NCBI RefSeq assembly: GCF_000264455.2
Contig: NC_017956.1
Location: 310,001-374,000 of the forward strand
Length of the DNA: 64,000 bases
Origin: Tistrella mobilis KA081020-065
GTDB taxonomy: Bacteria > Pseudomonadota > Alphaproteobacteria > Tistrellales > Tistrellaceae
Direction of reading: 5' to 3'
The notes beneath the pieces were generated by a model. The model did not search any database, had not been told where the DNA came from, and was given only the letters and a program-made list of their open reading frames with translations. Shown piece after piece: positions 1-64,000 of the stretch. Position 1 is the stretch's first letter; each line of letters opens with the position of its first letter. A program made the position numbers and the translations under genes.

Positions 1-45
1 CAACCGCGGCCGGGGGAAGAGGGACGCCGCTCGTCACGTTTTCCG

Positions 46-70
46 AAAAAATTCGTCTTGCAATGACGAA
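46..70 (-). terminator. Intrinsic terminator of the glutamine synthetase-like gene
   Basis: Read on the minus strand, just after the stop codon at 74, there is a 6-bp stem (TTCGTC / GACGAA) with a 7-nt loop followed by six T. The stem is short but the position and T-run fit a Rho-independent terminator. Confidence 0.6.
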
Positions 71-73
71 CGA

Positions 74-1414
74 TCAGACGTTGAGCAGCAGGCACTCCCG
101 TTCCCACGAGGAGATCACGCTGGAATAGGCGTCGTATTCGGCCTCCTTGACGGCGATCAGCACCTTCACGAAGCGTTCGCCCAGAAGCTCGACCAGCGGA
201 TCGCAATCTGCCAGCTGCGACAGCGCATCGGGCAGGTGGCGGGGCAGGCCATGGGCACGGACATAGGCCGATCCGCGCAGCGGTTCGGTGGGCGTCAGCC
301 CCTCCATCATGCCCAGATAGCCGCAGGCCAGGCTGGCGGCGATGGCGAGATAGGGATTGGCATCAGCACCCGGCACCCGGTTTTCGATCCGCCGGGCATC
401 GGGCTCTGAATGCGGCACGCGCAGGCCGCAGGTCCGGTTCTCGTAGCCCCAGTCGACATTGATCGGCGCATCGGAATGGCGGATCAGCCGACGGTAGCTG
501 TTCACATTGGGCGCGATCAGCGGCATCACCGCCGGCAGGTATTTCTGCAGGCCGGCAATGAAGCCGTAGAGCAGTTCCGAACTGGCTCCGCCTTCACCGA
601 CGAACAGGTTCCGCCCGGTTTCGACATCGGTCAGCGACTGATGGATGTGCATGGCGCTGCCCGGCTCGCGCTGCATGGGCTTCGCCATGAAGGTCGCATA
701 GACCTTGTGCCGGATCGCCGCCTCGCGGACGGTGCGCTTGAACAGGAAGGTCTGGTCGGCCAGCTCCAGCGGGTTGCCGTGGTTGAAGTTGATCTCCATC
801 TGTGCGGCACCCGCCTCGTGGGTCAGGGTGTCGATGTCGATCTCCTGCGCTTCACAGAAGTCGTACATCTCTTCGAACAGGGGATCGAACTCGTTGACGG
901 CATCGATACCGAAGGCCTGGCGCCCGGTCTCGGGCCGGCCGCTGCGGCCGACCGGCGGCTCCAGCGGGTAGTCGGGGTCGTGGTTGATCTTGACCAGGAA
1001 GAATTCCAGCTCCGGCGCCACCACCGGGGCCCAGCCCTTGTCGGCGAAGCGCTGAAGCACCCGGCGCAGCACGTAGCGTGGGGCGATGTCGCAGGGGCGG
1101 CCGTCGAGATAATAGCAGTCGCACAGCACCTGGGCGGTGGCGTCGACATACCAGGGAACCTTGCGGATGGAGTTCTCGTCGGGCTTCATCCAGACATCGG
1201 GCATCGCCTCGTCGGTGATGTCCTCGTCGGGGTATTCCCCGGTGACCGTCTGGGTGAAGACCGGTTCCGGCAGCCGGAGCCCGTGGCTCGTCAGGCTGCG
1301 GACGAATTTGTCGGCGGGCAGGATCTTGCCGCGGGCCACCCCGCTCAGATCCGGCACCAGGCATTCGATTTCGGTGATCGCGTTGGCTTTGAGCCAGTCC
1401 GCAAGGCTGTCCAT
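74..1414 (-). CDS. Glutamine synthetase family protein (PuuA/GlnT-like)
   Basis: This is a 446-residue member of the glutamine synthetase superfamily, ATP-dependent ligases joining an amine to glutamate. The beta-grasp N-terminal domain covers about residues 1-105. The catalytic domain follows, with acidic metal ligands near E135/E137, the segment HEAGAAQMEIN (about 199-209), AKPMQREPGSAMHIHQ (about 244-259) and a late NRVPGADANPYLA motif. It has no adenylylation-site tyrosine segment of the GlnA type, which points to a gamma-glutamylpolyamine or other amine ligase rather than the main GlnA. No polyamine catabolic genes are adjacent, so the substrate is open. The start at 1414 is preferred because homology begins at MDSLADWL; an upstream ATG at 1504 would add an unrelated arginine-rich stretch. 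Confidence 0.88.
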   Translation of the reverse strand: MDSLADWLKANAITEIECLVPDLSGVARGKILPADKFVRSLTSHGLRLPEPVFTQTVTGEYPDEDITDEAMPDVWMKPDENSIRKVPWYVDATAQVLCDCYYLDGRPCDIAPRYVLRRVLQRFADKGWAPVVAPELEFFLVKINHDPDYPLEPPVGRSGRPETGRQAFGIDAVNEFDPLFEEMYDFCEAQEIDIDTLTHEAGAAQMEINFNHGNPLELADQTFLFKRTVREAAIRHKVYATFMAKPMQREPGSAMHIHQSLTDVETGRNLFVGEGGASSELLYGFIAGLQKYLPAVMPLIAPNVNSYRRLIRHSDAPINVDWGYENRTCGLRVPHSEPDARRIENRVPGADANPYLAIAASLACGYLGMMEGLTPTEPLRGSAYVRAHGLPRHLPDALSQLADCDPLVELLGERFVKVLIAVKEAEYDAYSSVISSWERECLLLNV

Positions 1415-1734
1415 GAACCACCCGAAGCTGAGAGAACCCCGCATCCGGTGCCATGCAACCGGCGCCGCCCGCCTCCCCACGAAGGCGCCGTCATCCGGCC
1501 GCATACCGTGCTCCCGCCGAAGGGCAGCCGGATCGGACCGGCCGTCGGGGAGGACGTGGATGCGAGGGGCCTGTCCGCCGGGTGCGGTGGGCGCGTAAGG
1601 GGGCCGGGCGGCCGGAAAAACCTGAAGAAGAACTGGACCGGGCGTCCGGACGGTGGGCCTGGCGGACCGACACGTTACCCGTCAAGGATAAGCCGGCCGC
1701 GATCGGGCTGGCAAGGGGCCCGCAAAGCCGGTGC
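1415..1734. other. Intergenic stretch with no recognised gene
   Basis: Between the glutamine synthetase-like start and the terminator of tRNA-Arg I see only arginine-rich low-quality open frames on both strands. It must contain the promoter of the minus-strand enzyme, but no convincing -35/-10 pair stands out. Confidence 0.5.
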
Positions 1735-1775
1735 CCCAAAAGAAACAGGGGACCAGCCTGCTCGGCTGGTCCCCT
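1735..1775 (-). terminator. Strong intrinsic terminator after tRNA-Arg
   Basis: A perfect 12-bp inverted repeat (AGGGGACCAGCC / GGCTGGTCCCCT) with a 5-nt loop lies immediately downstream of the tRNA on the minus strand and is followed by GTTTCTTTT. This is a textbook Rho-independent terminator. Confidence 0.9.
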
Positions 1776-1778
1776 GAA

Positions 1779-1855
1779 TGGCGCACCGGGGAAGATTCGA
1801 ACTCCCGACCCCCAGATTCGTAGTCTGATGCTCTATCCAACTGAGCTACCGGTGC
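1779..1855 (-). tRNA. tRNA-Arg (anticodon ACG)
   Basis: The 77-nt cloverleaf has a 7-bp acceptor stem (GCACCGG / CCGGTGC), discriminator G and an encoded CCA. The D-loop region is GCTCAGTTGGATAGAGC, the anticodon loop reads CTACGAA with anticodon ACG (complement of plus-strand 1819-1821), and the T-arm contains GTTCGAATC. ACG is normally edited to ICG to read CGU, CGC and CGA codons, which are abundant in this GC-rich genome. Confidence 0.97.
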
Positions 1856-1989
1856 GTATCCGTCCTCATCTTCGGTGGTGTTCGGAGCATCGTCCGGGCC
1901 ACCTCGTCGGGACGGGCGGAACTTAAGGCGGGGCGGCGGGGAATGCAAGCGAAATGTGGCGATTTCTTGAACCCCCCGCCATGCCGGCG

Positions 1990-3014
<1,025 letters not shown>

Positions 3015-3018
<4 letters not shown>

Positions 3019-4052
3019 GCGGCGAACTCCGGAATATGCTCACCCTTGGCCACCGGGTGGACGCAGGCGACGCCGTGATCGGGGGCAAGCGGCACCCAGG
3101 GGATGTCGCCGGCACAGGCGGCATCCGACCGCGGGCAGCGGCCGGCGAAGGCGCAGCCGGGCGGCAGGCGCCGCGGATCGGGCACCGTGCCGGGAATGGT
3201 CGCCAGCCGCGGCCGGGTATGGGCCGGACCGTCGCCATCGGCCGCATGTTCCAGCCCGTGGGCATGGGGAATGGCGGCGAACAGGCCGTGGGTATAGGGA
3301 TGGCCCATCTGCGCGAAGAGCGGCTCGGTCGGTGCGGCCTCGACGATCGCGCCCGCATACATCACTGCGGTCTTGTCGACCGTCTCGGCGATGACGCCCA
3401 GGTCATGGGTGATCAGCACCAGCCCCATGCGCATCTCTTCGACCAGCTCCACCACTAGATCCAGAATCTGGGCCTGGATGGTGACGTCGAGCGCGGTGGT
3501 CGGCTCGTCGGCGATCAGCAGCTTGGGCTCGCAGGCAAGGGCTGCCGCGATCATGACGCGCTGGCGCTGCCCGCCCGAAAGCTGGTGGGGGTAGAGGTCG
3601 AGCGGGAAGCGCTTCGCATTCAGCCCCACCCGTTCCAGCAGCCGCCGGGCGCGGCCGTCGGCTTCGGCCCGGCCGATGCCGAGATGCAGGCGCATGCCTT
3701 CCGAGACCTGCTGGCCGATGGTCTTGACCGGGTTGAGCGCGGTCATCGGCTCCTGGAAGATCATGGCCATGTTGCGGCCGCGGCGCTTGCAGAGCTCGGG
3801 CTCCGACAGCCGGGTCAGTTCCTCGCCGGCCAGCCGGATCGATCCTTCGACCATCGCCTTGTCGGGCAGCAGGCCCATGATGGCGAGCGCGGTCATGGAT
3901 TTGCCCGAGCCGCTTTCGCCCACCAGGCCCAGCATCTGGCCGGCGGCGACGTCGAAGCTGACGCCGCGCAGAATCGGCGCCGGGCCGTCGGGCGTGGGCA
4001 GCGTCACCCGGAGATCTGCGATCGAGAGCAGAGGCTCGTCGGTTGCGGTCAT
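3015..4052 (-). CDS. Dpp/Opp-type peptide ABC transporter, ATP-binding protein (DppD/OppD-like)
   Basis: This 345-residue protein is the first ATPase subunit of the peptide importer. Visible motifs are Walker A (GESGSGKSM), Q-loop ([12 protein letters not shown]), signature LSGGQRQR, Walker B with DEPTTALD and an H-loop (THDLGV). The C-terminal oligopeptide-type extension contains [14 protein letters not shown], whose cysteines are conserved in DppD/OppD and can bind an iron-sulfur cluster in some relatives. It sits between the second permease gene and the DppF-like gene, in the standard A-B-C-D-F order. Confidence 0.9.
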
Positions 4053-4123
4053 GGGGCTGGCGGTCCTTCAGGCACGGGCGGGGTTGGACGGATGGGCGGG
4101 GGTGGCGAACCGGAAGCCTGGCA

Positions 4124-5002
4124 TCAGCGGGCCCGCCGGAGCTTGGGGTCGAGCACGTCGCGCAGACCATCGCCCAGCAGGTTCAGGCCAAGCACGGTGA
4201 AGACGATGGCGAGACCCGGGATGATCGCCAGCTGCGGCGCCATGTAGATGAAGGTCTGCGCCTCGTTCAGCATCCGGCCCCAGCTGGGGGTGGGCGGCTG
4301 GGTGCCGAGGCCCAGATAGCTGAGGCCGGCTTCCGCCAGGATCGCGAGGGCGAACTGGATGGTCGCCTGCACGATGATGATCGACAGGATGTTGGGCAGC
4401 ACATGGTGCAGCGTGATCCGCACCGGCCCCTTGCCGGCGAGCCGCGCGGCCATGACGTATTCGCGCGACCAGACGGCGAGGGCGGCACCACGGGTGATGC
4501 GGGCGAAGACCGGCACGTTGAAGATGCCGATCGCCAGGATCGAGTTCACCGCGCCGGGGCCGAGCAGGGCGGTGATCATCACCGCGGAAAGCAGGGCCGG
4601 GAAGGCGAAGGCGAAGTCGCTGAAGCGCATCACCAGCTCTTCGATCCAGCCGCGCCGGGCGGCGGCGAGGCAGCCGAGCGCGGTGCCGATGGTCAGGCCG
4701 ATGCCGACCGCCACCACGCCGACCAGGATCGAGTTCTGCGCCCCGGTCATGATCATCGACAGGATGTCGCGGCCGAACTGGTCGGTGCCGAAGAGATTGG
4801 CCGCCGACGGCGCCTGCAGACGGGCGCGGACATTCATCTTGGTCGGATCGAGCGGCGTCCAGAACAGCGAGGTCGCCGCGATGCCGAGGAAGAGCAGGGT
4901 GATCACGCCGCCCACGACGAAGTTCCGGCTGGCCAGCGCCCGGCGGAAGATCTCGGCTGAGGCCGAGGGGCGGCGGATGGTGACGGTGGTGGTCTGGCTC
5001 AT
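4124..5002 (-). CDS. Dpp/Opp-type peptide ABC transporter, permease (DppC/OppC-like)
   Basis: This 292-residue inner-membrane subunit starts with a short cytoplasmic N-terminus and a first transmembrane helix (about residues 25-45), followed by the extracytoplasmic OppC-type segment ending LFGTDQFGRDILS. Five further helices follow, with the ATPase-coupling loop EYVMAARLAGKGP. The ATG at 5002 has a clear GGAGGATCC ribosome-binding site; a frame extension to 5065 would overlap the DppB-like gene and is not needed. It pairs with the neighbouring DppB-like permease. Confidence 0.9.
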   Translation of the reverse strand: MSQTTTVTIRRPSASAEIFRRALASRNFVVGGVITLLFLGIAATSLFWTPLDPTKMNVRARLQAPSAANLFGTDQFGRDILSMIMTGAQNSILVGVVAVGIGLTIGTALGCLAAARRGWIEELVMRFSDFAFAFPALLSAVMITALLGPGAVNSILAIGIFNVPVFARITRGAALAVWSREYVMAARLAGKGPVRITLHHVLPNILSIIIVQATIQFALAILAEAGLSYLGLGTQPPTPSWGRMLNEAQTFIYMAPQLAIIPGLAIVFTVLGLNLLGDGLRDVLDPKLRRAR

Positions 5003-5018
5003 GGGATCCTCCACCGGC

Positions 5019-5975
5019 TCAGAGCATGTCGCCGCCGCGCCGGAGACGCGGGTCGAGGGCGGCATAGGACAGGTCGACCAGGAAGTTCACGAACACCACC
5101 ACGGCGGCAATGACCACCACCAGGCTCTTGACCGTGATCAGGTCGCGCTGGGCGATCGCCTGAAAGATCAGCCGGCCGACGCCCGGCAGGGCGAAGACGT
5201 TCTCGATGATGATCGTGCCAGCGAGCAGCGACGAAATCTGCAGGCCGAGAATGGTGACCACGGGGATGAGCGCATTGGGCACGGCATGGCGCCAGAGCGC
5301 CGCGCGCCGGTCCAGCCCCTTGGCGCGGGCGGTGCGCACATAATCCTCGCGCAGCACTTCCAGCACCGACGACCGGGTGATGCGCGCAAGGATGGCTGCC
5401 TGGGGCAGGGCGAGGGCGATGGCGGGCAGCAGCAGCGCGACCAGCGCCGGACCGATACCGGCATCCCAGCCGGGGAACCCGCCGGCGGGCGTCCAGCCCA
5501 GATTGACCGCGAACAGGATGATCAGCAGCAGGGCGAACCAGAAGTTCGGCACGGCCACGCCGATCTGCGAGAAGCCCATCACGCCCACATCGCCCAGCTT
5601 ATTGTGGTTGCGGGCGGCAAACACGCCGAGCGGGATGGCGATCAGGGTGGAGAGCGTGATCGCGAACAGGGCGAGCGGCACGGTGATCGCGACGCGATCG
5701 GCCAGCAGCTCGGTCACCGGCACGCTATAGGTATAGGAGCGGCCGAAATCGCCCACGATCATGCCGCCCAGCCAGCCGAAGAAGCGGTCGGTGAGCGGCT
5801 GGTCCAGCCCGAGCTGTGCGCGCAGCGCCGCCACCGTGTCGGGCTCGGCATTCAGGCCGAGCATGACCGAGGCCGGATCGCCCGGCAGGATTTCGAGCAC
5901 GACGAACACGACCGTTGCCGCGACCAGCAGGGTCAGCATCAGTGTGATCAGCCGTCGGAACAGGAACAGGGCCAT
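5019..5975 (-). CDS. Dpp/Opp-type peptide ABC transporter, permease (DppB/OppB-like)
   Basis: This 318-residue permease has the OppB/DppB N-terminus: one helix, then the periplasmic segment with ILPGDPA and LGLDQPLTDRFFGWL. About five more membrane helices follow, and the coupling loop is EDYVRTARAKGLD. It is encoded 16 bp upstream of the DppC-like gene. A strong stem-loop separates it from the binding-protein gene, so it is probably expressed at a lower level than that protein. Confidence 0.9.
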   Translation of the reverse strand: MALFLFRRLITLMLTLLVAATVVFVVLEILPGDPASVMLGLNAEPDTVAALRAQLGLDQPLTDRFFGWLGGMIVGDFGRSYTYSVPVTELLADRVAITVPLALFAITLSTLIAIPLGVFAARNHNKLGDVGVMGFSQIGVAVPNFWFALLLIILFAVNLGWTPAGGFPGWDAGIGPALVALLLPAIALALPQAAILARITRSSVLEVLREDYVRTARAKGLDRRAALWRHAVPNALIPVVTILGLQISSLLAGTIIIENVFALPGVGRLIFQAIAQRDLITVKSLVVVIAAVVVFVNFLVDLSYAALDPRLRRGGDML

Positions 5976-6046
5976 GGAGCCGGCGCGTCCTCGGGTGGAA
6001 GTGTCGGTCTGGAAGTGATGGTGCCGTCGGGCAGGCGGTGCTGGCC

Positions 6047-6078
6047 GCCCTGCGGCCGGATCAGTCCGGCCGCAGGGC
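6047..6078 (-). terminator. Intra-operon stem-loop after the binding-protein gene
   Basis: A perfect 14-bp inverted repeat (GCCCTGCGGCCGGA / TCCGGCCGCAGGGC) with a 4-nt loop lies 9 bp after the stop codon of the solute-binding protein gene. There is no T-run, so it is more likely a 3'-end-stabilising or partial-termination structure, as often found after periplasmic binding-protein genes, than a full terminator. Confidence 0.65.
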
Positions 6079-6087
6079 GAAGACCGG

Positions 6088-7578
6088 TCACTCGGTCCAG
6101 TGCACCTTGGTCAGGTCGTTGACCTGGAAGGGACGGTTGGTCCACAGGCCTTCGACCTTGGCGTTCCACACGCCGTACTGCGGCAGCTCGAACAGGAAGG
6201 CGTTGACCGCATCCTCTGCCAGCATCCGCTGCGCATCGCCATAGAGTTTGATGCGCTCATCCTGGTCGGTGGTCGTGTCGAGCTTTGCCATCAGCTCGTT
6301 GAACGCGGGATTCTTGTAGTTGAAGTAGTAGTTGTCGCGGGCATAGATCCCGATGTCCATCGGCTCGGTGTGGGAGACGATCGTCATCCCGTAAGCCTTG
6401 TTCTTGAACACCTGGTCCAGCCACTGCGCCCATTCCAGCGGTACGATTTCGGCCTTGATGCCGACCTCGGCCAGCATGGCCGCAATGATCTCGCCGCCGC
6501 GGCGGGCATAGCCCGGGGGCGGCAGCATCAGCGCGGTCTTGAAGCCGTCCGGATAGCCGGCTTCGGTGAGCAGCGCCTTGGCCTTCGCCGGATCGTAAGG
6601 GTAGCGGTCGGTCAGGTCGACATAGCCCGGCGCGCTCGGCGAGAAGTGGCTGCCGATCGGCGTGCCATAGCCGAACTGGCCGTCGATCACGGCCTGGCGG
6701 TCGATGGCATGAGACACCGCGCGACGCACGCGGATGTCGTTGAACGGCTTGACGCCGTTGTTCATCGCCAGGATGGTCTCGCCTTCGGTGGTGCCGATCG
6801 CGACCTTGAAGCGCGGGTCGGCCTCCAGCTGGGGCAGGTTCTCGGGCGCCGGGAAGTTCGAGAAGGCATCGAGGTCGCCCGCCAGGATCGCCTGCAGCGC
6901 GGCGGCCGGATCGGCGATGAACTTGATGGTGGCTTCCTTCAGCGCGACCTTGTCGCCCCAGTAATCGTCATTGCGGACCAGTTCGACCCGGTCGCCCTTG
7001 ACCCACTGCTTGAACTTGAACGGGCCGGTGCCGACCGGCCGGGTCTTCTCGGCTTCGCCGGCACTCTCGGGTGCCACGATCGCGGCGTCGCCCCAGGTCA
7101 GGTTGAACAGCATCTGACCGGCCGGCTTCGACAGCTTGAGCACGACCGTCGAGGCATCCGGCGTCTCGATCGCGGTGATCGGCGCGAACAGGCTCTTCTG
7201 CGCGTTGACGCTGTTCGGCGCCATCGCCCGCTCGAAGCTGAACTTCACGTCGGCCGAATCGAAGCTCGTGCCGTCGTGGAATTTGACGCCCTGGCGCAGC
7301 TTGAAGGTATAGGTCAGGCCGTCATCCGAGATGGTCCAGCTTTCGGCCAGCAGCGGCTGGATGTGGCCGCCCTCGTCCAGACGGACCAGACCCTCGAAGA
7401 CGTTGATGAAGACGACCTCGTCGATCGCCGCCGCGGCACCCGCGGTCGGATCGAGATGCGGCGGTTCCAGCACCGCACCGATCGAGAAGGTGTCTTTCGC
7501 GGCGAAGGCCGCGGCCGGCCCGAAGGCGACCGCCGTGCCAAGAAGCGCCGCGGCGAGCCACGGCTTGATGGTGCCCAT
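6088..7578 (-). CDS. Peptide ABC transporter substrate-binding protein (DppA/OppA family, SBP_bac_5)
   Basis: This 496-residue periplasmic receptor begins with a Sec signal peptide: a lysine, a hydrophobic stretch AAALLGTAVAFG and a likely cleavage after AFA around residue 26. The SBP_bac_5 fold is recognisable from the early VLEPPHLDPTAG, GLTYTFKLRQGVKFHDG, RRAVSHAIDRQAV and YPYDPAKAKALL segments. It would deliver peptides, or another oligopeptide-like ligand, to the adjacent permeases. It begins 6 bp after the peptidase gene, so the two are co-transcribed. The start has GGGAGG upstream. Confidence 0.9.
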   Translation of the reverse strand: MGTIKPWLAAALLGTAVAFGPAAAFAAKDTFSIGAVLEPPHLDPTAGAAAAIDEVVFINVFEGLVRLDEGGHIQPLLAESWTISDDGLTYTFKLRQGVKFHDGTSFDSADVKFSFERAMAPNSVNAQKSLFAPITAIETPDASTVVLKLSKPAGQMLFNLTWGDAAIVAPESAGEAEKTRPVGTGPFKFKQWVKGDRVELVRNDDYWGDKVALKEATIKFIADPAAALQAILAGDLDAFSNFPAPENLPQLEADPRFKVAIGTTEGETILAMNNGVKPFNDIRVRRAVSHAIDRQAVIDGQFGYGTPIGSHFSPSAPGYVDLTDRYPYDPAKAKALLTEAGYPDGFKTALMLPPPGYARRGGEIIAAMLAEVGIKAEIVPLEWAQWLDQVFKNKAYGMTIVSHTEPMDIGIYARDNYYFNYKNPAFNELMAKLDTTTDQDERIKLYGDAQRMLAEDAVNAFLFELPQYGVWNAKVEGLWTNRPFQVNDLTKVHWTE

Positions 7579-7584
7579 GTTTTT

Positions 7585-8724
7585 TCAGCCTCCCTGCGCG
7601 GCCCGATTGAGCCGATGCCCGTGAACGGACCGATAGCCGGGATAGCGTCCCAGCGTCTCGGCCGCATAGACGCCGCGGGTCAGGGCACGGGCGACGCAGT
7701 CGGCCGCGTGCATGCCGAGCCGCGCGACGTCCACCACCGGATTTGCAAGCGGTCGCTTGCCGGTGGCGAGGACGAAGATCGTATCACCGTCGAACGGCGT
7801 GTGCATCGGGCGCACCGCGCGGGCATAGCCATCCTGGGCCATGATCGCGATGCGCTCCGCCTCTCCGCGGGTCAGATCCGCATCGATGGCGACGATGCCG
7901 ATTGTGGTGTTACCGCCGGCGGTGGCTGCGACGGGGTCGCCGCCGTCCAGATCCGCCGGCATCTTCGTCACCCCGGCCGCCCTCTCCCCGGCAGCCGTGG
8001 TGTCCAGCACCTCTCCCGGCACGCCTGGGCGCCCTGGGGTGAAGGTGAAGTCGTGGGTGGAGGGCTTGGCCAGCTGATGCAGCGGCTGCCCGCCGAATTC
8101 GTCGTCGATCTCATGGGGCCAGGCCCAGAAGCAGGGCGTGCCCGGGATGACGGGGGTGCCGAACGCATTGCAGGCGACCAGCGCCCCCACCGTGTGGCCT
8201 TCGGCCGTCACGATCGATGCGGTACCGAGGCCACCCTTGTAGGCGCCCGCCTTGGCGCCGTAACCGGCACCGGCATTACCCTCGGCGACGGTCGTGCCAA
8301 GCGCATCCATCGCCTGGCCGGCCAGCGCCCGATAGGGCGGCTCCGCACCCCAGTTCTTGTCGCCGCCATTGACCAGGTCGAACAGGATGGCCGACGGCAC
8401 GATCGGGATGATCGCATCGCCGATCTTCACGCCCCGCCCCTCGGCCGCCAGCCGCGACATCACCGCCGAGGCGGCATCCAGCCCGTAGGCCGACCCACCC
8501 GAGAGGACGACCGCATGCACCTTCTGCACCATCGATGCCGAATTGAGGGCATCGGTTTCGCGGGTGCCGGGGCCGCCGCCGCGCACATCCACTGCCGCCA
8601 GCATCGGCTCGTCCGGCACGATCACGGTGACGCCGCTCCACAGCCGGTCGTCATGCGCCTGTCCGACCTTGATGCCGGGGACGTCGGTGATCGCGTTCAG
8701 CGGACCGGGGCGGAACTGGGTCAT
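7585..8724 (-). CDS. P1 family peptidase (DmpA-like aminopeptidase)
   Basis: This 379-residue enzyme belongs to the DmpA/BapA peptidase family, N-terminal-nucleophile-like hydrolases that self-cleave into two chains. The family N-terminus ITDVPGIKVGQA is at about residues 12-23, the glycine-rich VRGGGPGTRETD at about 48-59 and LSGGSAYGLDAA at about 74-85. The predicted self-cleavage site is GGNTTIGIVA, with Thr273 as nucleophile. Characterised relatives release D-amino acids or beta-amino acids from peptides. Being first in the peptide-importer operon suggests it hydrolyses the imported peptides in the cytoplasm; no signal peptide is visible. The start at 8724 is chosen because homology begins there. 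Confidence 0.88.
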   Translation of the reverse strand: MTQFRPGPLNAITDVPGIKVGQAHDDRLWSGVTVIVPDEPMLAAVDVRGGGPGTRETDALNSASMVQKVHAVVLSGGSAYGLDAASAVMSRLAAEGRGVKIGDAIIPIVPSAILFDLVNGGDKNWGAEPPYRALAGQAMDALGTTVAEGNAGAGYGAKAGAYKGGLGTASIVTAEGHTVGALVACNAFGTPVIPGTPCFWAWPHEIDDEFGGQPLHQLAKPSTHDFTFTPGRPGVPGEVLDTTAAGERAAGVTKMPADLDGGDPVAATAGGNTTIGIVAIDADLTRGEAERIAIMAQDGYARAVRPMHTPFDGDTIFVLATGKRPLANPVVDVARLGMHAADCVARALTRGVYAAETLGRYPGYRSVHGHRLNRAAQGG

Positions 8725-8857
8725 GTTTCGGGAAGCGCTCCTGAAAATCGAGAGGGCGGAACGGTTTCGGGACCGGCGGCGATGGCAAGTCCCGACATGT
8801 GAAGCCCGCCTGTCGGCAGGCTTCGTCCGATTGTTTCCCCCCTTCATCAAGTCGGGA

Positions 8858-8886
8858 AGCCTAGCGATACATTTTTTCCCGGTCAA
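8858..8886 (-). promoter_or_regulatory. Candidate sigma-70 promoter of the peptidase/peptide-importer operon
   Basis: On the minus strand TTGACC (8881-8886) is followed after 17 bp by TAGGCT (8858-8863). This lies in a locally AT-richer stretch about 130 bp upstream of the peptidase start. The leader then contains a 9-bp hairpin (8802-8823, loop GACA). The -10 is weak, so this is a candidate only. Confidence 0.45.
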
Positions 8887-8962
8887 CTCTTTGGAAAGAT
8901 TTGATCTTGTTTCTTCTCGTGGATGTTTCGTTTCTGATATTGTCTTGAGGATTTCTGGTGGC

Positions 8963-9943
8963 CTATCGTGCCGCGACATCATCGCCAGAGGCGCGGAACG
9001 TATCGGTGAGCAGCAGGTGCAGGGCACTGTGATCAAGCTCGCCGCGGCCCTGTTCGACCAGCCGGGCGAAGGCATCGCGAACCAGGGTCGAGGCCGGCAT
9101 GGTCAGGCCATTGGCATCCCCCAGCCGGGTGGCCTGCACCATGTCCTTCAGATGGATGCGGCACTTGCCGCCCGGGACCAGATTGCCCGCGACCATGCGT
9201 TCGCCGTGCTGACGCAGAATGGTGCCGTCGGCGAAGCCGCCGATCATCGCCTCGCGCACCCGGGCCGGATCGACGCCGGCTGCCTCGGCCAGTGCCAGGG
9301 CTTCGGCCACCGCCTGGATCACCACGCCGACCACCACCTGGTTCGCGGCCTTGGCGACCTGGCCTGCGCCAGGGCCGCCGATGCGGGTGATCCGGCTGCC
9401 CAGCACCTGCAGTACCGGCAGGGCCGCCTCGAAGGCCGCATCTTCCCCGCCGGCCATGATCGAGAGCGTCGCCGCTTCGGCGCCGCGGGTGCCGCCGGAA
9501 ACCGGGGCATCGATCAGGCTGGCGCCGCAACCTTCGGCCAGGCGGCGGCCGATATCGGGCGTCGCCAGCGGGTCGGTGGTGCCCATGTCGATCACCACCC
9601 GCGGTGCGGGATGGGCCGCCGTGATGCCGTCGGCGCCGAACAGCACGGCTTCGACCGCCGCGGTGTCGGTGACGCAGATAATGGCGATGTCGGCGCCGGC
9701 GGCCGCCTCGGCCGGGCTTGCGGCGGCACGGGCACCGGTTGCTGCCGAGACCTCATCCGCCGCGGCCGGGCTGCGGTTCCAGACACTGAGATCGGCGCCT
9801 GCTCGCGCCAGATTGATCGCCATCGGCCGCCCCATCAGTCCGAGACCGAGCATGGCGATCCGCCGGCCATCCAGTCGCGGGTGATCGGCGGTCCCGTCTC
9901 CTGACGGGGAGGGCGGGGCAAAGCGGTCGGGGGCGCTGGTCAT
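8963..9943 (-). CDS. NAD(P)-dependent oxidoreductase, 3-hydroxyisobutyrate dehydrogenase family
   Basis: This 326-residue protein is a beta-hydroxyacid dehydrogenase. It has the Rossmann motif MLGLGLMGRPMAINLARAG near residues 30-48, the substrate-binding signature DAPVSGGTRGAEAATLSIMAGG in the middle and the catalytic-lysine segment GPGAGQVAKAANQ. The family includes 3-hydroxyisobutyrate, tartronate-semialdehyde and glyoxylate/succinate-semialdehyde reductases; the substrate cannot be told from sequence here. A 25-residue N-terminal extension precedes the Rossmann fold if the ATG at 9943 is used. It is transcribed toward the peptide operon but separated from it by 238 bp, so it is probably a separate unit. 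Confidence 0.85.
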   Translation of the reverse strand: MTSAPDRFAPPSPSGDGTADHPRLDGRRIAMLGLGLMGRPMAINLARAGADLSVWNRSPAAADEVSAATGARAAASPAEAAAGADIAIICVTDTAAVEAVLFGADGITAAHPAPRVVIDMGTTDPLATPDIGRRLAEGCGASLIDAPVSGGTRGAEAATLSIMAGGEDAAFEAALPVLQVLGSRITRIGGPGAGQVAKAANQVVVGVVIQAVAEALALAEAAGVDPARVREAMIGGFADGTILRQHGERMVAGNLVPGGKCRIHLKDMVQATRLGDANGLTMPASTLVRDAFARLVEQGRGELDHSALHLLLTDTFRASGDDVAAR

Positions 9944-10087
9944 CGGCTGGCTCCGGCAGGGAGGGGGGCGTGACATGTCGCGGGGCGACGGATCACCGCA
10001 TGATGGTATAAGCTCGGCCCCGGGCTCAACGACGGCTTCATCCGCTGGCCCGGATGGCGGCCGTCCCTGACAGAAACCGAGGATGCG

Positions 10088-10702
10088 ATGACCGGGCATG
10101 TCGTGACCACCGAAGCCGAACTCGATGAACTTTATGGTACCCCGGTGGAGGCGTCGCTGATCAAGGAAGTCTCAGGGTTGACCGCGCCCTATCGCGCCTT
10201 CGTCGAGGCGGCCCCGTTCTTCGCCCTCGCCACCGTCGCGGCCGAGGGGCTCGACTGTTCGCCGCGCGGCGACCCGGCCGGCTTCGTGCGGGTGCTGGAC
10301 GACCGGACGCTGGCCATCCCGGATCGGCGCGGCAACAACCGGATCGACAGCCTGCGCAACATCGTCCGCGATCCCCGTGTCGCCCTGATGTTCCTGATCC
10401 CCGGCAAGGGCGAGGCGCTGCGGATCAATGGCCGGGCCTGCATCTCGACCGATCCGGCGCTGTGCGAGAGTTTTGCGGTCGACGGACACGTGCCCCGCAC
10501 CGTGATCCTGGTCGCCATCGACACGGTCTATTTCCAGTGCGCGCGGGCGCTCATCAGGTCCGGGTTGTGGACCCCCGAAACATGGCCGGTCACTGAAACC
10601 CTGCCCACCGCCGGGCAGATGCTGAAGGCGGCCCGTCAGGATTTCGACGCCGCCAGCTACGATTCTGAGGCCGTCACTCGCCTGCCGCGCACCCTCTATT
10701 GA
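10088..10702 (+). CDS. FMN-binding pyridoxamine 5'-phosphate oxidase family protein
   Basis: This 204-residue protein has the split-barrel flavin-binding fold of the PPOX family, MSMEG_1061-like branch. Recognisable are FFALATVAAEGLDCSPRGD (strands at the flavin site), IPDRRGNNRIDSLRNI and VALMFLIPG. The C-terminus resembles the subfamily segment in which a conserved region near FQCARALIRSGLW closes the fold. It probably reduces or binds a small flavin or F420-like substrate; the partner is unknown. ATG at 10088 has GAGGA 6 bp upstream. It is divergent from the dehydrogenase gene and seems to be a single-gene unit. Confidence 0.8.
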   Translation: MTGHVVTTEAELDELYGTPVEASLIKEVSGLTAPYRAFVEAAPFFALATVAAEGLDCSPRGDPAGFVRVLDDRTLAIPDRRGNNRIDSLRNIVRDPRVALMFLIPGKGEALRINGRACISTDPALCESFAVDGHVPRTVILVAIDTVYFQCARALIRSGLWTPETWPVTETLPTAGQMLKAARQDFDAASYDSEAVTRLPRTLY

Positions 10703-11131
10703 TCCGGCCGGGGCCGACGGGCAGGGGACGGGATCGATTTTTCCGGCAGATTTTTCGCGTCCCCCAGCCGATGCCCCGTCATCGGCCAGGGTATTGAGCC
10801 CACGGGATTTTCCGGTCGCGGCGGGTGCATTGCGGAAAGACGTTGCATCCGCCCCGCCATTATGGCTAAACAACGGGCCTTGCGGCTGACCGGGGCTTCG
10901 TGCACGCTGCCGACGTAGTCGGTTTGCGCCGTCTGCGCCACAAGATGTGGTAGCCGCCTCGAACCCGACGGCAGGCCGCCGCACCGCTGGAGTGACGATG
11001 AACTCGTGCTCCTGCGGAGGTCCGGCAGGTCGTTGTGTTCTCGCCCCCACCTTCGCGCCAGCGGCGGTGTCCCTCGAGACCGCCGCCGGGATCCGCGGCC
11101 CGCAGCCGCCCGCCCAAGGAGGCGATCGAGC
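10703..11131. other. Intergenic stretch, no supported gene
   Basis: 429 bp between the PPOX gene and the YbjN gene. A short frame starting at 10998 begins with a cysteine-rich stretch but runs out of frame into the YbjN gene and has no homology I recognise. The promoter of the ybjN-like/proC pair should lie here; I cannot place it with confidence. Confidence 0.45.
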
Positions 11132-11632
11132 ATGTCTTTCATCATCGCGGAAGCCGAAGACGTCGTGGCCAATCCTCTCGATCTCGTTGAACAGATCGTC
11201 ATCGCCAACGAATGGCCGTTCGACCGCCAGACCGAAGACGAGATGGCCGTCGAGATCACCGGCAAGTTCTGCGACTTCCGCCTCTGGTTCGCCTGGCGCC
11301 CGGAAACTGCCGCGCTGCATCTGTCCTGCGCACTGGACATGAAGGTGCCGGCCGGCCGACGTGCGAACATCTACCCGCTGCTGGCGCAGCTGAACGAGCG
11401 CCTGTGGCTGGGCCATTTCGATCTCTGGACCGAGGAATCGGTGCCGCTGTTCCGCCACACCCTGCTGGTCCGCGGCGGTCCGCTGACCCCTGAGCATGTG
11501 GAAGAGGTGGTGGACATCGCGGTCTCGGAATGCGAGCGCGCCTATCCCGCCTTCCAGTTCGTGATCTGGGGCGGCAAGACGGCCGACGAGGCCATCACCG
11601 CCGCCATGTTCGAAACCGTCGGCGAGGCCTGA
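11132..11632 (+). CDS. YbjN domain-containing protein
   Basis: This 166-residue protein matches the YbjN family (type III secretion chaperone-like fold). The family is widespread beside proC in alphaproteobacteria, and its molecular role is not established. The N-terminal half holds the characteristic acidic segment NEWPFDRQTEDEMAVEI and the strand GKFCDFRLWFAW; the C-terminus has LRGGPL-like and VDIAVSECERAYPAFQF helices. The start at 11132 is fixed by AAGGAGG 9 bp upstream. The stop is 6 bp before proC, so the two genes form an operon. Confidence 0.85.
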   Translation: MSFIIAEAEDVVANPLDLVEQIVIANEWPFDRQTEDEMAVEITGKFCDFRLWFAWRPETAALHLSCALDMKVPAGRRANIYPLLAQLNERLWLGHFDLWTEESVPLFRHTLLVRGGPLTPEHVEEVVDIAVSECERAYPAFQFVIWGGKTADEAITAAMFETVGEA

Positions 11633-11638
11633 TTCCCG

Positions 11639-12481
11639 ATGACCAGCGCATCCGAAGCCGGGACGGCCGGTCAGCTTCTCGTGATCGGCGCCGGCCGGAT
11701 GGGCGGGGCGATGATCGAGGGTTGGATCGCCCGTGGCCGCGATCCGCATAGCATCACCGTGATCGACCCCTCTGCCGACGGCCGGGCCCGGCTGCAGGCC
11801 CGGGGTGTGCGCGTTGCCGCCGATGCCGATGCGGTGGCCATGCCCGATGGCGGTTTCGACGTGCTGGTGGTGGCGGTGAAGCCGCAGAACTTCGAGGCGG
11901 CCCTGCCGCCTGCAGCCCCTCTGGTCGGGCCTGAAACCCTGGTGGTCTCGGTCGCCGCCGGCAAGACGGTGCAGACCCTGCGCGACCTTCTCGGCCATCC
12001 GCGGAAGGTGATCAGGGCGATGCCGAACACCCCTGCGGCAATTGGTCGCGGCATCACCGGCTGCTATGCGGTCCCCGAGACCGAGGGCGGTGATCGTGCC
12101 CTGGCCGAGACACTGCTTTCGGCCGTGGGTGAGGTGGTCTGGATCGAGGATGAAGGGCTGATCGATGCGGTGACCGCCGTTTCGGGCAGCGGACCGGCCT
12201 ATGTCTTCCACATGATCGAGGCGATGACCCTGGCCGGCGAAGAGGTGGGGCTGCCCCACGAAACCGCCCGGCGGCTGGCGCGGGCGACCGTGATCGGCGC
12301 CGCAGCGCTGGCCGATGCCTCGTCCGAGACCGAGACCGCATTGCGGGAAGCCGTCACCAGCCCGGCCGGCACCACCGCCGCGGCCCTGTCGGTGCTGATG
12401 GACCGGCAGGTGGGGCTGCCGCCGCTGATGGCGCGCGCGGTCACCGCCGCACGCGACCGCGGCCGGGAGCTGGCAGGCTGA
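11639..12481 (+). CDS. proC: Pyrroline-5-carboxylate reductase
   Basis: ProC makes L-proline from 1-pyrroline-5-carboxylate with NAD(P)H in the cytoplasm. The 280-residue protein has the N-terminal Rossmann motif VIGAGRMGGAMIEGW (about residues 15-29), the segment VVAVKPQ, AMPNTPAAIGRGITG, and the family signature in the dimerisation domain: VSGSGPAYVFHMIEAM, then TSPAGTTAAAL. Length matches the family norm of about 270-280. It follows the YbjN gene by 6 bp and is ended by a strong intrinsic terminator. Confidence 0.96.
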   Translation: MTSASEAGTAGQLLVIGAGRMGGAMIEGWIARGRDPHSITVIDPSADGRARLQARGVRVAADADAVAMPDGGFDVLVVAVKPQNFEAALPPAAPLVGPETLVVSVAAGKTVQTLRDLLGHPRKVIRAMPNTPAAIGRGITGCYAVPETEGGDRALAETLLSAVGEVVWIEDEGLIDAVTAVSGSGPAYVFHMIEAMTLAGEEVGLPHETARRLARATVIGAAALADASSETETALREAVTSPAGTTAAALSVLMDRQVGLPPLMARAVTAARDRGRELAG

Positions 12482-12518
12482 CGATCCGGGGTCGGGAACC
12501 TCGGGTTGAGAGACGAGG

Positions 12519-12541
12519 GGGCGGCTGCGGCCGCCCTTTTT
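12519..12541 (+). terminator. Intrinsic terminator of ybjN-like/proC
   Basis: A 7-bp GC stem (GGGCGGC / GCCGCCC) with a 4-nt loop is followed directly by TTTTT, 38 bp after the proC stop codon. Confidence 0.88.
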
Positions 12542-12662
12542 CGTGCGCCCGAGGTGGGGAAATCAGGGCCGCATGACGGACCGGCCCACGCATGGGTCTT
12601 GCCCCGCAGCCCGGTTCGGGTCACTAATCGGCAAAGCCCCACAAAAGCGGAGCGCCGGAGAG

Positions 12663-13526
12663 ATGACCCACGCGATCAACGGCATCGATCATGCCATCAT
12701 CGGTGTCGCCGACCTGGAAGCGGCACGGGAGCGGTTTCGGCGGCTTGGCTTTGCCGTCACCGACCGCGGACGCCATGTCGGCTGGGGCACGGCGAATTAC
12801 TGCGTCATGTTCGACGACGACTATCTGGAACTGCTGGGGTTGATCGACCCCGCCGCCTTCACCAACGGCCTGGATCGTTTTCTTGAAAAGGGCGAGGGCG
12901 GACTTGGCGTGGTGTTCTCCACCCCGGATGCCGAGGCCTCGCATGCCCTGCTGGGCGCGGCCGGGCTGGTCGCGCCCGAAAATGCGCTGCGCAATCTGGG
13001 CCGGGTGATCGAGAACGGCCCGGATGGCGGCCCGGTGGAACTCGCCTTCCGCAACGTCCATCTGGCGGACGGGGCCACGCCGGGCATTCCGGCCTTCCTC
13101 TGCCAGCATCTGACGCCCGAGAAGATGCGCCGCCCGGACTGGCTGGCCCATCCCAACACCGCCCGCTGCATTCTGTCGGCCACCATCGTGGTCGACGATG
13201 TGAACGCGGCGACCGAGGCCTATTCCCGGTTGTTCGGCAGCGGTGCGGTCACCCCCACCGATACCGTGATCGCGGTGCATACCGGCCGGGGGGTGCTGAT
13301 GTTCGCCACGCCCTACGACCTGCCCAATCTGCATCCCGATCTCGACGACGAGCCCCGCGCCCATGATCACGGCCTGGTGGCGCTGCAGATCGGCGTCGCC
13401 GATCGCGACCGTACGGCGGCCGTGCTCGAGGAGAACGGGGTGGCCTTCGATCGCGAGCAGAATGGCGATCTTATCGTCGGCCCCGAAGAGGCCTGCGGCG
13501 TGCTGATCGAATTTACCTCCGTCTGA
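12663..13526 (+). CDS. VOC family protein (glyoxalase-like domain)
   Basis: This 287-residue protein opens with NGIDHAIIGVADLEAARERF, the typical first strand and metal-ligand histidine of a vicinal-oxygen-chelate module. An acidic pair follows in the YLELLGLID strand. A second module begins at about residue 175 (ILSATIVVDDVNAATEAY) and ends with GVLIEFTSV. It resembles the Glyoxalase_3-like group of unknown substrate. The start at ATG 12663 puts the domain at the N-terminus; a frame extension upstream would run through the proC terminator region. It is a single-gene unit with its own terminator. Confidence 0.82.
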   Translation: MTHAINGIDHAIIGVADLEAARERFRRLGFAVTDRGRHVGWGTANYCVMFDDDYLELLGLIDPAAFTNGLDRFLEKGEGGLGVVFSTPDAEASHALLGAAGLVAPENALRNLGRVIENGPDGGPVELAFRNVHLADGATPGIPAFLCQHLTPEKMRRPDWLAHPNTARCILSATIVVDDVNAATEAYSRLFGSGAVTPTDTVIAVHTGRGVLMFATPYDLPNLHPDLDDEPRAHDHGLVALQIGVADRDRTAAVLEENGVAFDREQNGDLIVGPEEACGVLIEFTSV

Positions 13527-13555
13527 CCGACGGATCTGCGCCGGAACATGACAAG

Positions 13556-13581
13556 GGGCGGCCCCGTCGAGGCCGCCCTTT
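13556..13581 (+). terminator. Terminator between the VOC gene and the convergent dienelactone hydrolase gene
   Basis: Stem GGGCGGCC / GGCCGCCC with a 7-nt loop, followed by TTT on the plus strand. It sits in the 76-bp gap between two convergent genes and may serve both. Confidence 0.7.
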
Positions 13582-13602
13582 GTCGGTTCAGGCGCGGGAT
13601 CT

Positions 13603-14313
13603 TCAGATCGGCGGCCGGCGCGGCCCCGACAGGCGGCGGTCCAGGAAGCGCAGGGTCACTTCCATGGCATAGCGGGCCTCTTCCGGTCGATAGTCCGGGC
13701 GGGCCTCGCAATTGAAGCCGTGGCCGGCCTGCGGGTGGACGTAGATCTCGGCACCGGGTGCCGCCACGCGCAGCTTATCGGCGGTGGGGCCCGCCGGAAT
13801 ATGACCGTCGCGCCCGCCCAGATGGACCAGAAGCGGCGCCACCGGCTTGATGCCCTCGTCCAGATATTTCGGCACCTGGCCGCCGTAATAGCTGACGGCT
13901 GCGTCGATCGACAGCTTTGCGGCGGCCAGATAGGCGAGGCTGCCGCCCCAGCAGAAGCCGACCACGCCCACGGGGAAGGCGGCGCCGTGGCGGGCACGCA
14001 GCCGATCCACCGCGGCGGCGACATAGGTCAGGGCCTCGTCGTCGGGCACCTGGCCCTTCAGCTCGATGCCGCGCTTCAGGTCTTCGGGGCCATAGCCGAG
14101 TTCGGTATCCGGCGCGACCCGGTCGAACAGAGCCGGTGCCACCACCTCATAGCCCGGCAGGGCAAGGCGATCGACCACGCCCCGGATATGGGCATTCACC
14201 CCGAAGATCTCCTGCAGGACCACCAGGCCGGCCCGCGCGGGCTGGCGGGGCGTGGCATGCCAGGCCGAGATCGACGTGCCGGTAGCGGCATCCAGACGGA
14301 TGAACTCACCCAT
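13603..14313 (-). CDS. Dienelactone hydrolase family protein
   Basis: This 236-residue alpha/beta hydrolase has the dienelactone-hydrolase layout: N-terminal VLQEIFGVNAHIRGVVDRLA, the nucleophile elbow GFCWGGSLAY with a catalytic Cys (about residue 124), an Asp in HLGGRDGHIP and a His in HPQAGHGFNCE near the C-terminus. The Cys-Asp-His triad is complete. Characterised members open the lactone in chloroaromatic degradation, but most genomic homologues have unknown substrates, and no aromatic-degradation genes are nearby. The start at 14313 matches the usual N-terminus. Confidence 0.88.
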   Translation of the reverse strand: MGEFIRLDAATGTSISAWHATPRQPARAGLVVLQEIFGVNAHIRGVVDRLALPGYEVVAPALFDRVAPDTELGYGPEDLKRGIELKGQVPDDEALTYVAAAVDRLRARHGAAFPVGVVGFCWGGSLAYLAAAKLSIDAAVSYYGGQVPKYLDEGIKPVAPLLVHLGGRDGHIPAGPTADKLRVAAPGAEIYVHPQAGHGFNCEARPDYRPEEARYAMEVTLRFLDRRLSGPRRPPI

Positions 14314-14610
14314 GTGCGAAACCTCGTGACGATGTTGCGGCAGGGCTCCGGGACGCTCCGGAGCCTCCTCTCAGATACGACATGATGTTGGGGAACGGAA
14401 GAGACGGGTATGCCGCAACCAGGATTGACACCGTCTGGTCGCATGACCGGCTGCCCCTCTGCCGTCATGATGCCTTGAGAGATCTTCGGAAGAAGACCAC
14501 CGCTTGCCGCAGAAGATCTGTACGGCCGGCGGTCGACGATGATGGATCGGACGGCACCCGTGGAGACCGGACCCTTTGAGAGGGGATCTCTTGGTCGGAG
14601 CACGGGACTT

Positions 14611-16329
14611 ATGGGTAGTCAGACGATGACGGCGGCCGCGCAATCGGGCGGCCGCCACGAACGGAGCATCGCCGAGGTCGCGGCCGAACTGCTGGGCTTC
14701 GCGCGGGCGATGGATGACGGCCGGCTGGACTACGACCGGCGGGCGGTCAGGCTGACCTTCGGCAGCGCCAATGGCGACGGGATGCTCGCCGTGATCGTGA
14801 TCCTGGCGGCGGTGTCCCTGGTGGCCGGCGTCGTCTCGCTGTTTCTGATCAACGATCTGGCGCTCCTTGGTCTTTCCCTGCCGGATTGGAGCTTCTTTGC
14901 CCTGGCGCTTGTCCTGCTCTGCCTGGCCCTCTGGGCGGCGCCGCGCTCGGGCACGCATTTCGATCTGCGGCAGCGGGCCGTGATCCATGGCGGGGCAAGC
15001 TTGCCTTTCGACCGGATCCTGCCCGCCCAGCTGGAGCTGACGCCCGATGACGACGGGGTGGCGCTCAGCCTGGAGCATCCGGATCTGAACCGGCGCCTGG
15101 CGCATTTCCCGGCAGCGAAGATGGAGGCGGCGCAGGCCGTCCGGGCGCGGCTGGTCGAGCTGCTGGAACGGCGGCTGCCTTTCACGCGGTCCGCAGCTTT
15201 CACGCGGCCTGCAGGCCCCGCCTCTGCACCCCGGCAGACCACCGGTGCCGGGACCGGCCTTTCCGCTGATCTTCCGAAAGCGCCGGGGCGTTTGACCCCG
15301 GTCCAGGGCTGGATCATCGGCGCCGGCGCGATCTTCGCCCGCGCCAACGGCCACCCGGTCGATCGGCTGGGAGAGGTGTCGGGGCCGCTCGGGGCGCTTG
15401 GCCGGCGCAAGGCCGTGGCGTTGCTGCGCGAGGGCTGGGGCATTTCGGGCGGCGAGGATGTCGACCGCGAAGTCATGTCCCTGATCACCCGGGGGCACCG
15501 CGAGGATTTCGGCTTCACCGCCCGTGTCGCAGAGCTGTCGGAGGGCGAGCGGGCACGCTATGGTCGGGCCCTCCACGCCCTCACCGACAGCGGGTTGGCG
15601 GGTGATCCCGCCGCCCGGCGGCGGGCGCTCGCCGACCTGATCGCCCTGCGCTATGGCCCCCAGGGCTTGCAGGTGATGGGCGGCGTGCTGCGCCGTGCTC
15701 CCGAGACCGACCCTGCCGTGGTCGAGCTGGCGGAGACCGCCATGCTGGGCCCGCTCTGAGATCCGGAGGTCGATGCGGCGGAGCTCGAACCCCATTGGGC
15801 GCGGGCACGCGAGATGGTCGGGGCGGAATTCGGCGACGAGGGGGTGGGTGCCTTCGACGCCTGGCGTGCGGCCTTCACGCGCGACGTGATCGAGGTTCCG
15901 GGGGCGCTCGAGCTCTATGTCCAACTCCGGATCTTCCTGCATCAGCTGGCCGATCCCGACTTCCCGGCCGAGGAGTTGGGGCGGCTGCGGCTCCTGGAGG
16001 CAGCCGGTCCCGGCGCCGTCACCCATGACCGGCATATGGCCTGGGACTTCGGCCGGGCATTGATGCTGATCCGCTGGGGCCACATGGCCGGCTGGATCGA
16101 TGCCGATGATGCCTGGATGCGGATGCTGCCGATCGCGCGCGAGATCCAGAGCGCCTATGGCTCGTGGACCGATATGGCGGCGGCCTATCTGGAGGGGCGG
16201 GCCTTGTGGTCGGGTGGTGCGGACGCCGATCAACCGGTCTTCGAGAAGGCGGCAGCCGGGCTCAACGCCGACGCCGACGGCCCCTGGAACCGATTGCCCT
16301 GGGATCTGCCGCTCGAGAAGGACTGGTGA
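14611..16329 (+). pseudogene. DUF1266 membrane protein interrupted by an in-frame TGA
   Basis: Two open segments, 14611-15756 and 15760-16329, are in the same frame and separated by one TGA at 15757-15759. Together they make one DUF1266 protein of about 572 codons. The N-terminal part has two membrane helices (about residues 60-80 and 90-110) and a PH-like region. The DUF1266 domain starts near VQGWIIGAGAIFARANG, includes LLREGWGIS and TRGHREDF before the stop, and continues after it with AWDFGRALMLIRWG, YGSWTDMAAAYLEGR and the C-terminal WNRLPWDLPLEKDW. A CGA-to-TGA transition would explain the break. Translation could restart at ATG 15814. It may be a recent nonsense mutation, a sequencing error or readthrough. 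DUF1266 has no established function. Confidence 0.75.
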
Positions 16330-16354
16330 CCGACCATTCCGTCATCGCTTATGT

Positions 16355-16388
16355 GAAACGCCCGGCATGACATCATGCCGGGCGTTTC
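16355..16388 (+). terminator. Bidirectional terminator between the DUF1266 gene and ychF
   Basis: A perfect 16-bp inverted repeat (GAAACGCCCGGCATGA and its complement, 2 bp apart) lies between two convergent genes. The arms end in GTTTC on one strand and GTTTCAC on the other, so it can act in both directions. Confidence 0.75.
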
Positions 16389-16421
16389 GTGTCAGGCGCG
16401 GTGGTCGGACGGGACGGGCCG

Positions 16422-17522
16422 TCAGACGTTGAACAGGAAGTGGAAGACGTCGCCGTCGCGGACCACGTATTCCTTGCCCTCCATGCGCAGCTTGCCGGCG
16501 GCGCGGGCCTCGCTTTCACCACCGCAGGTGATGTAGTCGTCGAAGGCGATGGTCTCGGCGCGGATGAAGCCGCGCTCGAAATCGGTGTGGATCACGCCGG
16601 CGGCCTGCGGGGCGGTGGCGCCCTTGCGGACGGTCCAGGCGCGGGCCTCCTTGGGGCCGACCGTGAAGAAGGTCAGCAGATCAAGCAGGCTGTATCCGGC
16701 GCGGATGACCCGGGTGAGGCCGGTTTCCTCAAGCCCCAGCGCCTCGAGGAAATCGCGCTTCTCTGCCTCGTCGGAGAGCATGGCGACCTCGCTCTCGATC
16801 TTGGCGGAGACCACCACGGCCGCGGCGCCCTCGGCCTCGGCGCGGGCGAAGACCCGGGCCGACAGCTCATTGCCCTCGGCGGCGGCGCTCTCGTCGACAT
16901 TGCAGACATAGAGCACCGGCTTGGCGGTCAGCAGCTGAAGCAGCTGGAAGGCACGGCGCTCCTCGGCGTCGATCTTCACGGTCCGGGCAGGGCGGCCATC
17001 CTGAAGAGCGGTCAGCACCCGGCCCATCAGCTCGATCTGGGCCTTGGCGTCCTTGTCGCCACCCTTGGCGCGCTTCTCGATGCCGGCCATGCGCTTCTCA
17101 AGGCTTTCGAGATCGGCCAGCATCAGCTCGGTCTCGATGGTCTCGGCATCGCGCAAGGGATCGACGCCACCCTCGACATGGGTGATGTCGTCATCCTCGA
17201 AGCAGCGCAGCACATGGGCGATGGCATCGACCTCGCGGATATGTGCCAGGAACTGGTTGCCCAGACCTTCCCCCCGGCTGGCGCCGCGCACCAGGCCTGC
17301 GATGTCGACGAAGTCGAGCTGGGTCGGGATGATCTGCTTCGAGCCGGCGATGGCGGCAAGCTTGTCGAGGCGCGCATCCGGCACCATCACCCGGCCGGAA
17401 TTCGGCTCGATGGTGCAGAACGGATAGTTCGCCGCTTCCGCTGCCGCGGTGCTGGTCAGCGCGTTGAACAGGGTCGACTTGCCGATATTCGGCATGCCGA
17501 CGATGCCGCATTTGAAGCCCAT
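16422..17522 (-). CDS. ychF: Redox-regulated ATPase YchF (Obg-related)
   Basis: YchF is a ribosome-associated P-loop NTPase of the Obg family that prefers ATP. The 366-residue protein has the G1 loop GMPNIGKST (residues 9-17), a switch region DFVDIAGLVRGASRGEG and, in place of the usual NKxD, the YchF-specific CNVDE that explains ATP preference. The C-terminal TGS domain ends with the typical GKEYVVRDGDVFHFLFNV. The start at 17522 is where homology begins. It lies 4 bp downstream of pth, a common arrangement, which suggests one translation-related operon rplY-pth-ychF. Confidence 0.97.
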   Translation of the reverse strand: MGFKCGIVGMPNIGKSTLFNALTSTAAAEAANYPFCTIEPNSGRVMVPDARLDKLAAIAGSKQIIPTQLDFVDIAGLVRGASRGEGLGNQFLAHIREVDAIAHVLRCFEDDDITHVEGGVDPLRDAETIETELMLADLESLEKRMAGIEKRAKGGDKDAKAQIELMGRVLTALQDGRPARTVKIDAEERRAFQLLQLLTAKPVLYVCNVDESAAAEGNELSARVFARAEAEGAAAVVVSAKIESEVAMLSDEAEKRDFLEALGLEETGLTRVIRAGYSLLDLLTFFTVGPKEARAWTVRKGATAPQAAGVIHTDFERGFIRAETIAFDDYITCGGESEARAAGKLRMEGKEYVVRDGDVFHFLFNV

Positions 17523-17526
17523 GGGA

Positions 17527-18177
17527 TTACTCCTCGCCGCCGGTCGCACCCGCGGGCGGGGCACCCGCGGCATCCGGCTTCGCCGGCTTTGCCGGCTTCA
17601 GCGGTTTCGGCGGCCGGACGGCACCCGCAACCTTGCTCATATAATCGCTCTCGCGGCCGGCCAGCAGCAGCGGCAGATGCACCGCCACCGCATCGGTCAG
17701 ATCGCGGAGCCAATCCTGTTCGGCCTTGGCGAAATCGCCCAGCACCCAGCCATGGACCCGGGCCTTGTCGCCCGGATGGCCGATGCCCAGCCGCACGCGC
17801 ACGAAATCGGCCCCCATATGGCGGGTGATGTCGCGCAGGCCGTTATGGCCGGCATGGCCGCCGCCGGTCTTCACCCGCATTTTCGAGGGGGCGAGGTCAA
17901 GCTCGTCGTGGAACACGACGATGCGGCCCGGCTCGATCTTGTGGAAGCGGGCGGCCTCGGCGACCGAACGGCCGCTCTCGTTCATGTAGGTGAGGGGCTT
18001 GAGCGCGATCGCGCGCTCGGGGCCGATGCGGCCTTCGGAAATCTCGCCCTGGAACTTGCGGCGCCAGGGGGAGAAGCCATGGCGGCGGACGATTTCGTCC
18101 ACCGCCATGAAGCCGATATTGTGGCGATTGCCGGCGTATTCGGGGCCGGGATTGCCCAGACCGACCAGCAACCACAT
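17527..18177 (-). CDS. pth: Peptidyl-tRNA hydrolase
   Basis: Pth releases peptides from peptidyl-tRNA that has dropped off ribosomes. The 216-residue protein has the N-terminal signature [20 protein letters not shown] with the conserved Asn and catalytic His, then YMNESG, the FHDELDL Asp segment and GHNGLRDI with the substrate-binding Asn. The family core is about 190 residues; here it is followed by a lysine/proline/alanine-rich tail ([17 protein letters not shown]), typical of alphaproteobacterial Pth. It sits 5 bp downstream of rplY. Confidence 0.97.
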
Positions 18178-18182
18178 GATCG

Positions 18183-18797
18183 TCAGGCCTCTTCGTCGCC
18201 TTCGGCCTCACCGGCGTCCTCGGAGAGGCCGGCCGGTGCCGCAATCGTCGCGATGGTGAAGTCGCGATCGCTGATCGCCGGGCGGGTGCCCTTCGGCAGC
18301 TCGACGGCGCTGATGTGGATGCTGTCACCGATCTGGGCGTTCGCCAGGTCGACGGTGATCGACTGCGGGATCGCGTCGGGGGCGCAGATCATCTCGACCT
18401 CGTGACGGACGACGTTCAGAACGCCGCCCTTCTTGATGCCGGGGCAGGTCGCCTCGTTGACGAAGTGCACGGCCACTTCGACGCGGATCTCGTGATCGCC
18501 GGTCAGGCGCAGCAGGTCGACATGCAGCGGCACGTCGGTGACCGGATGGAGCTGCACGTCGCGGGCCAGCACGCGGATGCTCTCACCGTCCAGCTTCACC
18601 TCGATCACGGTCGAGGCGAGGTCCGGGGTACGGTTGAAGAACAGGCCGAACTCGCGGGCGTTGAACGACACCATCTGGGCGGGCTGCTTGCCGCCGTAGA
18701 TCACGCCGGGGACGAGGCCGTCACGGCGGGCCTGACGCGCGGCCCCCTTACCGCCGCGGTCACGCGCCGTCGCATTCAGCACGGGCTGAGTGGTCAT
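18183..18797 (-). CDS. rplY: 50S ribosomal protein L25/general stress protein Ctc
   Basis: This 204-residue protein is the long (CTC-type) form of L25, which binds 5S rRNA. The N-terminal L25 domain (about residues 5-95) includes [20 protein letters not shown], and the C-terminal TL5-type beta domain (about 100-185) contains [10 protein letters not shown] and the segment with [16 protein letters not shown]. An acidic tail closes it. It is the first gene of the rplY-pth-ychF cluster. GGAGACC lies upstream of the ATG. Confidence 0.95.
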
Positions 18798-18884
18798 GAG
18801 GATGGTCTCCTGCTGGCCGGCGGTGCCTGTCTGTACGGCCCGCCGGGGGGTTATGCCGGTTCGCTGATGCCTTGGTCCGGAAAT

Positions 18885-18918
18885 ACGGCAGGGCGGGCCT
18901 CCAGGGGTGCCCGCCCTC
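18885..18918 (-). terminator. Hairpin downstream of prs
   Basis: On the minus strand a 9-bp stem (AGGGCGGGC / GCCCGCCCT) with a 10-nt loop lies 24 bp after the prs stop codon. The T-run is poor, so termination is likely but not certain. Confidence 0.55.
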
Positions 18919-18941
18919 GATACCGTCAGGTGTCCGGGACG

Positions 18942-19874
<933 letters not shown>

Positions 19875-20112
19875 CGACACTGCCCCGCGATGATCTGTCC
19901 GACTGTCCGGATGAGGAAGATGAGGACGCACGTCCCGCCCGTGGGATCATCCCCGTGGGCTTTGCATGCCGATGGTCGGTTCAACCTTTGGTCGCGCCGG
20001 CCGTCCGTGCGAACTGTGCGAGAAAAGGCAAGCGACCGCAAGACGTTGTTCGACGTCCTCCGGGCCTGCCTTTGCGCGGGCGCAAAATAGCAAGGCGTCT
20101 CGAAGCTGTAAA
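19875..20112. other. Intergenic region upstream of prs
   Basis: Stretch between the prs start and the DUF2165 terminator. It should hold the prs promoter; an AT-richer patch near 20020-20110 is the likeliest place, but no clean -35/-10 pair is seen. No small gene is supported. Confidence 0.4.
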
Positions 20113-20151
20113 CATGCAGGCGGCGGGGGGCGCGTGCCCGCCCGCTGCATG
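20108..20151 (-). terminator. Intrinsic terminator of the DUF2165 gene
   Basis: A long imperfect GC stem bounded by CATGCAG / CTGCATG arms (20113-20119 with 20145-20151), followed on the minus strand by TTTAC, 38 bp after the stop codon. Confidence 0.7.
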
Positions 20152-20188
20152 CATGGCCGGAATGACACGGTACCGCCGCCGGGTACGG

Positions 20189-20683
20189 TCAGTCCGGGTC
20201 GGGCTGGCCGACATAGATCACCACCGCCAGGATCGTGATGTAGAACCGGAAAGCCGGTGCCTGGCCGTTCCAGGTAGATGATTGCCACATGGCGAACCAC
20301 TCGCCGCCGATCACCATGAAGCCCACGAACCAGACCAGAAAGCCCATGGCGGCGCCGAAATGGACCATTCGCTTGGCGCGGCCGAATTCTCCGGCCGTGC
20401 CGTTGACCCGGCGCAGCATGGCGATGCCGCCCACGGCGAACAGGGCCGCGGTGATGCCTTCGCCGGCGATGATCGCCCAGTAGCCGATATGCCAGAAGAT
20501 CGGATCGGTGATCGCCCGCCACATCAGCGCATTGCCGGGGAAGGTGTCGTCCATCGCCAGAACGTGAGACACGAAGGCGAAATTCGATCCGTAGTCGGTC
20601 AGATTGTTGAAGGTGACGAGGAAGGCGAAGGCCGAGAGGCCAAGCACCATCACGATCTTGGCCACACGCGACGCAGCAGGCAT
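20189..20683 (-). CDS. DUF2165 family small integral membrane protein
   Basis: This 164-residue protein has four predicted membrane helices: about residues 8-26, 65-87, 108-130 and 145-160. The segments FAFLVTFNNLTDYGSNFAFVSHVLAMD, GNALMWRAITDP and WFVGFMVIGGEWFAMWQSS are diagnostic of DUF2165. Its function is unknown. A ribosome-binding site (GGGAG) precedes the ATG. It seems to be transcribed alone. Confidence 0.85.
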   Translation of the reverse strand: MPAASRVAKIVMVLGLSAFAFLVTFNNLTDYGSNFAFVSHVLAMDDTFPGNALMWRAITDPIFWHIGYWAIIAGEGITAALFAVGGIAMLRRVNGTAGEFGRAKRMVHFGAAMGFLVWFVGFMVIGGEWFAMWQSSTWNGQAPAFRFYITILAVVIYVGQPDPD

Positions 20684-20768
20684 GAACGCTCGCTCCCTGG
20701 GACCGGGCGGTTTGCCCCCGGTCCGGACACTCCTGACCGGAGGTCCCTGTCCCGGAACGGGGTCCGCC

Positions 20769-20837
20769 TCACATCATTATGCAACTGGCCATCATGCCCA
20801 GAAGCAGCACCAAGGTGAAGATGATCAGATGGGGCAC
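20769..20837 (-). CDS. Possible 22-residue hydrophobic peptide
   Basis: A GTG at 20837 opens a short frame reading PHLIIFTLVLLLGMMASC and ending in IMM before TGA at 20769. This would make a single membrane helix. The same frame is open upstream and encodes a duplicated HKKPAP unit from an 18-bp tandem repeat at 20847-20882, so the true protein may begin further upstream at a non-ATG codon; it would then be a basic N-tail plus one helix. There is no clear ribosome-binding site. The hydrophobic pattern is the only support. Confidence 0.3.
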   Translation of the reverse strand: MPHLIIFTLVLLLGMMASCIMM

Positions 20838-20846
20838 GCGTGCGGC

Positions 20847-20882
20847 TTTCTTGTGGGGCGCCGGTTTCTTGTGAGGCGCCGG
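20847..20882. repeat. 18-bp tandem repeat (two copies, one mismatch)
   Basis: TTTCTTGTGGGGCGCCGG is followed directly by TTTCTTGTGAGGCGCCGG. The 18-bp unit keeps reading frame and, on the minus strand, encodes CCGGCGCC(T/C)CACAAGAAA, i.e. PAPHKK twice. Confidence 0.75.
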
Positions 20883-20907
20883 CCGGGCGGTTCGGGCGGC
20901 GAGAAGG

Positions 20908-22662
20908 TCAGGCGGCGAGCAGGCGGAAGCGGTCGACGTCGACCAGCCCCATATCGGTGATCTTCAGATGCGGGATCACCGGCAGCGGCAGGAAGGCGAG
21001 CTGCAGGAAGGGTTCGGCCAGGCGGCAGCCGATGGCGCGGGCGGCCGCACGCAGCGCCACCAGCCGGTCGCGGACATGGTCGGCGCCGGCATCGCTCATC
21101 AGCCCGGCGACCGGCAGGGCAAGATCGGCCAGAACCCGGCCATCGCGCACCACCACGAAACCGCCGCCCATGGCGATCAGCCGGTTGACCGCCACCGCCA
21201 TGTCGGCATCGCCCGCCCCCACCACACAGATATTATGGCTGTCATGGCCGACGGAGGATGCGATGGCGCCGTCGGGGAAGCCGAAGCCGGTGACGAAGCC
21301 GCGGCCGACATTGCGGTTGGTACCGTGGCGGGCGAGCACCGCGACCTTGAGCAGGTCGCGCGACGGATCCGCCCGCCGCTCGCCGCCCGCATAGGGCAGC
21401 GCCATGGTCAGGTGATCGGTGATCAGGCTGCCCGGGCGGATGCCGATCACCGGCGCCCCCGGCCCCTGGGCAGGCACCCGGAAGATGTCGGGGGTGACCG
21501 GCGGCAGCCGGACCGAGCCGAAGCCCACCGGCGCCGGCATGGCGCCATGATCGAAGATCCCGTCTTCCACCACCCGGCCGTTGCGGATGACGGTTGCGAC
21601 CGCGCAATGCTCCAGGTCGTCGAGCACGACGATATCGGCCCGCCTGCCCGGCGCGACCAGCCCCCGGTCCTTGAGCCCGAAGCCCTGGGCGGCCGACCAG
21701 GTGGCGGCGCGGTAGACGGCGCCTGTCGGTGCGCCTGCCTTGATCGCCGCCCGGATCAGATGATCGAGATGGCCCTCCTCGGCGATGTCGAGCGGGTTGC
21801 GGTCGTCGGTGCAGAAGGCGAAGAAGGGGGAGTTGCGCCAGTCGAGCAGCGGTGCCAGCGCGGCCACGTCCTTCGAGACGCTGCCGTCGCGGATCAGCAC
21901 CTGCATGCCCTTGCCGATCTTCTCCAGCGCCTCGGCACGGTTGGTGCATTCGTGGCAGTTGCGGATGCCGCAGGCGAGATAGGCATCGAGGTCGCGCCCC
22001 GAGAGCAGAGGAGCATGACCGTCGATATGGGTGCCGTCGAAGGCGGCCAGCTTGTCCAGCACCTCGTCGTCCAGATGCAGAACGCCCGGCACATTCATGA
22101 ACTCGGCAAGCCCGATCACCGAGGGGTGGTCGCGGAAGGCGACCAGATCATCGGCGCTCAGCCGGGCGCCCGAGGTCTCGAGCCCCGTCGCCGGCACGCA
22201 GGAGGAAAGCTGCACTCTGAGGTCCAGGGCCGTGTGCAGGCTGGCATCCAGGAAGTAGCGCAACCCCTCGGTGCCGAGCACATTGCAGATCTCGTGAGGG
22301 TCCGAGATGGCGGTGGTGGTGCCGCGGGCCAGTGCCAGCCGGTCGAATTCGGCCGGTGTCACCAGCGTGCTTTCGACATGGACATGAGTGTCGATGAAGC
22401 CCGGCACGATCACCCGGTTGCGGGCGTCGACCTCGCGTCGGCCGCGATAGCCGGGGCCGACGCCGACGATCATGTCGCCGGCGACGGCGACGTCGGCCAC
22501 CTCCAGCGCACCGGTCGCAAGGTTCAGCACCCGACCGCCGCGGATCACCAGATCGGCTGCCTCGCGACCGAGGGCCTGATCGATCCGGCGCTTCAGGACG
22601 GCCTTGGTGTGATCGCGGGTGGCGTGGGAGGCCCCGGTCTCGCGGGGGGTGGCGCTGGCCAT
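20908..22662 (-). CDS. ade: Adenine deaminase
   Basis: Adenine deaminase converts adenine to hypoxanthine and ammonia for purine salvage. The 584-residue amidohydrolase has the metal-binding [39 protein letters not shown] with [10 protein letters not shown], and the C-terminal domain hallmark [12 protein letters not shown]. Length fits the family (about 570-600). The start at ATG 22662 has GGAGG 8 bp upstream; an in-frame upstream ATG would add a stretch without homology. It is separate from the following pgeF gene by 118 bp but may share a transcript. Confidence 0.95.
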
Positions 22663-22780
22663 CGGCTTTGCCTCCGGATGCGTGCAGGATCCCTGCGACC
22701 GCATGAAAGAGCCGCGCGGGGTTCGGTGGAATCTGGTGTGGCGGGGCAGGGGCTGCAAGCGTCAGTGCGTCGCGTGCGGC

Positions 22781-23599
22781 TCAATCGAGCAGCACGATCG
22801 CCGAGACCTGGCGGCCGTAATCCGCCTCTCCCCGGTGGGTGGTACGACGATAGGAGAACAGGGTGTCGATGGCACCATAGGTGTCGGTACCGATGGCGTC
22901 CGCCGTGATCCGGTTCCGCCTCAGCCGGGTGAGCAGATAGCCGGGCAGATCGAAATGCAGCCGGTCGTCGCGTCCCGGGCTGAAGAAGCCGGCCGCGGCC
23001 GGATCGGCGGCCATGGCGGCGTCGCGCAGTTCCGGCCCCACCTCGTAGCTCGGGCCGGCGATGCAGGGGCCGATCACGGCGCGGATGCGGCTGCGGCTGG
23101 CGCCCAGCGCCTCCATGGCCTCGATGGTCGCGTCGGTGGCGCCGCCGACCGCGCCCTTCCAGCCGGCATGGGTGGCGCCGATCACCCGGGCTTCGGCGTC
23201 GGCGAACAGCACCGGCGCACAATCGGCGGCAAGCGCGCCGAGGACGATGCCCGGCAGCCGGGTGACCATGCCGTCGGCATGGGGGCGGCCTTCGGCACCG
23301 CGATCGGCTTCGGGATAAAGCGCCAGCCCGTCTTCGTCGACCGTGATCACCCGGCGGCCATGGACCTGGTGGTTGGTCAGCAGGTGCCGGGGTGCGGGCG
23401 TCAGCGCGGCAGCCACGCGGCGGCGGTTCTCCGCGACGGCGGCCGGGTCGTCGGCGCTGCCCGGGCCGCAGTTCAGGCTGGTGTAGAGGCCGGTGGAGAC
23501 GCCGCCCTGCCGGCCGAAAAAGCCGTGGGCGATGCCGGGCAGGTCGAGCAGATCGTGGCGGTCATGGGGCGGCCGGTCATGCATGAGGGACTGGGGCAT
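22781..23599 (-). CDS. pgeF: Peptidoglycan editing factor PgeF (YfiH/LACC1 family)
   Basis: This 272-residue copper/zinc-type protein belongs to the YfiH family, active on purine nucleosides and implicated in removing mis-incorporated muropeptide residues. The catalytic His and Cys segments are visible: NHQVHG (about residue 80), ADCAPVLF and THAGWKGAVGG, then GPCI. The start at 23599 has GAGGAGG 7 bp upstream. It lies 23 bp downstream of the MidA-like gene, so lgt, the methyltransferase gene and pgeF probably form one operon, a conserved alphaproteobacterial arrangement. Confidence 0.92.
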   Translation of the reverse strand: MPQSLMHDRPPHDRHDLLDLPGIAHGFFGRQGGVSTGLYTSLNCGPGSADDPAAVAENRRRVAAALTPAPRHLLTNHQVHGRRVITVDEDGLALYPEADRGAEGRPHADGMVTRLPGIVLGALAADCAPVLFADAEARVIGATHAGWKGAVGGATDATIEAMEALGASRSRIRAVIGPCIAGPSYEVGPELRDAAMAADPAAAGFFSPGRDDRLHFDLPGYLLTRLRRNRITADAIGTDTYGAIDTLFSYRRTTHRGEADYGRQVSAIVLLD

Positions 23600-23622
23600 C
23601 AGGTTGCCTCCTCGCGGGGGGC

Positions 23623-24801
23623 TTAAAGATCGGCGTCGAAGCCGGGCACCGGTGCGAAGCCGGGCGGTGCCGGCCGGCCGGGTGGCGTCAGGGCCAGCAC
23701 CTTGAACAGGCGCCCCATCTCTTCCGGGGCCGTCAGGCGCTTCAGGGCGGTGGCGATCTGGGCGCGCTCGCCGCCGTTACGGGCACCGCGGGCCAGGCGT
23801 TCGGCACGGGCACCGATGCCGAGCCGGCCCAGAAAGCTGCCCTGATCGACGGGGCCATGGGCCAGGGCGCCGCCGGCGGCCGCGGCCGCGGCCAGACGCT
23901 CGAAATCGACATGAACGGTCAGGTCGGCGCGCCCCGGTTCTTCCAGCGGGTCGGCATGGGCATGCGCCTTCACTGCCTGGAAGGTGTCGCCGGGGGCACT
24001 GATGCCATGGCCGTAATCGACGATCAGTGCCGCACCGCCGAGCGCGGCAAGCCGGGTGCCGATGGTGCCGGCGATCGAAATCGATGCCGGCTGGACCTCG
24101 GCGATCGCTCCGGCCGGGATCTCGGCCAGCGAGGCCCGGGCGATGCGCGGGGTCAGCAGGGCTGCGGCCGGGCTTGGATCCGGCGACAGGCCATAGCGGA
24201 ACCGTCCCGGGCGGTCGGGATCGAGGTCGATCATCCGTTCCGACCACAGGCCGTCGGGGCGCCGGACCAGCTGGCGGACCGGCAGGGCATCGAAGAACTC
24301 GTTGGCGATCAGCAGCAGCGGCCGGTCATCGGGCAGGCCGTCGACCGTATCGTGCCAGACTGGCGGCCGGGAGAGGCCGGCATCGGCGACCGCCTGGGCC
24401 TGGGCCTCACGCAGGCGCGGGCTCTGTTCCACGAAATGCAGCGACACCCGATCCAGAAGCCCCGGCATCATCTTCATCGCCCGAAGCGCGTCGGCCATCA
24501 GCGTGCCGCGGCCGGGGCCGAGTTCGGCGAGCGTGACCGCCGGCGGCTGGCCGGCTTCATCCCAGGCGACCGCCAGCCACAGCCCGACCAGTTCACCGAA
24601 CATCTGGCTGATCTCGGGGGCCGTGACGAAGTCGCCATCTGCCCCGAAGGGCTCGCGGGTCGTGTAATAGCCGTGCTGCGGATGGCCGAGCACCAGGCCC
24701 ATATAGGTGCCGAGGGTCATCGGCCCATCGACGGCGATGCGTCCGGCGATGATCCGGCCGAGCGGGGTATCCGCAGGGGGGAGGGGGGTGGCGTCGGTCA
24801 T
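23623..24801 (-). CDS. MidA/NDUFAF7-type SAM-dependent methyltransferase
   Basis: This 392-residue protein matches the DUF185 (Methyltransf_28) family, whose mitochondrial member NDUFAF7 dimethylates an arginine of complex I subunit NDUFS2. The N-terminus has the signature GYYTTREPFGADGDFVTAPEISQMFGELVG, and the SAM motif LAELGPGRGTLMADALRA follows at about residue 100. NEFFDALPVRQL and LIVDYGHG are further family motifs. Its ATG overlaps the lgt stop by four bases, so it is translationally coupled to lgt. The complex I target is inferred by family. Confidence 0.9.
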   Translation of the reverse strand: MTDATPLPPADTPLGRIIAGRIAVDGPMTLGTYMGLVLGHPQHGYYTTREPFGADGDFVTAPEISQMFGELVGLWLAVAWDEAGQPPAVTLAELGPGRGTLMADALRAMKMMPGLLDRVSLHFVEQSPRLREAQAQAVADAGLSRPPVWHDTVDGLPDDRPLLLIANEFFDALPVRQLVRRPDGLWSERMIDLDPDRPGRFRYGLSPDPSPAAALLTPRIARASLAEIPAGAIAEVQPASISIAGTIGTRLAALGGAALIVDYGHGISAPGDTFQAVKAHAHADPLEEPGRADLTVHVDFERLAAAAAAGGALAHGPVDQGSFLGRLGIGARAERLARGARNGGERAQIATALKRLTAPEEMGRLFKVLALTPPGRPAPPGFAPVPGFDADL

Positions 24802-25616
24802 TCGCGGCCCGGTCCGGTCGCGGCGTCGGTCCGGCCGCGGGCGCGGAGCACCAGATAGACGCCGATCAGGAACATGGGCAGGGACAGCAGCTGTCCCATG
24901 GTGAGGCCCGCCGCCAGAAAGCCTAGGAAGGCATCGGGCATGCGGAACAGCTCGGCGATCGACCGGGTGATGGCATAGCCCATCAGGAAATAGCCGGCCA
25001 GCAGGCCCGGGCGGGCCCAGGTTTCCCGGCGGCGGGCAATGAACCACAGCACGACGAACAGCAGCAGGCCTTCAAGCAGCGCTTCGTAGATCTGGCTCGG
25101 ATGGCGGGGTTCCGGACCGGCCATGGGGAAGATCATGCCCCAGGGCACATCGGTGGGGCGCCCCCAGAGTTCGCCATTGATGAAGTTGGCGATCCGGCCG
25201 AAGAACAGGCCGATCGGCGCGGCCGCGGCCACCAGATCGCCCACGGTCAGCGGATTGACGCCCTTGGTCCGGGCGAACAGGGCCAGCGAGACGGCCACGC
25301 CCAGAAGCCCGCCATGGAAGGACATTCCGCCCTTCCACACCATGGGGATCTCCAGCAGATGCTGGGCATAATAGTCCGGGCGATAGAACAGCACGTACCC
25401 GAACCGGCCGCCCAGGATGACGCCGAAGGCGACCCAGACCAGCAGGTCGTCGATCGACCGTTCGTCCAGGCCCAGGGCGTGGCGCCGGGTCAGGCCCACA
25501 ACATAGCGCCAGCCGATCAGCAGACCCGCGATATAGGCCAGGGCGTACCAGCGAATGGCGATCGGGCCGATGGCAATCGCAACCGGATCGATGTCGGGGA
25601 AGGTCAGGCCGGTCAT
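24798..25616 (-). CDS. lgt: Prolipoprotein diacylglyceryl transferase
   Basis: Lgt attaches diacylglycerol from phosphatidylglycerol to the lipobox cysteine of prolipoproteins at the inner membrane. The 272-residue protein has about seven membrane helices, the conserved SFHGGLLG with the essential His, and the Lgt signature GRIANFINGELWGRPTD, followed by RHPSQIYEALLEG. The start at 25616 places the typical DPVAIAIGPIAIRWYALAY near the N-terminus. It is the first gene of the lgt-midA-pgeF run. Confidence 0.96.
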   Translation of the reverse strand: MTGLTFPDIDPVAIAIGPIAIRWYALAYIAGLLIGWRYVVGLTRRHALGLDERSIDDLLVWVAFGVILGGRFGYVLFYRPDYYAQHLLEIPMVWKGGMSFHGGLLGVAVSLALFARTKGVNPLTVGDLVAAAAPIGLFFGRIANFINGELWGRPTDVPWGMIFPMAGPEPRHPSQIYEALLEGLLLFVVLWFIARRRETWARPGLLAGYFLMGYAITRSIAELFRMPDAFLGFLAAGLTMGQLLSLPMFLIGVYLVLRARGRTDAATGPGRE

Positions 25617-25983
25617 CGGCAGCGGGCCTCGCGGAGGTTCGGGATCGGGTGTCGGCGGCAGTCTAAGGGGGGCGCCCCTGCCGCTCAAGCAGTGCCGCCC
25701 GAGAGTGTGTCACGCGGGTGGTGACATCTTCGAGACCCGACGATAACTGCAGGCCGGGCATGTGAATGTGATACTGTTAACGAAGCGGTGACCATGTTAT
25801 GGATCCGCAAGGTCCGAACCACGTGCGTCGCCCGTTCTGTCGGGTGTCGCCGGAAGGCGCGGACCCTCAGTCCTGCAAGCCAATGTACACGTCCTCCAGG
25901 TCCGTGTCCGCCGGCCGGGCCGTCCGGGCGCAAGCCCGGTTTCCGGTCCTGTCTTCGGCCACCGGCCGTCCGGGAGATCGCCG
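25617..25983. other. Divergent intergenic region between lgt and ubiK
   Basis: It contains an AT-richer core near 25760-25800 with a GTTAAC palindrome (25788-25793) where divergent promoters could lie. A 69-residue open frame from 25795 is arginine/cysteine-rich with no homology I recognise, and I do not call it. No other structure was seen. Confidence 0.4.
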
Positions 25984-26340
25984 ATGCAGAGCAATAACCC
26001 CTTCTTCGACGACATGGCCCGTGTCGCCAGCGGTGCCATGAGCGGCTTTGCCGGTCTGCGCCAGGAAATGGACCAGCTGGTCCGCTCACGTGTTGAGCGG
26101 ATGCTGGCCGAGATGGGCGCCGTGACCCGCGAAGAGGCGGATGCGTTGCGGGCACTCGCCGAAGGCCAGGCCGAGCGGATCACGGCACTCGAGGCGCGGA
26201 TTGCGGCGCTGGAAGCGGCGGCGGGCCCGGTCGCCGATGCCCCCAAGGCAGATGCCCCTCAGGCCCATGCTCCCCAGGCCCATGCTCCCCAGGCCGATGC
26301 TCCCCAGGCTGACGCCCCGGACGAACGGTCGGCCTCTTGA
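25984..26340 (+). CDS. ubiK: Accessory factor UbiK family protein
   Basis: UbiK (YqiC/BMFP family) is a small coiled-coil factor that helps ubiquinone biosynthesis and associates with membranes. The 118-residue protein starts with QSNNPFFDDMARVASGAMSG, has the amphipathic RQEMDQLVRSRVERMLAEMG segment and a coiled coil at about residues 48-80 (REEADALRALAE...ALEARIAALEA). Beyond the usual ~85-residue core, a repeat tail of PQAHA/PQADA units (15-bp tandem repeats, about 26252-26312) is added. The start is ATG 25984 with GGGAG upstream. Its stop overlaps a possible TTG start of the next gene. Confidence 0.88.
   Translation: MQSNNPFFDDMARVASGAMSGFAGLRQEMDQLVRSRVERMLAEMGAVTREEADALRALAEGQAERITALEARIAALEAAAGPVADAPKADAPQAHAPQAHAPQADAPQADAPDERSAS
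26248..26312 (+). repeat. 15-bp tandem repeat array inside ubiK
   Basis: Four to five near-identical 15-bp units of the type CAGGCC(C/G)ATGCTCCC encode PQAHAPQAHA-like repeats at the UbiK C-terminus. The unit length preserves frame, so copy number can vary without frameshift. Confidence 0.8.
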
Positions 26341-26345
26341 CCGCG

Positions 26346-27263
26346 ATGCCCGGTACCGGACTGGTGCCGGCCCGCTCCGGCATGGCCGCCGCCGCCCTCT
26401 GGGTGGGGGTGCTGGCGGTGTCGACCGGGGCGATTTTCGCGCGTCTGGCGGATGCGCCGGCCCTGGTGATCGCCACCGGCCGTCTCGCCATCGCCAGCCT
26501 GCTGATCCTGCCGCTGATGGGCATGCGTCATCGCAGTGCGATCCGCACGCTCGGCCGGCGCCATCTGCTGATTGCGGTGGTGTCGGGCGCCTTTCTGGCG
26601 CTGCATTTCGCGACCTGGATCAGCTCGCTCTCCTATACCTCCATCGCCAACTCGGTGTTGCTGGTCAACACGGTGCCGATCTGGACCGCCCTCGGTGGTC
26701 TCGTCCTCGGCATCGACCGTCTGGACCGGCGGGGCTGGCTGGCGGTGGGGCTTGCCGTCATCGGAACCGTCATCGTCTCGGCGCCGTCTGCCGATCTGAC
26801 CGGCGACGGGCTTCTCGGCAACGTCCTGGCGCTGGTCGGCGGGGCGGCGATGGCGGCCTATCTGCTGTGCGGACGTGCCCTCAGGGCCAGGCTCGATCTC
26901 GTGCCTTATGTGATGCTGGCCTATGGTGTGGCGGCCGTGATCCTCCTTTCGGTCACGCTCGCAGCCGGCCTGCCTCTTCTGGGACACGGGACGGCCACAT
27001 ATCTGGCCCTTGTGGGAATGGCGCTTATCCCCCAACTAATTGGTCACAGCACCTATAACTGGTCGCTGAAGGCCCTGCCGGCGACGGCGGTGTCGATCTC
27101 TCTCATGGGGGAGGCGGTGTTCGCCAGCCTGTGGGGATGGCTTCTCTTTCACGAGAGCCTGCCACCCGCGACGCTCGGCGGTGGAGTTCTGGTTCTGGCC
27201 GGCATCGTATTGGCCCAGACCCGCCTCGACCGAACACGGCGCGCGCAGGACGGTGGCGCCTGA
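26346..27263 (+). CDS. DMT superfamily transporter (EamA domain)
   Basis: This roughly 305-residue protein has ten predicted membrane helices forming two EamA repeats. The first repeat carries GAIFARLADAPALVIATGRLA and LHFATWISSLSYTSIANSVLLVNTVPIWTAL. The second ends with YNWSLKALPATAVSISLMGEAVFASLWGWLLFHE, the classic DMT signature before the last helix. It probably exports or imports a small metabolite; the substrate is unknown. The ATG at 26346 is used; a TTG at 26337 overlapping the ubiK stop would add three residues and would give tight coupling. Confidence 0.88.
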   Translation: MPGTGLVPARSGMAAAALWVGVLAVSTGAIFARLADAPALVIATGRLAIASLLILPLMGMRHRSAIRTLGRRHLLIAVVSGAFLALHFATWISSLSYTSIANSVLLVNTVPIWTALGGLVLGIDRLDRRGWLAVGLAVIGTVIVSAPSADLTGDGLLGNVLALVGGAAMAAYLLCGRALRARLDLVPYVMLAYGVAAVILLSVTLAAGLPLLGHGTATYLALVGMALIPQLIGHSTYNWSLKALPATAVSISLMGEAVFASLWGWLLFHESLPPATLGGGVLVLAGIVLAQTRLDRTRRAQDGGA

Positions 27264-27413
27264 GGGAAGGATCCGGTCACCGGATTTCTGCCCGAGGGAT
27301 TTCCACCCAGCCTGCGCCTGTCATGCGCGACGGTCCGGATCCCGGATACCTGCGCAGCTCTGCCTCCTTATTGACACTTGTTCCCGCCGGGTCTCGGACC
27401 CACGATCGAGCAC

Positions 27414-28223
27414 ATGGACGACGATCTCATCTGGAAAGCGCTCTCGGACCCAAGCCGCAGGCGCATCATCGAACTTCTTCACGCGCAGCCCCGCCGCACC
27501 GGCGATCTGGCCGCCTGCTTCGACGTGACCCGTTTCGCGGTCATGAAGCACCTCGACCTTCTGGTCGAGGCAGGTCTGGTCACGGTGGAACGGCGCGGCC
27601 GCGAACGCTGGAACCGGCTGGCGCTCGAGCGCCTCACGCCGACCGTCGCCGGCTGGCTTGCCCAGTTCGCGGTGGGGGCCGAAGCCGAACAGGGCAATCT
27701 GCCCGGTGCGGTCGAGGCCATGGCGATCGAGGCGGCCGTCGAGATCGACCTGCCCCGTCGGCGCGCCTATCAGCTTTTCGTCGAACAGGCGGAAAACTGG
27801 TGGCCGCGTGAGGGCGAGGGGCGGGTCCGCCTGGAAGCCGCAACCGGCGGCTGGCTCTATCTCGACCGCGGTCCCGGCCGGCCCCAGATGATCTGGGCCG
27901 TGATCGGCGATGCCCGGGCGCCGGCGGCGATCGAACTGATCGGTGCCTGCGGCCAGAAGGGCGTCGAAAGCGCCCGGACCCGCCTCGTCTTCGAAAAGGC
28001 GGGCAAGGGGCGGACCGTGGTCCATCTGCGCACCGATGCCCTGGTGACGCTGGATCAGGCGGGGCGAGAGCGCTATCGCGCGTTCTGGCGCCGTCTGCTG
28101 ACCGACGCCTATGCGAGCTATGCCGATACACAGGCAGGCCCGGCGGAAGCGGACCTCGATCTCGAGGACGACGACGCCCATGGCGAGCCGCAGAGCGCCT
28201 GGGTGGCCGGCGCCATCCGCTGA
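27414..28223 (+). CDS. ArsR-type HTH / SRPBCC fusion protein
   Basis: This 269-residue protein joins an N-terminal ArsR-like winged helix (about residues 1-90: IWKALSDPSRRRIIELLHA, then VTRFAVMKHLDLLVEAGLVTVERRGRERW) to a C-terminal SRPBCC/AHSA1-like ligand-binding barrel (about 105-240) that begins near EAAVEIDLPRRRAYQLFVEQ. The second half suggests regulation by a hydrophobic or lipid-like ligand bound in the same chain. An acidic tail (LDLEDDD) follows. No target gene is obvious: the upstream gene is a co-directional transporter and the downstream gene is rpmB. Its length fits known ArsR-SRPBCC proteins. Confidence 0.8.
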   Translation: MDDDLIWKALSDPSRRRIIELLHAQPRRTGDLAACFDVTRFAVMKHLDLLVEAGLVTVERRGRERWNRLALERLTPTVAGWLAQFAVGAEAEQGNLPGAVEAMAIEAAVEIDLPRRRAYQLFVEQAENWWPREGEGRVRLEAATGGWLYLDRGPGRPQMIWAVIGDARAPAAIELIGACGQKGVESARTRLVFEKAGKGRTVVHLRTDALVTLDQAGRERYRAFWRRLLTDAYASYADTQAGPAEADLDLEDDDAHGEPQSAWVAGAIR

Positions 28224-28251
28224 CGCTTGAGCGTCGTCCGCACTTGGCTCT

Positions 28252-28294
28252 AACCCCCGGCGGGCCGGACCATCATCCGGCACCGTCGGGGGTT
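28252..28294 (+). terminator. Hairpin downstream of the ArsR-SRPBCC gene
   Basis: An imperfect stem with outer arms AACCCCCG / CGGGGGTT and an inner CCGGA / TCCGG lies 28 bp after the stop codon. There is no real T-run after it, so intrinsic termination is plausible but weak. Confidence 0.45.
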
Positions 28295-28367
28295 CGTGTG
28301 TCTGCACGGAAGGCCGCCGGCCCGGTCGCGGGATTCTCCCCGCCGGCCCTAAATCGCTGATTTTTCC

Positions 28368-28396
28368 TTGACGATCGGGGCCGGCTCGCCTAAAGA
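28368..28396 (+). promoter_or_regulatory. Sigma-70 promoter of rpmB
   Basis: TTGACG (28368-28373) and TAAAGA (28391-28396) are separated by exactly 17 bp, about 105 bp upstream of rpmB, preceded by a T-rich stretch. This is the best promoter match near this gene. Confidence 0.7.
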
Positions 28397-28502
28397 CACG
28401 GTCTCCGAAAGGTGCCCGGCCCGGGTGCCGCCATCGACGACGCCGGCGCGGCGCATCGTCCGAAGGTTTCAACAAGCGTCCGCCCGCTGAAGGTTTCCAA
28501 AC

Positions 28503-28814
28503 ATGGCCCGTCGTTGCGAGCTTACCGGTAAGCGTTACATGGCAGGCAACAATGTCAGCCATGCCCACAACAAGTCCCGTCGCCGCTTCAATCCGAACGT
28601 CCAGGACACCGGCATCTATTCCGACGTGCTGGGCCGTCTGGTCCGCCTGAAGGTTGCCGTGTCGACCCTGCGTTCGATCGAGCGTCGTGGTGGCCTCGAT
28701 GCCTTCCTCGCCGGTGCCCGTGAGGTCGAGCTCTCGCCCGACGCCCGCCGGCTGAAGAAGCTGATCGTCGAGAAGCGTGCCGCTCGCGCTGCGGAGTTCG
28801 CCGCCGCCGAGTGA
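28503..28814 (+). CDS. rpmB: 50S ribosomal protein L28
   Basis: This 103-residue protein has the L28 signature at the N-terminus (ARRCELTGKRYMAGNNVSHAHNKSRRRFNPN), then LGRLVRLKVAVSTLRSIERRGGLDAFL. It is the alphaproteobacterial long form with a C-terminal KKLIVEKRAARAAEFAAAE extension. Codon use is noticeably biased toward GTC/CGT/TCC codons expected of highly expressed genes. It has its own promoter and downstream hairpin, so it seems to be monocistronic. Confidence 0.97.
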   Translation: MARRCELTGKRYMAGNNVSHAHNKSRRRFNPNVQDTGIYSDVLGRLVRLKVAVSTLRSIERRGGLDAFLAGAREVELSPDARRLKKLIVEKRAARAAEFAAAE

Positions 28815-28850
28815 CGCCGGAGCCCCATGCGGGTTCCGCCGCTCCAGATC

Positions 28851-28889
28851 CAGAAGGACCCGCGCCGGAGACGGTTGCGGGTCCTTCTG
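28851..28889 (+). terminator. Hairpin after rpmB
   Basis: A perfect 13-bp stem (CAGAAGGACCCGC / GCGGGTCCTTCTG) with a 13-nt loop lies 36 bp downstream of rpmB. The T-run is missing; it may stabilise the 3' end or terminate with help. Confidence 0.6.
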
Positions 28890-29012
28890 CGTTCGAACAG
28901 ACTATCCGGGACGGCGCAGTCACGTGCCGCCCCATCACCCGACGGCCTGTATCGCCGTCCGGACGGCAGATGAACCGCCTGCCGTCCCTTTGGGAAAGAG
29001 AGACCATCTCCC

Positions 29013-29561
29013 ATGGCTCATGCGCTGCACCGCCTCTGGCTGCCGATCCTGGCGATGACCCTTGCGGTCGTCGCCTCCAACATTCTGGTCCAGTATCCGA
29101 TCAACGACTGGCTGACCTGGGGCGCCTTCACCTATCCGGCGGCCTTTCTGGTCACCGATCTGACCAATCGCCGCTACGGCACCGCATCCGCCCGCCGGGT
29201 GGTCTATGCCGGTTTCGCGATCGCGGTCGTCATGTCGCTGTGGTTCGCCGATCCGCGGATCGCGCTCGCCTCGGGCGCGGCCTTCCTGGTTGCGCAGCTG
29301 ATGGACGTGACGGTGTTCGACCGGCTGCGCCGCCGGCCCTGGTGGCAGGCGCCGCTGATTTCGTCCTCGCTGGCCTCGGCTTTCGATACGGTGCTGTTCT
29401 TCACCATCGCCTTCGCCGGCACCGGCCTGCCCTGGATCAGCTGGGCGGCGGGCGATTGGGGGGTGAAGATGGCAATGGCTCTGGCCATGCTGGTGCCCTA
29501 TCGCGCCCTGATGCAGATCCTGCTGCCGCTGCCGACGGATCCCGTGCACGAGCATGGCTGA
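29013..29561 (+). CDS. VUT family protein (YhhQ-like, queuosine-precursor transporter type)
   Basis: This 182-residue membrane protein has five to six predicted helices and matches the VUT/DUF165 family, whose characterised member YhhQ imports queuosine precursors such as preQ0 and preQ1. Segments typical of the family are VVASNILVQYPIND, TWGAFTYPAAFLVTDLTNRRYG and SSLASAFDTVLFFTIAF. The substrate is inferred from family only, and no other queuosine gene is in the window. I looked for a preQ1 riboswitch upstream and did not find one. The ATG is at 29013. Confidence 0.85.
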   Translation: MAHALHRLWLPILAMTLAVVASNILVQYPINDWLTWGAFTYPAAFLVTDLTNRRYGTASARRVVYAGFAIAVVMSLWFADPRIALASGAAFLVAQLMDVTVFDRLRRRPWWQAPLISSSLASAFDTVLFFTIAFAGTGLPWISWAAGDWGVKMAMALAMLVPYRALMQILLPLPTDPVHEHG

Positions 29562-31505
29562 TCAGGCCTGGCCCGCCCGGTAGCGCCGCGGTTCCAGCCC
29601 CAGCGCGCGGATCCGCGAGGCGAGGGTGGTTGCCGGCAGGCCGAGCAGGGCGGCGGCCCCGTTCGGGCCGTAGACCCGGCCGCCACACCGGCTGAGGGCG
29701 GTTTCGATCATCCGTCGGTCACGGTCGCGGCGGCCGGCTTCGGTCAGCAGCTCGTCCTCGTCCCCGGCCAGGGCAGGCGCTGCGGGCGCCGCTGCCGGGC
29801 CGGCATGCAGGGCGGCAGATGGCTCCAGATCGAAGCGCAGCCGCCCGCCCCGGGCCAGGATCGCCGCCCGTTCGATCACATTCTCCAGCTCGCGGACATT
29901 GCCCGGCCAGTCATAGCCGGTCAGCCGCTCGACATCGCCGCGGGTCAGCCTGAGATCGGGGATGTTCAGCCGCCGGCAGGTCTTGGCCAGAAAATGGGCC
30001 GCCAGCAGCGGCACGTCATCCAGCCGCTCGCGCAAAGGCACGCTCTCGATCGGGAAGACGTTGAGGCGGAAATAGAGATCTTCGCGGAACCGGCCGCGGC
30101 GTACCTGATCCTTCAGGTCTCGATTGGTGGCGGCCACGATCCGCACATCCACCGCCCGGGTCCGCTCTTCGCCGACCCGCTCGAAATGGCCCTCCTGCAG
30201 CACCCGCAGCAGCTTGCTCTGCAGTTCCAGCGGGATCTCGCCCACCTCGTCCAGGAACAGCGTGCCGCCATCGGCCAGGTCGAACCGGCCGACCCGGTCG
30301 CGCACCGCGCCGGTGAAGGCGCCGCGGACATGGCCGAAGAACTCGCTTTCGAACAGCTCCCGCGGGATGGCTGCGCAGTTCACCCGGATCAGCGGCCGGT
30401 GCGACCGGCGGCCGGCTTCGTGGATCGCCCGCGCGATCAGCTCCTTGCCGGTGCCGCTTTCGCCGGTGATCAGCACATTGGCATCGGTTGGTGCAACCAG
30501 GTCGATCTGGCGGGCGATCGTCTGGATGGCGGCGCTGCGGCCGATGATGTGGTGGTGGTTGACCTCGGTGCGGATCTCTTCCAGCAGATAGGCATTCTCG
30601 CGCTCCAGCCGCTCGCGCAGCGCGTCGACCTCGGCCAGGGCGGCATGCAGCCGTTCCTCCGCCTCCCGGCGGCTGGTGACGTCGCGGAACACGATCACGG
30701 CGCCGACCACCACGCCGCGGTCGCGGATCGGCGTGCTGGTATATTCCACGCGGATCGGTCGGCCATCCTTTCGCCAGAACACTTCGTCGTCGATCTGCCG
30801 GACCTCCCCCTCGCGGAAGGCGGCGTAGATCGGGCATTCATGCTCGGGATAATGGCTGCCATCGGCATGGGTGTGGTGGACCATGCCATGCATGTCGCGG
30901 CCCACCAGTTCTTCCGCCCGCCAGCCCAGCAGACGTTCGGCGGCCGGGTTGACGAAGGTGGTGTGGCCCTCGGCATTGATGCCGTAGATCCCCTCGCCCG
31001 CGGCCCGCAGGATCAGCTGGTTCTGTCGCTCGACATCGCGGAAGAAGCGTTCCACCCGCCGCCATTCGGCGATACCGCCCTTCAGATAGGCGTCGGCCTC
31101 GGCATCGACCTCGCGGCGGTGGCGTTCCTCAAGATCCGTGATGGTCAGCAGGACCAGCCCCGCGCCTGGCCCGTCGAGCCGTGCGCCTTCGTACTCGACC
31201 GCCACCTCGCTGCCATCGGCACGGCTGGGGGCCAGGCCGCGGGTCACCGCCTGGCCCTGGTCCAGAACCGCCTCGGTGAAGACCACCAGCGCCGGCATCT
31301 GGCCCTGATGCAGCGCGCTCATCCGGCGCGTGGCGAGCACCTCCGGCGGCAGGCCGAACAGCCGGCCTGCCGCCGGATTGGCATGCAGGATCAGATCGGC
31401 CACGGGATCGAAGACCAGCATCGGCCGCGGGCTGGCGACGATGATCGCCTCCGCCAGGGCATCGGCCCGGCGGGCGTGGTCGGATGGTGCTGCGGTATCG
31501 GGCAT
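29562..31505 (-). CDS. Sigma-54-dependent transcriptional activator with two PAS domains
   Basis: This 647-residue enhancer-binding protein has two PAS domains (about residues 15-125 and 155-280), a coiled coil (280-312), a sigma-54 AAA+ domain (about 320-560) and a Fis-type helix-turn-helix at the C-terminus (about 605-645). Walker A GESGTGKE is at 348-355, the sigma-54 contact GAFTGA at 395-400 and Walker [12 protein letters not shown] at 413-423. The second PAS contains [12 protein letters not shown] with a cysteine that could sense a ligand or redox state. It is divergent from the cyanate-type operon whose promoter is a sigma-54 match, so it is the likely activator. Start 31505 has GGAGG 6 bp upstream. 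Confidence 0.92.
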
Positions 31506-31556
31506 GGCGTCCTCCGGACAGGACCGGAAAGGGCGCGGGGGTATGTGGAAGCCTAG

Positions 31557-31609
31557 CACGAAACTTCGTGAAACCAACCACGATATTCCGTGGATCACGA
31601 CATATCGTG
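31557..31609. promoter_or_regulatory. Three inverted repeats, candidate enhancer sites for the sigma-54 activator
   Basis: CACGAA-AC-TTCGTG (31557-31570), CCACG-ATATTC-CGTGG (31578-31593) and CACGA-CATA-TCGTG (31596-31609) share a CACGA/TCGTG core. Their centres are about 22 and 17 bp apart, roughly 85-130 bp upstream of the -24 box, the usual distance for enhancer-binding-protein sites. Confidence 0.75.
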
Positions 31610-31624
31610 GTCGCTCACGTCGAT

Positions 31625-31675
31625 TGGGTTTCGAAAATTTATCGAATTATATCAGATAGATAAATGGATTTCGTC
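31625..31675 (+). promoter_or_regulatory. AT-rich spacer, possible IHF bend site
   Basis: A locally AT-rich run with TTTCGAAAATTTATCGAATT and TATCAGATAGATAA lies between the inverted repeats and the -24/-12 promoter. The position suits DNA bending by IHF, but the match to the IHF consensus is partial. Confidence 0.4.
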
Positions 31676-31679
31676 CGTC

Positions 31680-31695
31680 TGGCCCGGCGGTTGCA
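31680..31695 (+). promoter_or_regulatory. Sigma-54 (-24/-12) promoter of the cyanate-type operon
   Basis: TGGCCCG-GCGG-TTGCA matches the consensus TGGCACG-N4-TTGCA at all but one position, with GG (31681-31682) and GC (31693-31694) exactly 10 bp apart. It lies 76 bp upstream of the first gene of the operon. Confidence 0.85.
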
Positions 31696-31771
31696 GAACA
31701 GAAGCCCGGGACGCGGCATCCCCCGCCTGCCGCCCGGCTGTTCAGACCGTTCATCCGTCAGGGAGTGACAC

Positions 31772-33175
31772 ATGACGATCAAGAGCCTCGGCGACGCCTT
31801 CGATCCGGATGTCGACCTCGGCCATGGCCGGCAGTGCGGCTGCGCCGCCTGCGCCACGACCTCTGCCCGGCCGACCTCCGCTCAATCTGGCCCGGCGCTG
31901 CCCGTGGGCGAAGAGGCGCTGGTCGATCGGGTGGTCGAGAATGCGGTCGTCCGCTCCATGTTCGGCGGCAACGAGATTGCCCGGCGGTCGTTTCTGAAGA
32001 CCGTGGGGGCGGGGGCCTTTGCGGCAGCGCTGGCCTCGGTTCTGCCGCTCGACCGGGTGAAGGCGGCGGTCAAGGACGGCATGACCGGCGGTGGTCCGCT
32101 CGAGAAGACGAAGCTCAACATCGGCTTCGTCCCGATCACCTGCGCCACCCCGATCATCATGGCCCATCCCATGGGCTTCTATGAACGCCGCGGCCTGGAT
32201 GTGCAGGTGATCAAGACCGCCGGCTGGGCGGTGGCGCGCGACAAGTCGCTCAACAAGGAATACGACGCCTCGCACATGCTGACGCCGATGCCGCTGGCGA
32301 TCACCATGGGGGCGGGCTCGACCGCTCAGCCCTTCCTGATGCCGGCGGTGGAGAACATCAACGGCCAGGCGATCGTGCTGCATGTCGATCACAAGGACAA
32401 GCGCGACCCCAGGGACTGGAAGGGTTTCCGCTTCGGCGTTCCCTTCGAATACTCGATGCACAATTTCCTGCTGCGCTATTACGTCGCCGAGCACGGGCTC
32501 GACCCCGACAAGGACATCCAGATCCGGGTCGTGCCGCCGCCGGAGATGGTCGCCAATCTGCGCGCCGGAAATCTGGACGGCTACCTGTCGCCGGATCCGT
32601 TCAACCAGCGTGCCGTCTGGGAAAAGGTCGGCTTCATCCATCTGCTGACCAAGGACATCTGGGAGGGGCATCCCTGCTGCGCCTTCGCCTGTTCCAAGGC
32701 CTTCGCCGAAGAGATGCCGAACACCTATGGCGCCCTGGTCATGGCCCTGCTGGAGGCGACCTCCTATGCCGCCGATCCGGCCAATCGCAAGGAGATCTCG
32801 GCCGCGATCGCGCCCGCCAATTATCTGAACCAGCCTGTGCCGGTGATCGAGCAAGTGCTCACCGGCCGCTTCGCCGACGGGCTGGGCCAGGTGCAGGACG
32901 TGCCCGACCGGATCGATTTCGATCCCTTCCCCTGGCATTCGATGGGGGTATGGATCCTGACCCAGATGAAGCGCTGGGGCTACATTTCGGGCGAGATCGA
33001 CTATCGCGGCATCGCCGAACAGGTCTATCTCGCCGCCGAAACCGGTGCCTGGATGAAGGAGCTGGGCCTGACCCCGCCCGAGGTGACTTACGAGCCCCAC
33101 ACCATCATGGGCAAGACCTTCGATCCGGCGGATCCCGAAGGCTATCTCGCCTCCTTCGCCATCCGGCGCAGCTGA
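31772..33175 (+). CDS. cynA: CynA/NrtA-type ABC transporter substrate-binding protein (cyanate/nitrate family)
   Basis: This 467-residue receptor belongs to the NrtA/CmpA/CynA family that binds nitrate, bicarbonate or cyanate. A twin-arginine signal, RRSFLKTVGAGAFAA, begins at residue 71; mature protein starts about residue 98, with KLNIGFVPITCATPIIMA following. A 70-residue acidic, soluble-looking N-region with CGCAAC (Cys22, 24, 27) precedes the Tat motif. The start at 31772 is supported by AGGGAG 7 bp upstream, and no internal ATG near the Tat motif has one. The neighbouring cyanase makes cyanate the likeliest ligand; nitrate or bicarbonate remain possible. Confidence 0.82.
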   Translation: MTIKSLGDAFDPDVDLGHGRQCGCAACATTSARPTSAQSGPALPVGEEALVDRVVENAVVRSMFGGNEIARRSFLKTVGAGAFAAALASVLPLDRVKAAVKDGMTGGGPLEKTKLNIGFVPITCATPIIMAHPMGFYERRGLDVQVIKTAGWAVARDKSLNKEYDASHMLTPMPLAITMGAGSTAQPFLMPAVENINGQAIVLHVDHKDKRDPRDWKGFRFGVPFEYSMHNFLLRYYVAEHGLDPDKDIQIRVVPPPEMVANLRAGNLDGYLSPDPFNQRAVWEKVGFIHLLTKDIWEGHPCCAFACSKAFAEEMPNTYGALVMALLEATSYAADPANRKEISAAIAPANYLNQPVPVIEQVLTGRFADGLGQVQDVPDRIDFDPFPWHSMGVWILTQMKRWGYISGEIDYRGIAEQVYLAAETGAWMKELGLTPPEVTYEPHTIMGKTFDPADPEGYLASFAIRRS

Positions 33176-33199
33176 GCCTGCCACTCTGGGAGACCCGGA

Positions 33200-34030
33200 A
33201 TGATGCCGTCGCTCCGCATCCGTGCCGCGATCCTGTCGGTGGCGGTGCTGGCTCTGCTGCTGGGGGTCTGGGAACTCTCCAGTGCAGCCCCGGCCGCTTC
33301 GGCCGCGCAGGATGAATATGCCCGTCTGATGGGCGGTGCCGACACCCAGGCCCGTCTGCCGGCCCCCTCCGACATTCTGACGCGCGCCTGGGAAGAGATA
33401 TCGGATCCCTTCTACGACGCCGGCCCCAACGACAAGGGGATCGGTATCCAGATCGGCTATTCGCTCTACCGGGTGGCGGCGGGCTATCTGGCCGCGGCCG
33501 CCATCGCCCTGCCGCTCGGCTTCCTGATCGGCATGTCGCCGCTGGCCTACCGGGCGCTCGACCCGTTCATCCAGGTGCTGCGGCCGATCTCGCCACTCGC
33601 CTGGATGCCGCTCGCGCTGTTCGTGATCAAGGACAGCCAGATGTCGGCGATCTTCGTGATCTTCATCTGCTCGATCTGGCCGATGTTGCTCAATACCGCC
33701 TTCGGTGTCGCCAATGTCCGGCGGGATTGGGTGAATGTCGCCCGCACCCACGAACTCGGGCCGGTCTCGACCGCCCTCAGGGTCATCCTGCCGGCCGCTG
33801 CGCCCACCATCGTGACGGGGATGCGGATCTCGATCGGCATCGCCTGGCTGGTCATCGTGGCGGCAGAGATGCTCGTGGGCGGCACCGGCATCGGCTACTA
33901 CGTCTGGAACGAGTGGAACAATCTCGATCTCACCAGCGTGGTGTTCTCCATCCTGATGATCGGTCTGGTCGGTATGGCGCTGGATGCGCTGCTCGGCGCG
34001 CTCGCCCGCGCCGTGGCCTATGCCGATTGA
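33200..34030 (+). CDS. cynB: CynB/NrtB-type ABC transporter permease
   Basis: This 276-residue BPD-type permease has an N-terminal helix, a long periplasmic segment to about residue 85, and five further helices. The family segments PLGFLIGMSPLAYRALDPFIQVLRPISPLAWMPLALF and the coupling loop WVNVARTHELGPVSTALRVILPAA are typical of NrtB/CynB/TauC-type permeases. GGGAGACC lies upstream of the double-ATG start. It follows the binding-protein gene by 24 bp and precedes the ATPase gene by 18 bp. Confidence 0.85.
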   Translation: MMPSLRIRAAILSVAVLALLLGVWELSSAAPAASAAQDEYARLMGGADTQARLPAPSDILTRAWEEISDPFYDAGPNDKGIGIQIGYSLYRVAAGYLAAAAIALPLGFLIGMSPLAYRALDPFIQVLRPISPLAWMPLALFVIKDSQMSAIFVIFICSIWPMLLNTAFGVANVRRDWVNVARTHELGPVSTALRVILPAAAPTIVTGMRISIGIAWLVIVAAEMLVGGTGIGYYVWNEWNNLDLTSVVFSILMIGLVGMALDALLGALARAVAYAD

Positions 34031-34048
34031 GGCGGAGAGAGGTATCCC

Positions 34049-34954
34049 ATGACGAGCGCACGCCCCTTTCTCGACGTCTCAGGCCTGGCAAAACGCTTCC
34101 CCACCCGGGGCGGTGGCGAGACCACGGTTTTCGAGCAGGTCGACTTCACCATGGATCGTGGCGAATTCGTCTGCGTGATCGGCCATTCCGGCTGCGGCAA
34201 ATCCACCATCCTCAACATCCTGGCCGGACTCGACAGCGCCTCCTCGGGGGCGGTGGTCATGGATGGTCGGGAAATCTCGGGCCCCGGCCTCGACCGCGGC
34301 GTGGTGTTCCAGAATTACAGCCTGCTGCCCTGGGCGACGGCGCTTGAAAACGTGGTCTTTGCCATCCGCGCCCGACATCGTGACTGGTCGCGGCAGCAGA
34401 TCCGCGCGCATGCGCTCAGCCATCTGGCCAAGGTCGGACTGTCCGGCGGGGCGGAGCACCGCAAGCCGGCCGAACTCTCGGGCGGCATGCGGCAGCGGGT
34501 CAGCATCGCCCGGGCTTTTGCGATCGAGCCCCGGCTGCTGCTGCTCGACGAGCCCTTCGGCGCACTGGATGCGCTCACCCGCGGCACCATCCAGGACGAG
34601 CTGATCCGCATCTGGTCCGATACCGACCAGAGCGTGTTCATGATCACCCATGACGTCGATGAGGCGATCCTGCTCGCCGACCGGATCCTGCTGATGACCA
34701 ACGGCCCGCGGGCCCGGATCGCGGAGAGCGTGGTCATCGATATCCCGCGGCCGCGGGCCCGGGACACCATCCTGCACGATCCGGCCTTCTATGCCATCCG
34801 CAACCATCTGGTCGAATTCCTGACCCGGCGCTCGCGGGAGCTGGCCGCCGGGGCCGCCGGCGCGGGCACCGGTGCCCCGCGCACCGTGCGTTTCGGCCGC
34901 GACGGCAGTGCCCAGGGCGTGGATGTCGTGCCCTTCCAGCGTGCCGCCCGTTGA
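34049..34954 (+). CDS. cynD: CynD/NrtD-type ABC transporter ATP-binding protein
   Basis: This 301-residue ATPase has Walker A GHSGCGKST, Q-loop VFQNYSLLPWATALENV, signature LSGGMRQR, Walker B LLLLDEPFGALD and the H-loop THDVDEA. It is the NrtD/CynD/SsuB-type nucleotide-binding subunit. A C-terminal extension of about 50 residues is rich in alanine and glycine and lacks the solute-binding-like domain of NrtC. GGAGAGAGG precedes the ATG. It closes the transporter and is followed by the cyanase gene after 59 bp. Confidence 0.86.
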   Translation: MTSARPFLDVSGLAKRFPTRGGGETTVFEQVDFTMDRGEFVCVIGHSGCGKSTILNILAGLDSASSGAVVMDGREISGPGLDRGVVFQNYSLLPWATALENVVFAIRARHRDWSRQQIRAHALSHLAKVGLSGGAEHRKPAELSGGMRQRVSIARAFAIEPRLLLLDEPFGALDALTRGTIQDELIRIWSDTDQSVFMITHDVDEAILLADRILLMTNGPRARIAESVVIDIPRPRARDTILHDPAFYAIRNHLVEFLTRRSRELAAGAAGAGTGAPRTVRFGRDGSAQGVDVVPFQRAAR

Positions 34955-35013
34955 GCGGCTCTCCGATCCGTTTCGTCGCACCCGTTCATCACGACCCGCA
35001 GCGAGGACCCCTC

Positions 35014-35487
35014 ATGAACATGACCAAGACCTCCACCGATGCGCCGCTGTCCAAGGCCGATGCCACGGCGCTGATCCTCGCCGCCAAGGCGGCGCATGGC
35101 CTGACCTGGGAGGCTATCGCCGAGGGCATCGGCATGTCGCCGGTCTGGACCACCTCGGCGGCACTGGGCATGAACAGCATGCCGCTCGAGAAGGCGCAGG
35201 CGCTGGTGGCCCTGCTCGACCTGCCGGCCGCTGTCGTGCCGGCACTGGTCGCATTCCCGACCAAGGTCTGGGACCAGGCGGTGCCGACGGACCCGGCGAT
35301 CTATCGCCTCTACGAGATCGTGGGTGTCTATGGCGAGACGCTGAAAGAGATCATCCAGGAGAAGTTCGGCGACGGCATCATGAGCGCGATCGACTTCACC
35401 ATGCATGTCGACAAGGTCGAGGACCCCAAGGGCGACCGGGTCAAAATCACCATGAACGGCAAATTCCTGCCCTACAAGGCCTGGTGA
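35014..35487 (+). CDS. cynS: Cyanase (cyanate hydratase)
   Basis: CynS decomposes cyanate with bicarbonate to ammonia and carbon dioxide, giving the cell nitrogen and detoxifying cyanate. The 157-residue protein has the N-terminal helix-turn-helix-like segment (about residues 12-75: LTWEAIAEGIGMSPVWTTSAALG) and the catalytic domain with YRLYEIVGVYGETLKEIIQEKFGDGIMSAIDFTM, which contains the catalytic Arg, Glu and Ser. It ends with the typical GKFLPYKAW. The start has GAGGA 7 bp upstream. It is the last gene of the sigma-54-controlled operon. Confidence 0.96.
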   Translation: MNMTKTSTDAPLSKADATALILAAKAAHGLTWEAIAEGIGMSPVWTTSAALGMNSMPLEKAQALVALLDLPAAVVPALVAFPTKVWDQAVPTDPAIYRLYEIVGVYGETLKEIIQEKFGDGIMSAIDFTMHVDKVEDPKGDRVKITMNGKFLPYKAW

Positions 35488-35576
35488 TCCAGGGCCCTGA
35501 ACCGCATTGCATAGCATGATGCTTCAGGCGGGTGTCGCGAGGAAACGTGGCACCCGTCAACCTTGTGGATAAAAAC

Positions 35577-35594
35577 AAACAGTCTTGACTGTTT
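35577..35594. promoter_or_regulatory. Palindromic candidate operator of the TetR regulator
   Basis: AAACAGTC-TT-GACTGTTT is a perfect 8-bp inverted repeat upstream of the TetR gene, with a related half-site (CAGTCTTGAAAC) at 35608-35619. On the plus strand it is followed by a T-run, so it could also act as the weak terminator of cynS. Confidence 0.6.
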
Positions 35595-35646
35595 TTTTAT
35601 AGAGTCGCAGTCTTGAAACATGACGCGACCGGCCGGGGAGAGGGAG

Positions 35647-36294
35647 ATGACCGGTGCGAAGGTGCGGCGCACGCAGGAGGAGCGGAGCGCCGAAACCCGC
35701 GACAAGCTGCTCTATGCGACGCTCGACGTGCTGATGGAGGCCGGCCATGCCCGGCTGGCCACTCAGGCGGTCTGTGAACGCGCTGGCGTGTCGCGCGGCG
35801 CGATGCTCCATCACTACCCTACCCGCAGCGAGCTGCTGGTCGCGGCGATCGAGCGGCTGCTCGACGACGAGATCATCGAGATGCGCGGCATGGCCGCCTC
35901 GGTGCGTTCGGGCGCGATCGGCCTGGATGCTTTCGTGGACGATCTGTGGCGGCGCTTCTCGGGCCGGCTGTTCTACATCACGCTCGAACACATCACCGCT
36001 GCCCGGACCGATGACGATCTGCGCGACGCGCTGCTGCCGGTGGTGAAGCGTTTCCATGTCGCGCTCGACGACATGTGGACCGAGTTTTTCGAGGCCCGCG
36101 GCACGGCCGACCGGGCCACGACCACCGTCCTCAATCTGACGCTCTGCCTGCTGCGCGGCATGGGCGCCCAGACGGTGCTGAAACCGGATCCGGACTATTA
36201 CCAGGACCTGCTCAGGGCCTGGAAGACGATCCTCGCATCCCTCGTGGAGGGGCGGGGCTCAGGCGGCACGCTGGCGGGGAGCGTCGGCGTGTGA
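35647..36294 (+). CDS. TetR/AcrR family transcriptional regulator
   Basis: This 215-residue regulator has the N-terminal TetR helix-turn-helix (about residues 12-60: RDKLLYATLDVLMEAGHARLATQAVCERAGVSRGAMLHHYPTRSELL is the full domain) and an all-helical ligand domain containing FYITLEHITAARTDDDLRDALLP. The ATG at 35647 follows GGGGAGAGGGAG; an upstream ATG at 35620 would add nine residues. It is placed just ahead of the branched-chain-type importer operon in the same direction and probably controls it, with autoregulation through the palindrome upstream. Confidence 0.85.
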   Translation: MTGAKVRRTQEERSAETRDKLLYATLDVLMEAGHARLATQAVCERAGVSRGAMLHHYPTRSELLVAAIERLLDDEIIEMRGMAASVRSGAIGLDAFVDDLWRRFSGRLFYITLEHITAARTDDDLRDALLPVVKRFHVALDDMWTEFFEARGTADRATTTVLNLTLCLLRGMGAQTVLKPDPDYYQDLLRAWKTILASLVEGRGSGGTLAGSVGV

Positions 36295-36389
36295 AATCCA
36301 CCCGCACAATCGATCGGCCTCTCAAGAAGGGCCGGCGGCAGCTCCCCGGCGGGGCGGCGGGTTCTCGGGATGGCAAGGAGAAGACAGGG

Positions 36390-37628
36390 ATGGCAGGACG
36401 GATTGAGGCCCGCATGCGCCGGGCCGTGACGGCAGGCGTTTCACTCGCGGTGATGTCCCTCGCGCTCGGTGGCGCGGCACAGGCGGAGACCGCACCCTTC
36501 AGGATCGGGGCGCTGAACCCGGTCACCGGCGCCGGCAGCCCCTATGGCCCGGGCATGCAGAAGGCAATCATCCTCGCGGCGGACGAGGTGAACGCCGCAG
36601 GTGGCGCCTGCGGCCGCAAGCTGGAAGTCTCAGCCGAAGATACCCAGACCTCGCCCGAAGCTGCCGTGCTGGCGGTGAAGAAGCTCATCGAGGTAAACAA
36701 GGTCGATGCGGTGATGGGCACCTGGTCGTCGGGCATCACGCTCGCGGTCATGCCGATCACCACCCAGGCCGGGCTGCCGCTGCTGAACACCTCGGGCGCG
36801 CCGGCGATCTCCACGGAAGACAAGGCCGATCTGGTCTGGCGTTTCCAGGCGACCAATGACCGTTTCGGTCAGGCCTTCGCCAAGATCGCAACCGAGCGCG
36901 GTTTCAAGCGTCCGGCGACCATGGCCTATAACAACGCCTCCGGCATCGGCAATACCGAGGGCTTCACCAAGGCCTGGACGGCCGCAGGCGGCGAGGTCGT
37001 CTCCAGCGTGGTCTACGAGCCCAAGCGGCCGAGCTACCGCTCCGAACTGCAGCAGATCCTGGCGGCGAACCCCGACGTGATCGTCATGGGGTCTTATCTT
37101 CAGGACACCACCGTCATCCTGCGCGAATGGTATCAGAGCGGCCAGAGCCCGGATGTGAAGTGGATCATCCCCGGCTGGGCCGCCAATCAGCAGCTGATCG
37201 ATGCGCTGGGCCCCGACGTGCTCGCCAATGTGATCGCGGTCGACAGCATCAGCAATGAGAGCGCGCCGTCTTACGCCCATTTCGAAGCGGCCTACAAGAA
37301 GACGATGGGGGCAGACGCCCCGGCCAATGTCTATGCGGCGATGACCTATGACATGGTGATCGCCTGGGGCCTGGCCATGCAGCAGGCCTGTCCCGACACG
37401 ACCATTGCGGCGGTGAACGGCAGCATCCGCGCGATCGATGCCGCCGATGGCGCGCCGGTCTACACCTTCGCCGAGGGCAAGGCCGCGATCGAGGCCGGCC
37501 GCAAGGTGAACTATGAAGGCGCCTCCAGCCGCCTCTCCTTCGACCAGTATGGCGACGTCACGCCCGATTTCAGCCTGTCGGAGATCGATGGCGGCGCCTT
37601 CGTCCGCAAGGGCGTGGTCTCGTTCTGA
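36390..37628 (+). CDS. Branched-chain amino acid-type ABC transporter substrate-binding protein (LivK-like)
   Basis: This 412-residue periplasmic protein has a Sec signal peptide (basic MAGRIEARMRR, hydrophobic core, likely cleavage after AQA around residue 32). The Peripla_BP_6 fold is seen from APFRIGALNPVTGAGSPYGPGMQKAI, VNKVDAVMGTWSSGITLAVMPITTQAG and YEPKRPSYRSELQQILAANPDVIVMGSY. Start is supported by AAGGAG 9 bp upstream. Family members bind amino acids, amides, urea or aromatic acids, and the ligand is not determinable here; the amidohydrolase at the operon end is the best hint. Confidence 0.87.
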   Translation: MAGRIEARMRRAVTAGVSLAVMSLALGGAAQAETAPFRIGALNPVTGAGSPYGPGMQKAIILAADEVNAAGGACGRKLEVSAEDTQTSPEAAVLAVKKLIEVNKVDAVMGTWSSGITLAVMPITTQAGLPLLNTSGAPAISTEDKADLVWRFQATNDRFGQAFAKIATERGFKRPATMAYNNASGIGNTEGFTKAWTAAGGEVVSSVVYEPKRPSYRSELQQILAANPDVIVMGSYLQDTTVILREWYQSGQSPDVKWIIPGWAANQQLIDALGPDVLANVIAVDSISNESAPSYAHFEAAYKKTMGADAPANVYAAMTYDMVIAWGLAMQQACPDTTIAAVNGSIRAIDAADGAPVYTFAEGKAAIEAGRKVNYEGASSRLSFDQYGDVTPDFSLSEIDGGAFVRKGVVSF

Positions 37629-37715
37629 TCCGGACCGGCCGTGCCCGCTCAGGCGACGCTTCGGCGCGCCGGGCGGGTCGGCCGCCTCGTTCCGGCCTCC
37701 CGTTCCGGGGTCCCC

Positions 37716-38588
37716 ATGGATACCGCCTATTATCTCAACCTGGCCTTCAACGGCCTGGTCGAGGGCTCGATCTATGCCCTCGGCGCGCTTGCGATCACGC
37801 TGGTTTTCGGCATCGCCCGCTTTCCCAACGCCTCCACCGGCGACCTGATGACGGTCGGCGCCTTCGGCGGCCTTGCCGGCACGCTGGCCGGCGGCGGGCT
37901 TCTGGGGGCGGCGATCGCCGGGGTCGGCGTCTCGGCTGCGGTGGCGCTCGCCTTCCATTTCCTGCTGTTCCGCAATCTGGCCCGGCGCTCGGCGGTGGCC
38001 TCGATGATCGCGTCGATCGGTCTCGCCTTCTTCCTGCGCTCGGCGCTTTCCTTCATCTTCGGCCATGATCAGCGGGTCTACGACCTGCCGCTGACCCGTG
38101 CGGTCCTGTTCGGGCCGATCCGGGTGCAGCCGACAGATCTGCAGGTGATGGGGGCGGCAGCTGCCGCACTGGCGGTGACTTTCGCCGTGCTGCACCTGAC
38201 CCCGATCGGCCGCAGGATGCGGGCGGTCGCCGACAATCCCGATCTCGCCCGGGCCTCGGGCATCAATGCCGGGCGGGTGATGGCGGTGATGTGGCTGATG
38301 GCGGGCGGGCTGGCCGGGCTCGGCGGCGTTCTGCTGGGCGCCAAGACCGTGGTGACCCCCGAAATGGGCTGGGATCTGCTGCTGCCGGCCTTTGCCGCCA
38401 CCATCCTCGGCACGATCGGCAACCCGATCGGCGCCGTTCTGGGCGGGCTGCTGATCGGCCTGGTGCAGGAGCTGTCCACCCCCTTCGTCGGCTTCACCTA
38501 CAAGATCGGCATGGGGTTCGCGGTGCTGCTGCTGATGCTGATGATCCGGCCGCAGGGGCTGTTCGCCCGCAACGCGCTGGTTCGCTGA
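37716..38588 (+). CDS. Branched-chain amino acid-type ABC transporter permease (LivH-like)
   Basis: This 290-residue permease has about eight membrane helices with the LivH pattern NGLVEGSIYALGALAITLVFGIARFPNASTG at the N-terminus, then GRRMRAVADNPDLARASGINAGRV (the coupling region) and GTIGNPIGAVLGGLLIGLVQEL. The ATG at 37716 starts the hydrophobic N-terminus; an upstream in-frame start would add an arginine-rich stretch. It is 87 bp downstream of the binding-protein gene. Confidence 0.88.
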   Translation: MDTAYYLNLAFNGLVEGSIYALGALAITLVFGIARFPNASTGDLMTVGAFGGLAGTLAGGGLLGAAIAGVGVSAAVALAFHFLLFRNLARRSAVASMIASIGLAFFLRSALSFIFGHDQRVYDLPLTRAVLFGPIRVQPTDLQVMGAAAAALAVTFAVLHLTPIGRRMRAVADNPDLARASGINAGRVMAVMWLMAGGLAGLGGVLLGAKTVVTPEMGWDLLLPAFAATILGTIGNPIGAVLGGLLIGLVQELSTPFVGFTYKIGMGFAVLLLMLMIRPQGLFARNALVR

Positions 38589-38600
38589 GGGAGGCCGCCC

Positions 38601-39506
38601 ATGGAAAGCTATCTGGTCGCGGTCGCGGTGGTCACGGCGATCTACATGCTGATGACTTTCGGCCTGAACCTGCAATACGGCTTCACCGGCCTGATCAATT
38701 TCGGCCTGGTCGGCTTCTTCGCCATCGGCGCCTATACGAGCGCCCTGCTGGTGATGGCGGGCTGGCCCCTGCTGCTGGGCTTCGCTGCGGCGGCCCTGCT
38801 GGCGGCTCTTGCCGCCTGGCCGGTGGCGCTTTTGTCGCTGCGGCTCAGGATCGAGTATTTCGCCATCGTCATGCTCGGTTTTTCCGAGACCGTGCGCCTG
38901 GTGATCACCAACGAGCGTGCGCTGACCGGCGGCGTTCAGGGGATCCCGGGCATTCCATCGGCCGCCCAGGCGCTGGGCGTGGAGGGGGTCGACGGCAATC
39001 TGCTGACCCTGATCCTGCTGGTGGTGGCGGTGATCCTGGTGCTGGCGGTCAACTGGCGGCTGGTCCACAGCCCCTTCGGCCGGATGATCCAGGCGATCCG
39101 CGACGATGAAGAGGCGGTGCGGTCGCTGGGCAAGCATCCGGGCCGGTTCAAGGTCACCGTGTTCATGGTCGGCAGCGCGTTCACCGGCCTCGCCGGCGCC
39201 TTCTACGCCCATTACGTCACCTTCGTGACCCCGGAACAGTTCGTCCCTCTGCTCACCTTTTATGTCTGGGTGGCGATGATCTTCGGCGGTGCGGGCCGGG
39301 TGGGCGGGGCCGCGATCGGCACCGTCGTGCTGATCGGCTTCCTTGAAGGCTCGCGCTTCCTGCGCGATGCCCTGCCGGGTGTCTCCGAAGTCGAGATGGC
39401 GAGCCTCAGGCTGGGGGTGGTCGGCGTTGCGCTGATGCTGCTGATGCGCTTCCGCCCGGACGGCATTCTGGGTGCGCCGTCGGCCGGCACGAAGAAGGGG
39501 GGCTGA
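38601..39506 (+). CDS. Branched-chain amino acid-type ABC transporter permease (LivM-like)
   Basis: This 301-residue second permease has the LivM signature GLNLQYGFTGLINFGLVGFFAIGAYTSALL near residues 20-49, EYFAIVMLGFSETVRLV and a coupling segment SPFGRMIQAIRDDEEAVRSLGKHPGRFKV. GAGGGAGG precedes the ATG. It pairs with the LivH-like subunit to form the channel. Confidence 0.88.
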   Translation: MESYLVAVAVVTAIYMLMTFGLNLQYGFTGLINFGLVGFFAIGAYTSALLVMAGWPLLLGFAAAALLAALAAWPVALLSLRLRIEYFAIVMLGFSETVRLVITNERALTGGVQGIPGIPSAAQALGVEGVDGNLLTLILLVVAVILVLAVNWRLVHSPFGRMIQAIRDDEEAVRSLGKHPGRFKVTVFMVGSAFTGLAGAFYAHYVTFVTPEQFVPLLTFYVWVAMIFGGAGRVGGAAIGTVVLIGFLEGSRFLRDALPGVSEVEMASLRLGVVGVALMLLMRFRPDGILGAPSAGTKKGG

Positions 39507-39510
39507 ACCG

Positions 39511-40320
39511 ATGAGCCATCCTGACACCATCGCCGCCGCCGATCGTCAGCTGGCGGTCGAGGGCGTTTCCAAAAGCTTCGGCGGCGTGCAGGTGCTGACC
39601 GATATCGGCTTCTCGGTGCCAGTCTCGGGGCTTTCGGGGCTGATCGGCCCCAACGGTGCCGGCAAGAGCACGCTGTTCTCGGTCGTCAGCGGTTTTCAGC
39701 CGGGCGATGCCGGCCGGGTCAGCTTCGCCGGCCGCGATCTCAGCCGGATGGGGCCAGTGGAGCGGGTGCGCGCCGGGCTGGGGCGCACCTTCCAGGTGCC
39801 GCGGGTCTTCGGCAGTCTGAGCGTGCGCCAGAACCTGGCGGCCGCTGCCCCGGGGCAGGCGGGGGAGACCCTGGCCGGCGTGTTCTTCCGCGGTGCCCGC
39901 ATTCGCCGCCAGGAAGCGGAAATCGCGGCGCGTGCCGACGGCATTCTGGAATTTCTGAACCTCGCCCGCGTGGCCGACAAGCCGGCGGGCGGCCTGTCGG
40001 GCGGTCAGCGCAAGCTGCTGGAATTGGGCCGCGCCCTGATGGTCCGGCCGAAGATGATCCTGCTTGACGAGCCTTTCGCCGGGGTGAACCCCGTGCTGAT
40101 CGAAGAGATCGCCGACCGGATCCGTGCGATCCGCGAGACCGGGGTCGACGGCAGCGGCGGCATCGGCTTCCTGATCGTCGAACACAACCTGCCCTCGCTC
40201 TCGGCCCTGGTCGAGCGGATGATCGTGATCGATCGCGGCCGGCTGCTGGCACAGGGCACGCCCCAGGCGGTGCTTGCCGATGCCCGGGTGCGCGAGGCCT
40301 ATATGGGGGGCGCGGTATGA
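39511..40320 (+). CDS. Branched-chain amino acid-type ABC transporter ATP-binding protein (LivG-like)
   Basis: This 269-residue ATPase has Walker A GPNGAGKST, a LivG-type Q-loop region (GLGRTFQVPRVFGSLSVRQNL), signature LSGGQRKLLELGRALM, Walker B ILLDEPFAGVNP and the H-loop EHNL. It starts 4 bp after the LivM-like stop, and its own stop overlaps the next start by four bases. Confidence 0.9.
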   Translation: MSHPDTIAAADRQLAVEGVSKSFGGVQVLTDIGFSVPVSGLSGLIGPNGAGKSTLFSVVSGFQPGDAGRVSFAGRDLSRMGPVERVRAGLGRTFQVPRVFGSLSVRQNLAAAAPGQAGETLAGVFFRGARIRRQEAEIAARADGILEFLNLARVADKPAGGLSGGQRKLLELGRALMVRPKMILLDEPFAGVNPVLIEEIADRIRAIRETGVDGSGGIGFLIVEHNLPSLSALVERMIVIDRGRLLAQGTPQAVLADARVREAYMGGAV

Positions 40321-41021
40321 CCCGGCTGCTGACCGTCTCGGATCTTGCCGCGGGCTATGGCGAGGTCGACATCGTCTCGGGCATCTCGCTCCATGTCGAT
40401 GCGCTGGAGATCGTGACCATCGCCGGCACCAACGGCTCGGGCAAATCGACCCTGGTCAAGGCGCTGATGGGGTTGCTCACCCGGGTGCGCGGCGAGATGC
40501 GCCTGGGCGATACCCCGCTGCTGGGCGTGCCGGCCGAAAAGCGTATCGGCATGGGCGTGGTCTACGTGCCCCAGGTCGAGAATGTCTTCCCGACCCTGAC
40601 TGTCACCGAGAATCTCCAGGTGGTGGAGGGCGTCACCGATCGCCGCCACCGGATCGAGGCAATGTTCGACCGTTTCCCCGCCCTGGCTGAACGTCGTCGC
40701 ACCCGCGCCGGCGCGCTGTCGGGCGGCGAGCGTCAGCAGCTGGCCTTCGCCCGGGCCCTGATGCCGGCACCGAAGCTGATGATCCTGGATGAGCCGACGG
40801 CGGCACTGTCGCCTGCCCTGGTCCACGAGGTGCTGGAACTGATCCGCGGCCTGCCGGCGCTGGGGGTCTCGGCCCTGCTGGTCGAACAGCGCGCCCGTCA
40901 GGCGCTGGCGATCAGCGATCGCGGCTACATTCTGGATACCGGGCGGGTGGTGATCCACGACACCGCCGAACGCCTGCTTGCCGATGAACGCATGGCCGAT
41001 CTCTATCTCGGCACCCATTGA
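40317..41021 (+). CDS. Branched-chain amino acid-type ABC transporter ATP-binding protein (LivF-like)
   Basis: This 234-residue ATPase has the LivF N-terminus LLTVSDLAAGYGEVDIVSGISLHV, Walker A GTNGSGKST, the Q-loop GVVYVPQVENVFPTLTVTENL, signature LSGGERQQLAFARALM and Walker B MILDEPTAALSP. The start ATG overlaps the LivG-like TGA (ATGA), so translation is coupled. It completes a five-component importer. Confidence 0.9.
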   Translation: MTRLLTVSDLAAGYGEVDIVSGISLHVDALEIVTIAGTNGSGKSTLVKALMGLLTRVRGEMRLGDTPLLGVPAEKRIGMGVVYVPQVENVFPTLTVTENLQVVEGVTDRRHRIEAMFDRFPALAERRRTRAGALSGGERQQLAFARALMPAPKLMILDEPTAALSPALVHEVLELIRGLPALGVSALLVEQRARQALAISDRGYILDTGRVVIHDTAERLLADERMADLYLGTH

Positions 41022-41034
41022 GGATGATCCATTC

Positions 41035-42294
41035 ATGACCTCCGCTTCCAAGGCCGCGCCCCAGGGGGCCGGCACCGTCTTCCGCAATGCCCGGGTGCTG
41101 GATGTCGTCGCCGGCCGCTATCTCGACGGCCAGTCGGTCTGGGTCGAGGGCGGGGTGATACGCGCCATAGCCCCCGACGCCGACCGCATGGCCGGTGCCG
41201 ATGCCGAGGTGATCGATCTCGGCGGCAAGGTGCTGATGCCGGGCCTGTGCGACGCCCATGTCCATGTCACGGCGATCACGCCCAACTTCGCCGAACTCGG
41301 TCGGATGTCGCCCTTCTACGTCACGGTCCACACCGCCGACGTGCTGAAGGGCATGCTGGAGCGCGGCTTTACCACCGTGCGCGATGCCGGTGGCGCCGAT
41401 TGGGGGCTGGCCAAGGCGGTCGCGGAAGGCGCGCTGCCCGGTCCGCGGCTGCTCTATTGCGGCAAGGCGCTCTCGCAGACCGGCGGTCATGCCGACATGC
41501 GCGGGCCCGGCCAGCAGGAACTGGGCGAGTGTTTCTGCTGTGCTGGGCTCGGCCGGGTCTGCGACGGCGTGCCCGAGATGCGCCGGGCCTGCCGTGATCT
41601 GATCCGCACCGGCGCCACCCATATCAAGCTGATGGTCTCGGGCGGTGTCGCCTCGCCGACCGACCGGATCGACAGCACCCAGTTCGCGATGGAAGAACTC
41701 TACGCGGCGGTGGAAGAGGCCGAGGCCGCCAACATTCCGGTCATGGGCCATGCCTATACCGCCCGCGCGATCAACCGGGCGCTGGAGGCGGGCATCACCT
41801 CGATCGAGCACGGCAATCTGCTCGACGAAAGCTCGGTGCGGCTGTTCGTCGAAAAGGGCCGCTGGCTGGTGCCGACGCTTGCGACCTATTCGGCCCTGGC
41901 CGAAGAGGGGCTGGCGGCGGGCATGCCGGCCGATCTGCACCGCAAGGTCTATGACGTGCTGGATGCCGGCCGCGAGGCGCTGCGCCTGGCCCATGCAGGT
42001 GGTGTGAAGATCGCTTTCGGCACCGACCTGCTCGGCATCATGCATCGCCGCCAGCTGACCGAATTCGCCCTGCGGGCCCAGGTCCAGGCGCCGATCGACG
42101 TGATCCGCTCGGCCACCACCGTCGCGGCCGATCTGTTCCGCATGGGCGATCGCATCGGACGGGTCGAACCGGGCCTGCTCGCCGACCTGATCGTCGTCGA
42201 TGGCGATGTCCTTCACGACGTCGCACCCTGGTCGCGACCGGATGAGACCATCCGGCTGGTGATGAAGGAAGGCCGGGTGCTGGTGGCGCGGTGA
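41035..42294 (+). CDS. Metal-dependent amidohydrolase (COG1228-like)
   Basis: This 419-residue enzyme belongs to the amidohydrolase superfamily, imidazolonepropionase/Xaa-Pro-dipeptidase-like branch. Metal ligands are visible in LCDAHVHVT (about residue 75), the lysine-bearing HIKLMVSGGV, HAYTARAINRALEAGITSIEHGN and the late Asp in KIAFGTDLLG. It begins 13 bp after the LivF-like gene with GAGGA upstream, so it is the last gene of the importer operon. It most likely hydrolyses the imported compound, perhaps an N-acylated or cyclic amide; the substrate is unknown. No signal peptide is seen, so it acts in the cytoplasm. Confidence 0.85.
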   Translation: MTSASKAAPQGAGTVFRNARVLDVVAGRYLDGQSVWVEGGVIRAIAPDADRMAGADAEVIDLGGKVLMPGLCDAHVHVTAITPNFAELGRMSPFYVTVHTADVLKGMLERGFTTVRDAGGADWGLAKAVAEGALPGPRLLYCGKALSQTGGHADMRGPGQQELGECFCCAGLGRVCDGVPEMRRACRDLIRTGATHIKLMVSGGVASPTDRIDSTQFAMEELYAAVEEAEAANIPVMGHAYTARAINRALEAGITSIEHGNLLDESSVRLFVEKGRWLVPTLATYSALAEEGLAAGMPADLHRKVYDVLDAGREALRLAHAGGVKIAFGTDLLGIMHRRQLTEFALRAQVQAPIDVIRSATTVAADLFRMGDRIGRVEPGLLADLIVVDGDVLHDVAPWSRPDETIRLVMKEGRVLVAR

Positions 42295-42300
42295 GCAGGG

Positions 42301-42624
42301 TCAGCCGGGGCTGATATCTCCCAGTCCCTGCAGGCGCAAAGGCGGCTGATCGGGCAGGCGGACGGTCAGCTCCAGTTCGCCCCCGATTGCTTCGATATAG
42401 TTGCGAAGGGTCGAGAGGTACATGTCTGCCTGCCTCTCGATCCGCGAGACCGATGGCTGGCGGATGTGAAGGGCCGCCGCGACATCCGCCTGGGCTTTGC
42501 CCGCGATCTGACGGAGGGCGCGGAGGCTCTCGACCTCGCCCTTCATCTCCTGAAAACCGGCATCAACCTTTGCCTGATCCTCTGGAGGGAGTGCGGCCAT
42601 CATGTCTTCAAGGGTGCGTGCCAT
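42301..42624 (-). CDS. XRE-family antitoxin (HigA-type)
   Basis: This 107-residue DNA-binding antitoxin has an N-terminal dimerisation segment (ARTLEDMMAALPPEDQAKVDAG) and an HTH_XRE domain at about residues 35-90 (AGKAQADVAAALHIRQPSVSRIERQADMYLSTLRNYIEAIGGELEL). That layout, with the domain late and a short basic tail, is typical of antitoxins paired with Gp49-like toxins. The start is placed at 42624, 4 bp after the toxin stop. It would neutralise the toxin and repress the pair. Confidence 0.88.
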   Translation of the reverse strand: MARTLEDMMAALPPEDQAKVDAGFQEMKGEVESLRALRQIAGKAQADVAAALHIRQPSVSRIERQADMYLSTLRNYIEAIGGELELTVRLPDQPPLRLQGLGDISPG

Positions 42625-42628
42625 GGCA

Positions 42629-42988
42629 TCATTCCTGAAGTGATGTTCGTGCAAGGTGATCGGTGAAACGTGCATCGGCGATGGTGATGAGGCGGGTGTA
42701 AAAACGTTTCTGGCTCTTTCCGGCCTTGTTGCCGGCAATCAGCAAGACAGCCTGTCGTCGGGGATCGAAGGCAAAGGCGATACGCCATGCGCCATCAGTC
42801 GATCTCAGGCGTAACTCCTTCATATTGGGGAAGGCCGATCCCCGGAGCGTATCGACATAGGGGCGTCCCAGGCCCGGTCCGTATTCCGACAGCAGTCGTG
42901 CTCCCGACAGTATTGCCAGCCGCAGGTCGTGCGGCAGCATCTCGTATTCTTCCACGAAGTCGTCATCGAAGATCACCTGCCACGGCAT
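42629..42988 (-). CDS. RelE/HigB-type toxin (Gp49-like family)
   Basis: This 119-residue protein has the Gp49-like/RelE-fold signature: WQVIFDDDFVEEYEMLPHDLRLAIL, GPGLGRPYVDTLRGSAFPNMKELRL, DGAWRIAFAFDPRRQAVLLIAG and KAGKSQKRFYTRLI, then ADARFTDHL. Members are ribosome-dependent mRNA interferases; the catalytic residues are in the basic C-terminal half. The ATG at 42988 starts the full-length domain but lies only 3 bp below a perfect TATAAT, so the message is predicted to have almost no 5' leader. The toxin precedes the antitoxin gene, the HigBA order. Confidence 0.88.
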   Translation of the reverse strand: MPWQVIFDDDFVEEYEMLPHDLRLAILSGARLLSEYGPGLGRPYVDTLRGSAFPNMKELRLRSTDGAWRIAFAFDPRRQAVLLIAGNKAGKSQKRFYTRLITIADARFTDHLARTSLQE

Positions 42989-42991
42989 GAA

Positions 42992-43018
42992 ATTATAGCC
43001 TCCAGGCTATGTTTTCAA
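42992..43018 (-). promoter_or_regulatory. Toxin-antitoxin promoter with overlapping palindromic operator
   Basis: On the minus strand TTGAAA (43013-43018) and the perfect TATAAT (42992-42997) are 15 bp apart, shorter than the usual 17. A perfect palindrome ATAGCCT-CC-AGGCTAT (42995-43010) covers the -10 and spacer, where a bound antitoxin would block RNA polymerase. Two more palindromes, CATGCC-TTCC-GGCATG (43037-43052) and TCATGCATGA (43053-43062), lie upstream. Confidence 0.75.
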
Positions 43019-43124
43019 GATGCACAGGCTTGGCATCATGCCTTCCGGCATGTCATGCATGAAGATGCTTAAGTAGAAGCTCCGTCCGAATTTCTCTTGT
43101 GAATTGAGGGCGCTCGGACAGGTT

Positions 43125-43165
43125 GAAAGACAAAGGGCGGGCCTCCGTGGAGGCCCGCCCTTCCG
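43125..43165 (-). terminator. Intrinsic terminator of cobS-cobT
   Basis: A perfect 14-bp inverted repeat (AAGGGCGGGCCTCC with its complement, 2 bp apart) lies 26 bp after the cobT stop and is followed on the minus strand by TTTGTCTTTC. Confidence 0.8.
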
Positions 43166-43187
43166 TCTTCGTGCCGGTGACGGCCGG

Positions 43188-45068
43188 TCAGTGTCTGAGG
43201 CGGGTGGGGCGGCCGCCGCGGCCGCCCTGGTCTTCGTCGAAGAGTTCGGCCAGCTGGTTCATCACCGTGCCGCCCAGCTGTTCGGCATCGACGATGGTGA
43301 CGGCGCGCTTGTAGTAGCGGGTGACGTCATGGCCGATACCGATCGCGACCAGATCGACCGGCGACCGGCTCTCGATCCACTCGATCACCTGGCGCAGATG
43401 GCGGTCCAGATAGTTCGAGCTGTTGACCGACAGCGTGCTGTCGTCCACCGGTGCGCCGTCGGAGATCACCATCAGGATCCGGCGGTTCTCGGGCCGCGCC
43501 AGCAGGCGGTTATGGGCCCAGAGGATCGCCTCGCCGTCGATATTCTCCTTGAGCAGGCCTTCGCGCAGCATCAGGCCCAGATTCTTCCGCGCCCGCCGCC
43601 ACGGCCAGTCGGCCGATTTGTAGACGATGTGGCGCAGATCGTTGAGCCGGCCCGGCGTCTGCGGCTTGCCGCCGTCGAGCCACTTCTTGCGCGACTGGCC
43701 GCCCTTCCAGTCCCGGGTGGTGAAGCCCAGGATTTCGACCTTCACGCCGCAGCGCTCCAGCGTGCGGGCAAGGATGTCGGCGCTCATCGCCGCCACCGAG
43801 ATCGGCCGGCCACGCATGGAGCCGGAATTGTCGATCAGCAGCGTGACCACGGTGTCGCGGAAGTCGGTGTCGCGCTCGCGCTTATAGGTCTGGCTGTAGA
43901 GCGGCTGGACCACGACGCGGGCCAGTTTGGAGCTGTCGAGCAGGCCTTCGTCGAGGTCGAACTCCCAGCCGCGCGACTGCTTGGCCAGCAGGCGGCGCTG
44001 CAGGCGGTTGGCAAGCTTGGTGATCACGCCGTGCAGATGGGTCATCTGTTGGTCGAGCAGGCCGCGCAGGCGGTTCAGCTCGTCTTCGGTCGCAAGCTCG
44101 CTTGCCTCCACCACCTCGTCGAATTCGGTGGTGTAGGGGTGGTAGACGTCGGTGGCCGGTTCGTTTTCGTTGGAGCCGGGCGGCATCCAGGGGCGGACCC
44201 GGGACGAGCTGTCCTCGCCGCCGGCGCCGCTTTCGGAATCGGGATCGCTGGCCGCCATGTCGGCATCGGCCTCGCCGTCGCCGGTCTCGGGCGCCCCTTC
44301 GCTCGACTGGCCGCTGTCGTCGCCGTCCTGCGACTGCTCGCCGCCTTCGCCGTCGGGCTGTTCCTGGGCCTCCGCCTCGGCCTGATCATCGGCTTCGTCG
44401 GGCTCGCGATCCTCGTCGAGTTCGCCTTCGGTTTCGGCCTCGATGTCGAGGTCGGACAACAGGTCGCGCACGCCTTCGGAAAAGCGCTTCTGGTCGGCCA
44501 TGATCTCGGGCAGGCGGGCGAGATCTTCGCCGGCCTTGCTCTCGATCATCGGGCGCCAGTGCTCGACCAGGTCTCGGGCGATCTCGGGCGTCGGCACACC
44601 GGTCAGGCGCTCGCGCAGCAGCAGCAAGGCCGCTTCGCAAAGCGATTCGGGGCTGCCGTCGACCGCCAGACGCTGCGGCTGCTCGCGAAGCTGGTCTTCC
44701 TGGAGCCGGGCCAGATTGCCGCGTACGCCGGTCATGTTCCGCCCGCCCAGGGCTTCGATGCGCAGCTGCTCGCAGCTCTCATAGAGCCGGCGGGACAGCT
44801 CGCCCTGGGGCTGGCGGGCCATGTGGATGCGGGCGTCATGATGGCGCACGCGCAGCGAGATCTGGTCCGCCTCGCCGCGGATGCGGGCCACCTGCTGTTC
44901 CGGCAGGTTGCGCATCGGCGCGCGCAGGTTCACCCGGTCGCCGCGCAGCCGCGGCGGTTCGAAGGTGAAAGCGACTTCGAGCTGAGGCGTGCCCGCCATC
45001 GCCTTCACGGTGCTGGTCAGGGCACGTTTGAACTGCTCGACGGATTGCGGGTCGTTGCGCTTGCGCAT
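43188..45068 (-). CDS. cobT: Cobaltochelatase subunit CobT
   Basis: CobT is one AAA+-associated subunit of the aerobic cobaltochelatase that inserts cobalt into hydrogenobyrinic acid a,c-diamide. The 626-residue protein has the CobT N-terminal region (to about residue 200), a long acidic segment rich in D/E/G/Q/S (about 200-285), and a C-terminal von Willebrand A domain with the MIDAS motif [11 protein letters not shown] near 412, then [19 protein letters not shown]. Length matches the ~630-residue norm. It begins 5 bp downstream of cobS. The large subunit CobN is not in the window. Confidence 0.96.
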
Positions 45069-45073
45069 GTCCC

Positions 45074-46063
45074 TCAACCCATGTGGCGGATGCCGGGGAC
45101 GTGCAGCTCGGTGCCGAAGCAGCGCTGATAGTATTCGGCGATCAGCGGGCGCTCCACCTCGTCGCACTTGTTGAGGAAGGTGAAGCGGAAGGCGAGCTGC
45201 AGATCCTTGAAGATCCGGTAGTTCTCAGCCCAGGTCAGCACCGTGCGCGGCGACATGACGGTCGAGATGTCGCCGTTGATGAAGGCGCTGCGGGTGAGGT
45301 CGGCCAGGGCGACCATTGACCGCACGGTCTTGTGGCCGTCGGCATTGTCGAATTCCGGCAGCTTCGACAGAACGATCGCGCTCTCTTCGTCCGGCGCCAG
45401 ATAGTTCAGCGTGACCACCACGTTCCAGCGGTCCATCTGACCCTGGTTGATCTGCTGGGTGCCGTGATAGAGGCCGGTCGTGTCGCCGAGGCCCACCGTG
45501 TTGGCGGTGGCGAAGATCCGGAAATAGGGATGCGGGCGGATGACCTTGTTCTGTTCGACCAGGGTCAGCTTGCCCTCGTTCTCCAGAATGCGCTGGATCA
45601 CGAACATCACGTCGGCGCGGCCTGCATCATATTCGTCGAAGACCAGGGCGGTCGGGCGCTGCAGGCAGAAGGGCAGGATGCCTTCCTTGTATTCGGTCAC
45701 CTGCTTACCGTCGCGCAGCACGATGGCATCCTTGCCGATCAGGTCGATACGGCTGATGTGGCTGTCCAGGTTGACGCGCACGCAGGGCCAGTTCAGCCGG
45801 GCAGCCACCTGCTCGATATGGGTCGACTTGCCGGTGCCGTGATAGCCCTGGATCATCACGCGGCGGTTAAAGGCGAAACCGGCGAGAATCGCGAGGGTGA
45901 CGTCCGGCTGAAAGCGGTAGGTCTGGTCCAGATCGGGCACATGCTCGCTGCGGTCGCTGAATGCCGGCACCTCCATGTCGCTGTCGATGCCGAAGACCTG
46001 TCGCACAGACACCTTGATATCCGGCGTGTTCGGGGTCGGGGCGGCCAGGGTCTCGGAAGCCAT
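45074..46063 (-). CDS. cobS: Cobaltochelatase subunit CobS
   Basis: CobS is the AAA+ ATPase partner of CobT. The 329-residue protein has the CobS N-terminus ([20 protein letters not shown]), Walker [10 protein letters not shown] (about 73-81), Walker [11 protein letters not shown] and sensor [27 protein letters not shown]. The start at ATG 46063 is preferred over an in-frame ATG six codons upstream because the MASETL start fits homologues and follows GGAGATC. It lies 165 bp downstream of the DnaJ-like gene and is coupled to cobT. Confidence 0.96.
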
Positions 46064-46228
46064 GATGAAGAAGATCTCCACTGGGGAAGGCGGGGACGAA
46101 ACGGATGGACATCGCGGCCGGCCCCCGCACGGGGAGGTGCGGGTGAAGGCCGCGGCCGACAGGGCCGTCGGCGGGCAACTCCTGATCTCGGCACGCGTAT
46201 CCCCATCCGGTCGGGGAACGGCACCGGT

Positions 46229-46840
46229 TCAGGTCCAGTCTGACGCGCGGTGCATCAAAAAGGAATAGGCCTGGTTCACCGATTTCATGCGTTCCTCCGA
46301 CGCGGCGTCGCCGCCGGTGACGTCGGGGTGCAGCCGTTTGGCGAGTTTCTTGTAGTGGTCCTTGATCTGCGGCAGATCGCGGGTCGGGTCGATGCCCAGG
46401 GTCTTGAAGGCCTGGCGCTCGTCGGGGGTGAAGCGGGCCTCGGCGGCGGCGCGTACCCGCTCGGCCGCGCGGCCTGCGGCGCCGAACATGCCGAAGGGGT
46501 CACTGGTCCGGCCTTCGCGGAACATCTGAGCCGCGGCACGGGCAACCTCGTCGGCCTGGTCGCGATCGGCGCTGGCGAAGGGCCAGGAGGGGCGGTGCCA
46601 GGTCATGTCGTCATGCAGGTGACGGTCGATCTCGGCCGAACTCAGCCCCTTGAAGTAGTCCCAGCCCTTGTTATAGGCGCGGACATGCTCCAGGCAGAAA
46701 AAATAGTAGTCCCGCAGACGGTCGCGCGATTTGGGCGCGCGGAACGCACCTTCCTCTCCGCAGCCCTCGCAGTCGCAGAGCCGGGTTCCGTCGGGAGCGT
46801 AGGCGGCGGTGCGCCGGATGCTGAAGAGGTCGATCGCCAT
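46229..46840 (-). CDS. DnaJ-domain protein with C-terminal J domain
   Basis: This 203-residue protein has a J domain at its C-terminus (about residues 140-200: RQAFKTLGIDPTRDLPQIKDHYKKLAKRLHPDVTGG, with the essential HPD). The N-terminus holds an unrelated region with CDCEGCGEEGAFRAPKSRDRLRDYYFFCLEHVRAYN, including three cysteines near residues 23-28 and one at 50 that could bind a metal. This architecture is conserved in alphaproteobacteria next to bolA and cobS. It should stimulate an Hsp70; a client is unknown. Start 46840 matches homologues. Confidence 0.9.
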   Translation of the reverse strand: MAIDLFSIRRTAAYAPDGTRLCDCEGCGEEGAFRAPKSRDRLRDYYFFCLEHVRAYNKGWDYFKGLSSAEIDRHLHDDMTWHRPSWPFASADRDQADEVARAAAQMFREGRTSDPFGMFGAAGRAAERVRAAAEARFTPDERQAFKTLGIDPTRDLPQIKDHYKKLAKRLHPDVTGGDAASEERMKSVNQAYSFLMHRASDWT

Positions 46841-46935
46841 GACGGCAAAATATGCGTCACGGGGTGCGGTGCGGCAAGTGGTCGGACCATGCCGGCCGGG
46901 TTGAAAAATACGCAAGCGGCCCTTCTTGACGCCGA

Positions 46936-46975
46936 ACGCCCGCGCGACCGGCCGTTGGGGCGGTCACGCGGGCGT
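46936..46975 (-). terminator. Hairpin downstream of the PraR-like gene
   Basis: A long stem (ACGCCCGCG-GACCG with CGGTC-CGCGGGCGT, one mismatch) with about a 10-nt loop lies 50 bp after the stop codon. No T-run follows, so its efficiency is uncertain. Confidence 0.5.
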
Positions 46976-47024
46976 TCCGGATCCGCACCGGGCGTCGTGG
47001 CGCCCGTGTCGGTCTCGGGTGGGA

Positions 47025-47393
47025 TCAGGAGGCGTCGGCCAGGCTGCGGGCAAGGGTGCTCAGCGCTTCCTGGTGCTTGCCGTTCTGGATCATCGAGAAG
47101 TTGCGGGCCAGCTCCAGGCACATGCGCTGACGCGGGGTCATCTCAACCTGACCACCCTGCTCCAGACCCTCGAAGAAGTAGGAGATGGTGACGCCCAGGG
47201 CCTGCGCGATGTCGTAGAGACGACCGGCGGCGATGCGGTTGATGCCGCGCTCGTACTTGTGGGCCTGCTGGTAGGTCACGCCGATCATGTCCGCCAGCTG
47301 CTGCTGGGTCAGGCCCAGCATGATGCGGCGCTCGCGGATCCGCGCACCGACGTAACGATCGACTTCCTGGGCCCGGCTCTTGGTGGTCTTCAT
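47025..47393 (-). CDS. XRE-family regulator, PraR-like
   Basis: This 122-residue DNA-binding protein has a helix-turn-helix at about residues 13-70 (RYVGARIRERRIMLGLTQQQLADMIGVTYQQAHKYERGINRIAAGRLYDIAQALGV spans the domain) and a helical C-terminus ending ARSLADAS. It resembles the PraR-type regulators of alphaproteobacteria that govern growth-phase, surface and symbiosis functions. The start at 47393 is set by homology. Its 5' side, an unusually long 567-bp divergent gap, contains a CtrA-type box. It lies between the dnaJ-like gene and bolA, which are often direct neighbours elsewhere. Confidence 0.85.
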   Translation of the reverse strand: MKTTKSRAQEVDRYVGARIRERRIMLGLTQQQLADMIGVTYQQAHKYERGINRIAAGRLYDIAQALGVTISYFFEGLEQGGQVEMTPRQRMCLELARNFSMIQNGKHQEALSTLARSLADAS

Positions 47394-47660
47394 GGGGAGG
47401 GATCCCTCTTTGATCAGGGTGTTGGTTAAGAGGCTGACGGGGGGAGCGTTCCGCCTCGTCCGCAGTTCGTCCGTGGTGTCGGCCTGGGTGCGGTTCCGTG
47501 TTCCCGGCTGGTCGCCCCTGCTCCGCCCGATTACAAGCAAACGGTGTGCCAAGAACCCCTGCGCAAGACCCGCTTGCGTTCCGGTGGTATGATGTGCAAC
47601 TGGAAACGCGCGTTCCGGGCCGGTTTTCCGGCGCGCGCGCCAGGATCATCAGGGATGCAG

Positions 47661-47675
47661 TTAATGTGCGCTTAA
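47661..47675. promoter_or_regulatory. CtrA-type binding box upstream of the PraR-like gene
   Basis: TTAA-TGTGCGC-TTAA followed by C, and preceded by G, is an exact TTAA-N7-TTAA(C) match to the alphaproteobacterial CtrA consensus. It lies 268 bp upstream of the PraR-like ATG and about 285 bp upstream of bolA. Confidence 0.7.
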
Positions 47676-47808
47676 CGTTTGCCGGTGGATCGGGTTCCCC
47701 GAGCGTCCACTCTGGGAGAAAAGGGTTTCCCATCCTATGCTTCGCCGGACCATTCGCTGTGCGGCTGTGTTCCTGTCCCTGTTTGATCGTGAAACGCTTG
47801 TGCCAAAA

Positions 47809-47921
47809 TGATACAGGTTGTCCCGGTATGATACTTATGCGTGAGGCGATGCCCCTCTGGTGCGCGCATCAGGCTTGATACCTCGACTGGACCGCGCGCG
47901 ACCATGGGAATTGCGGTATCA
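47809..47921. repeat. Cluster of four TGATAC hexamers upstream of bolA
   Basis: TGATAC occurs at 47809-47814, 47829-47834 and 47876-47881 and as GTATCA at 47916-47921. The first two are exactly 20 bp apart, two helical turns. They may be sites for a regulator, possibly the adjacent PraR-like protein. Confidence 0.45.
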
Positions 47922-47960
47922 TTGGGATATGACCTTGAGAATGCGGAGGCCTGTGCCGAC

Positions 47961-48239
47961 ATGACCATCAGGGATCGGATCGAGACCAAGCTGACGGCGG
48001 CCTTTGCGCCCGAACGGCTGGTGATCACCGACGAAAGCGACCGGCATGCCGGCCATGCGGGCCATCAGCCCGGCGGTGAAACCCATTTCCGCGTCGAGAT
48101 CGTGGCGGCCACCTTTGATGGTCTGACCCGCGTGATGCGTCAGCGCCGGGTTTATGACGTTCTCTCCGAGGAACTGGCGGAGCGGGTTCACGCCCTGGCG
48201 CTCAGCACCCGCACGCCGGCTGAGGTGGAACAGAACTGA
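47961..48239 (+). CDS. bolA: BolA family protein
   Basis: This 92-residue protein has the BolA fold: an N-terminal helix (TIRDRIETKLTAAFAPERLVITDESDRHAGHAGH), the beta segment GGETHFRVEIVAATFDGLTRVMRQRRVYDVL and the C-terminal ELAERVHALALSTRTPAE. BolA proteins, often with a monothiol glutaredoxin, act in iron-sulfur and iron homeostasis and in stress. ATG 47961 begins the domain and has GGAGGC upstream. It is divergent from the PraR-like gene. Confidence 0.93.
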   Translation: MTIRDRIETKLTAAFAPERLVITDESDRHAGHAGHQPGGETHFRVEIVAATFDGLTRVMRQRRVYDVLSEELAERVHALALSTRTPAEVEQN

Positions 48240-48301
48240 CGGGCAGCCGCTGCCGGATGCAACCGGCATGCGATTGCCCTTTGAAACGCGCCGCGGTTGT
48301 G

Positions 48302-48316
48302 TTAATACAACCTTAA
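48302..48316. promoter_or_regulatory. CtrA-type binding box upstream of the RHH gene
   Basis: TTAA-TACAACC-TTAA, 91 bp upstream of the RHH-domain gene start, is another exact TTAA-N7-TTAA match. It lies in an AT-rich strip right after bolA. Confidence 0.7.
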
Positions 48317-48406
48317 ATAAAAAGATCGACCAATTTTCGCGTAAAGGTGTCGTCGGGGAGATATCCGGCCGGAGGGGCCGGAGACCTAAGGGGGGCGATA
48401 GGCACG

Positions 48407-48793
48407 ATGTCCAGTTCACTTATCAACCGCAACGTCGTCGTCGAGGGGCGCCGTACCAGCATCCGTCTTGAAGCGGATATGTGGGATGCGCTGACCGAGA
48501 TCTGCCAGCGTGAGGGCTGTCGGATCCACGAGCTGGCCACCATGGTCAACTCGACCCGGCGCGAGTCGACGCTGACCGCCGCGATCCGGGTGTTCATCAT
48601 GAACTACTACCGGGCGGCGTCGACCGAACAGGGGCATGCCCGAGCCGGTCACGGCAAGGCGATGCGGCCGGGTCGGGCGGATCGGACGGCGGTGCAGCGG
48701 CGTCTGGAGCGTCTCGCGGCTGCGCGTGGCGGGGAGGGGCGGCCGATGGCGACGCTCAGCCGCCCGTATACCACTCAGGATAATGCTGCCTGA
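48407..48793 (+). CDS. Ribbon-helix-helix (RHH_4-type) protein
   Basis: This 128-residue protein has a ribbon-helix-helix-like domain near the N-terminus (INRNVVVEGRRTSIRLEADMWDALTEICQREGCRIHELATMVNSTRRESTLTAAIRVFIMNYYRAA spans it). The family is common in alphaproteobacteria and poorly characterised; DNA binding is inferred from the fold. The C-terminal 55 residues are basic and low-complexity. A CtrA-type box lies 91 bp upstream, which hints at cell-cycle control. Its 3' end overlaps the convergent DUF2889 gene by 38 bp. Confidence 0.8.
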   Translation: MSSSLINRNVVVEGRRTSIRLEADMWDALTEICQREGCRIHELATMVNSTRRESTLTAAIRVFIMNYYRAASTEQGHARAGHGKAMRPGRADRTAVQRRLERLAAARGGEGRPMATLSRPYTTQDNAA

Positions 48794-49391
48794 CGACCTC
48801 TCCGTCCGCTGCCAGGGCGTGACAGGTATTCAGGTGCGCAGGCGGTTTCGGCGCCGGTCGCGGCGGCAGAGCGACCGGCGCCGTATCGTTTGTTCCGGTG
48901 CGGGCCATGGCTTCGGTCCCGGTCATCGCGGCGACGCGATCATTGGCCTCACGCCGTCGGCGTTCCAGCGCCGGATAGAGCGTCTGGAAGGCAACGGTTC
49001 CCAGCGGGCGCATCATCTCGACCAGATGCGTGCAGCCATGCACGCCGCCGACCCGCTGGCGGATGGCCTTGGTCCAGCCCGGGGCAATCTTCAGCCCGAC
49101 CAGGCGCTGGAAATTGATGGCGACGTCGCCGCAGATCGAATAGGGCGTGTGGTCCATCACCGCCTCGATCGCCTTGATCTCGAAGCCGATATCGATGGTC
49201 AGCCGGATCCACATGTCGTGGATCGGCGTGCCGGGGTCGATCTGGCCGCGCCACTGGTTTTCGATCGGGTAGGTCTTCACGTCGGTCAGATGTGCCTCGA
49301 TGTCCCATAGCCCGTCTTCGCGCTCATAGCCGCGGAGGTCGATCTGGCGGGTGTGGATGTGGCGGCGGTTCACCGGCTGGGACAGGGGCAT
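48756..49391 (-). CDS. DUF2889 domain-containing protein
   Basis: This 211-residue protein matches the DUF2889 family, recognised from RRHIHTRQIDLRGYEREDGLWDIEAHLTDVKTY, IHDMWIRLTIDIGFEIKAIEAVMDHTPY and GVHGCTHLVEMMRPLGTVAFQT. Its function is unknown. The start at 49391 (MPLSQPVNRRHIH) matches homologues; a longer in-frame start at 49511 is less likely. The last 38 bp overlap the tail of the RHH gene on the other strand. Confidence 0.8.
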   Translation of the reverse strand: MPLSQPVNRRHIHTRQIDLRGYEREDGLWDIEAHLTDVKTYPIENQWRGQIDPGTPIHDMWIRLTIDIGFEIKAIEAVMDHTPYSICGDVAINFQRLVGLKIAPGWTKAIRQRVGGVHGCTHLVEMMRPLGTVAFQTLYPALERRRREANDRVAAMTGTEAMARTGTNDTAPVALPPRPAPKPPAHLNTCHALAADGEVVRQHYPEWYTGG

Positions 49392-49551
49392 GGGGCGGGC
49401 TTCTCCTCGGTACGGCCGCGGCGCAGGGTCGGGGCCGTGCCTCGCATCTGAGACGAACGTTCGATCCAATTTCGATGAGGGTACTATACGCGGCGAGCGC
49501 GCGGTCGTCATCTGCGGTGCAGCATGGACGATCAGGCCCGGCCGTCAGCCG

Positions 49552-50451
49552 TCAATTCATGCCGGCCAGATGCAGCGCCACCCACAGCAGCCCGGGCAGC
49601 AGCAGGAAGATCAGCAGGGTGGACGTCACCACCAGCGAGGCCACCTCGGCCGGAGAGCGGTCGTAGCGCTGGGCGAAGAGATAGTTGAACACGGCCACCG
49701 GCATCGAGGCTTCGACCAGCAGGACGCCCAGCTCCACGCCCTCGAAGCGGAAGACCACCAGGCCGAGGAAGAGCGCCACCACGAAGCCGCCCAGGCTGCG
49801 CAGCAGGGCCAGCCCCAGCGTGCCCAGCGGCCGCACCGCCTTCATCCGGGCCAGGCTGACGCCCAGCGTGATCAGCATCAGCGGAATGGTGAAGCCGCCG
49901 ATGAGATGGGTGGTGTTGCTCAGGAATTTCGGAACCGGGATCCCGCCAAGCACGAAGATCAGCGCCGCGACCACCGACCAGGGGGCGGGCTGGCGCAGGA
50001 TGAAGCGCCCGGCCGGCTCGCCCGACAGCACCCAGGCGCCGATCGTGAACTGGCTGACGGCCGAGACCGCGAAATAGCCGATGGCATAACCCAGCCCCTC
50101 GGGCCCGAAGGCGAAGAGGCAGAGCGGCAGGCCCATATTGCCGGCATTGCCATAGATGATCGGCGTCAGCCAGGTCCGCCAGGGCAGGCCGGCCGCCCGC
50201 AGGATCGGCCAGGCGATGAACCCCATCATGACCATGGTCGAGGCGGCGGCGAGCGCGAATTCGCCGAAGGCACCGGGTGCGACCTGGCCGTTGGTCAGGT
50301 TGGAGAAGATCAGGCAGGGGACACCGATATTGGTCACCAGATTGGTGATCATGCCGGTGTCATAGGGCTGCCGGAACACCCGGATCCAGGAAAAGCCGAT
50401 GGCGGCGCAAACCAGGATCGGGGCGATGATGGTGATCAGTTCGCCGATCAT
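49552..50451 (-). CDS. AEC family transporter (auxin efflux carrier-like)
   Basis: This 299-residue permease has ten predicted helices and the AEC pattern: N-terminal LITIIAPILVCAAIGFSWIR, IGVPCLIFSNLTNG, PIIYGNAGNMGLPLCLFAFG and the C-terminal EASMPVAVFNYLFAQRYDRSPAEVASLVVTSTLL. Characterised members move small organic acids such as malate or malonate; the substrate here is unknown. It starts inside the last codons of the upstream CNNM gene (4-bp ATGA overlap), so the two are co-translated. Confidence 0.86.
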   Translation of the reverse strand: MIGELITIIAPILVCAAIGFSWIRVFRQPYDTGMITNLVTNIGVPCLIFSNLTNGQVAPGAFGEFALAAASTMVMMGFIAWPILRAAGLPWRTWLTPIIYGNAGNMGLPLCLFAFGPEGLGYAIGYFAVSAVSQFTIGAWVLSGEPAGRFILRQPAPWSVVAALIFVLGGIPVPKFLSNTTHLIGGFTIPLMLITLGVSLARMKAVRPLGTLGLALLRSLGGFVVALFLGLVVFRFEGVELGVLLVEASMPVAVFNYLFAQRYDRSPAEVASLVVTSTLLIFLLLPGLLWVALHLAGMN

Positions 50452-51761
50452 GGCCGGCCGGCGTCGTGGAGGGCACCCGTCTGGGCGCGATCTCCGATGG
50501 GCGAGAGGCGCAGCTTGGTCACCCGGTTGCGGTGACGGCGGAGCACTTCGGCCTCGATCCCGGCGATGCGGAAGCGCTGGCCGACCTCAGGGATCGCCTT
50601 GGCCTCGTGGATGACCAGACCGGCGATGGTGGTCGCCTCGTCATCCGGCAGGCGCCAGCCGGTTTCGCGGTTGAGATCGCGGATCGTGACGGTGCCGTCG
50701 GCCAGAACCCCGCCATCGGCCTGATGCTCCAGCCCTTCGACGGCAATGTCGTGCTCGTCGACGATCTCGCCGACGATTTCCTCGAGGATATCCTCCAGCG
50801 TCACCAGCCCCTGGATCGTGCCGTATTCGTCGATCACCAGGGCAAAATGGGCATGACGCTGGCGGAAAGCATGGAGCTGGTCGTGCAGCGTGGTGCTGTC
50901 GGGGATGAACCAGGGCGTGCGGGCAAGCGCTGGCACGTCGATCTTCTCCACATCGCCGCCCGCCTCGGTCAGTGCCCGCAGCATATCCTTGGCATGAAGC
51001 ACGCCGATGACGTTGTCGGGATCGCCCTGCCACATCGGCAGCCGGGTGTGCGGGCTGGTGGTGACCTGGGCCAGGATCGCGGCGGGCGGCTGGTCGGCAT
51101 CGATCGTGGTCATCTGCCGGCGGTGGATCATGATCTCGCCCACCGTCAGATCGCCGAGATCCAGGATGCTCGCCAGCATCTCCTTCTCGTTGCGGGTCTC
51201 GGCCGCCGTGGCTTCCGGGTCGTCATAGAGGCGGATGGCGCCGCGCAGGTCGTCGGCCGAGACCATCAGCCGGTCGCCTTCGAGCTTGATGCCGATCACC
51301 CGCGCCACACCGCGCACGATCAGGCCGATCACCTTCGAAAACGGCCCCAGGATCCGGACGACCAGGGTCAGCGGGCCCGACAGCGCGAGCGCGAGCCGGT
51401 CCGGCTGATGCAAGGCAACCGTCTTGGGCAGGATCTCGGCGAAGATCAGCAGCAGCAGGGTCATGCCCAGCGTTGCCATTGCAACACCGGCATCGCCGAA
51501 CAGCCCGATCAGCACGCTGGTCGCGATCGAGGAGGAGAGGATGTTGACCGCATTGTTGCCGAGCAGGATCGAGCCGATCAGCCGTTCGCGATCGGCCGTG
51601 AGCTTTTCGACCCTCAATGCCCGGACGTCGCCGTCGGATGCACGCTGATGCATGCGGGTGCGGGAGGCGGCGGTCAGGGCCGTCTCGCTGCCGGAGAAGA
51701 AGGCAGACGCGGCGATCAGGACAAGGATGGCGAGCAGGGACAGCCAGAGTTCGGCAGGCAT
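50448..51761 (-). CDS. CNNM domain / CBS pair protein (HlyC/CorC family transporter)
   Basis: This 437-residue inner-membrane protein has an N-terminal CNNM/DUF21 domain with four helices (about residues 1-190; signature SAFFSGSETALTAASRTRMH), a tandem CBS domain (about 210-335; TVGEIMIHRRQMTTID and ALVIDEYGTIQGLVTLEDILEEIVGEI) and a C-terminal CorC_HlyC domain (about 350-430). Relatives are magnesium or cobalt efflux-related proteins. It lies between aroB and the AEC gene and is frequently linked to aroB in alphaproteobacteria. Confidence 0.92.
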   Translation of the reverse strand: MPAELWLSLLAILVLIAASAFFSGSETALTAASRTRMHQRASDGDVRALRVEKLTADRERLIGSILLGNNAVNILSSSIATSVLIGLFGDAGVAMATLGMTLLLLIFAEILPKTVALHQPDRLALALSGPLTLVVRILGPFSKVIGLIVRGVARVIGIKLEGDRLMVSADDLRGAIRLYDDPEATAAETRNEKEMLASILDLGDLTVGEIMIHRRQMTTIDADQPPAAILAQVTTSPHTRLPMWQGDPDNVIGVLHAKDMLRALTEAGGDVEKIDVPALARTPWFIPDSTTLHDQLHAFRQRHAHFALVIDEYGTIQGLVTLEDILEEIVGEIVDEHDIAVEGLEHQADGGVLADGTVTIRDLNRETGWRLPDDEATTIAGLVIHEAKAIPEVGQRFRIAGIEAEVLRRHRNRVTKLRLSPIGDRAQTGALHDAGRP

Positions 51762-51800
51762 CGGCGGGCGGGTCTCTCTCCCGATCGGATTGGGCCGGTA

Positions 51801-53030
51801 TCAGCCGGCGGGAACGGCCGGGCCCTCTGGGCGATCGGCCAGGATATCGTCGAGCAGAGCGGCCACTTCGGCGGGGGCGACATCATCGGCAATGAACGAG
51901 CGGCCGATGCCACGGGCCAGGATGTAGCGCACCCGGCCCTCGCGGGCCTTCTTGTCCTGAGCAATCGGGGCCATCAGCCCGTCCACGGTCCAGTCGACGC
52001 CGGTGACATCCTGCGGGCGGGTCGGCAGGCCGACCGCCGCCAGATGGGCGGTCAGCCGTTCCAGATCGGCCATCGGGCACAGGCCGCGGCGCACCGACAG
52101 GCGGAAGGCGGCGACCATGCCGATGGCCACCCCTTCGCCATGAAGCAGGCGGCCGTCATAGCCGGCCATCGCCTCGAAGGCATGGCCGAAGGTATGACCC
52201 AGGTTCAGGAGCGCGCGCTGGCCGGTCTCGGTCTCGTCGGCGGCGACGATGCGCGCCTTGGCGGCGCAGGAGCGCGCCACGGCCTGATCGCGCGCCGATC
52301 CGGCACCTGCAATCACCTCGGCCCCGCGCCGTTCCAGCCAGTCGAAGAACGGGGCGTCGTCGATGGCACCGTATTTCACCACCTCGGCATAGCCGGCCAG
52401 CAGTTCCCGCCGTGGCAGGGTGGACAGAAGACCGGTATCGGCGACCACAAGCCCGGGCTGGTGGAAGGCGCCGACCAGGTTCTTGCCGTGGCTGGTGTTG
52501 ATGCCGGTCTTGCCGCCGACCGAGCTGTCGACCTGGGCGAGCAGGGTGGTCGGCACCTGAACGAAGCGGGTGCCGCGCCGCAGCACCGCGGCCGCAAAAC
52601 CGGCAAGATCCCCGACGACACCGCCGCCGAGGGCGATTACCGGCTGGCCGCGTTCGATGCCCGAGGCGAGCAGGCCGTCGAGCAGGGTCTCCAGCGACCC
52701 GAAGCGCTTGGTGCCCTCGCCTGGCGGCAGGATGATGGTGCCATGGGCGATCCCGGCATCATCGAGCGCACGTGAAAGCACGGCCAGATGGTGGCCGGCC
52801 ACGGTCTCATCGGTCACCACCGCCGCCCGGCGCACGCCCATGGTCTCGCGGATCAACCGGCCGGTCACCGGCAGCAGGCCGTCGCCGACCAGAATGTCGT
52901 AGGCGCGATCATCCAGCGGCACCCGGACCCGCCGCGCGGGAGCCGCGACGCCGGGAAGGGTCACCAGCTCCCCGTCATCGGACAGCCGGTTTCTGGTGTC
53001 GGGGAGGGGCGTGGCGGTCTGGGCGGTCAT
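51801..53030 (-). CDS. aroB: 3-dehydroquinate synthase
   Basis: AroB performs the second step of the shikimate pathway, converting DAHP to 3-dehydroquinate with NAD and a metal. The 409-residue protein has the NAD/substrate segments VIALGGGVVGDLAGFAAAVLRRGT, VPTTLLAQVDSSVGGKTGIN, EVVKYGAI and LLNLGHTFGHAFEAM with metal-ligand histidine. A 40-residue N-terminal extension precedes the domain. ATG 53030 fits; the upstream frame overlaps aroK. It starts 70 bp downstream of aroK and is probably co-transcribed with it. Confidence 0.96.
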   Translation of the reverse strand: MTAQTATPLPDTRNRLSDDGELVTLPGVAAPARRVRVPLDDRAYDILVGDGLLPVTGRLIRETMGVRRAAVVTDETVAGHHLAVLSRALDDAGIAHGTIILPPGEGTKRFGSLETLLDGLLASGIERGQPVIALGGGVVGDLAGFAAAVLRRGTRFVQVPTTLLAQVDSSVGGKTGINTSHGKNLVGAFHQPGLVVADTGLLSTLPRRELLAGYAEVVKYGAIDDAPFFDWLERRGAEVIAGAGSARDQAVARSCAAKARIVAADETETGQRALLNLGHTFGHAFEAMAGYDGRLLHGEGVAIGMVAAFRLSVRRGLCPMADLERLTAHLAAVGLPTRPQDVTGVDWTVDGLMAPIAQDKKAREGRVRYILARGIGRSFIADDVAPAEVAALLDDILADRPEGPAVPAG

Positions 53031-53100
53031 CGGCTGGCGGGCTCCGGAACAGACACGGAAACGGGGCAGGGCAGGCGAGGAGAACCGGGGCGACGGGGCG

Positions 53101-53655
53101 TCATGCGGGGCGCCGCGGGCGGGTTGCGGCAAGAGCGGGCCATTCGGCGGCAAGGGCCGAGATGATCGCATCCACCGCCACTTCATGCGGGGCCTCGGTG
53201 CTCTCCACGGTCAGATCGGCCTCGGCATAGACCGGGTGGCGTTCTCTGATCAGCCGTTCCAGTGTCGCCATGGCATCGCCTTCGGCGATCAGCGGCCGGG
53301 TGTGGCGGCGCTTGAGCACGCGGCGGGCAATCACCGGCAACTCGGCCTTCAGCCAGACCGAGATGCCGTCTCGGGCGATGGCGGCACGGGTTTCAGGGTC
53401 CATGAAGGCGCCGCCGCCGGTTGCGATGACCCGCGGGCGTTCTTCCAGAAGGCGGGCGAGCACCCTGCGTTCTCCGCGCCGGAATTCGGCCTCGCCATAC
53501 AGGCGGAAAATCTCGGGGACCGGCAGGCCGGCGGCCTTTTCGATCTCGGTGTCGGCGTCGACGAAATCGATGCCGAGACGCTGGGCGAGCCTGCGGCCGA
53601 CACTGCTCTTGCCCACGCCCATCAACCCGACCAGGACGATGGGGCGGTCGATCAT
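53101..53655 (-). CDS. aroK: Shikimate kinase
   Basis: AroK phosphorylates shikimate at the 3-hydroxyl. The 184-residue kinase has Walker A GLMGVGKSS (residues 9-17), DFVDADTEIE (shikimate and Mg sites), FRRGERRVLARLL, the conserved GGGA loop and the lid arginine region KRRHTRPLI. The ATG at 53655 begins IDRPIVLVGLMG, close to the domain. An in-frame TTG upstream at about 53758 could add a 34-residue acidic leader like that seen in some alphaproteobacterial kinases, so the start is not firm. Together with aroB this is the classical aroKB pair. Confidence 0.93.
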   Translation of the reverse strand: MIDRPIVLVGLMGVGKSSVGRRLAQRLGIDFVDADTEIEKAAGLPVPEIFRLYGEAEFRRGERRVLARLLEERPRVIATGGGAFMDPETRAAIARDGISVWLKAELPVIARRVLKRRHTRPLIAEGDAMATLERLIRERHPVYAEADLTVESTEAPHEVAVDAIISALAAEWPALAATRPRRPA

Positions 53656-54009
53656 CCGGCGATCAAACGTCGGGGCGGTTCCTGTCGCATCATCGCCGGC
53701 GGCGTCGTCTGCCGGTATCGGGCTGTCGATGGCGGATGGCTGGTCGTCGTCGGTCAAAGCGGTGAACCGGACTCTGCTGTGGCGGGGCCGTCCCCCGGAT
53801 GCGGGCCCGGTGCCGCAGCCCCTGGAACGGGAGCGACAGACCGGCGTGCGGCGAATGGTGCGGTGCGCAACCGTTGAAACCATCCGACCGAACCGATAGG
53901 CTTCGGGCGACGGCGCCCGACCCGGCCAGAAATAAAGCACAGGTCCGGCAGTCGCGGCAATCGTGCAGGCCGGAGGACCACCGATGTTTCCGGCAGTTGC
54001 GAACCCCCG

Positions 54010-54159
54010 ATGCGAGGCGCAGGCGTGCTGATCCGCTTTATCCTGATCATTCTCCTCGTTGCCGTTCTGGGCGGCGGGGCCTTCCTCATGACCTTCGACA
54101 TGCCGGCGCCGGTGCGCACGGTCGAGAAGGTCGTGCCCAATGACAAACTGCTCCGCTGA
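54010..54159 (+). CDS. 49-residue single-helix membrane protein
   Basis: This short gene encodes a basic N-terminus (MRGAGVLIRF), one membrane helix (FILIILLVAVLGGGAFLMTF, about residues 10-29) and a short soluble tail with the segment DMPAPVRTVEKVVPNDKL. It overlaps the next gene by 20 bp, so translation is probably coupled. A similar small gene before xerD occurs in related alphaproteobacteria as I recall; its function is unknown. Confidence 0.7.
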   Translation: MRGAGVLIRFILIILLVAVLGGGAFLMTFDMPAPVRTVEKVVPNDKLLR

Positions 54160-56089
54160 CCGGAGCAATCCGACACGACGACGCCCGCCGGTGAGCGCAT
54201 CGGCCGGGCGGCCGCTCGGTGTCGTGCTGGCGCTGGTGCTGGCGGCGGCCTCCGCCTCGGCCATAGCCCAGCCTCTCCGGCTTGTGCCCGACGAGCCGCA
54301 GGCGGAAGAGCCGCGGCCACGTTCCGTCGTTCCGGCGCCGGGGGTTCAGGTCCGTCCGCCCGTCCAGCCGGCGCCGCGCCTGACGCCGCCGCCACCACCA
54401 CCGACGGCACCGCGGATCCAGGTGACGCCCGATCAGCTGCGGCCGGCACCGCCTCCTCCTCCGCCGCCGCCCCCTCCGCCCCCTCCGCCTGCCCCACCTC
54501 CTCCGCCCCCGCCCCCGCCCCCGCCTCAGGTGACGGAGGACGAGGCAGCGGCATCGGATGCAGAGGATGTGCCGGCAGATCTCTGGCAGGGCAGTACGGC
54601 GGCACGGATTGATGCCGCCCTTGCGGCGCTTGGCGGCACTGCACCCTGGCCGACGGCGCGCGAGATGCTGCGCGATCTGCTCGCCACCGACGGTCCGGCG
54701 CCGGCCGGAGAGGATGCCGGCGCCTTTGCGGATCGCCGGGCGACGGCACTGCTCATGCTGGGCGATCCTGCGGCCGCGGTCGACGTGGCCGACGAGGCCG
54801 GCCGTCCGCCATCCTCCGATGCCCTGTTCCTGTCGGGCGAAGAACAGCGTGCCTGTGCCGCGGCCCTTCCCGGGCCCTCGGGCATGGCCACGGGGGCGGA
54901 GGCTGCACCCGCCGCGGCGGATGTTCTGGCCTGCCGTCTGTTTGCAGCTGCCGACGGCACGGGGACGGCCGAACTGGTGTCGACCGGACGGCCGGTTGCA
55001 GGTGTGATCGCCCGTGCGGCCGCCACCCCTGGGCCGGTAGCGATCGAGGGCCTGGATCCGGCGGGCCTGACGGCGGCCGATCTGGCGGTGCTTGCCCGGC
55101 GGGGCATCGAGCCAGAGGCGACGGTCGACGCTGTGACGGAGTTTGCCGCCGGCCTGAATGACGCCGGTTTGTCGCGGCTGGTGATGAGCGGCGCGATCAC
55201 GCCGTTCCATCGCCTGGTGCTGGCTGAAGCGGCCGCCACGCGCGGCCTGCTCGCCGGTGAACGTCTGGCCGGTGCCTGGCTGGCGGCAGCGGCGGCCGAG
55301 CGCAGTGCCGCCCTGTCGGGCAATGGCCGGGCGGGCGAATCCCGGCCCGAGCGGCGCCGGGCACGGCTGTTCGCAACGGCGGCCGCCGAACGCAATCCGG
55401 GCGCGCGGCTCTATGGCGTCGCCACCCTGGTCAAGGCGGCGGCAGAGGCCGACCCGCTGCTGACGGCGACCGCGGCCGCGGCCGTGGCGCCGCTGCTGGA
55501 CCCTGCGGCCATTCGCGGGCTCGACCCGGACAGTCGTATCATGGCCGCGCGGATCGCGATCGCCGGCGGGGCGGTCGACGCCGCTGCGGCGATGCTGGGG
55601 ATTCCGGAAAACCGCCCGGACGCGCTGAGCACGGCGATTGCGGCCGATCCGGAGCTGACGGCGCTGTCTCTCGTCGCCTTTCAGGAGCCGCCGGCGGTGC
55701 TCGGTCGCGAGCCGCGCACGGTGGAGATCGGCACCTGGCTCGCCGGGCTTGCCGGGCCGGCGCGAGAGGTGGCGACCGCCGCGATCGGCCTGTTCTCGCC
55801 CGAGGCCCTGCCATCCCCCGATCCGGCGGCGCCAGCCGTAGAGGAGGCCGTGGCACCGGTGCCGGCCGTCTGGTTCGCCCTACGGGCGGCGGCCGATGCC
55901 GGCCGGCTGGGGGAGACGGCGGCGTTGTCGCTGGTTCTGCTTGAAGCCCGGCCCGAGATCGGCGCGATCGGCCTTGCCACGGCACTGGAAGGTTTCCGCC
56001 TTGCAGGTTTCGACGACGAGTCCCGCCGGCTTGCGGTCGAGATGATGATCGCGGCCGGCGTGGTTTCGGGGCTGGCGCCGGGTGTCTGA
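54140..56089 (+). CDS. Secreted or membrane-anchored polyproline protein upstream of xerD
   Basis: This 649-residue protein has a basic N-terminus and a hydrophobic stretch (about 26-42, LGVVLALVLAAASASAIA) with a likely signal peptidase site near AIAQ, so it is probably periplasmic. A disordered region follows with 6 prolines, then 14 prolines, an alanine and 11 prolines (about residues 82-130). The rest is a long alanine-rich helical domain to the C-terminus, perhaps TPR-like. I do not recognise a family. Its stop overlaps the xerD GTG start, and its start overlaps the small membrane protein gene, so the three genes form a coupled run. Confidence 0.72.
   Translation: MTNCSADRSNPTRRRPPVSASAGRPLGVVLALVLAAASASAIAQPLRLVPDEPQAEEPRPRSVVPAPGVQVRPPVQPAPRLTPPPPPPTAPRIQVTPDQLRPAPPPPPPPPPPPPPPAPPPPPPPPPPPQVTEDEAAASDAEDVPADLWQGSTAARIDAALAALGGTAPWPTAREMLRDLLATDGPAPAGEDAGAFADRRATALLMLGDPAAAVDVADEAGRPPSSDALFLSGEEQRACAAALPGPSGMATGAEAAPAAADVLACRLFAAADGTGTAELVSTGRPVAGVIARAAATPGPVAIEGLDPAGLTAADLAVLARRGIEPEATVDAVTEFAAGLNDAGLSRLVMSGAITPFHRLVLAEAAATRGLLAGERLAGAWLAAAAAERSAALSGNGRAGESRPERRRARLFATAAAERNPGARLYGVATLVKAAAEADPLLTATAAAAVAPLLDPAAIRGLDPDSRIMAARIAIAGGAVDAAAAMLGIPENRPDALSTAIAADPELTALSLVAFQEPPAVLGREPRTVEIGTWLAGLAGPAREVATAAIGLFSPEALPSPDPAAPAVEEAVAPVPAVWFALRAAADAGRLGETAALSLVLLEARPEIGAIGLATALEGFRLAGFDDESRRLAVEMMIAAGVVSGLAPGV
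54449..54526 (+). repeat. CCN codon tract encoding 14+11 prolines
   Basis: Fourteen CCN codons, one GCC and eleven CCN codons run without interruption in the frame of the polyproline protein. The third base varies among C, G, T and A, so the tract is under protein-level selection and is not simple slippage of one repeat. Confidence 0.9.
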
Positions 56090-57038
56090 GACATCGGAGG
56101 TGCTGCCATCCGAGCCGCTGCCTGCCGACCGGCGCGCGATCGAGGCATTCCTTGAAATGCTGGGGGCAGAGGGTGGGCTTGCCGACAACACCCTCGTCGC
56201 CTATGCCACGGATCTGGACGACGCCGCCCGGGTCTTGAGTGCGGATGGCGGGCTGGTCGCCGCCGCGGCCGATGCGCTCGCCCGCTATCTGGCGGTGCTG
56301 GAGGCGCGCGGGCTGACGGCCGAGACCCAGGCGCGGCGGCTGTCGGCCCTGCGCCGCTTTTTCCGGTTCCTGGCGAGCGAGGGCCGCCGTCCCGATCAGC
56401 CGACCGACCGGCTGGACGCGCCGCGCCGGCGCCGGCCACTGCCCAAACTGCTGTCGGAAGACGAGGTCGACCGGCTGATCGCGGCGGCCCATGCCATGCC
56501 CGGTCCGGACGGTCGCCGGCTGGCGGCGATCGTGGAACTGCTCTATGCCTCGGGCCTGCGGGTCACGGAGCTGGTCACCCTGCCGGCCGCGGCGCTTGCC
56601 CGCGATCCGCAGGTGCTGATGGTGCGCGGCAAGGGCGGCCGTGACCGGCTGGTGCCGCTCGGCGCGCCGGCCAGGGCGGCGGCACGGGCCTATCTCGAGG
56701 TGCGGGGCAGCTTCCTGCCGCCGGACCGCACGGCCCAGGGTTTTCTGTTCCCGTCACGTGCCGCAGAAGGCCATCTCACCCGTCAGCGGGTGGGGCAGCT
56801 GCTGAAACTTCTGGCGCTCGGCGCCGGGCTGGATCCGGCCCGGGTCTCCCCCCATGTGCTTCGCCATGCCTTCGCAAGCCATCTGCTGTCGGGCGGGGCC
56901 GACCTCCGGGTGGTGCAGCAGCTGCTCGGCCATGCCGACATCACCACCACCCAGATCTATACCCATGTGCTGGATGCCGATCTGCGCCGGGCGATCGAAC
57001 GGGCGCATCCGCTGTCGACCGCTGACCTGGCCGGCTAG
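56082..57038 (+). CDS. xerD: Site-specific tyrosine recombinase XerD
   Basis: XerD works with XerC at dif to resolve chromosome dimers. The 318-residue protein has the N-terminal SAM-like core-binding domain (about residues 15-100, with LADNTLVAYATDLDDAARVL) and the catalytic domain with the Arg in YASGLRVTELVTL, Lys in VRGKGGRDRLVPL, HxxR in SPHVLRHAFASHLL, the His in LLGHADITTTQIYTHV and the nucleophilic Tyr in that motif. The start is GTG at 56082, overlapping the upstream stop by 8 bp. Its 3' end overlaps the IclR gene stop by 4 bp. Confidence 0.95.
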   Translation: MSETSEVLPSEPLPADRRAIEAFLEMLGAEGGLADNTLVAYATDLDDAARVLSADGGLVAAAADALARYLAVLEARGLTAETQARRLSALRRFFRFLASEGRRPDQPTDRLDAPRRRRPLPKLLSEDEVDRLIAAAHAMPGPDGRRLAAIVELLYASGLRVTELVTLPAAALARDPQVLMVRGKGGRDRLVPLGAPARAAARAYLEVRGSFLPPDRTAQGFLFPSRAAEGHLTRQRVGQLLKLLALGAGLDPARVSPHVLRHAFASHLLSGGADLRVVQQLLGHADITTTQIYTHVLDADLRRAIERAHPLSTADLAG

Positions 57039-57808
57039 AGCGCCCGCCCGATTTCTGCCGCTGCGTCGCCGACCATGCGCCCCAGCAGGGCCAGCCGGTC
57101 GTCCGAGATACGCGCCGTCGGCCCGCTGATCGAGATGGCGGCCCGGGGGCTTCCGCTGGCACGGCCGGCCGGGATGGCCGCCGCCACGCAGCGCAGGCCC
57201 ACCGACTGTTCCTCGTCGTCGAGCGCCCAGCCCTGGCTGCGGATCCGGTCCAGCTCCGGCACGATCGTCTCCGTCCCGGCGGGGGCGGGGAGGGAACCGG
57301 CCGCGAGCAGGGCCTTGCCGACGCCGGTCGAGACCATCGGCACCCGCGCGCCCGGCCGGGCGAAGGCGCGCATCATCTCGGCACATTCGACCTGGGCCAG
57401 ATAGAGCATCCGGTCGTCCGAACGGATCGCGAGGTTCACGGTCTCGCCCGACCGCTCCATCAGCCGCTGCATCACCGGTCGGGCGGTCTGGACCAGATGG
57501 CGGGCGGGATCGAAGGCCTGGCCGGTGACGAAGGCTTCGGGACCGATCTGCCACAGGCCGGTGCCGCCGTCGAACCGTGCCCAGCCACGATTGGCCAGTG
57601 TGTTCAGCAGCCGGTGGGCGGTGGAGGCGGCGAGACCCGCACGGCGTGCGGCATCCGACAGCCCGATGCCGTCGGGCATCGTGGTGAGCACCGCCATCAG
57701 GTCCAGCGCGCGCAGCACGGCCTGCACGCCGCCGGCTGTACCGGCGCCGTCAGGGCCCGGTGCCGAAGGGGTGCCTGCGGCCGAGGTGGAAGAAGGGGGC
57801 GTGGTCAT
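57035..57808 (-). CDS. IclR family transcriptional regulator
   Basis: This 257-residue regulator has the N-terminal IclR winged helix (about residues 28-90: VQAVLRALDLMAVLTTMPDGIGLSDAARRAGLAASTAHRLLNTLANRGW spans it) and the C-terminal effector domain (about 105-255) with ARPVMQRLMERSGETVNLAI, PMVSTGVGKALLAAG, SVGLRCVAAAIP and a conserved ligand segment ASGSPRAAISISGP. It is divergent from malyl-CoA lyase across a 168-bp gap with a palindromic operator, so it probably controls that gene; glyoxylate is a common IclR-type effector. Its own N-terminus is proline/glycine-rich. Confidence 0.87.
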   Translation of the reverse strand: MTTPPSSTSAAGTPSAPGPDGAGTAGGVQAVLRALDLMAVLTTMPDGIGLSDAARRAGLAASTAHRLLNTLANRGWARFDGGTGLWQIGPEAFVTGQAFDPARHLVQTARPVMQRLMERSGETVNLAIRSDDRMLYLAQVECAEMMRAFARPGARVPMVSTGVGKALLAAGSLPAPAGTETIVPELDRIRSQGWALDDEEQSVGLRCVAAAIPAGRASGSPRAAISISGPTARISDDRLALLGRMVGDAAAEIGRAL

Positions 57809-57837
57809 GGGCTAGCCATAACATGCTTCCGCGGCGT

Positions 57838-57866
57838 TTTCCATAGAATGGAAAGGTCTTCCATTT
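57838..57866. promoter_or_regulatory. Palindromic operator between the IclR gene and malyl-CoA lyase
   Basis: TTTCCAT-AGA-ATGGAAA (57838-57854) is a perfect 7-bp inverted repeat, followed by a related half-site CTTCCATTTTC (57858-57868). It lies 30 bp upstream of the IclR start and about 120 bp upstream of the lyase. The TGGAAA arms suit an IclR-type operator. Confidence 0.7.
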
Positions 57867-57976
57867 TCTTGCGAGCGGCCGGGGGCTTTGTTATGGTGCA
57901 CCGCGACAACGGGCGCGGCGTTTCTCCCCTCTCAAAAGCCGGGCGCCCGGACACGAACATCCGGAGAGCGAGACCC

Positions 57977-58960
57977 ATGAGCTTCACGATCGTCAAGGAG
58001 GCGACCCCGCGCCTCAACCGCAGCGAACTCGCCGTGCCGGGTTCGAGCCCGAAATTCTTCGAGAAGGCGGCCAAGGGCCCCTCGGACGTGATCTTCCTCG
58101 ATCTGGAAGATGCCGTGGCGCCGGACGACAAGGAGCAGGCCCGCAAGAACGTCATCCAGGCCCTGAACGACATCGACTGGCGCGGCAACGGCAAGACGAT
58201 GAGCGTGCGCATCAACGGCCTCGATACGCATTACATGTATCGTGACGTCGTCGATGTGGTGGAGCAGGCGGGCCACAACCTCGACCTGATCATGATCCCG
58301 AAGATCGGCACTGCCGGCGACGTCTATGCGCTGGACATGCTGGTTACCCAGATCGAGCAGGCCAAGGGCATCAAGCATCGCATCGGCTTTGAGCTGATCA
58401 TCGAAACGGCGCTCGGTATGGCGAACATCAACGAGATCGCCAAGGCCAGCCCGCGCCTTGAGTCGCTGCATTTCGGCGTGGCCGACTACTCCGCCTCGAC
58501 CCGTGCCCGCACCACCAATATCGGCGGCGCCAACGCCGAATACGGCGTGCTGACCGAGGCCGACGCTTCGGGCAAGCGCGATTATCACTGGGGCGATCAG
58601 TGGCATTACGCCCTGTCGCGCATGGTCGTTGCGGCCCGTGCCAACGGTCTGCGCCCGATCGACGGCCCCTTCGGCGACATCTCGGACCCGGACGGCTATC
58701 GCGCCCAGGCGCTGCGTTCGGCGGCGCTCGGTTGCGAGGGCAAGTGGGCGATCCATCCGTCGCAGGTCGACATCGCCAACGAGGTGATGTCGCCGTCGGA
58801 GAAGGACGTCACCAAGGCCCGCCGTATCCTGGAAGCGATGGAGCAGGCCCAGAAGGAAGGCCGCGGCGCGGTGACCCTCGACGGCAAGCTGATCGACATC
58901 GCCTCGATCCGTCAGGCCCAGGGCATCGTCGCCAAGGCCGACCAGATCGCGGGGCGCTGA
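57977..58960 (+). CDS. mclA: L-malyl-CoA / beta-methylmalyl-CoA lyase
   Basis: This 327-residue CitE-like aldolase cleaves malyl-CoA to acetyl-CoA and glyoxylate, and in some relatives beta-methylmalyl-CoA too. Conserved parts are RLNRSELAVPGSSPKFFEKA, VIFLDLEDAVAPDDKEQARKN with metal and CoA residues, RINGLDTHYMYRDVVDVVE, ETALGMANINEI, LHFGVADYSASTRARTTNIGG and KWAIHPSQVDIANEVMSPSE. It is closest in my reading to the methylotroph/serine-cycle type MclA. It fits the serine or ethylmalonyl-CoA cycle, but no other gene of those cycles is in the window. An IclR regulator is divergent. It ends in a strong terminator. Confidence 0.92.
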   Translation: MSFTIVKEATPRLNRSELAVPGSSPKFFEKAAKGPSDVIFLDLEDAVAPDDKEQARKNVIQALNDIDWRGNGKTMSVRINGLDTHYMYRDVVDVVEQAGHNLDLIMIPKIGTAGDVYALDMLVTQIEQAKGIKHRIGFELIIETALGMANINEIAKASPRLESLHFGVADYSASTRARTTNIGGANAEYGVLTEADASGKRDYHWGDQWHYALSRMVVAARANGLRPIDGPFGDISDPDGYRAQALRSAALGCEGKWAIHPSQVDIANEVMSPSEKDVTKARRILEAMEQAQKEGRGAVTLDGKLIDIASIRQAQGIVAKADQIAGR

Positions 58961-58992
58961 ACCGTCTGCCGGCCCTGCGGCCGGGCTTCTGT

Positions 58993-59025
58993 GGCGGTGC
59001 CGGATCTGGCACCGCCTTTTTTTTT
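58993..59025 (+). terminator. Strong intrinsic terminator of malyl-CoA lyase
   Basis: A 9-bp stem (GGCGGTGCC / GGCACCGCC) with a 6-nt loop is followed by nine T, 32 bp after the stop codon. Confidence 0.93.
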
Positions 59026-59147
59026 GGGCTAAGGTGCGGCCCGACATCGGGAAAAACCGTCGTTTCCGGCCGTCTCAACCCTTGCCGCCCCGGTTTCGAG
59101 GGGGCATGTATGGCCGCGACGTCCCAGCCATCAGCCGAGAGCCCTCC

Positions 59148-60101
59148 ATGAACCATTTCCTGGATTTCGAGAAGCCGATCGCGGAACTCGAGGGGAAGAT
59201 CAAGGAACTTCGCCACCTGTCGGGCGAGACCGGGGTCAATATCGTCGAGGAGGTCGGCAAGCTCGAGACCAAGGTCGACCGGCTGCTGCGCCAGATCTAT
59301 GCCAAGCTCTCGCCCTGGCAGAAGACCCAGGTCGCCCGCCATCCGGAGCGGCCGCATTTCAGCCACTACCTCAAGGCGCTGGTGACCGATTTCACCCCGC
59401 TGGCGGGTGACCGGGTTTTCGGCGAGGACCAGGCGGTGATCGGCGGCCTCGGCCGGATCGGCGAGCGGGCGGTGATGGTCATCGGCCAGGAAAAGGGCCA
59501 TGACGTCGAAAGCCGCGTGCGCCACAATTTCGGCATGGCCCGCCCCGAGGGCTATCGCAAGGCCCAGCGCCTGATGCGCATGGCGGACCGCTTCGGTCTG
59601 CCGGTGGTGACCTTCGTCGATACCGCCGGTGCCTATCCGGGTGTCGGTGCCGAAGAGCGCGGCCAGGCAGAGGCAATTGCCCGCTCGATCGAGGTCGGCC
59701 TGGACCTGCGGGTGCCGGCGATTGCGGTGGTGATCGGCGAGGGCGGCAGTGGCGGGGCGATCGCGCTTGCGGCCGCCAACAAGGTCATGATGCTGGAGCA
59801 TTCGATCTATTCGGTGATCAGCCCCGAGGGCTGCGCCTCGATCCTCTGGCGCTCGGGCGAGAATGCCAAGGATGCCGCCGAGGCGCTGAAGCTCACCGCA
59901 CAGGACCTGTTCCGCCTGAAGCTGATCGACCAGATCATCGACGAGCCGATGGGCGGCGCTCATCGCGACCCGGCCGCGGCCATGGCCACCGTCGGCCGTG
60001 CGATCGAGGCGGCGCTTGCCGATCTGGAGACGAAGAGCGGCGACGAGCTGCGCAATCTGCGCCGCGACAAGTTCATCGCCATGGGCCGCGATCTCGATTG
60101 A
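59148..60101 (+). CDS. accA: Acetyl-CoA carboxylase carboxyltransferase subunit alpha
   Basis: AccA pairs with AccD to transfer carboxyl from biotin to acetyl-CoA for fatty-acid synthesis. The 317-residue protein has the N-terminal coiled region FLDFEKPIAELEGKIKELRHLS, GRIGERAVMVIGQEKG and the catalytic crotonase-like core with GMARPEGYRKAQRLMRMADRFGLPVVTFVDTAGAYPGVGAEERGQ and VIGEGGSGGAIALAAANKVMMLEHSIYSVISPEGCASILWR. Start 59148 matches homologues, though the ribosome-binding site is weak (GAGAG). It is not adjacent to accD. Confidence 0.97.
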   Translation: MNHFLDFEKPIAELEGKIKELRHLSGETGVNIVEEVGKLETKVDRLLRQIYAKLSPWQKTQVARHPERPHFSHYLKALVTDFTPLAGDRVFGEDQAVIGGLGRIGERAVMVIGQEKGHDVESRVRHNFGMARPEGYRKAQRLMRMADRFGLPVVTFVDTAGAYPGVGAEERGQAEAIARSIEVGLDLRVPAIAVVIGEGGSGGAIALAAANKVMMLEHSIYSVISPEGCASILWRSGENAKDAAEALKLTAQDLFRLKLIDQIIDEPMGGAHRDPAAAMATVGRAIEAALADLETKSGDELRNLRRDKFIAMGRDLD

Positions 60102-60934
60102 GTACGCGTCTGGTCCCCGGCGACTGGGTCGATCCCGCGACCGGCGCGCCGCTGGGCGAAGCCACCCTGCTCGACCGGATCGGGCGGGAGAGGGTGGTGC
60201 TTGCCGGGGAGCGTCATGACGATGCCGCCATCCATCACTGGCAGGCCTATGTCGCCCGCCTGCTCCACGATCGCCATGGCTGTGATCGTGCCGGCCGGAT
60301 GGCGGTCGGGTTCGAGATGTTCCCGACCCGCGTCCAGCCCGTGCTCGATGCCTGGACGCGGGGAGCTATTCCCAGCCTCGAGGGCTTTCTCGAGGCGGTG
60401 GACTGGAAAGCGGTCTGGGGGTTCGATCCGGAACTCTATCTGCCGCTGATCCGCTTCTGCCGCCGGCCGGGTGTCAGGATGCTGGCGCTCAACTGTCCGC
60501 GTGATCTGGTGCGGCAGGTGGGGCGCGAGGGATGGGACGCTGCTGCAGAGCGCGCCGCGGCTGAAGGCATTTCCCGTCCGGCACCGGCCTCCGACGCCTA
60601 TCGGCGCCAGCTCGCTGCCATGACCGGTCGTGCCATGGCCGATCCTGCCGAGGATCCCGAAGCCGCCCGACGCTTCGATCGCTTCGTCATGGCCCAGCAG
60701 GTCTGGGACCGGGCCTTCGCCTGCAATATCGCCCGGGCGCTGGCGGAGGCGGAACCGCCGGCGGTGGTGCTCGGCATCATCGGGCGTGGCCATATGGCTT
60801 TCGGCAACGGAACACCCCATCAGCTGGCCGATCTCGGCATCCATGACACTGCGGTTCTGATGACCGGATCTGCAGAAGACCCGTTTGCCCTGGCGCTGGG
60901 CGCGGCGGACGCGGTCTGGCGCTTCGACGCCTGA
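60098..60934 (+). CDS. ChaN family protein (heme/iron-regulated lipoprotein-like)
   Basis: This 278-residue protein matches the ChaN (DUF399, Tiki-like) family, with the signature LLDRIGRERVVLAGERHDDAAIHHWQ near the N-terminus, VGFEMFPTRVQPVLDAW and later VVLGIIGRGHMAFGNGTPHQLADLG. Characterised ChaN is an outer-membrane-type lipoprotein that binds heme; no lipobox or signal peptide is visible here, so this copy may be cytoplasmic. The TTG at 60098 overlaps the accA stop (ATTGA), and no ATG stands near the domain start. It is probably coupled to accA. Confidence 0.78.
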   Translation: MSTRLVPGDWVDPATGAPLGEATLLDRIGRERVVLAGERHDDAAIHHWQAYVARLLHDRHGCDRAGRMAVGFEMFPTRVQPVLDAWTRGAIPSLEGFLEAVDWKAVWGFDPELYLPLIRFCRRPGVRMLALNCPRDLVRQVGREGWDAAAERAAAEGISRPAPASDAYRRQLAAMTGRAMADPAEDPEAARRFDRFVMAQQVWDRAFACNIARALAEAEPPAVVLGIIGRGHMAFGNGTPHQLADLGIHDTAVLMTGSAEDPFALALGAADAVWRFDA

Positions 60935-61007
60935 TCCGTCTCCGCCGTCAGTCCATGGGCGGTGTTCTCGGCCTCGCCATGGTGGACGGGCGGCTCTTCT
61001 AACGCAA

Positions 61008-61038
61008 ACGCCCGCGGCATCGCTGATGCTGCGGGCGT
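61008..61038 (-). terminator. Hairpin between the ChaN-like gene and secA
   Basis: Imperfect 13-14-bp stem (ACGCCCGCGGCATC / GATGCTGCGGGCGT) with a 3-nt loop in the gap between two convergent genes. The flanking T-run is weak on both strands; it could serve secA as terminator. Confidence 0.55.
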
Positions 61039-61066
61039 CCGGCGGGTCGTCGCAGGCGGGCTGTTC

Positions 61067-63745
61067 TCAGACCAGCCGGCCGTGGCAGTGCTTGAACTTC
61101 TTGCCGGAGCCGCAGGGGCAGTTGCTGTTGCGGGGCGTGCGCTCCCAGCCGGCGGGCAGGGCCTCCGGCGGGGCGTCCTCGCCCGGGGCATCGGTCACGG
61201 CGGCGGGGCCCGGCAGACTCTCGGCGGTCGGCTGCATCGGCCGCTCGGCTTCCTGCGGCTGGGGGGTGCCGGCCATGCGGATCTCCAGATGCGACAGCAC
61301 CTGGGTCACGGTCTCGCGCATGCGATCGAGCATCGCCTCGAACAGCGAGAAGGCCTCGCGCTTGTACTCGTTCAGCGGATCCTTCTGCGCATAGGCGCGC
61401 AGCACGATGCCCTGGCGGAGATAGTCCAGCTGGAGCAGATGCTCCTTCCAATGGTGGTCGATGATCTGGAGCAGCAGGCTCTTCTCGACCCGGTGCATGG
61501 TCTCGGCGCCATAGGCTTCGATCTTCTGCGCCATCACCGCATCCGATGCCTCGGTGATCCGCTCGCGCAGGATGTCGGGATCGATGCCTTCCTCGGCTGC
61601 CCAGTCCTTGATCGGCAGGTCGACCGCCAGCACCTTGCGGCAGCGTTCGGCCAGCTCGTCCGCCTTCCACTGCTCGGGATAGGATTTCTCGGGCGCGTAT
61701 TCCGAGACGATCTCGCCGATGACCTCGTGCCGCATCGACAGCACGGTGTCGTCGACGCGCTCGGCATTCATCATCTCGCGGCGCTGCTCGTAGACGACCT
61801 TGCGCTGGTCGTTCATCACGTCGTCATAGCGCAGCAGGTTCTTGCGGATGTCGAAATTGCGGGCTTCGACCTTCTGCTGGGCCTTTTCGAGCGCCTTGTT
61901 GATCCATGGATGGGTGATCGCCTCACCCTCTTCCAGACCCAGGCGCTTCAGCATGCCGTCGATGCGCTCCGAGCCGAAGATGCGCATCAGGTCGTCTTCG
62001 AGCGAGACGAAGAACTTCGAGGCACCTGGATCGCCCTGACGGCCCGAGCGGCCGCGGAGCTGGTTGTCGATGCGCCGGCTTTCATGGCGCTCCGAGCCGA
62101 TGACATAGAGGCCGCCGGCCGCCATCACCTTCGCCTTGGCCTCTTCGAGCTGGGCTGTGATCTCGGCGGTGCGGCGGGCACGCTCGGCCTCGTCGGTGAC
62201 GTCGGCCAGTTCGACCTCCACCCGCATTTCGAGATTGCCGCCGAGCTGGATGTCGGTGCCGCGGCCGGCCATGTTGGTCGCGATGGTCACGGCACCCGGC
62301 CGGCCGGCCTGGGCGACGATCTGGGCTTCCTGCTCGTGATAGCGGGCATTCAGCACCTGGTGGGGCACGCCCGCCTCGGTGAACAGCCGCGAGATCAGCT
62401 CGGACTTCTCGATCGACACCGTACCGATCAGCACCGGCTGGCCCTTGGCCGAGGCCTGCTTCACCTCGGTGACGATCGCCTGGATCTTCTCGCGCTCGGT
62501 CCGGTAGACCTCGTCGTCGGCGTCTTTGCGCTGCACCGGCCGGTTGGTCGGGATGGCGACGACTTCGAGCTTGTAGATCTCGCCGAACTCGCCCGCTTCG
62601 GTCAGCGCCGTGCCGGTCATGCCCGACAGCTTCGGGTAGAGGCGGAAATAGTTCTGGAAGGTGATCGAGGCGAGCGTCTGGTTCTCGTTCTGGATCGTCA
62701 CCCGCTCTTTCGCCTCGAGGGCCTGATGCAGCCCTTCGGAATAGCGGCGTCCGTCCATCATGCGGCCGGTGAACTCGTCGATGATGATGACCTTGTCATC
62801 CTTGACGATGTAGTCCACGTCGCGGGTGAACAGCTTGTGGGCGCGCAGCGCCTGGTTCACGTGATGGACGATGGCGACGTTCTCGACGTCATAGAGCCCG
62901 CCCTGGATCAGCCCGGCCTCGCGCAGCCCGTTTTCGATCCGCTCCTGGCCGGCCTCGGTCAGGATCACCGTGCGCTGCTTCTCGTCCTTCTCGAAATCTT
63001 CTTCGCCCAGGCCGGGGATGAAGGTGTCGACCAGGCGGTACAGGTCGGAATTGTCCTCGGTGGGGCCCGAGATGATCAGCGGCGTGCGCGCTTCGTCGAT
63101 CAGGATGCTGTCGACCTCGTCGACGACTGCGAAGTTGAACGGCCGCTGGACCATCTGCTCCAGACCGTACTTCATGTTGTCGCGCAGATAGTCGAAGCCG
63201 AACTCGTTATTGGTGCCGTAGGTGATGTCCGCGGCATAGGCGAGGCGGCGGGAATGATCGTCCATGCCGGGCAGGATCACGCCGACCGTCAGGCCGAGGA
63301 AACGATGGACCTGACCCATCCAGTGCGAGTCGCGCCGGGCCAGATAGTCGTTCACCGTCACGACATGCACGCCCTTGCCTTCGATCGCATTCAGATAGGC
63401 GGCGAGCGTCGAGACCAGAGTCTTGCCTTCGCCGGTCTTCATCTCGGCGATCTTGCCCTGGTGCAGAACCATGCCGCCGATCAGCTGGACATCGAAATGC
63501 CGCTGGCCCAGAACCCGCCGCGCGGCCTCGCGCACGGTTGCGAAAGCGTCCACCAGAATGGAGTCGAGCGTCTCACCCTTGGCGAGACGCTCGCGGAACT
63601 GATCGGTGCGCGCGCGCAGCGCCTCATCGTCGAGGGTCTGAACCTCGGGCTCCTTGGCGTTGATGGCCTGCACCGCCCGCTGGAGCGACTTCACCGTCCG
63701 ATCGTTGGCGGTTCCGAAAACCCGCCGGGCAAGAGCGCCGAACAT
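61067..63745 (-). CDS. secA: Protein translocase ATPase SecA
   Basis: SecA drives preprotein export through SecYEG. The 892-residue protein has Walker [10 protein letters not shown] (102-110), the preprotein-binding and [19 protein letters not shown] helicase motif near 208, [34 protein letters not shown], and [11 protein letters not shown] followed by [25 protein letters not shown]. It ends with the zinc/SecB-binding [15 protein letters not shown] sigma-70 promoter lies about 130 bp upstream. Length is typical. The start at 63745 ([16 protein letters not shown]) matches alphaproteobacterial SecA. Confidence 0.98.
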
Positions 63746-63875
63746 GTAATCCCCTGACCTGCTCCACGAAACACGCGAAACCGTCCGGACCGGAGCATCG
63801 GGGAGCGGACGGCGACGTCATCATGCGCGCGACAGACCATGGATGCGAGCGGAACCCGCCTCCATGGACGTTCCT

Positions 63876-63904
63876 CAAATAAGGGGTCGTGGGTGCCCTG
63901 TCAA
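63876..63904 (-). promoter_or_regulatory. Sigma-70 promoter of secA
   Basis: On the minus strand TTGACA (63899-63904) and TATTTG (63876-63881) are 17 bp apart, 131-159 bp upstream of the secA ATG. The -35 is a perfect consensus. The leader to the start codon is about 125 nt, in which no special structure stood out. Confidence 0.75.
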
Positions 63905-64000
63905 TCACGCGGGGGCCGTGGCCGGTGGTTCGCCGCCGATGGCGTCGCACGCTTGCAAGGTCATGGGTTTTCGGCACTTGTGATCAGCGTGGGCCTGTGC

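Follow-up and report, generated by a model that had tools for sequence, protein, structure and literature searches.

The window, a stretch of 64,000 nucleotides from Tistrella mobilis KA081020-065, carries on its plus strand a gene for a protein with a DUF1266 domain (PF06889), the reading frame of which is divided in the raw sequence by a single in-frame TGA at 15757–15759. Two other genomes of the genus were available for comparison, one of the same species (G031, with about 97% identity across the window) and one of the same genus (G001, about 92% identical). The upstream part of the gene runs from 14611 to 15759 and comprises 382 codons when counted from the ATG at 14611, or 406 from an ATG at 14539. 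The former appears from the sequence to be the more likely start codon; it is present in all three genomes and has a GGAG about 10 nucleotides on its 5′ side, and position 14539 holds no ATG in G031. The downstream part (15760–16329, plus strand) adds 189 codons that are open in the same frame up to the normal stop, a TGA at 16327–16329. A 616-codon frame listed without internal stops for the window's genome was counted through the premature TGA (426 + 1 + 189). On the 3′ side lies a convergent neighbour, the GTPase gene ychF (16422–17573, minus strand), identified by a YchF-GTPase_C match of 133 bits in Pfam.

The product encoded from ATG 14611 up to the premature stop, 382 residues in length, would contain a hydrophobic pair and the initial portion of the DUF1266 domain and would lack its most conserved part. 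The two hydrophobic stretches, located 5′ of the DUF1266 region at 14758–14952 on the plus strand, reach 19-residue Kyte–Doolittle means of 2.9 and 2.1 and probably form a transmembrane pair. The N-terminal part of the domain (15424–15558, plus strand), which includes the WGI...GH region and aligns with homologues, corresponds to profile positions 2–47 of PF06889 and to residues 296–340 numbered from ATG 14539. The conserved core of the domain (AWD..R, GW, SW and GR..W in the alignments) is held by the downstream part. Between the two conserved parts, the gene shows a long insertion relative to the aligned homologues, at 15559–16026.

When the frame is read through the TGA, PF06889 matches it like a member of the family, in two stretches with a score of 105.6 bits (cut-off 27), which bears out the original prediction that DUF1266 sequence lies on both sides of a single stop between two segments of the same frame. 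Taken alone, the downstream part reaches 89.7 bits and exceeds the same cut-off of 27, and the upstream part, with 14.2 bits, stays under it. As the TGA is situated between the two matched stretches, it falls inside the DUF1266 domain. The domain is contained in one uninterrupted frame in G031 and G001 and not in the window's genome. The openness of the frame is by itself weak evidence for a gene, because long open frames come cheaply in GC-rich DNA, as exemplified by an antisense frame at 14371–16233 that stays open for 620 codons over the same place. It is homology, rather than openness, that joins the two halves into one gene. Modelled by AlphaFold with the TGA read as tryptophan, the DUF1266 region is all-helical, with a mean pLDDT of 60 that is too low to support a fold search or to place the tryptophan. 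Solved structures gave no sequence match to the profile of one of our homologue alignments (A2), and a search of defence families returned only weak DrmD matches (E values of 0.001 to 0.008) at residues 162–216, which are taken as chance.

Both congeneric genomes carry the DUF1266 gene in the same place with an uninterrupted frame, which in G031 extends over the same length. The comparison of the codon in related strains, proposed with the original prediction, shows TGG, encoding tryptophan, opposite 15757–15759 in both; each genome thus supplies the intact orthologue, carrying a sense codon at this position, that is looked for in a nonsense pseudogene. The case in which the two halves are always separate genes, also raised at that stage, is false in both. 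Tryptophan is likewise aligned with the premature TGA in all three other sequences of alignment A2, from Xylophilus, Microvirga and Croceibacterium, and in a larger alignment of 11 sequences (A1) the position is matched by tryptophan in some homologues and by another residue or a gap in the rest. The change of CGA to TGA that had been put forward as the simplest route does not hold, given TGG in both relatives and tryptophan at the aligned position in the three other genera. Within the class, DUF1266 was detected in 3 of the 289 genomes searched, all from the window's genus, and a wider search of the phylum found it in 20 of 398 genomes. Homologues also emerged in Microvirga and Croceibacterium from a separate search; because we take these genera to belong to the same class, the sample of 289 genomes understates the distribution of the family. 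A search of genome contigs, which may exclude records close to the window's genome, found no relative of the downstream protein.

The ATG at 15814–15816, the first in frame after the stop, is part of the unbroken frame in both relatives and is probably a plain internal methionine codon. The codons between the stop and this ATG are conserved in both relatives, in keeping with the earlier view that they are coding. A 171-codon frame does begin at ATG 15814, and one could imagine translation restarting there so that the halves work as two genes yielding two polypeptides. Such an arrangement is highly improbable: both relatives read straight through the ATG, no clear ribosome-binding site precedes it, and the TGA interrupts the DUF1266 domain itself. 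A consensus scan of 14300–17700 revealed no promoter or terminator between the halves; its one terminator-like match, at 14826, is upstream of the stop, with 1.5 matches expected by chance.

Comparison with G031 yields a dN/dS of 0.09 for the downstream part (41.5 synonymous and 15.5 non-synonymous changes in 189 codons) and 0.16 for the upstream part. Changes found only in the window's strain amount to 20 synonymous and 6 non-synonymous ones downstream, all 6 of the latter in the last 63 codons. The downstream part therefore shows neither decay nor a relaxation of selection since the break, and beyond the stop itself the gene bears no signature of lost function. From this it follows that the break is either young or an artefact, which upholds the original prediction of an undecayed downstream half and, if the break is real, of a recent inactivation. 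An absence of decay is expected of a very young break, but equally of an error or of read-through, and for this reason we call the gene primarily a nonsense allele and infer that it is a pseudogene.

TGA is an ordinary stop codon in this DNA: of 63 candidate genes in the window, a codon-position filter removed 7, and TGA ends 51 of the 56 that were counted. ARAGORN reads a tRNA at 46 of the 47 matches to the tRNA family (RF00005) in the genome, among them a single tRNA-Trp, with anticodon CCA, and none with anticodon UCA. Reassignment of UGA to tryptophan (code 4) was rejected on the grounds that TGA serves as a stop in those 51 of 56 genes and that the only tRNA-Trp found is CCA. The one match not read as a tRNA by ARAGORN (L104, C1:1527070–1527167) is a weak 98-base match of 32.1 bits, and this last match is best fitted by the general tRNA family. 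Insertion of selenocysteine, suggested at first sight by an in-frame TGA within a conserved protein, is effectively refuted: the aligned residue in relatives and homologues is tryptophan and not cysteine, no tRNA-Sec occurs among the 47 places examined, and no SelB scores above the cut-off. The best matches to the SelB profile, taken to be elongation factor Tu, attain 191.7 bits, short of the cut-off of 242, and cover only profile positions 1–264 of 581.

UGA is the leakiest of the stop codons, and near-cognate tRNA-Trp would insert tryptophan at it. Functional read-through of this kind would restore exactly the ancestral residue, so that a full-length protein would still be made, and it would agree with the conservation of the downstream half. 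We nevertheless regard it as very unlikely. The stop is absent from both relatives, which argues against a maintained signal, the only tRNA-Trp found has the CCA anticodon and TGA is the normal stop of 51 of the 56 genes counted, the predicted RNA fold at the stop is not unusual (z = +1.06), and Rfam gives no match at 14300–17700. Read-through, as proposed in the original prediction, meets with no UGA-decoding machinery above cut-off.

The premature stop is embedded in a tract of about 1.86 kb (15421–17276) in which divergence specific to the window's strain is raised, and which includes the 3′ parts of both the DUF1266 gene and ychF. Of the 1845 sites of the tract, 132 carry a change unique to the window's genome, compared with 753 of 61,114 sites elsewhere in the window; the best-segment score of the tract is 138, and 200 shuffles reach at most 17.5. 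Divergence of the DUF1266 gene from G031 is about three times higher downstream of the stop than upstream, owing to this clustering at 15421–17276. In the bins from 16500 to 17249, which belong to the ychF part, the window's genome differs by 10–13% from both relatives and these differ by 2–4% from each other, identifying the window's genome as the outlier there. From about 15421 to 16250, G031 has changes of its own too, so that the left edge of the tract is less certain than the right. The ychF gene as a whole shows 100 differences to G031. It is noteworthy that about 19 non-synonymous changes in its 383 codons are confined to the window's strain, as against 0 on the G031 side, which is unusual for a conserved GTPase.

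The simplest reading of the clustering, on which this suggestion is based, is that the tract came from an unsampled relative and was imported by homologous recombination. A search of 385 genomes of the class with the 16330–17276 part as query revealed no donor, the best match outside the genus being 75%. Gene conversion from a second copy was rejected for the DUF1266 part of the tract, as 15403–16330 has no second copy in the genome. The TGA may have arrived with the tract or have arisen afterwards.

A different explanation of the TGA is a sequencing or assembly error, in which case the strain would truly have the tryptophan codon and an intact gene. The base at 15757–15759 is known from the assembled sequence alone, and a lone substitution within an otherwise healthy frame, followed by a downstream half without decay, is what such an error would look like. 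Gene calls from the three genomes (60, 69 and 68, those of the relatives extending past the window) were compared for breakage, which was scored where the longest stretch of a gene left open in another genome fell below 85%, places with less than 60% coverage being skipped. The DUF1266 gene is the only one broken in the window's genome alone in this comparison, which detects frameshifts and large truncations and misses small truncations and silent errors. As far as a test blind to silent errors can tell, the assembly thus looks clean. Moreover, the odd base is not isolated, since the tract contains 131 further strain-only changes, mostly synonymous in its coding parts. On balance, an error is unlikely.

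The same comparison of gene calls brought out a few differences outside the DUF1266 gene. At 7585–9075, a 496-codon gene is intact in the window and in G031. The copy in G001, shorter by one base, stays open for at most 406 codons, which from the sequences is a frameshift or an error in G001. A 359-codon call on contig C9 of G031, matching window 32950–34030, is one base off in length from its counterparts in the window and G001, whose mutual agreement contradicts it; this difference is likewise read as a frameshift or an error in G031. Also flagged were two G001 genes that lie beyond the window and differ in G031. Separately, a segment of about 0.83 kb at 42295–43125, single copy in the genome, is absent from both relatives. 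Its minus strand carries a gene for a Gp49-like protein (PF05973), overlapped by one for a helix-turn-helix protein (HTH_37), a combination that we take to be a toxin–antitoxin system of the HigB/HigA kind, and the segment looks like such a pair inserted in the window's strain. No long terminal repeats were found at 42295–43125.

With recoding, separate genes and a CGA origin set aside, the evidence converges on a strain-specific nonsense change at a conserved tryptophan. The locus is very probably a young nonsense allele, and hence a pseudogene, of a single DUF1266 gene, produced by an ordinary change restricted to this strain. Among the possibilities listed in the original prediction, the pseudogene is the one we retain, with an error kept as the unlikely case described above, and restart and read-through have received no specific support. 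According to the nonsense-allele model, the TGG tryptophan codon would be the ancestral state that has become TGA in the window's genome, and an unsampled relative would have supplied the stretch of about 1.86 kb through homologous recombination. Translation would stop after 382 residues, leaving a presumptive membrane-anchored stub without the conserved DUF1266 core, and the normal function of the protein would probably be lost. Traces of full-length protein could still arise if tRNA-Trp misreads UGA at a basal level. It is a long shot that the allele is still live, with tRNA-Trp reading UGA often enough for a low level of full-length DUF1266 protein, having been imported from a lineage that already tolerated the UGA.

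For annotation, the nonsense-allele reading means that the gene is interrupted in the window's strain and intact in the relatives; the tryptophan marks a conserved position within this part of the DUF1266 family. The tract would represent a small and well-bounded case of homologous exchange, its partner an unsampled relative, in which part of a conserved housekeeping gene, ychF, was altered as well. No new mechanism is required.

Apart from PF06889, the frame read through the stop weakly matches NCBIfam PRK11380, which we take to be E. coli YnjI, at residues 501–559 with 18.4 bits, far under the cut-off of 386. YnjI is named as a DUF1266 protein in a passage of a published article (PMC10044804), and none of the literature passages seen to name DUF1266 tests its function. 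In contrast to DUF1266 proteins such as YnjI, those of the window's lineage have the two halves of the domain set apart by a long insertion and carry an N-terminal hydrophobic pair, and in the window the domain is cut by a stop. The gene resembles ordinary bacterial pseudogenes with a single nonsense mutation in having one premature stop, intact relatives and no further decay. It differs from them in that the stop is situated within a tract that looks imported.

Follow-up and report, generated by a model that had tools for sequence, protein, structure and literature searches.

A conserved candidate three-site enhancer and putative sigma-54 promoter between cynF and the cynABDS genes of Tistrella mobilis

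Cyanate (cyn) operons are controlled by the LysR-type regulator CynR in Escherichia coli and by NtcA in cyanobacteria, systems that have neither sigma-54 nor an AAA+ activator. How are the cynABDS genes of Tistrella mobilis KA081020-065 controlled, which adjoin a divergent gene for an activator, CynF? We analysed this locus within a 64,000-nucleotide stretch of contig NC_017956.1 (the window, whose numbering is used throughout). CynF carries an AAA+ domain with a GAFTGA motif and a C-terminal helix-turn-helix (HTH), as bacterial enhancer-binding proteins do, and a LysR-type CynR system was rejected here because the regulator adjoining the cyn genes is such a protein. On comparative grounds we consider it highly probable that the cynF–cynA gap is the control region for cyanate assimilation, in which three CynF-linked palindromes keep a fixed register with a sigma-54 promoter and are accompanied by an IHF-like site; CynF would drive activation from there.

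The gap spans 266 bp between the starts of cynF (31505, minus strand) and cynA (31772). From cynF toward cynA, three 14-bp palindromes of the form CACGA-N4-TCGTG are followed by an AT-rich stretch (31630–31669) and then by a -24/-12 element (Table 1). A sequence-only reading of this DNA had picked out three CACGA/TCGTG inverted repeats, an AT-rich stretch and an exact GG-N10-GC element between a PAS-PAS-AAA+ activator and cynABDS. All of these were present and the repeats correctly placed, the middle one with one mismatch; profile searches agreed on the flanking genes, giving the activator a sigma-54 activation domain between a pair of PAS domains and a Fis-type HTH, and placing the cyanase above cut-off. 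The host genome (6.5 Mb, five contigs) has a single copy of rpoN. A search of it with CynF returned 13 matches including CynF itself, most of which cover the AAA+ part only.

Table 1. Features of the cynF–cynABDS locus, in window coordinates.
Feature	Position	Strand	Basis
cynF, PAS-PAS-AAA+(GAFTGA)-Fis HTH bacterial enhancer-binding protein	29562..31505	-	Pfam PAS, PAS_9, Sigma54_activat (4.5e-73), AAA_lid_14, HTH_8
Candidate enhancer palindrome 1 (promoter-distal), CACGAAACTTCGTG	31557..31570	.	Sequence; conserved in relatives
Candidate enhancer palindrome 2, CACGATATTCCGTG, one mismatch, 22 bp from site 1	31579..31592	.	Sequence; conserved spacing
Candidate enhancer palindrome 3 (promoter-proximal), CACGACATATCGTG, 17 bp from site 2	31596..31609	.	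Sequence; conserved spacing
IHF-like site, TATCAGATAGATA, in AT-rich spacer	31650..31662	+	Imperfect match here; position conserved in relatives
Putative sigma-54 -24/-12 element, TGGCCCGGCGGTTGCA	31680..31695	+	Sequence; site 3 starts 84 bp upstream, a spacing conserved in relatives
cynA, substrate-binding protein, cysteine motif ahead of twin-arginine signal	31772..33175	+	NMT1_2 (1.3e-88)
cynB, ABC permease	33200..34030	+	TIGR01183 above cut-off
cynD, ABC ATPase	34049..34954	+	TIGR01184 above cut-off
cynS, cyanase	35014..35487	+	PRK02866 and TIGR00673, both above cut-off

As a triplet, the palindromes scored 29 of 30, against a maximum of 22 in 2000 dinucleotide shuffles of the gap. Exact YACGA-N4-TCGTR palindromes occur five times in the whole 6.5-Mb genome, and two of the five lie in this gap. 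When 289 alphaproteobacterial genomes were searched for the triplet, allowing at most three mismatches, seven matches were returned, each just upstream of cynA by its coordinates, and the reversed control gave none; among the genomes searched, the triplet sequence is thus specific to cyn. In the -24/-12 element, GG (31681–31682) and GC (31693–31694) are separated by exactly ten nucleotides, and the cynABDS transcription start is predicted near 31706. Loose matches to such an element were no more frequent in the window than expected by chance, and the pattern TGGCNCGN4TTGCW occurred 10 times in the genome versus 6 for its reversed control. The match alone is therefore weak evidence and not significant; it becomes convincing because its distance from the palindromes is fixed in relatives.

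CynA relatives were taken from named genomes and a class sample, giving 104 cynA loci, 84 with a divergent CynF homologue. A scan of every spacing from 14 to 29 bp in 75 non-redundant loci ranked 22/17 best, with a mean of 23.3 of 30 against 21.0 for the runner-up and a median of 17.8. The triplet was found at 21–23 and 17–18 bp in 73 of the 84 divergent cynF/cynA loci, at 22/17 in 42; 11 lacked a clear triplet, and the Hyphomicrobiaceae have a variant. The triplet is present in a Pseudomonas sp. relative (L112) whose CynF is 59% identical. Measured from the start of site 3 to the promoter TGG, the distance was 80–85 bp in 63 of the 71 loci scored, 69–71 bp in four and 95–96 bp in two; of the two outliers, one (L057) has an element at the usual distance, though a weaker one. 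A second, phylum-wide sample contained the triplet in eight of nine loci with a divergent cynF and in none of nine without, with site 3-to-promoter distances of 70–72, 84 and 95. Most exceptions are shifts of about one helical turn, as an enhancer facing its promoter would require.

The palindromes lie 52–104 bp before the cynF start, close enough that they could instead be where CynF represses its own gene, or where an unrelated repressor acts, the sigma-54 match then arising by chance. This reading is barely credible in view of a distance to the -24 box that is constant or off by whole turns, the co-occurrence of the palindromes with cynF and their covariation with the CynF helix (see below). 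Because of the same proximity, CynF acting at its enhancer may also restrain its own gene. A consensus scan found no sigma-70 promoter for cynF, and a TATAAT-like signal in the spacer was rejected as not conserved. At one locus, L110, an AACGA-type triplet at 22/17 is kept about 190–230 bp upstream of cynA, although 5 kb of upstream DNA yielded no CynF homologue; loss or relocation of cynF may explain this. Between palindromes and promoter, an IHF-like signal is conserved in position: the best WATCAANNNNTTR match across 58 non-redundant spacers averaged 7.05 of 9, compared with 6.35 after shuffling (largest shuffle mean 6.59), and fell 38–40 bases after site 3 in 30 of the 58.

Which protein binds the palindromes is suggested by loci in which they have changed. 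All five loci with PQT(L/V)YSR as recognition helix, in place of the usual TT form, have TATGA-N4-TCATA sites at the same spacing, whereas TACGA is preferred in 75 of 79 other loci. This joint alteration of palindromes and CynF helix suggests that CynF is the binder. The five loci form one clade (Hyphomicrobiaceae), so the covariation possibly reflects a single event and is suggestive only. Sites are partly changed too in two Thiomicrorhabdus loci (L048, L071) with the helix NPTTLNSK or a close form, and the TACGC-N4-GCGTA variants (L064, L068, L075, L097) followed no clear change in the helix. Taken with the co-occurrence of triplet and cynF, the helix/site covariation points to CynF as the protein that would occupy these sites.

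An activator other than CynF must act at some loci. Those without a divergent cynF (L017–L030, L050, L090, L096, L107, L109, L123–L131) lack the palindromes and mostly have a good -24/-12 element; in 15 of 20 cynA loci without cynF, none of 60 shuffles matched it. Because these loci mostly keep the element, CynF is probably not the only route to sigma-54 control of this cyn type. They also lend something to the proposal that NtrC, the general nitrogen regulator, activates the sigma-54 promoter directly and the palindromes control cynF only, as does the ammonium repression of cyn reported for Pseudomonas pseudoalcaligenes (oleovorans) CECT5344. Against NtrC, the gap holds no NtrC-like box (best match 8 of 12), the palindromes and the -24/-12 element share a fixed helical register as expected of an enhancer of that promoter, and CynF is essential in CECT5344; we judge direct NtrC control very unlikely. 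At L107 and L109, a different enhancer-binding protein is encoded upstream in the same direction as cynA.

CECT5344 offers the closest precedent for CynF-driven activation. The main text of its description (PMC6627978) reports a cynFABDS cluster with the divergent regulator 268 bp upstream, a CynF described as a putative Fis-like sigma-54-dependent regulator and shown to be essential for cyn expression, expression that cyanate induces and ammonium abolishes, and a putative sigma-54 promoter before cynA. Its authors also noted a similar cyn gene distribution in alpha-, beta- and gammaproteobacteria (PMC6627978). The T. mobilis locus likewise has a divergent sigma-54 activator gene adjoining cynABDS and a -24/-12 element upstream of cynA; gene order, the Fis-like sigma-54-type regulator and the predicted promoter are shared, and the gap is 266 bp as against 268 bp. 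That main text differs in naming no enhancer sites, CynF domains or binding sites, its supplementary figure aside (PMC6627978). Local sigma-54 control by a divergent activator through the palindromes, as proposed in the sequence-only reading, is well supported by the comparative data. Its view that such control is unusual for cyn did not hold, because the same arrangement is published for CECT5344 (PMC6627978), and a divergent cynF is common (84 of 104 cynA loci). The locus is a further case of the known CECT5344 CynF system, and its type of control was already known.

The CECT5344 data also bear on what CynF senses. Under nitrogen-poor conditions cyanase activity could be measured there even with no cyanate, and with ammonium it was absent (Table 1 of PMC6627978), as would be seen if the triplet bound CynF and activation followed nitrogen status, CynF being no cyanate sensor. 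In the same strain, however, cyanate raised cyanase activity more than tenfold (2677 versus 145–208 units) and CynF was needed for the rise (PMC6627978), and we hold activation by nitrogen status to be unlikely. A model of CynF residues 1–300 (mean pLDDT 91) has two PAS domains linked by a long helix; the second is far more conserved and contains invariant H206, H210 and C224. Searches of solved structures gave generic tandem-PAS matches only, such as DosP, FixL and LOV proteins, and assigned no ligand.

The nearest architectural parallel is E. coli NorR-norVW, which shares a divergent enhancer-binding protein, three palindromic enhancer sites, an AT-rich spacer and a -24/-12 element. As in a NorR-like triple enhancer, three palindromes lie upstream of the putative sigma-54 promoter here. 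On the E. coli sequence we measured the NorR sites as 21 and 24 bp apart, the third starting 66 bp before TGG. All three NorR sites are needed (PMC2941729, PMC4987338), and they serve as a scaffold for a higher-order oligomer that is most probably hexameric (PMC2941729). NorR differs in responding to nitric oxide through a GAF domain and in its GT-N7-AC sites, whereas CynF carries a pair of PAS domains and goes with YACGA-N4-TCGTR sites spaced by 22 and 17 bp. NorR was the best NCBIfam model for the CynF AAA+ domain, yet at 379.9 bits against a cut-off of 476; identity with NorR was rejected on this sub-equivalog score and on the PAS rather than GAF sensor. FhlA, the formate hydrogenlyase activator, has a related half-site, its consensus CATTTCGTACGAAATG including TTTCGT/ACGAAA (PMC4987338), but in FhlA the half-sites stand in opposite order, the sensors are GAF domains and the signal is formate.

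For CynF-driven activation, these parallels suggest a working mechanism. Three CynF dimers would occupy the three palindromes, the enhancer DNA would help to assemble the AAA+ hexamer, as published for NorR, and IHF would bend the AT-rich spacer. The GAFTGA loop could then remodel RNA polymerase bearing sigma-54, so that transcription of cynABDS begins near 31706. With the CECT5344 phenotype as a guide, cyanate or a product may release the repression that the tandem PAS domains, and most likely the second of them, would impose, and ammonium may override the cyanate signal by some further route. A stronger version is less likely than not: that CynF senses cyanate directly through the second PAS domain and its three invariant residues, and that the near-invariant 22/17 palindromes are an obligatory hexamer scaffold whose site sequence co-evolves with the recognition helix between lineages.

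No description of CynF binding sites was found in the literature searched, which for CECT5344 covered main-text passages of PMC6627978. What seems to be new, provisionally, is therefore the three-site enhancer, which is strictly conserved and occurs in many alpha- and gammaproteobacteria. Because CynF/sigma-54 control is common in the sampled alpha- and gammaproteobacteria, cyn operons should no longer be viewed as mainly under LysR or NtcA control. The conserved triplet should make CynF regulons predictable from DNA alone and provides an exact target for tests. It also offers a second well-conserved case for asking if the register of an AAA+ hexamer is fixed by its enhancer DNA. The Hyphomicrobiaceae variant supplies a naturally occurring shift in DNA specificity that goes with the recognition helix.

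Two further observations concern the genes around the gap. Tens of residues before the twin-arginine signal, the N-terminus of CynA (31772–31990) and those of its relatives carry a short cysteine motif (for example CGC, CSCG or CTCTTC), found in most CynA homologues inspected. After cynS, positions 35650–40320 encode a TetR-type regulator and a branched-chain/urea-like ABC transporter operon.
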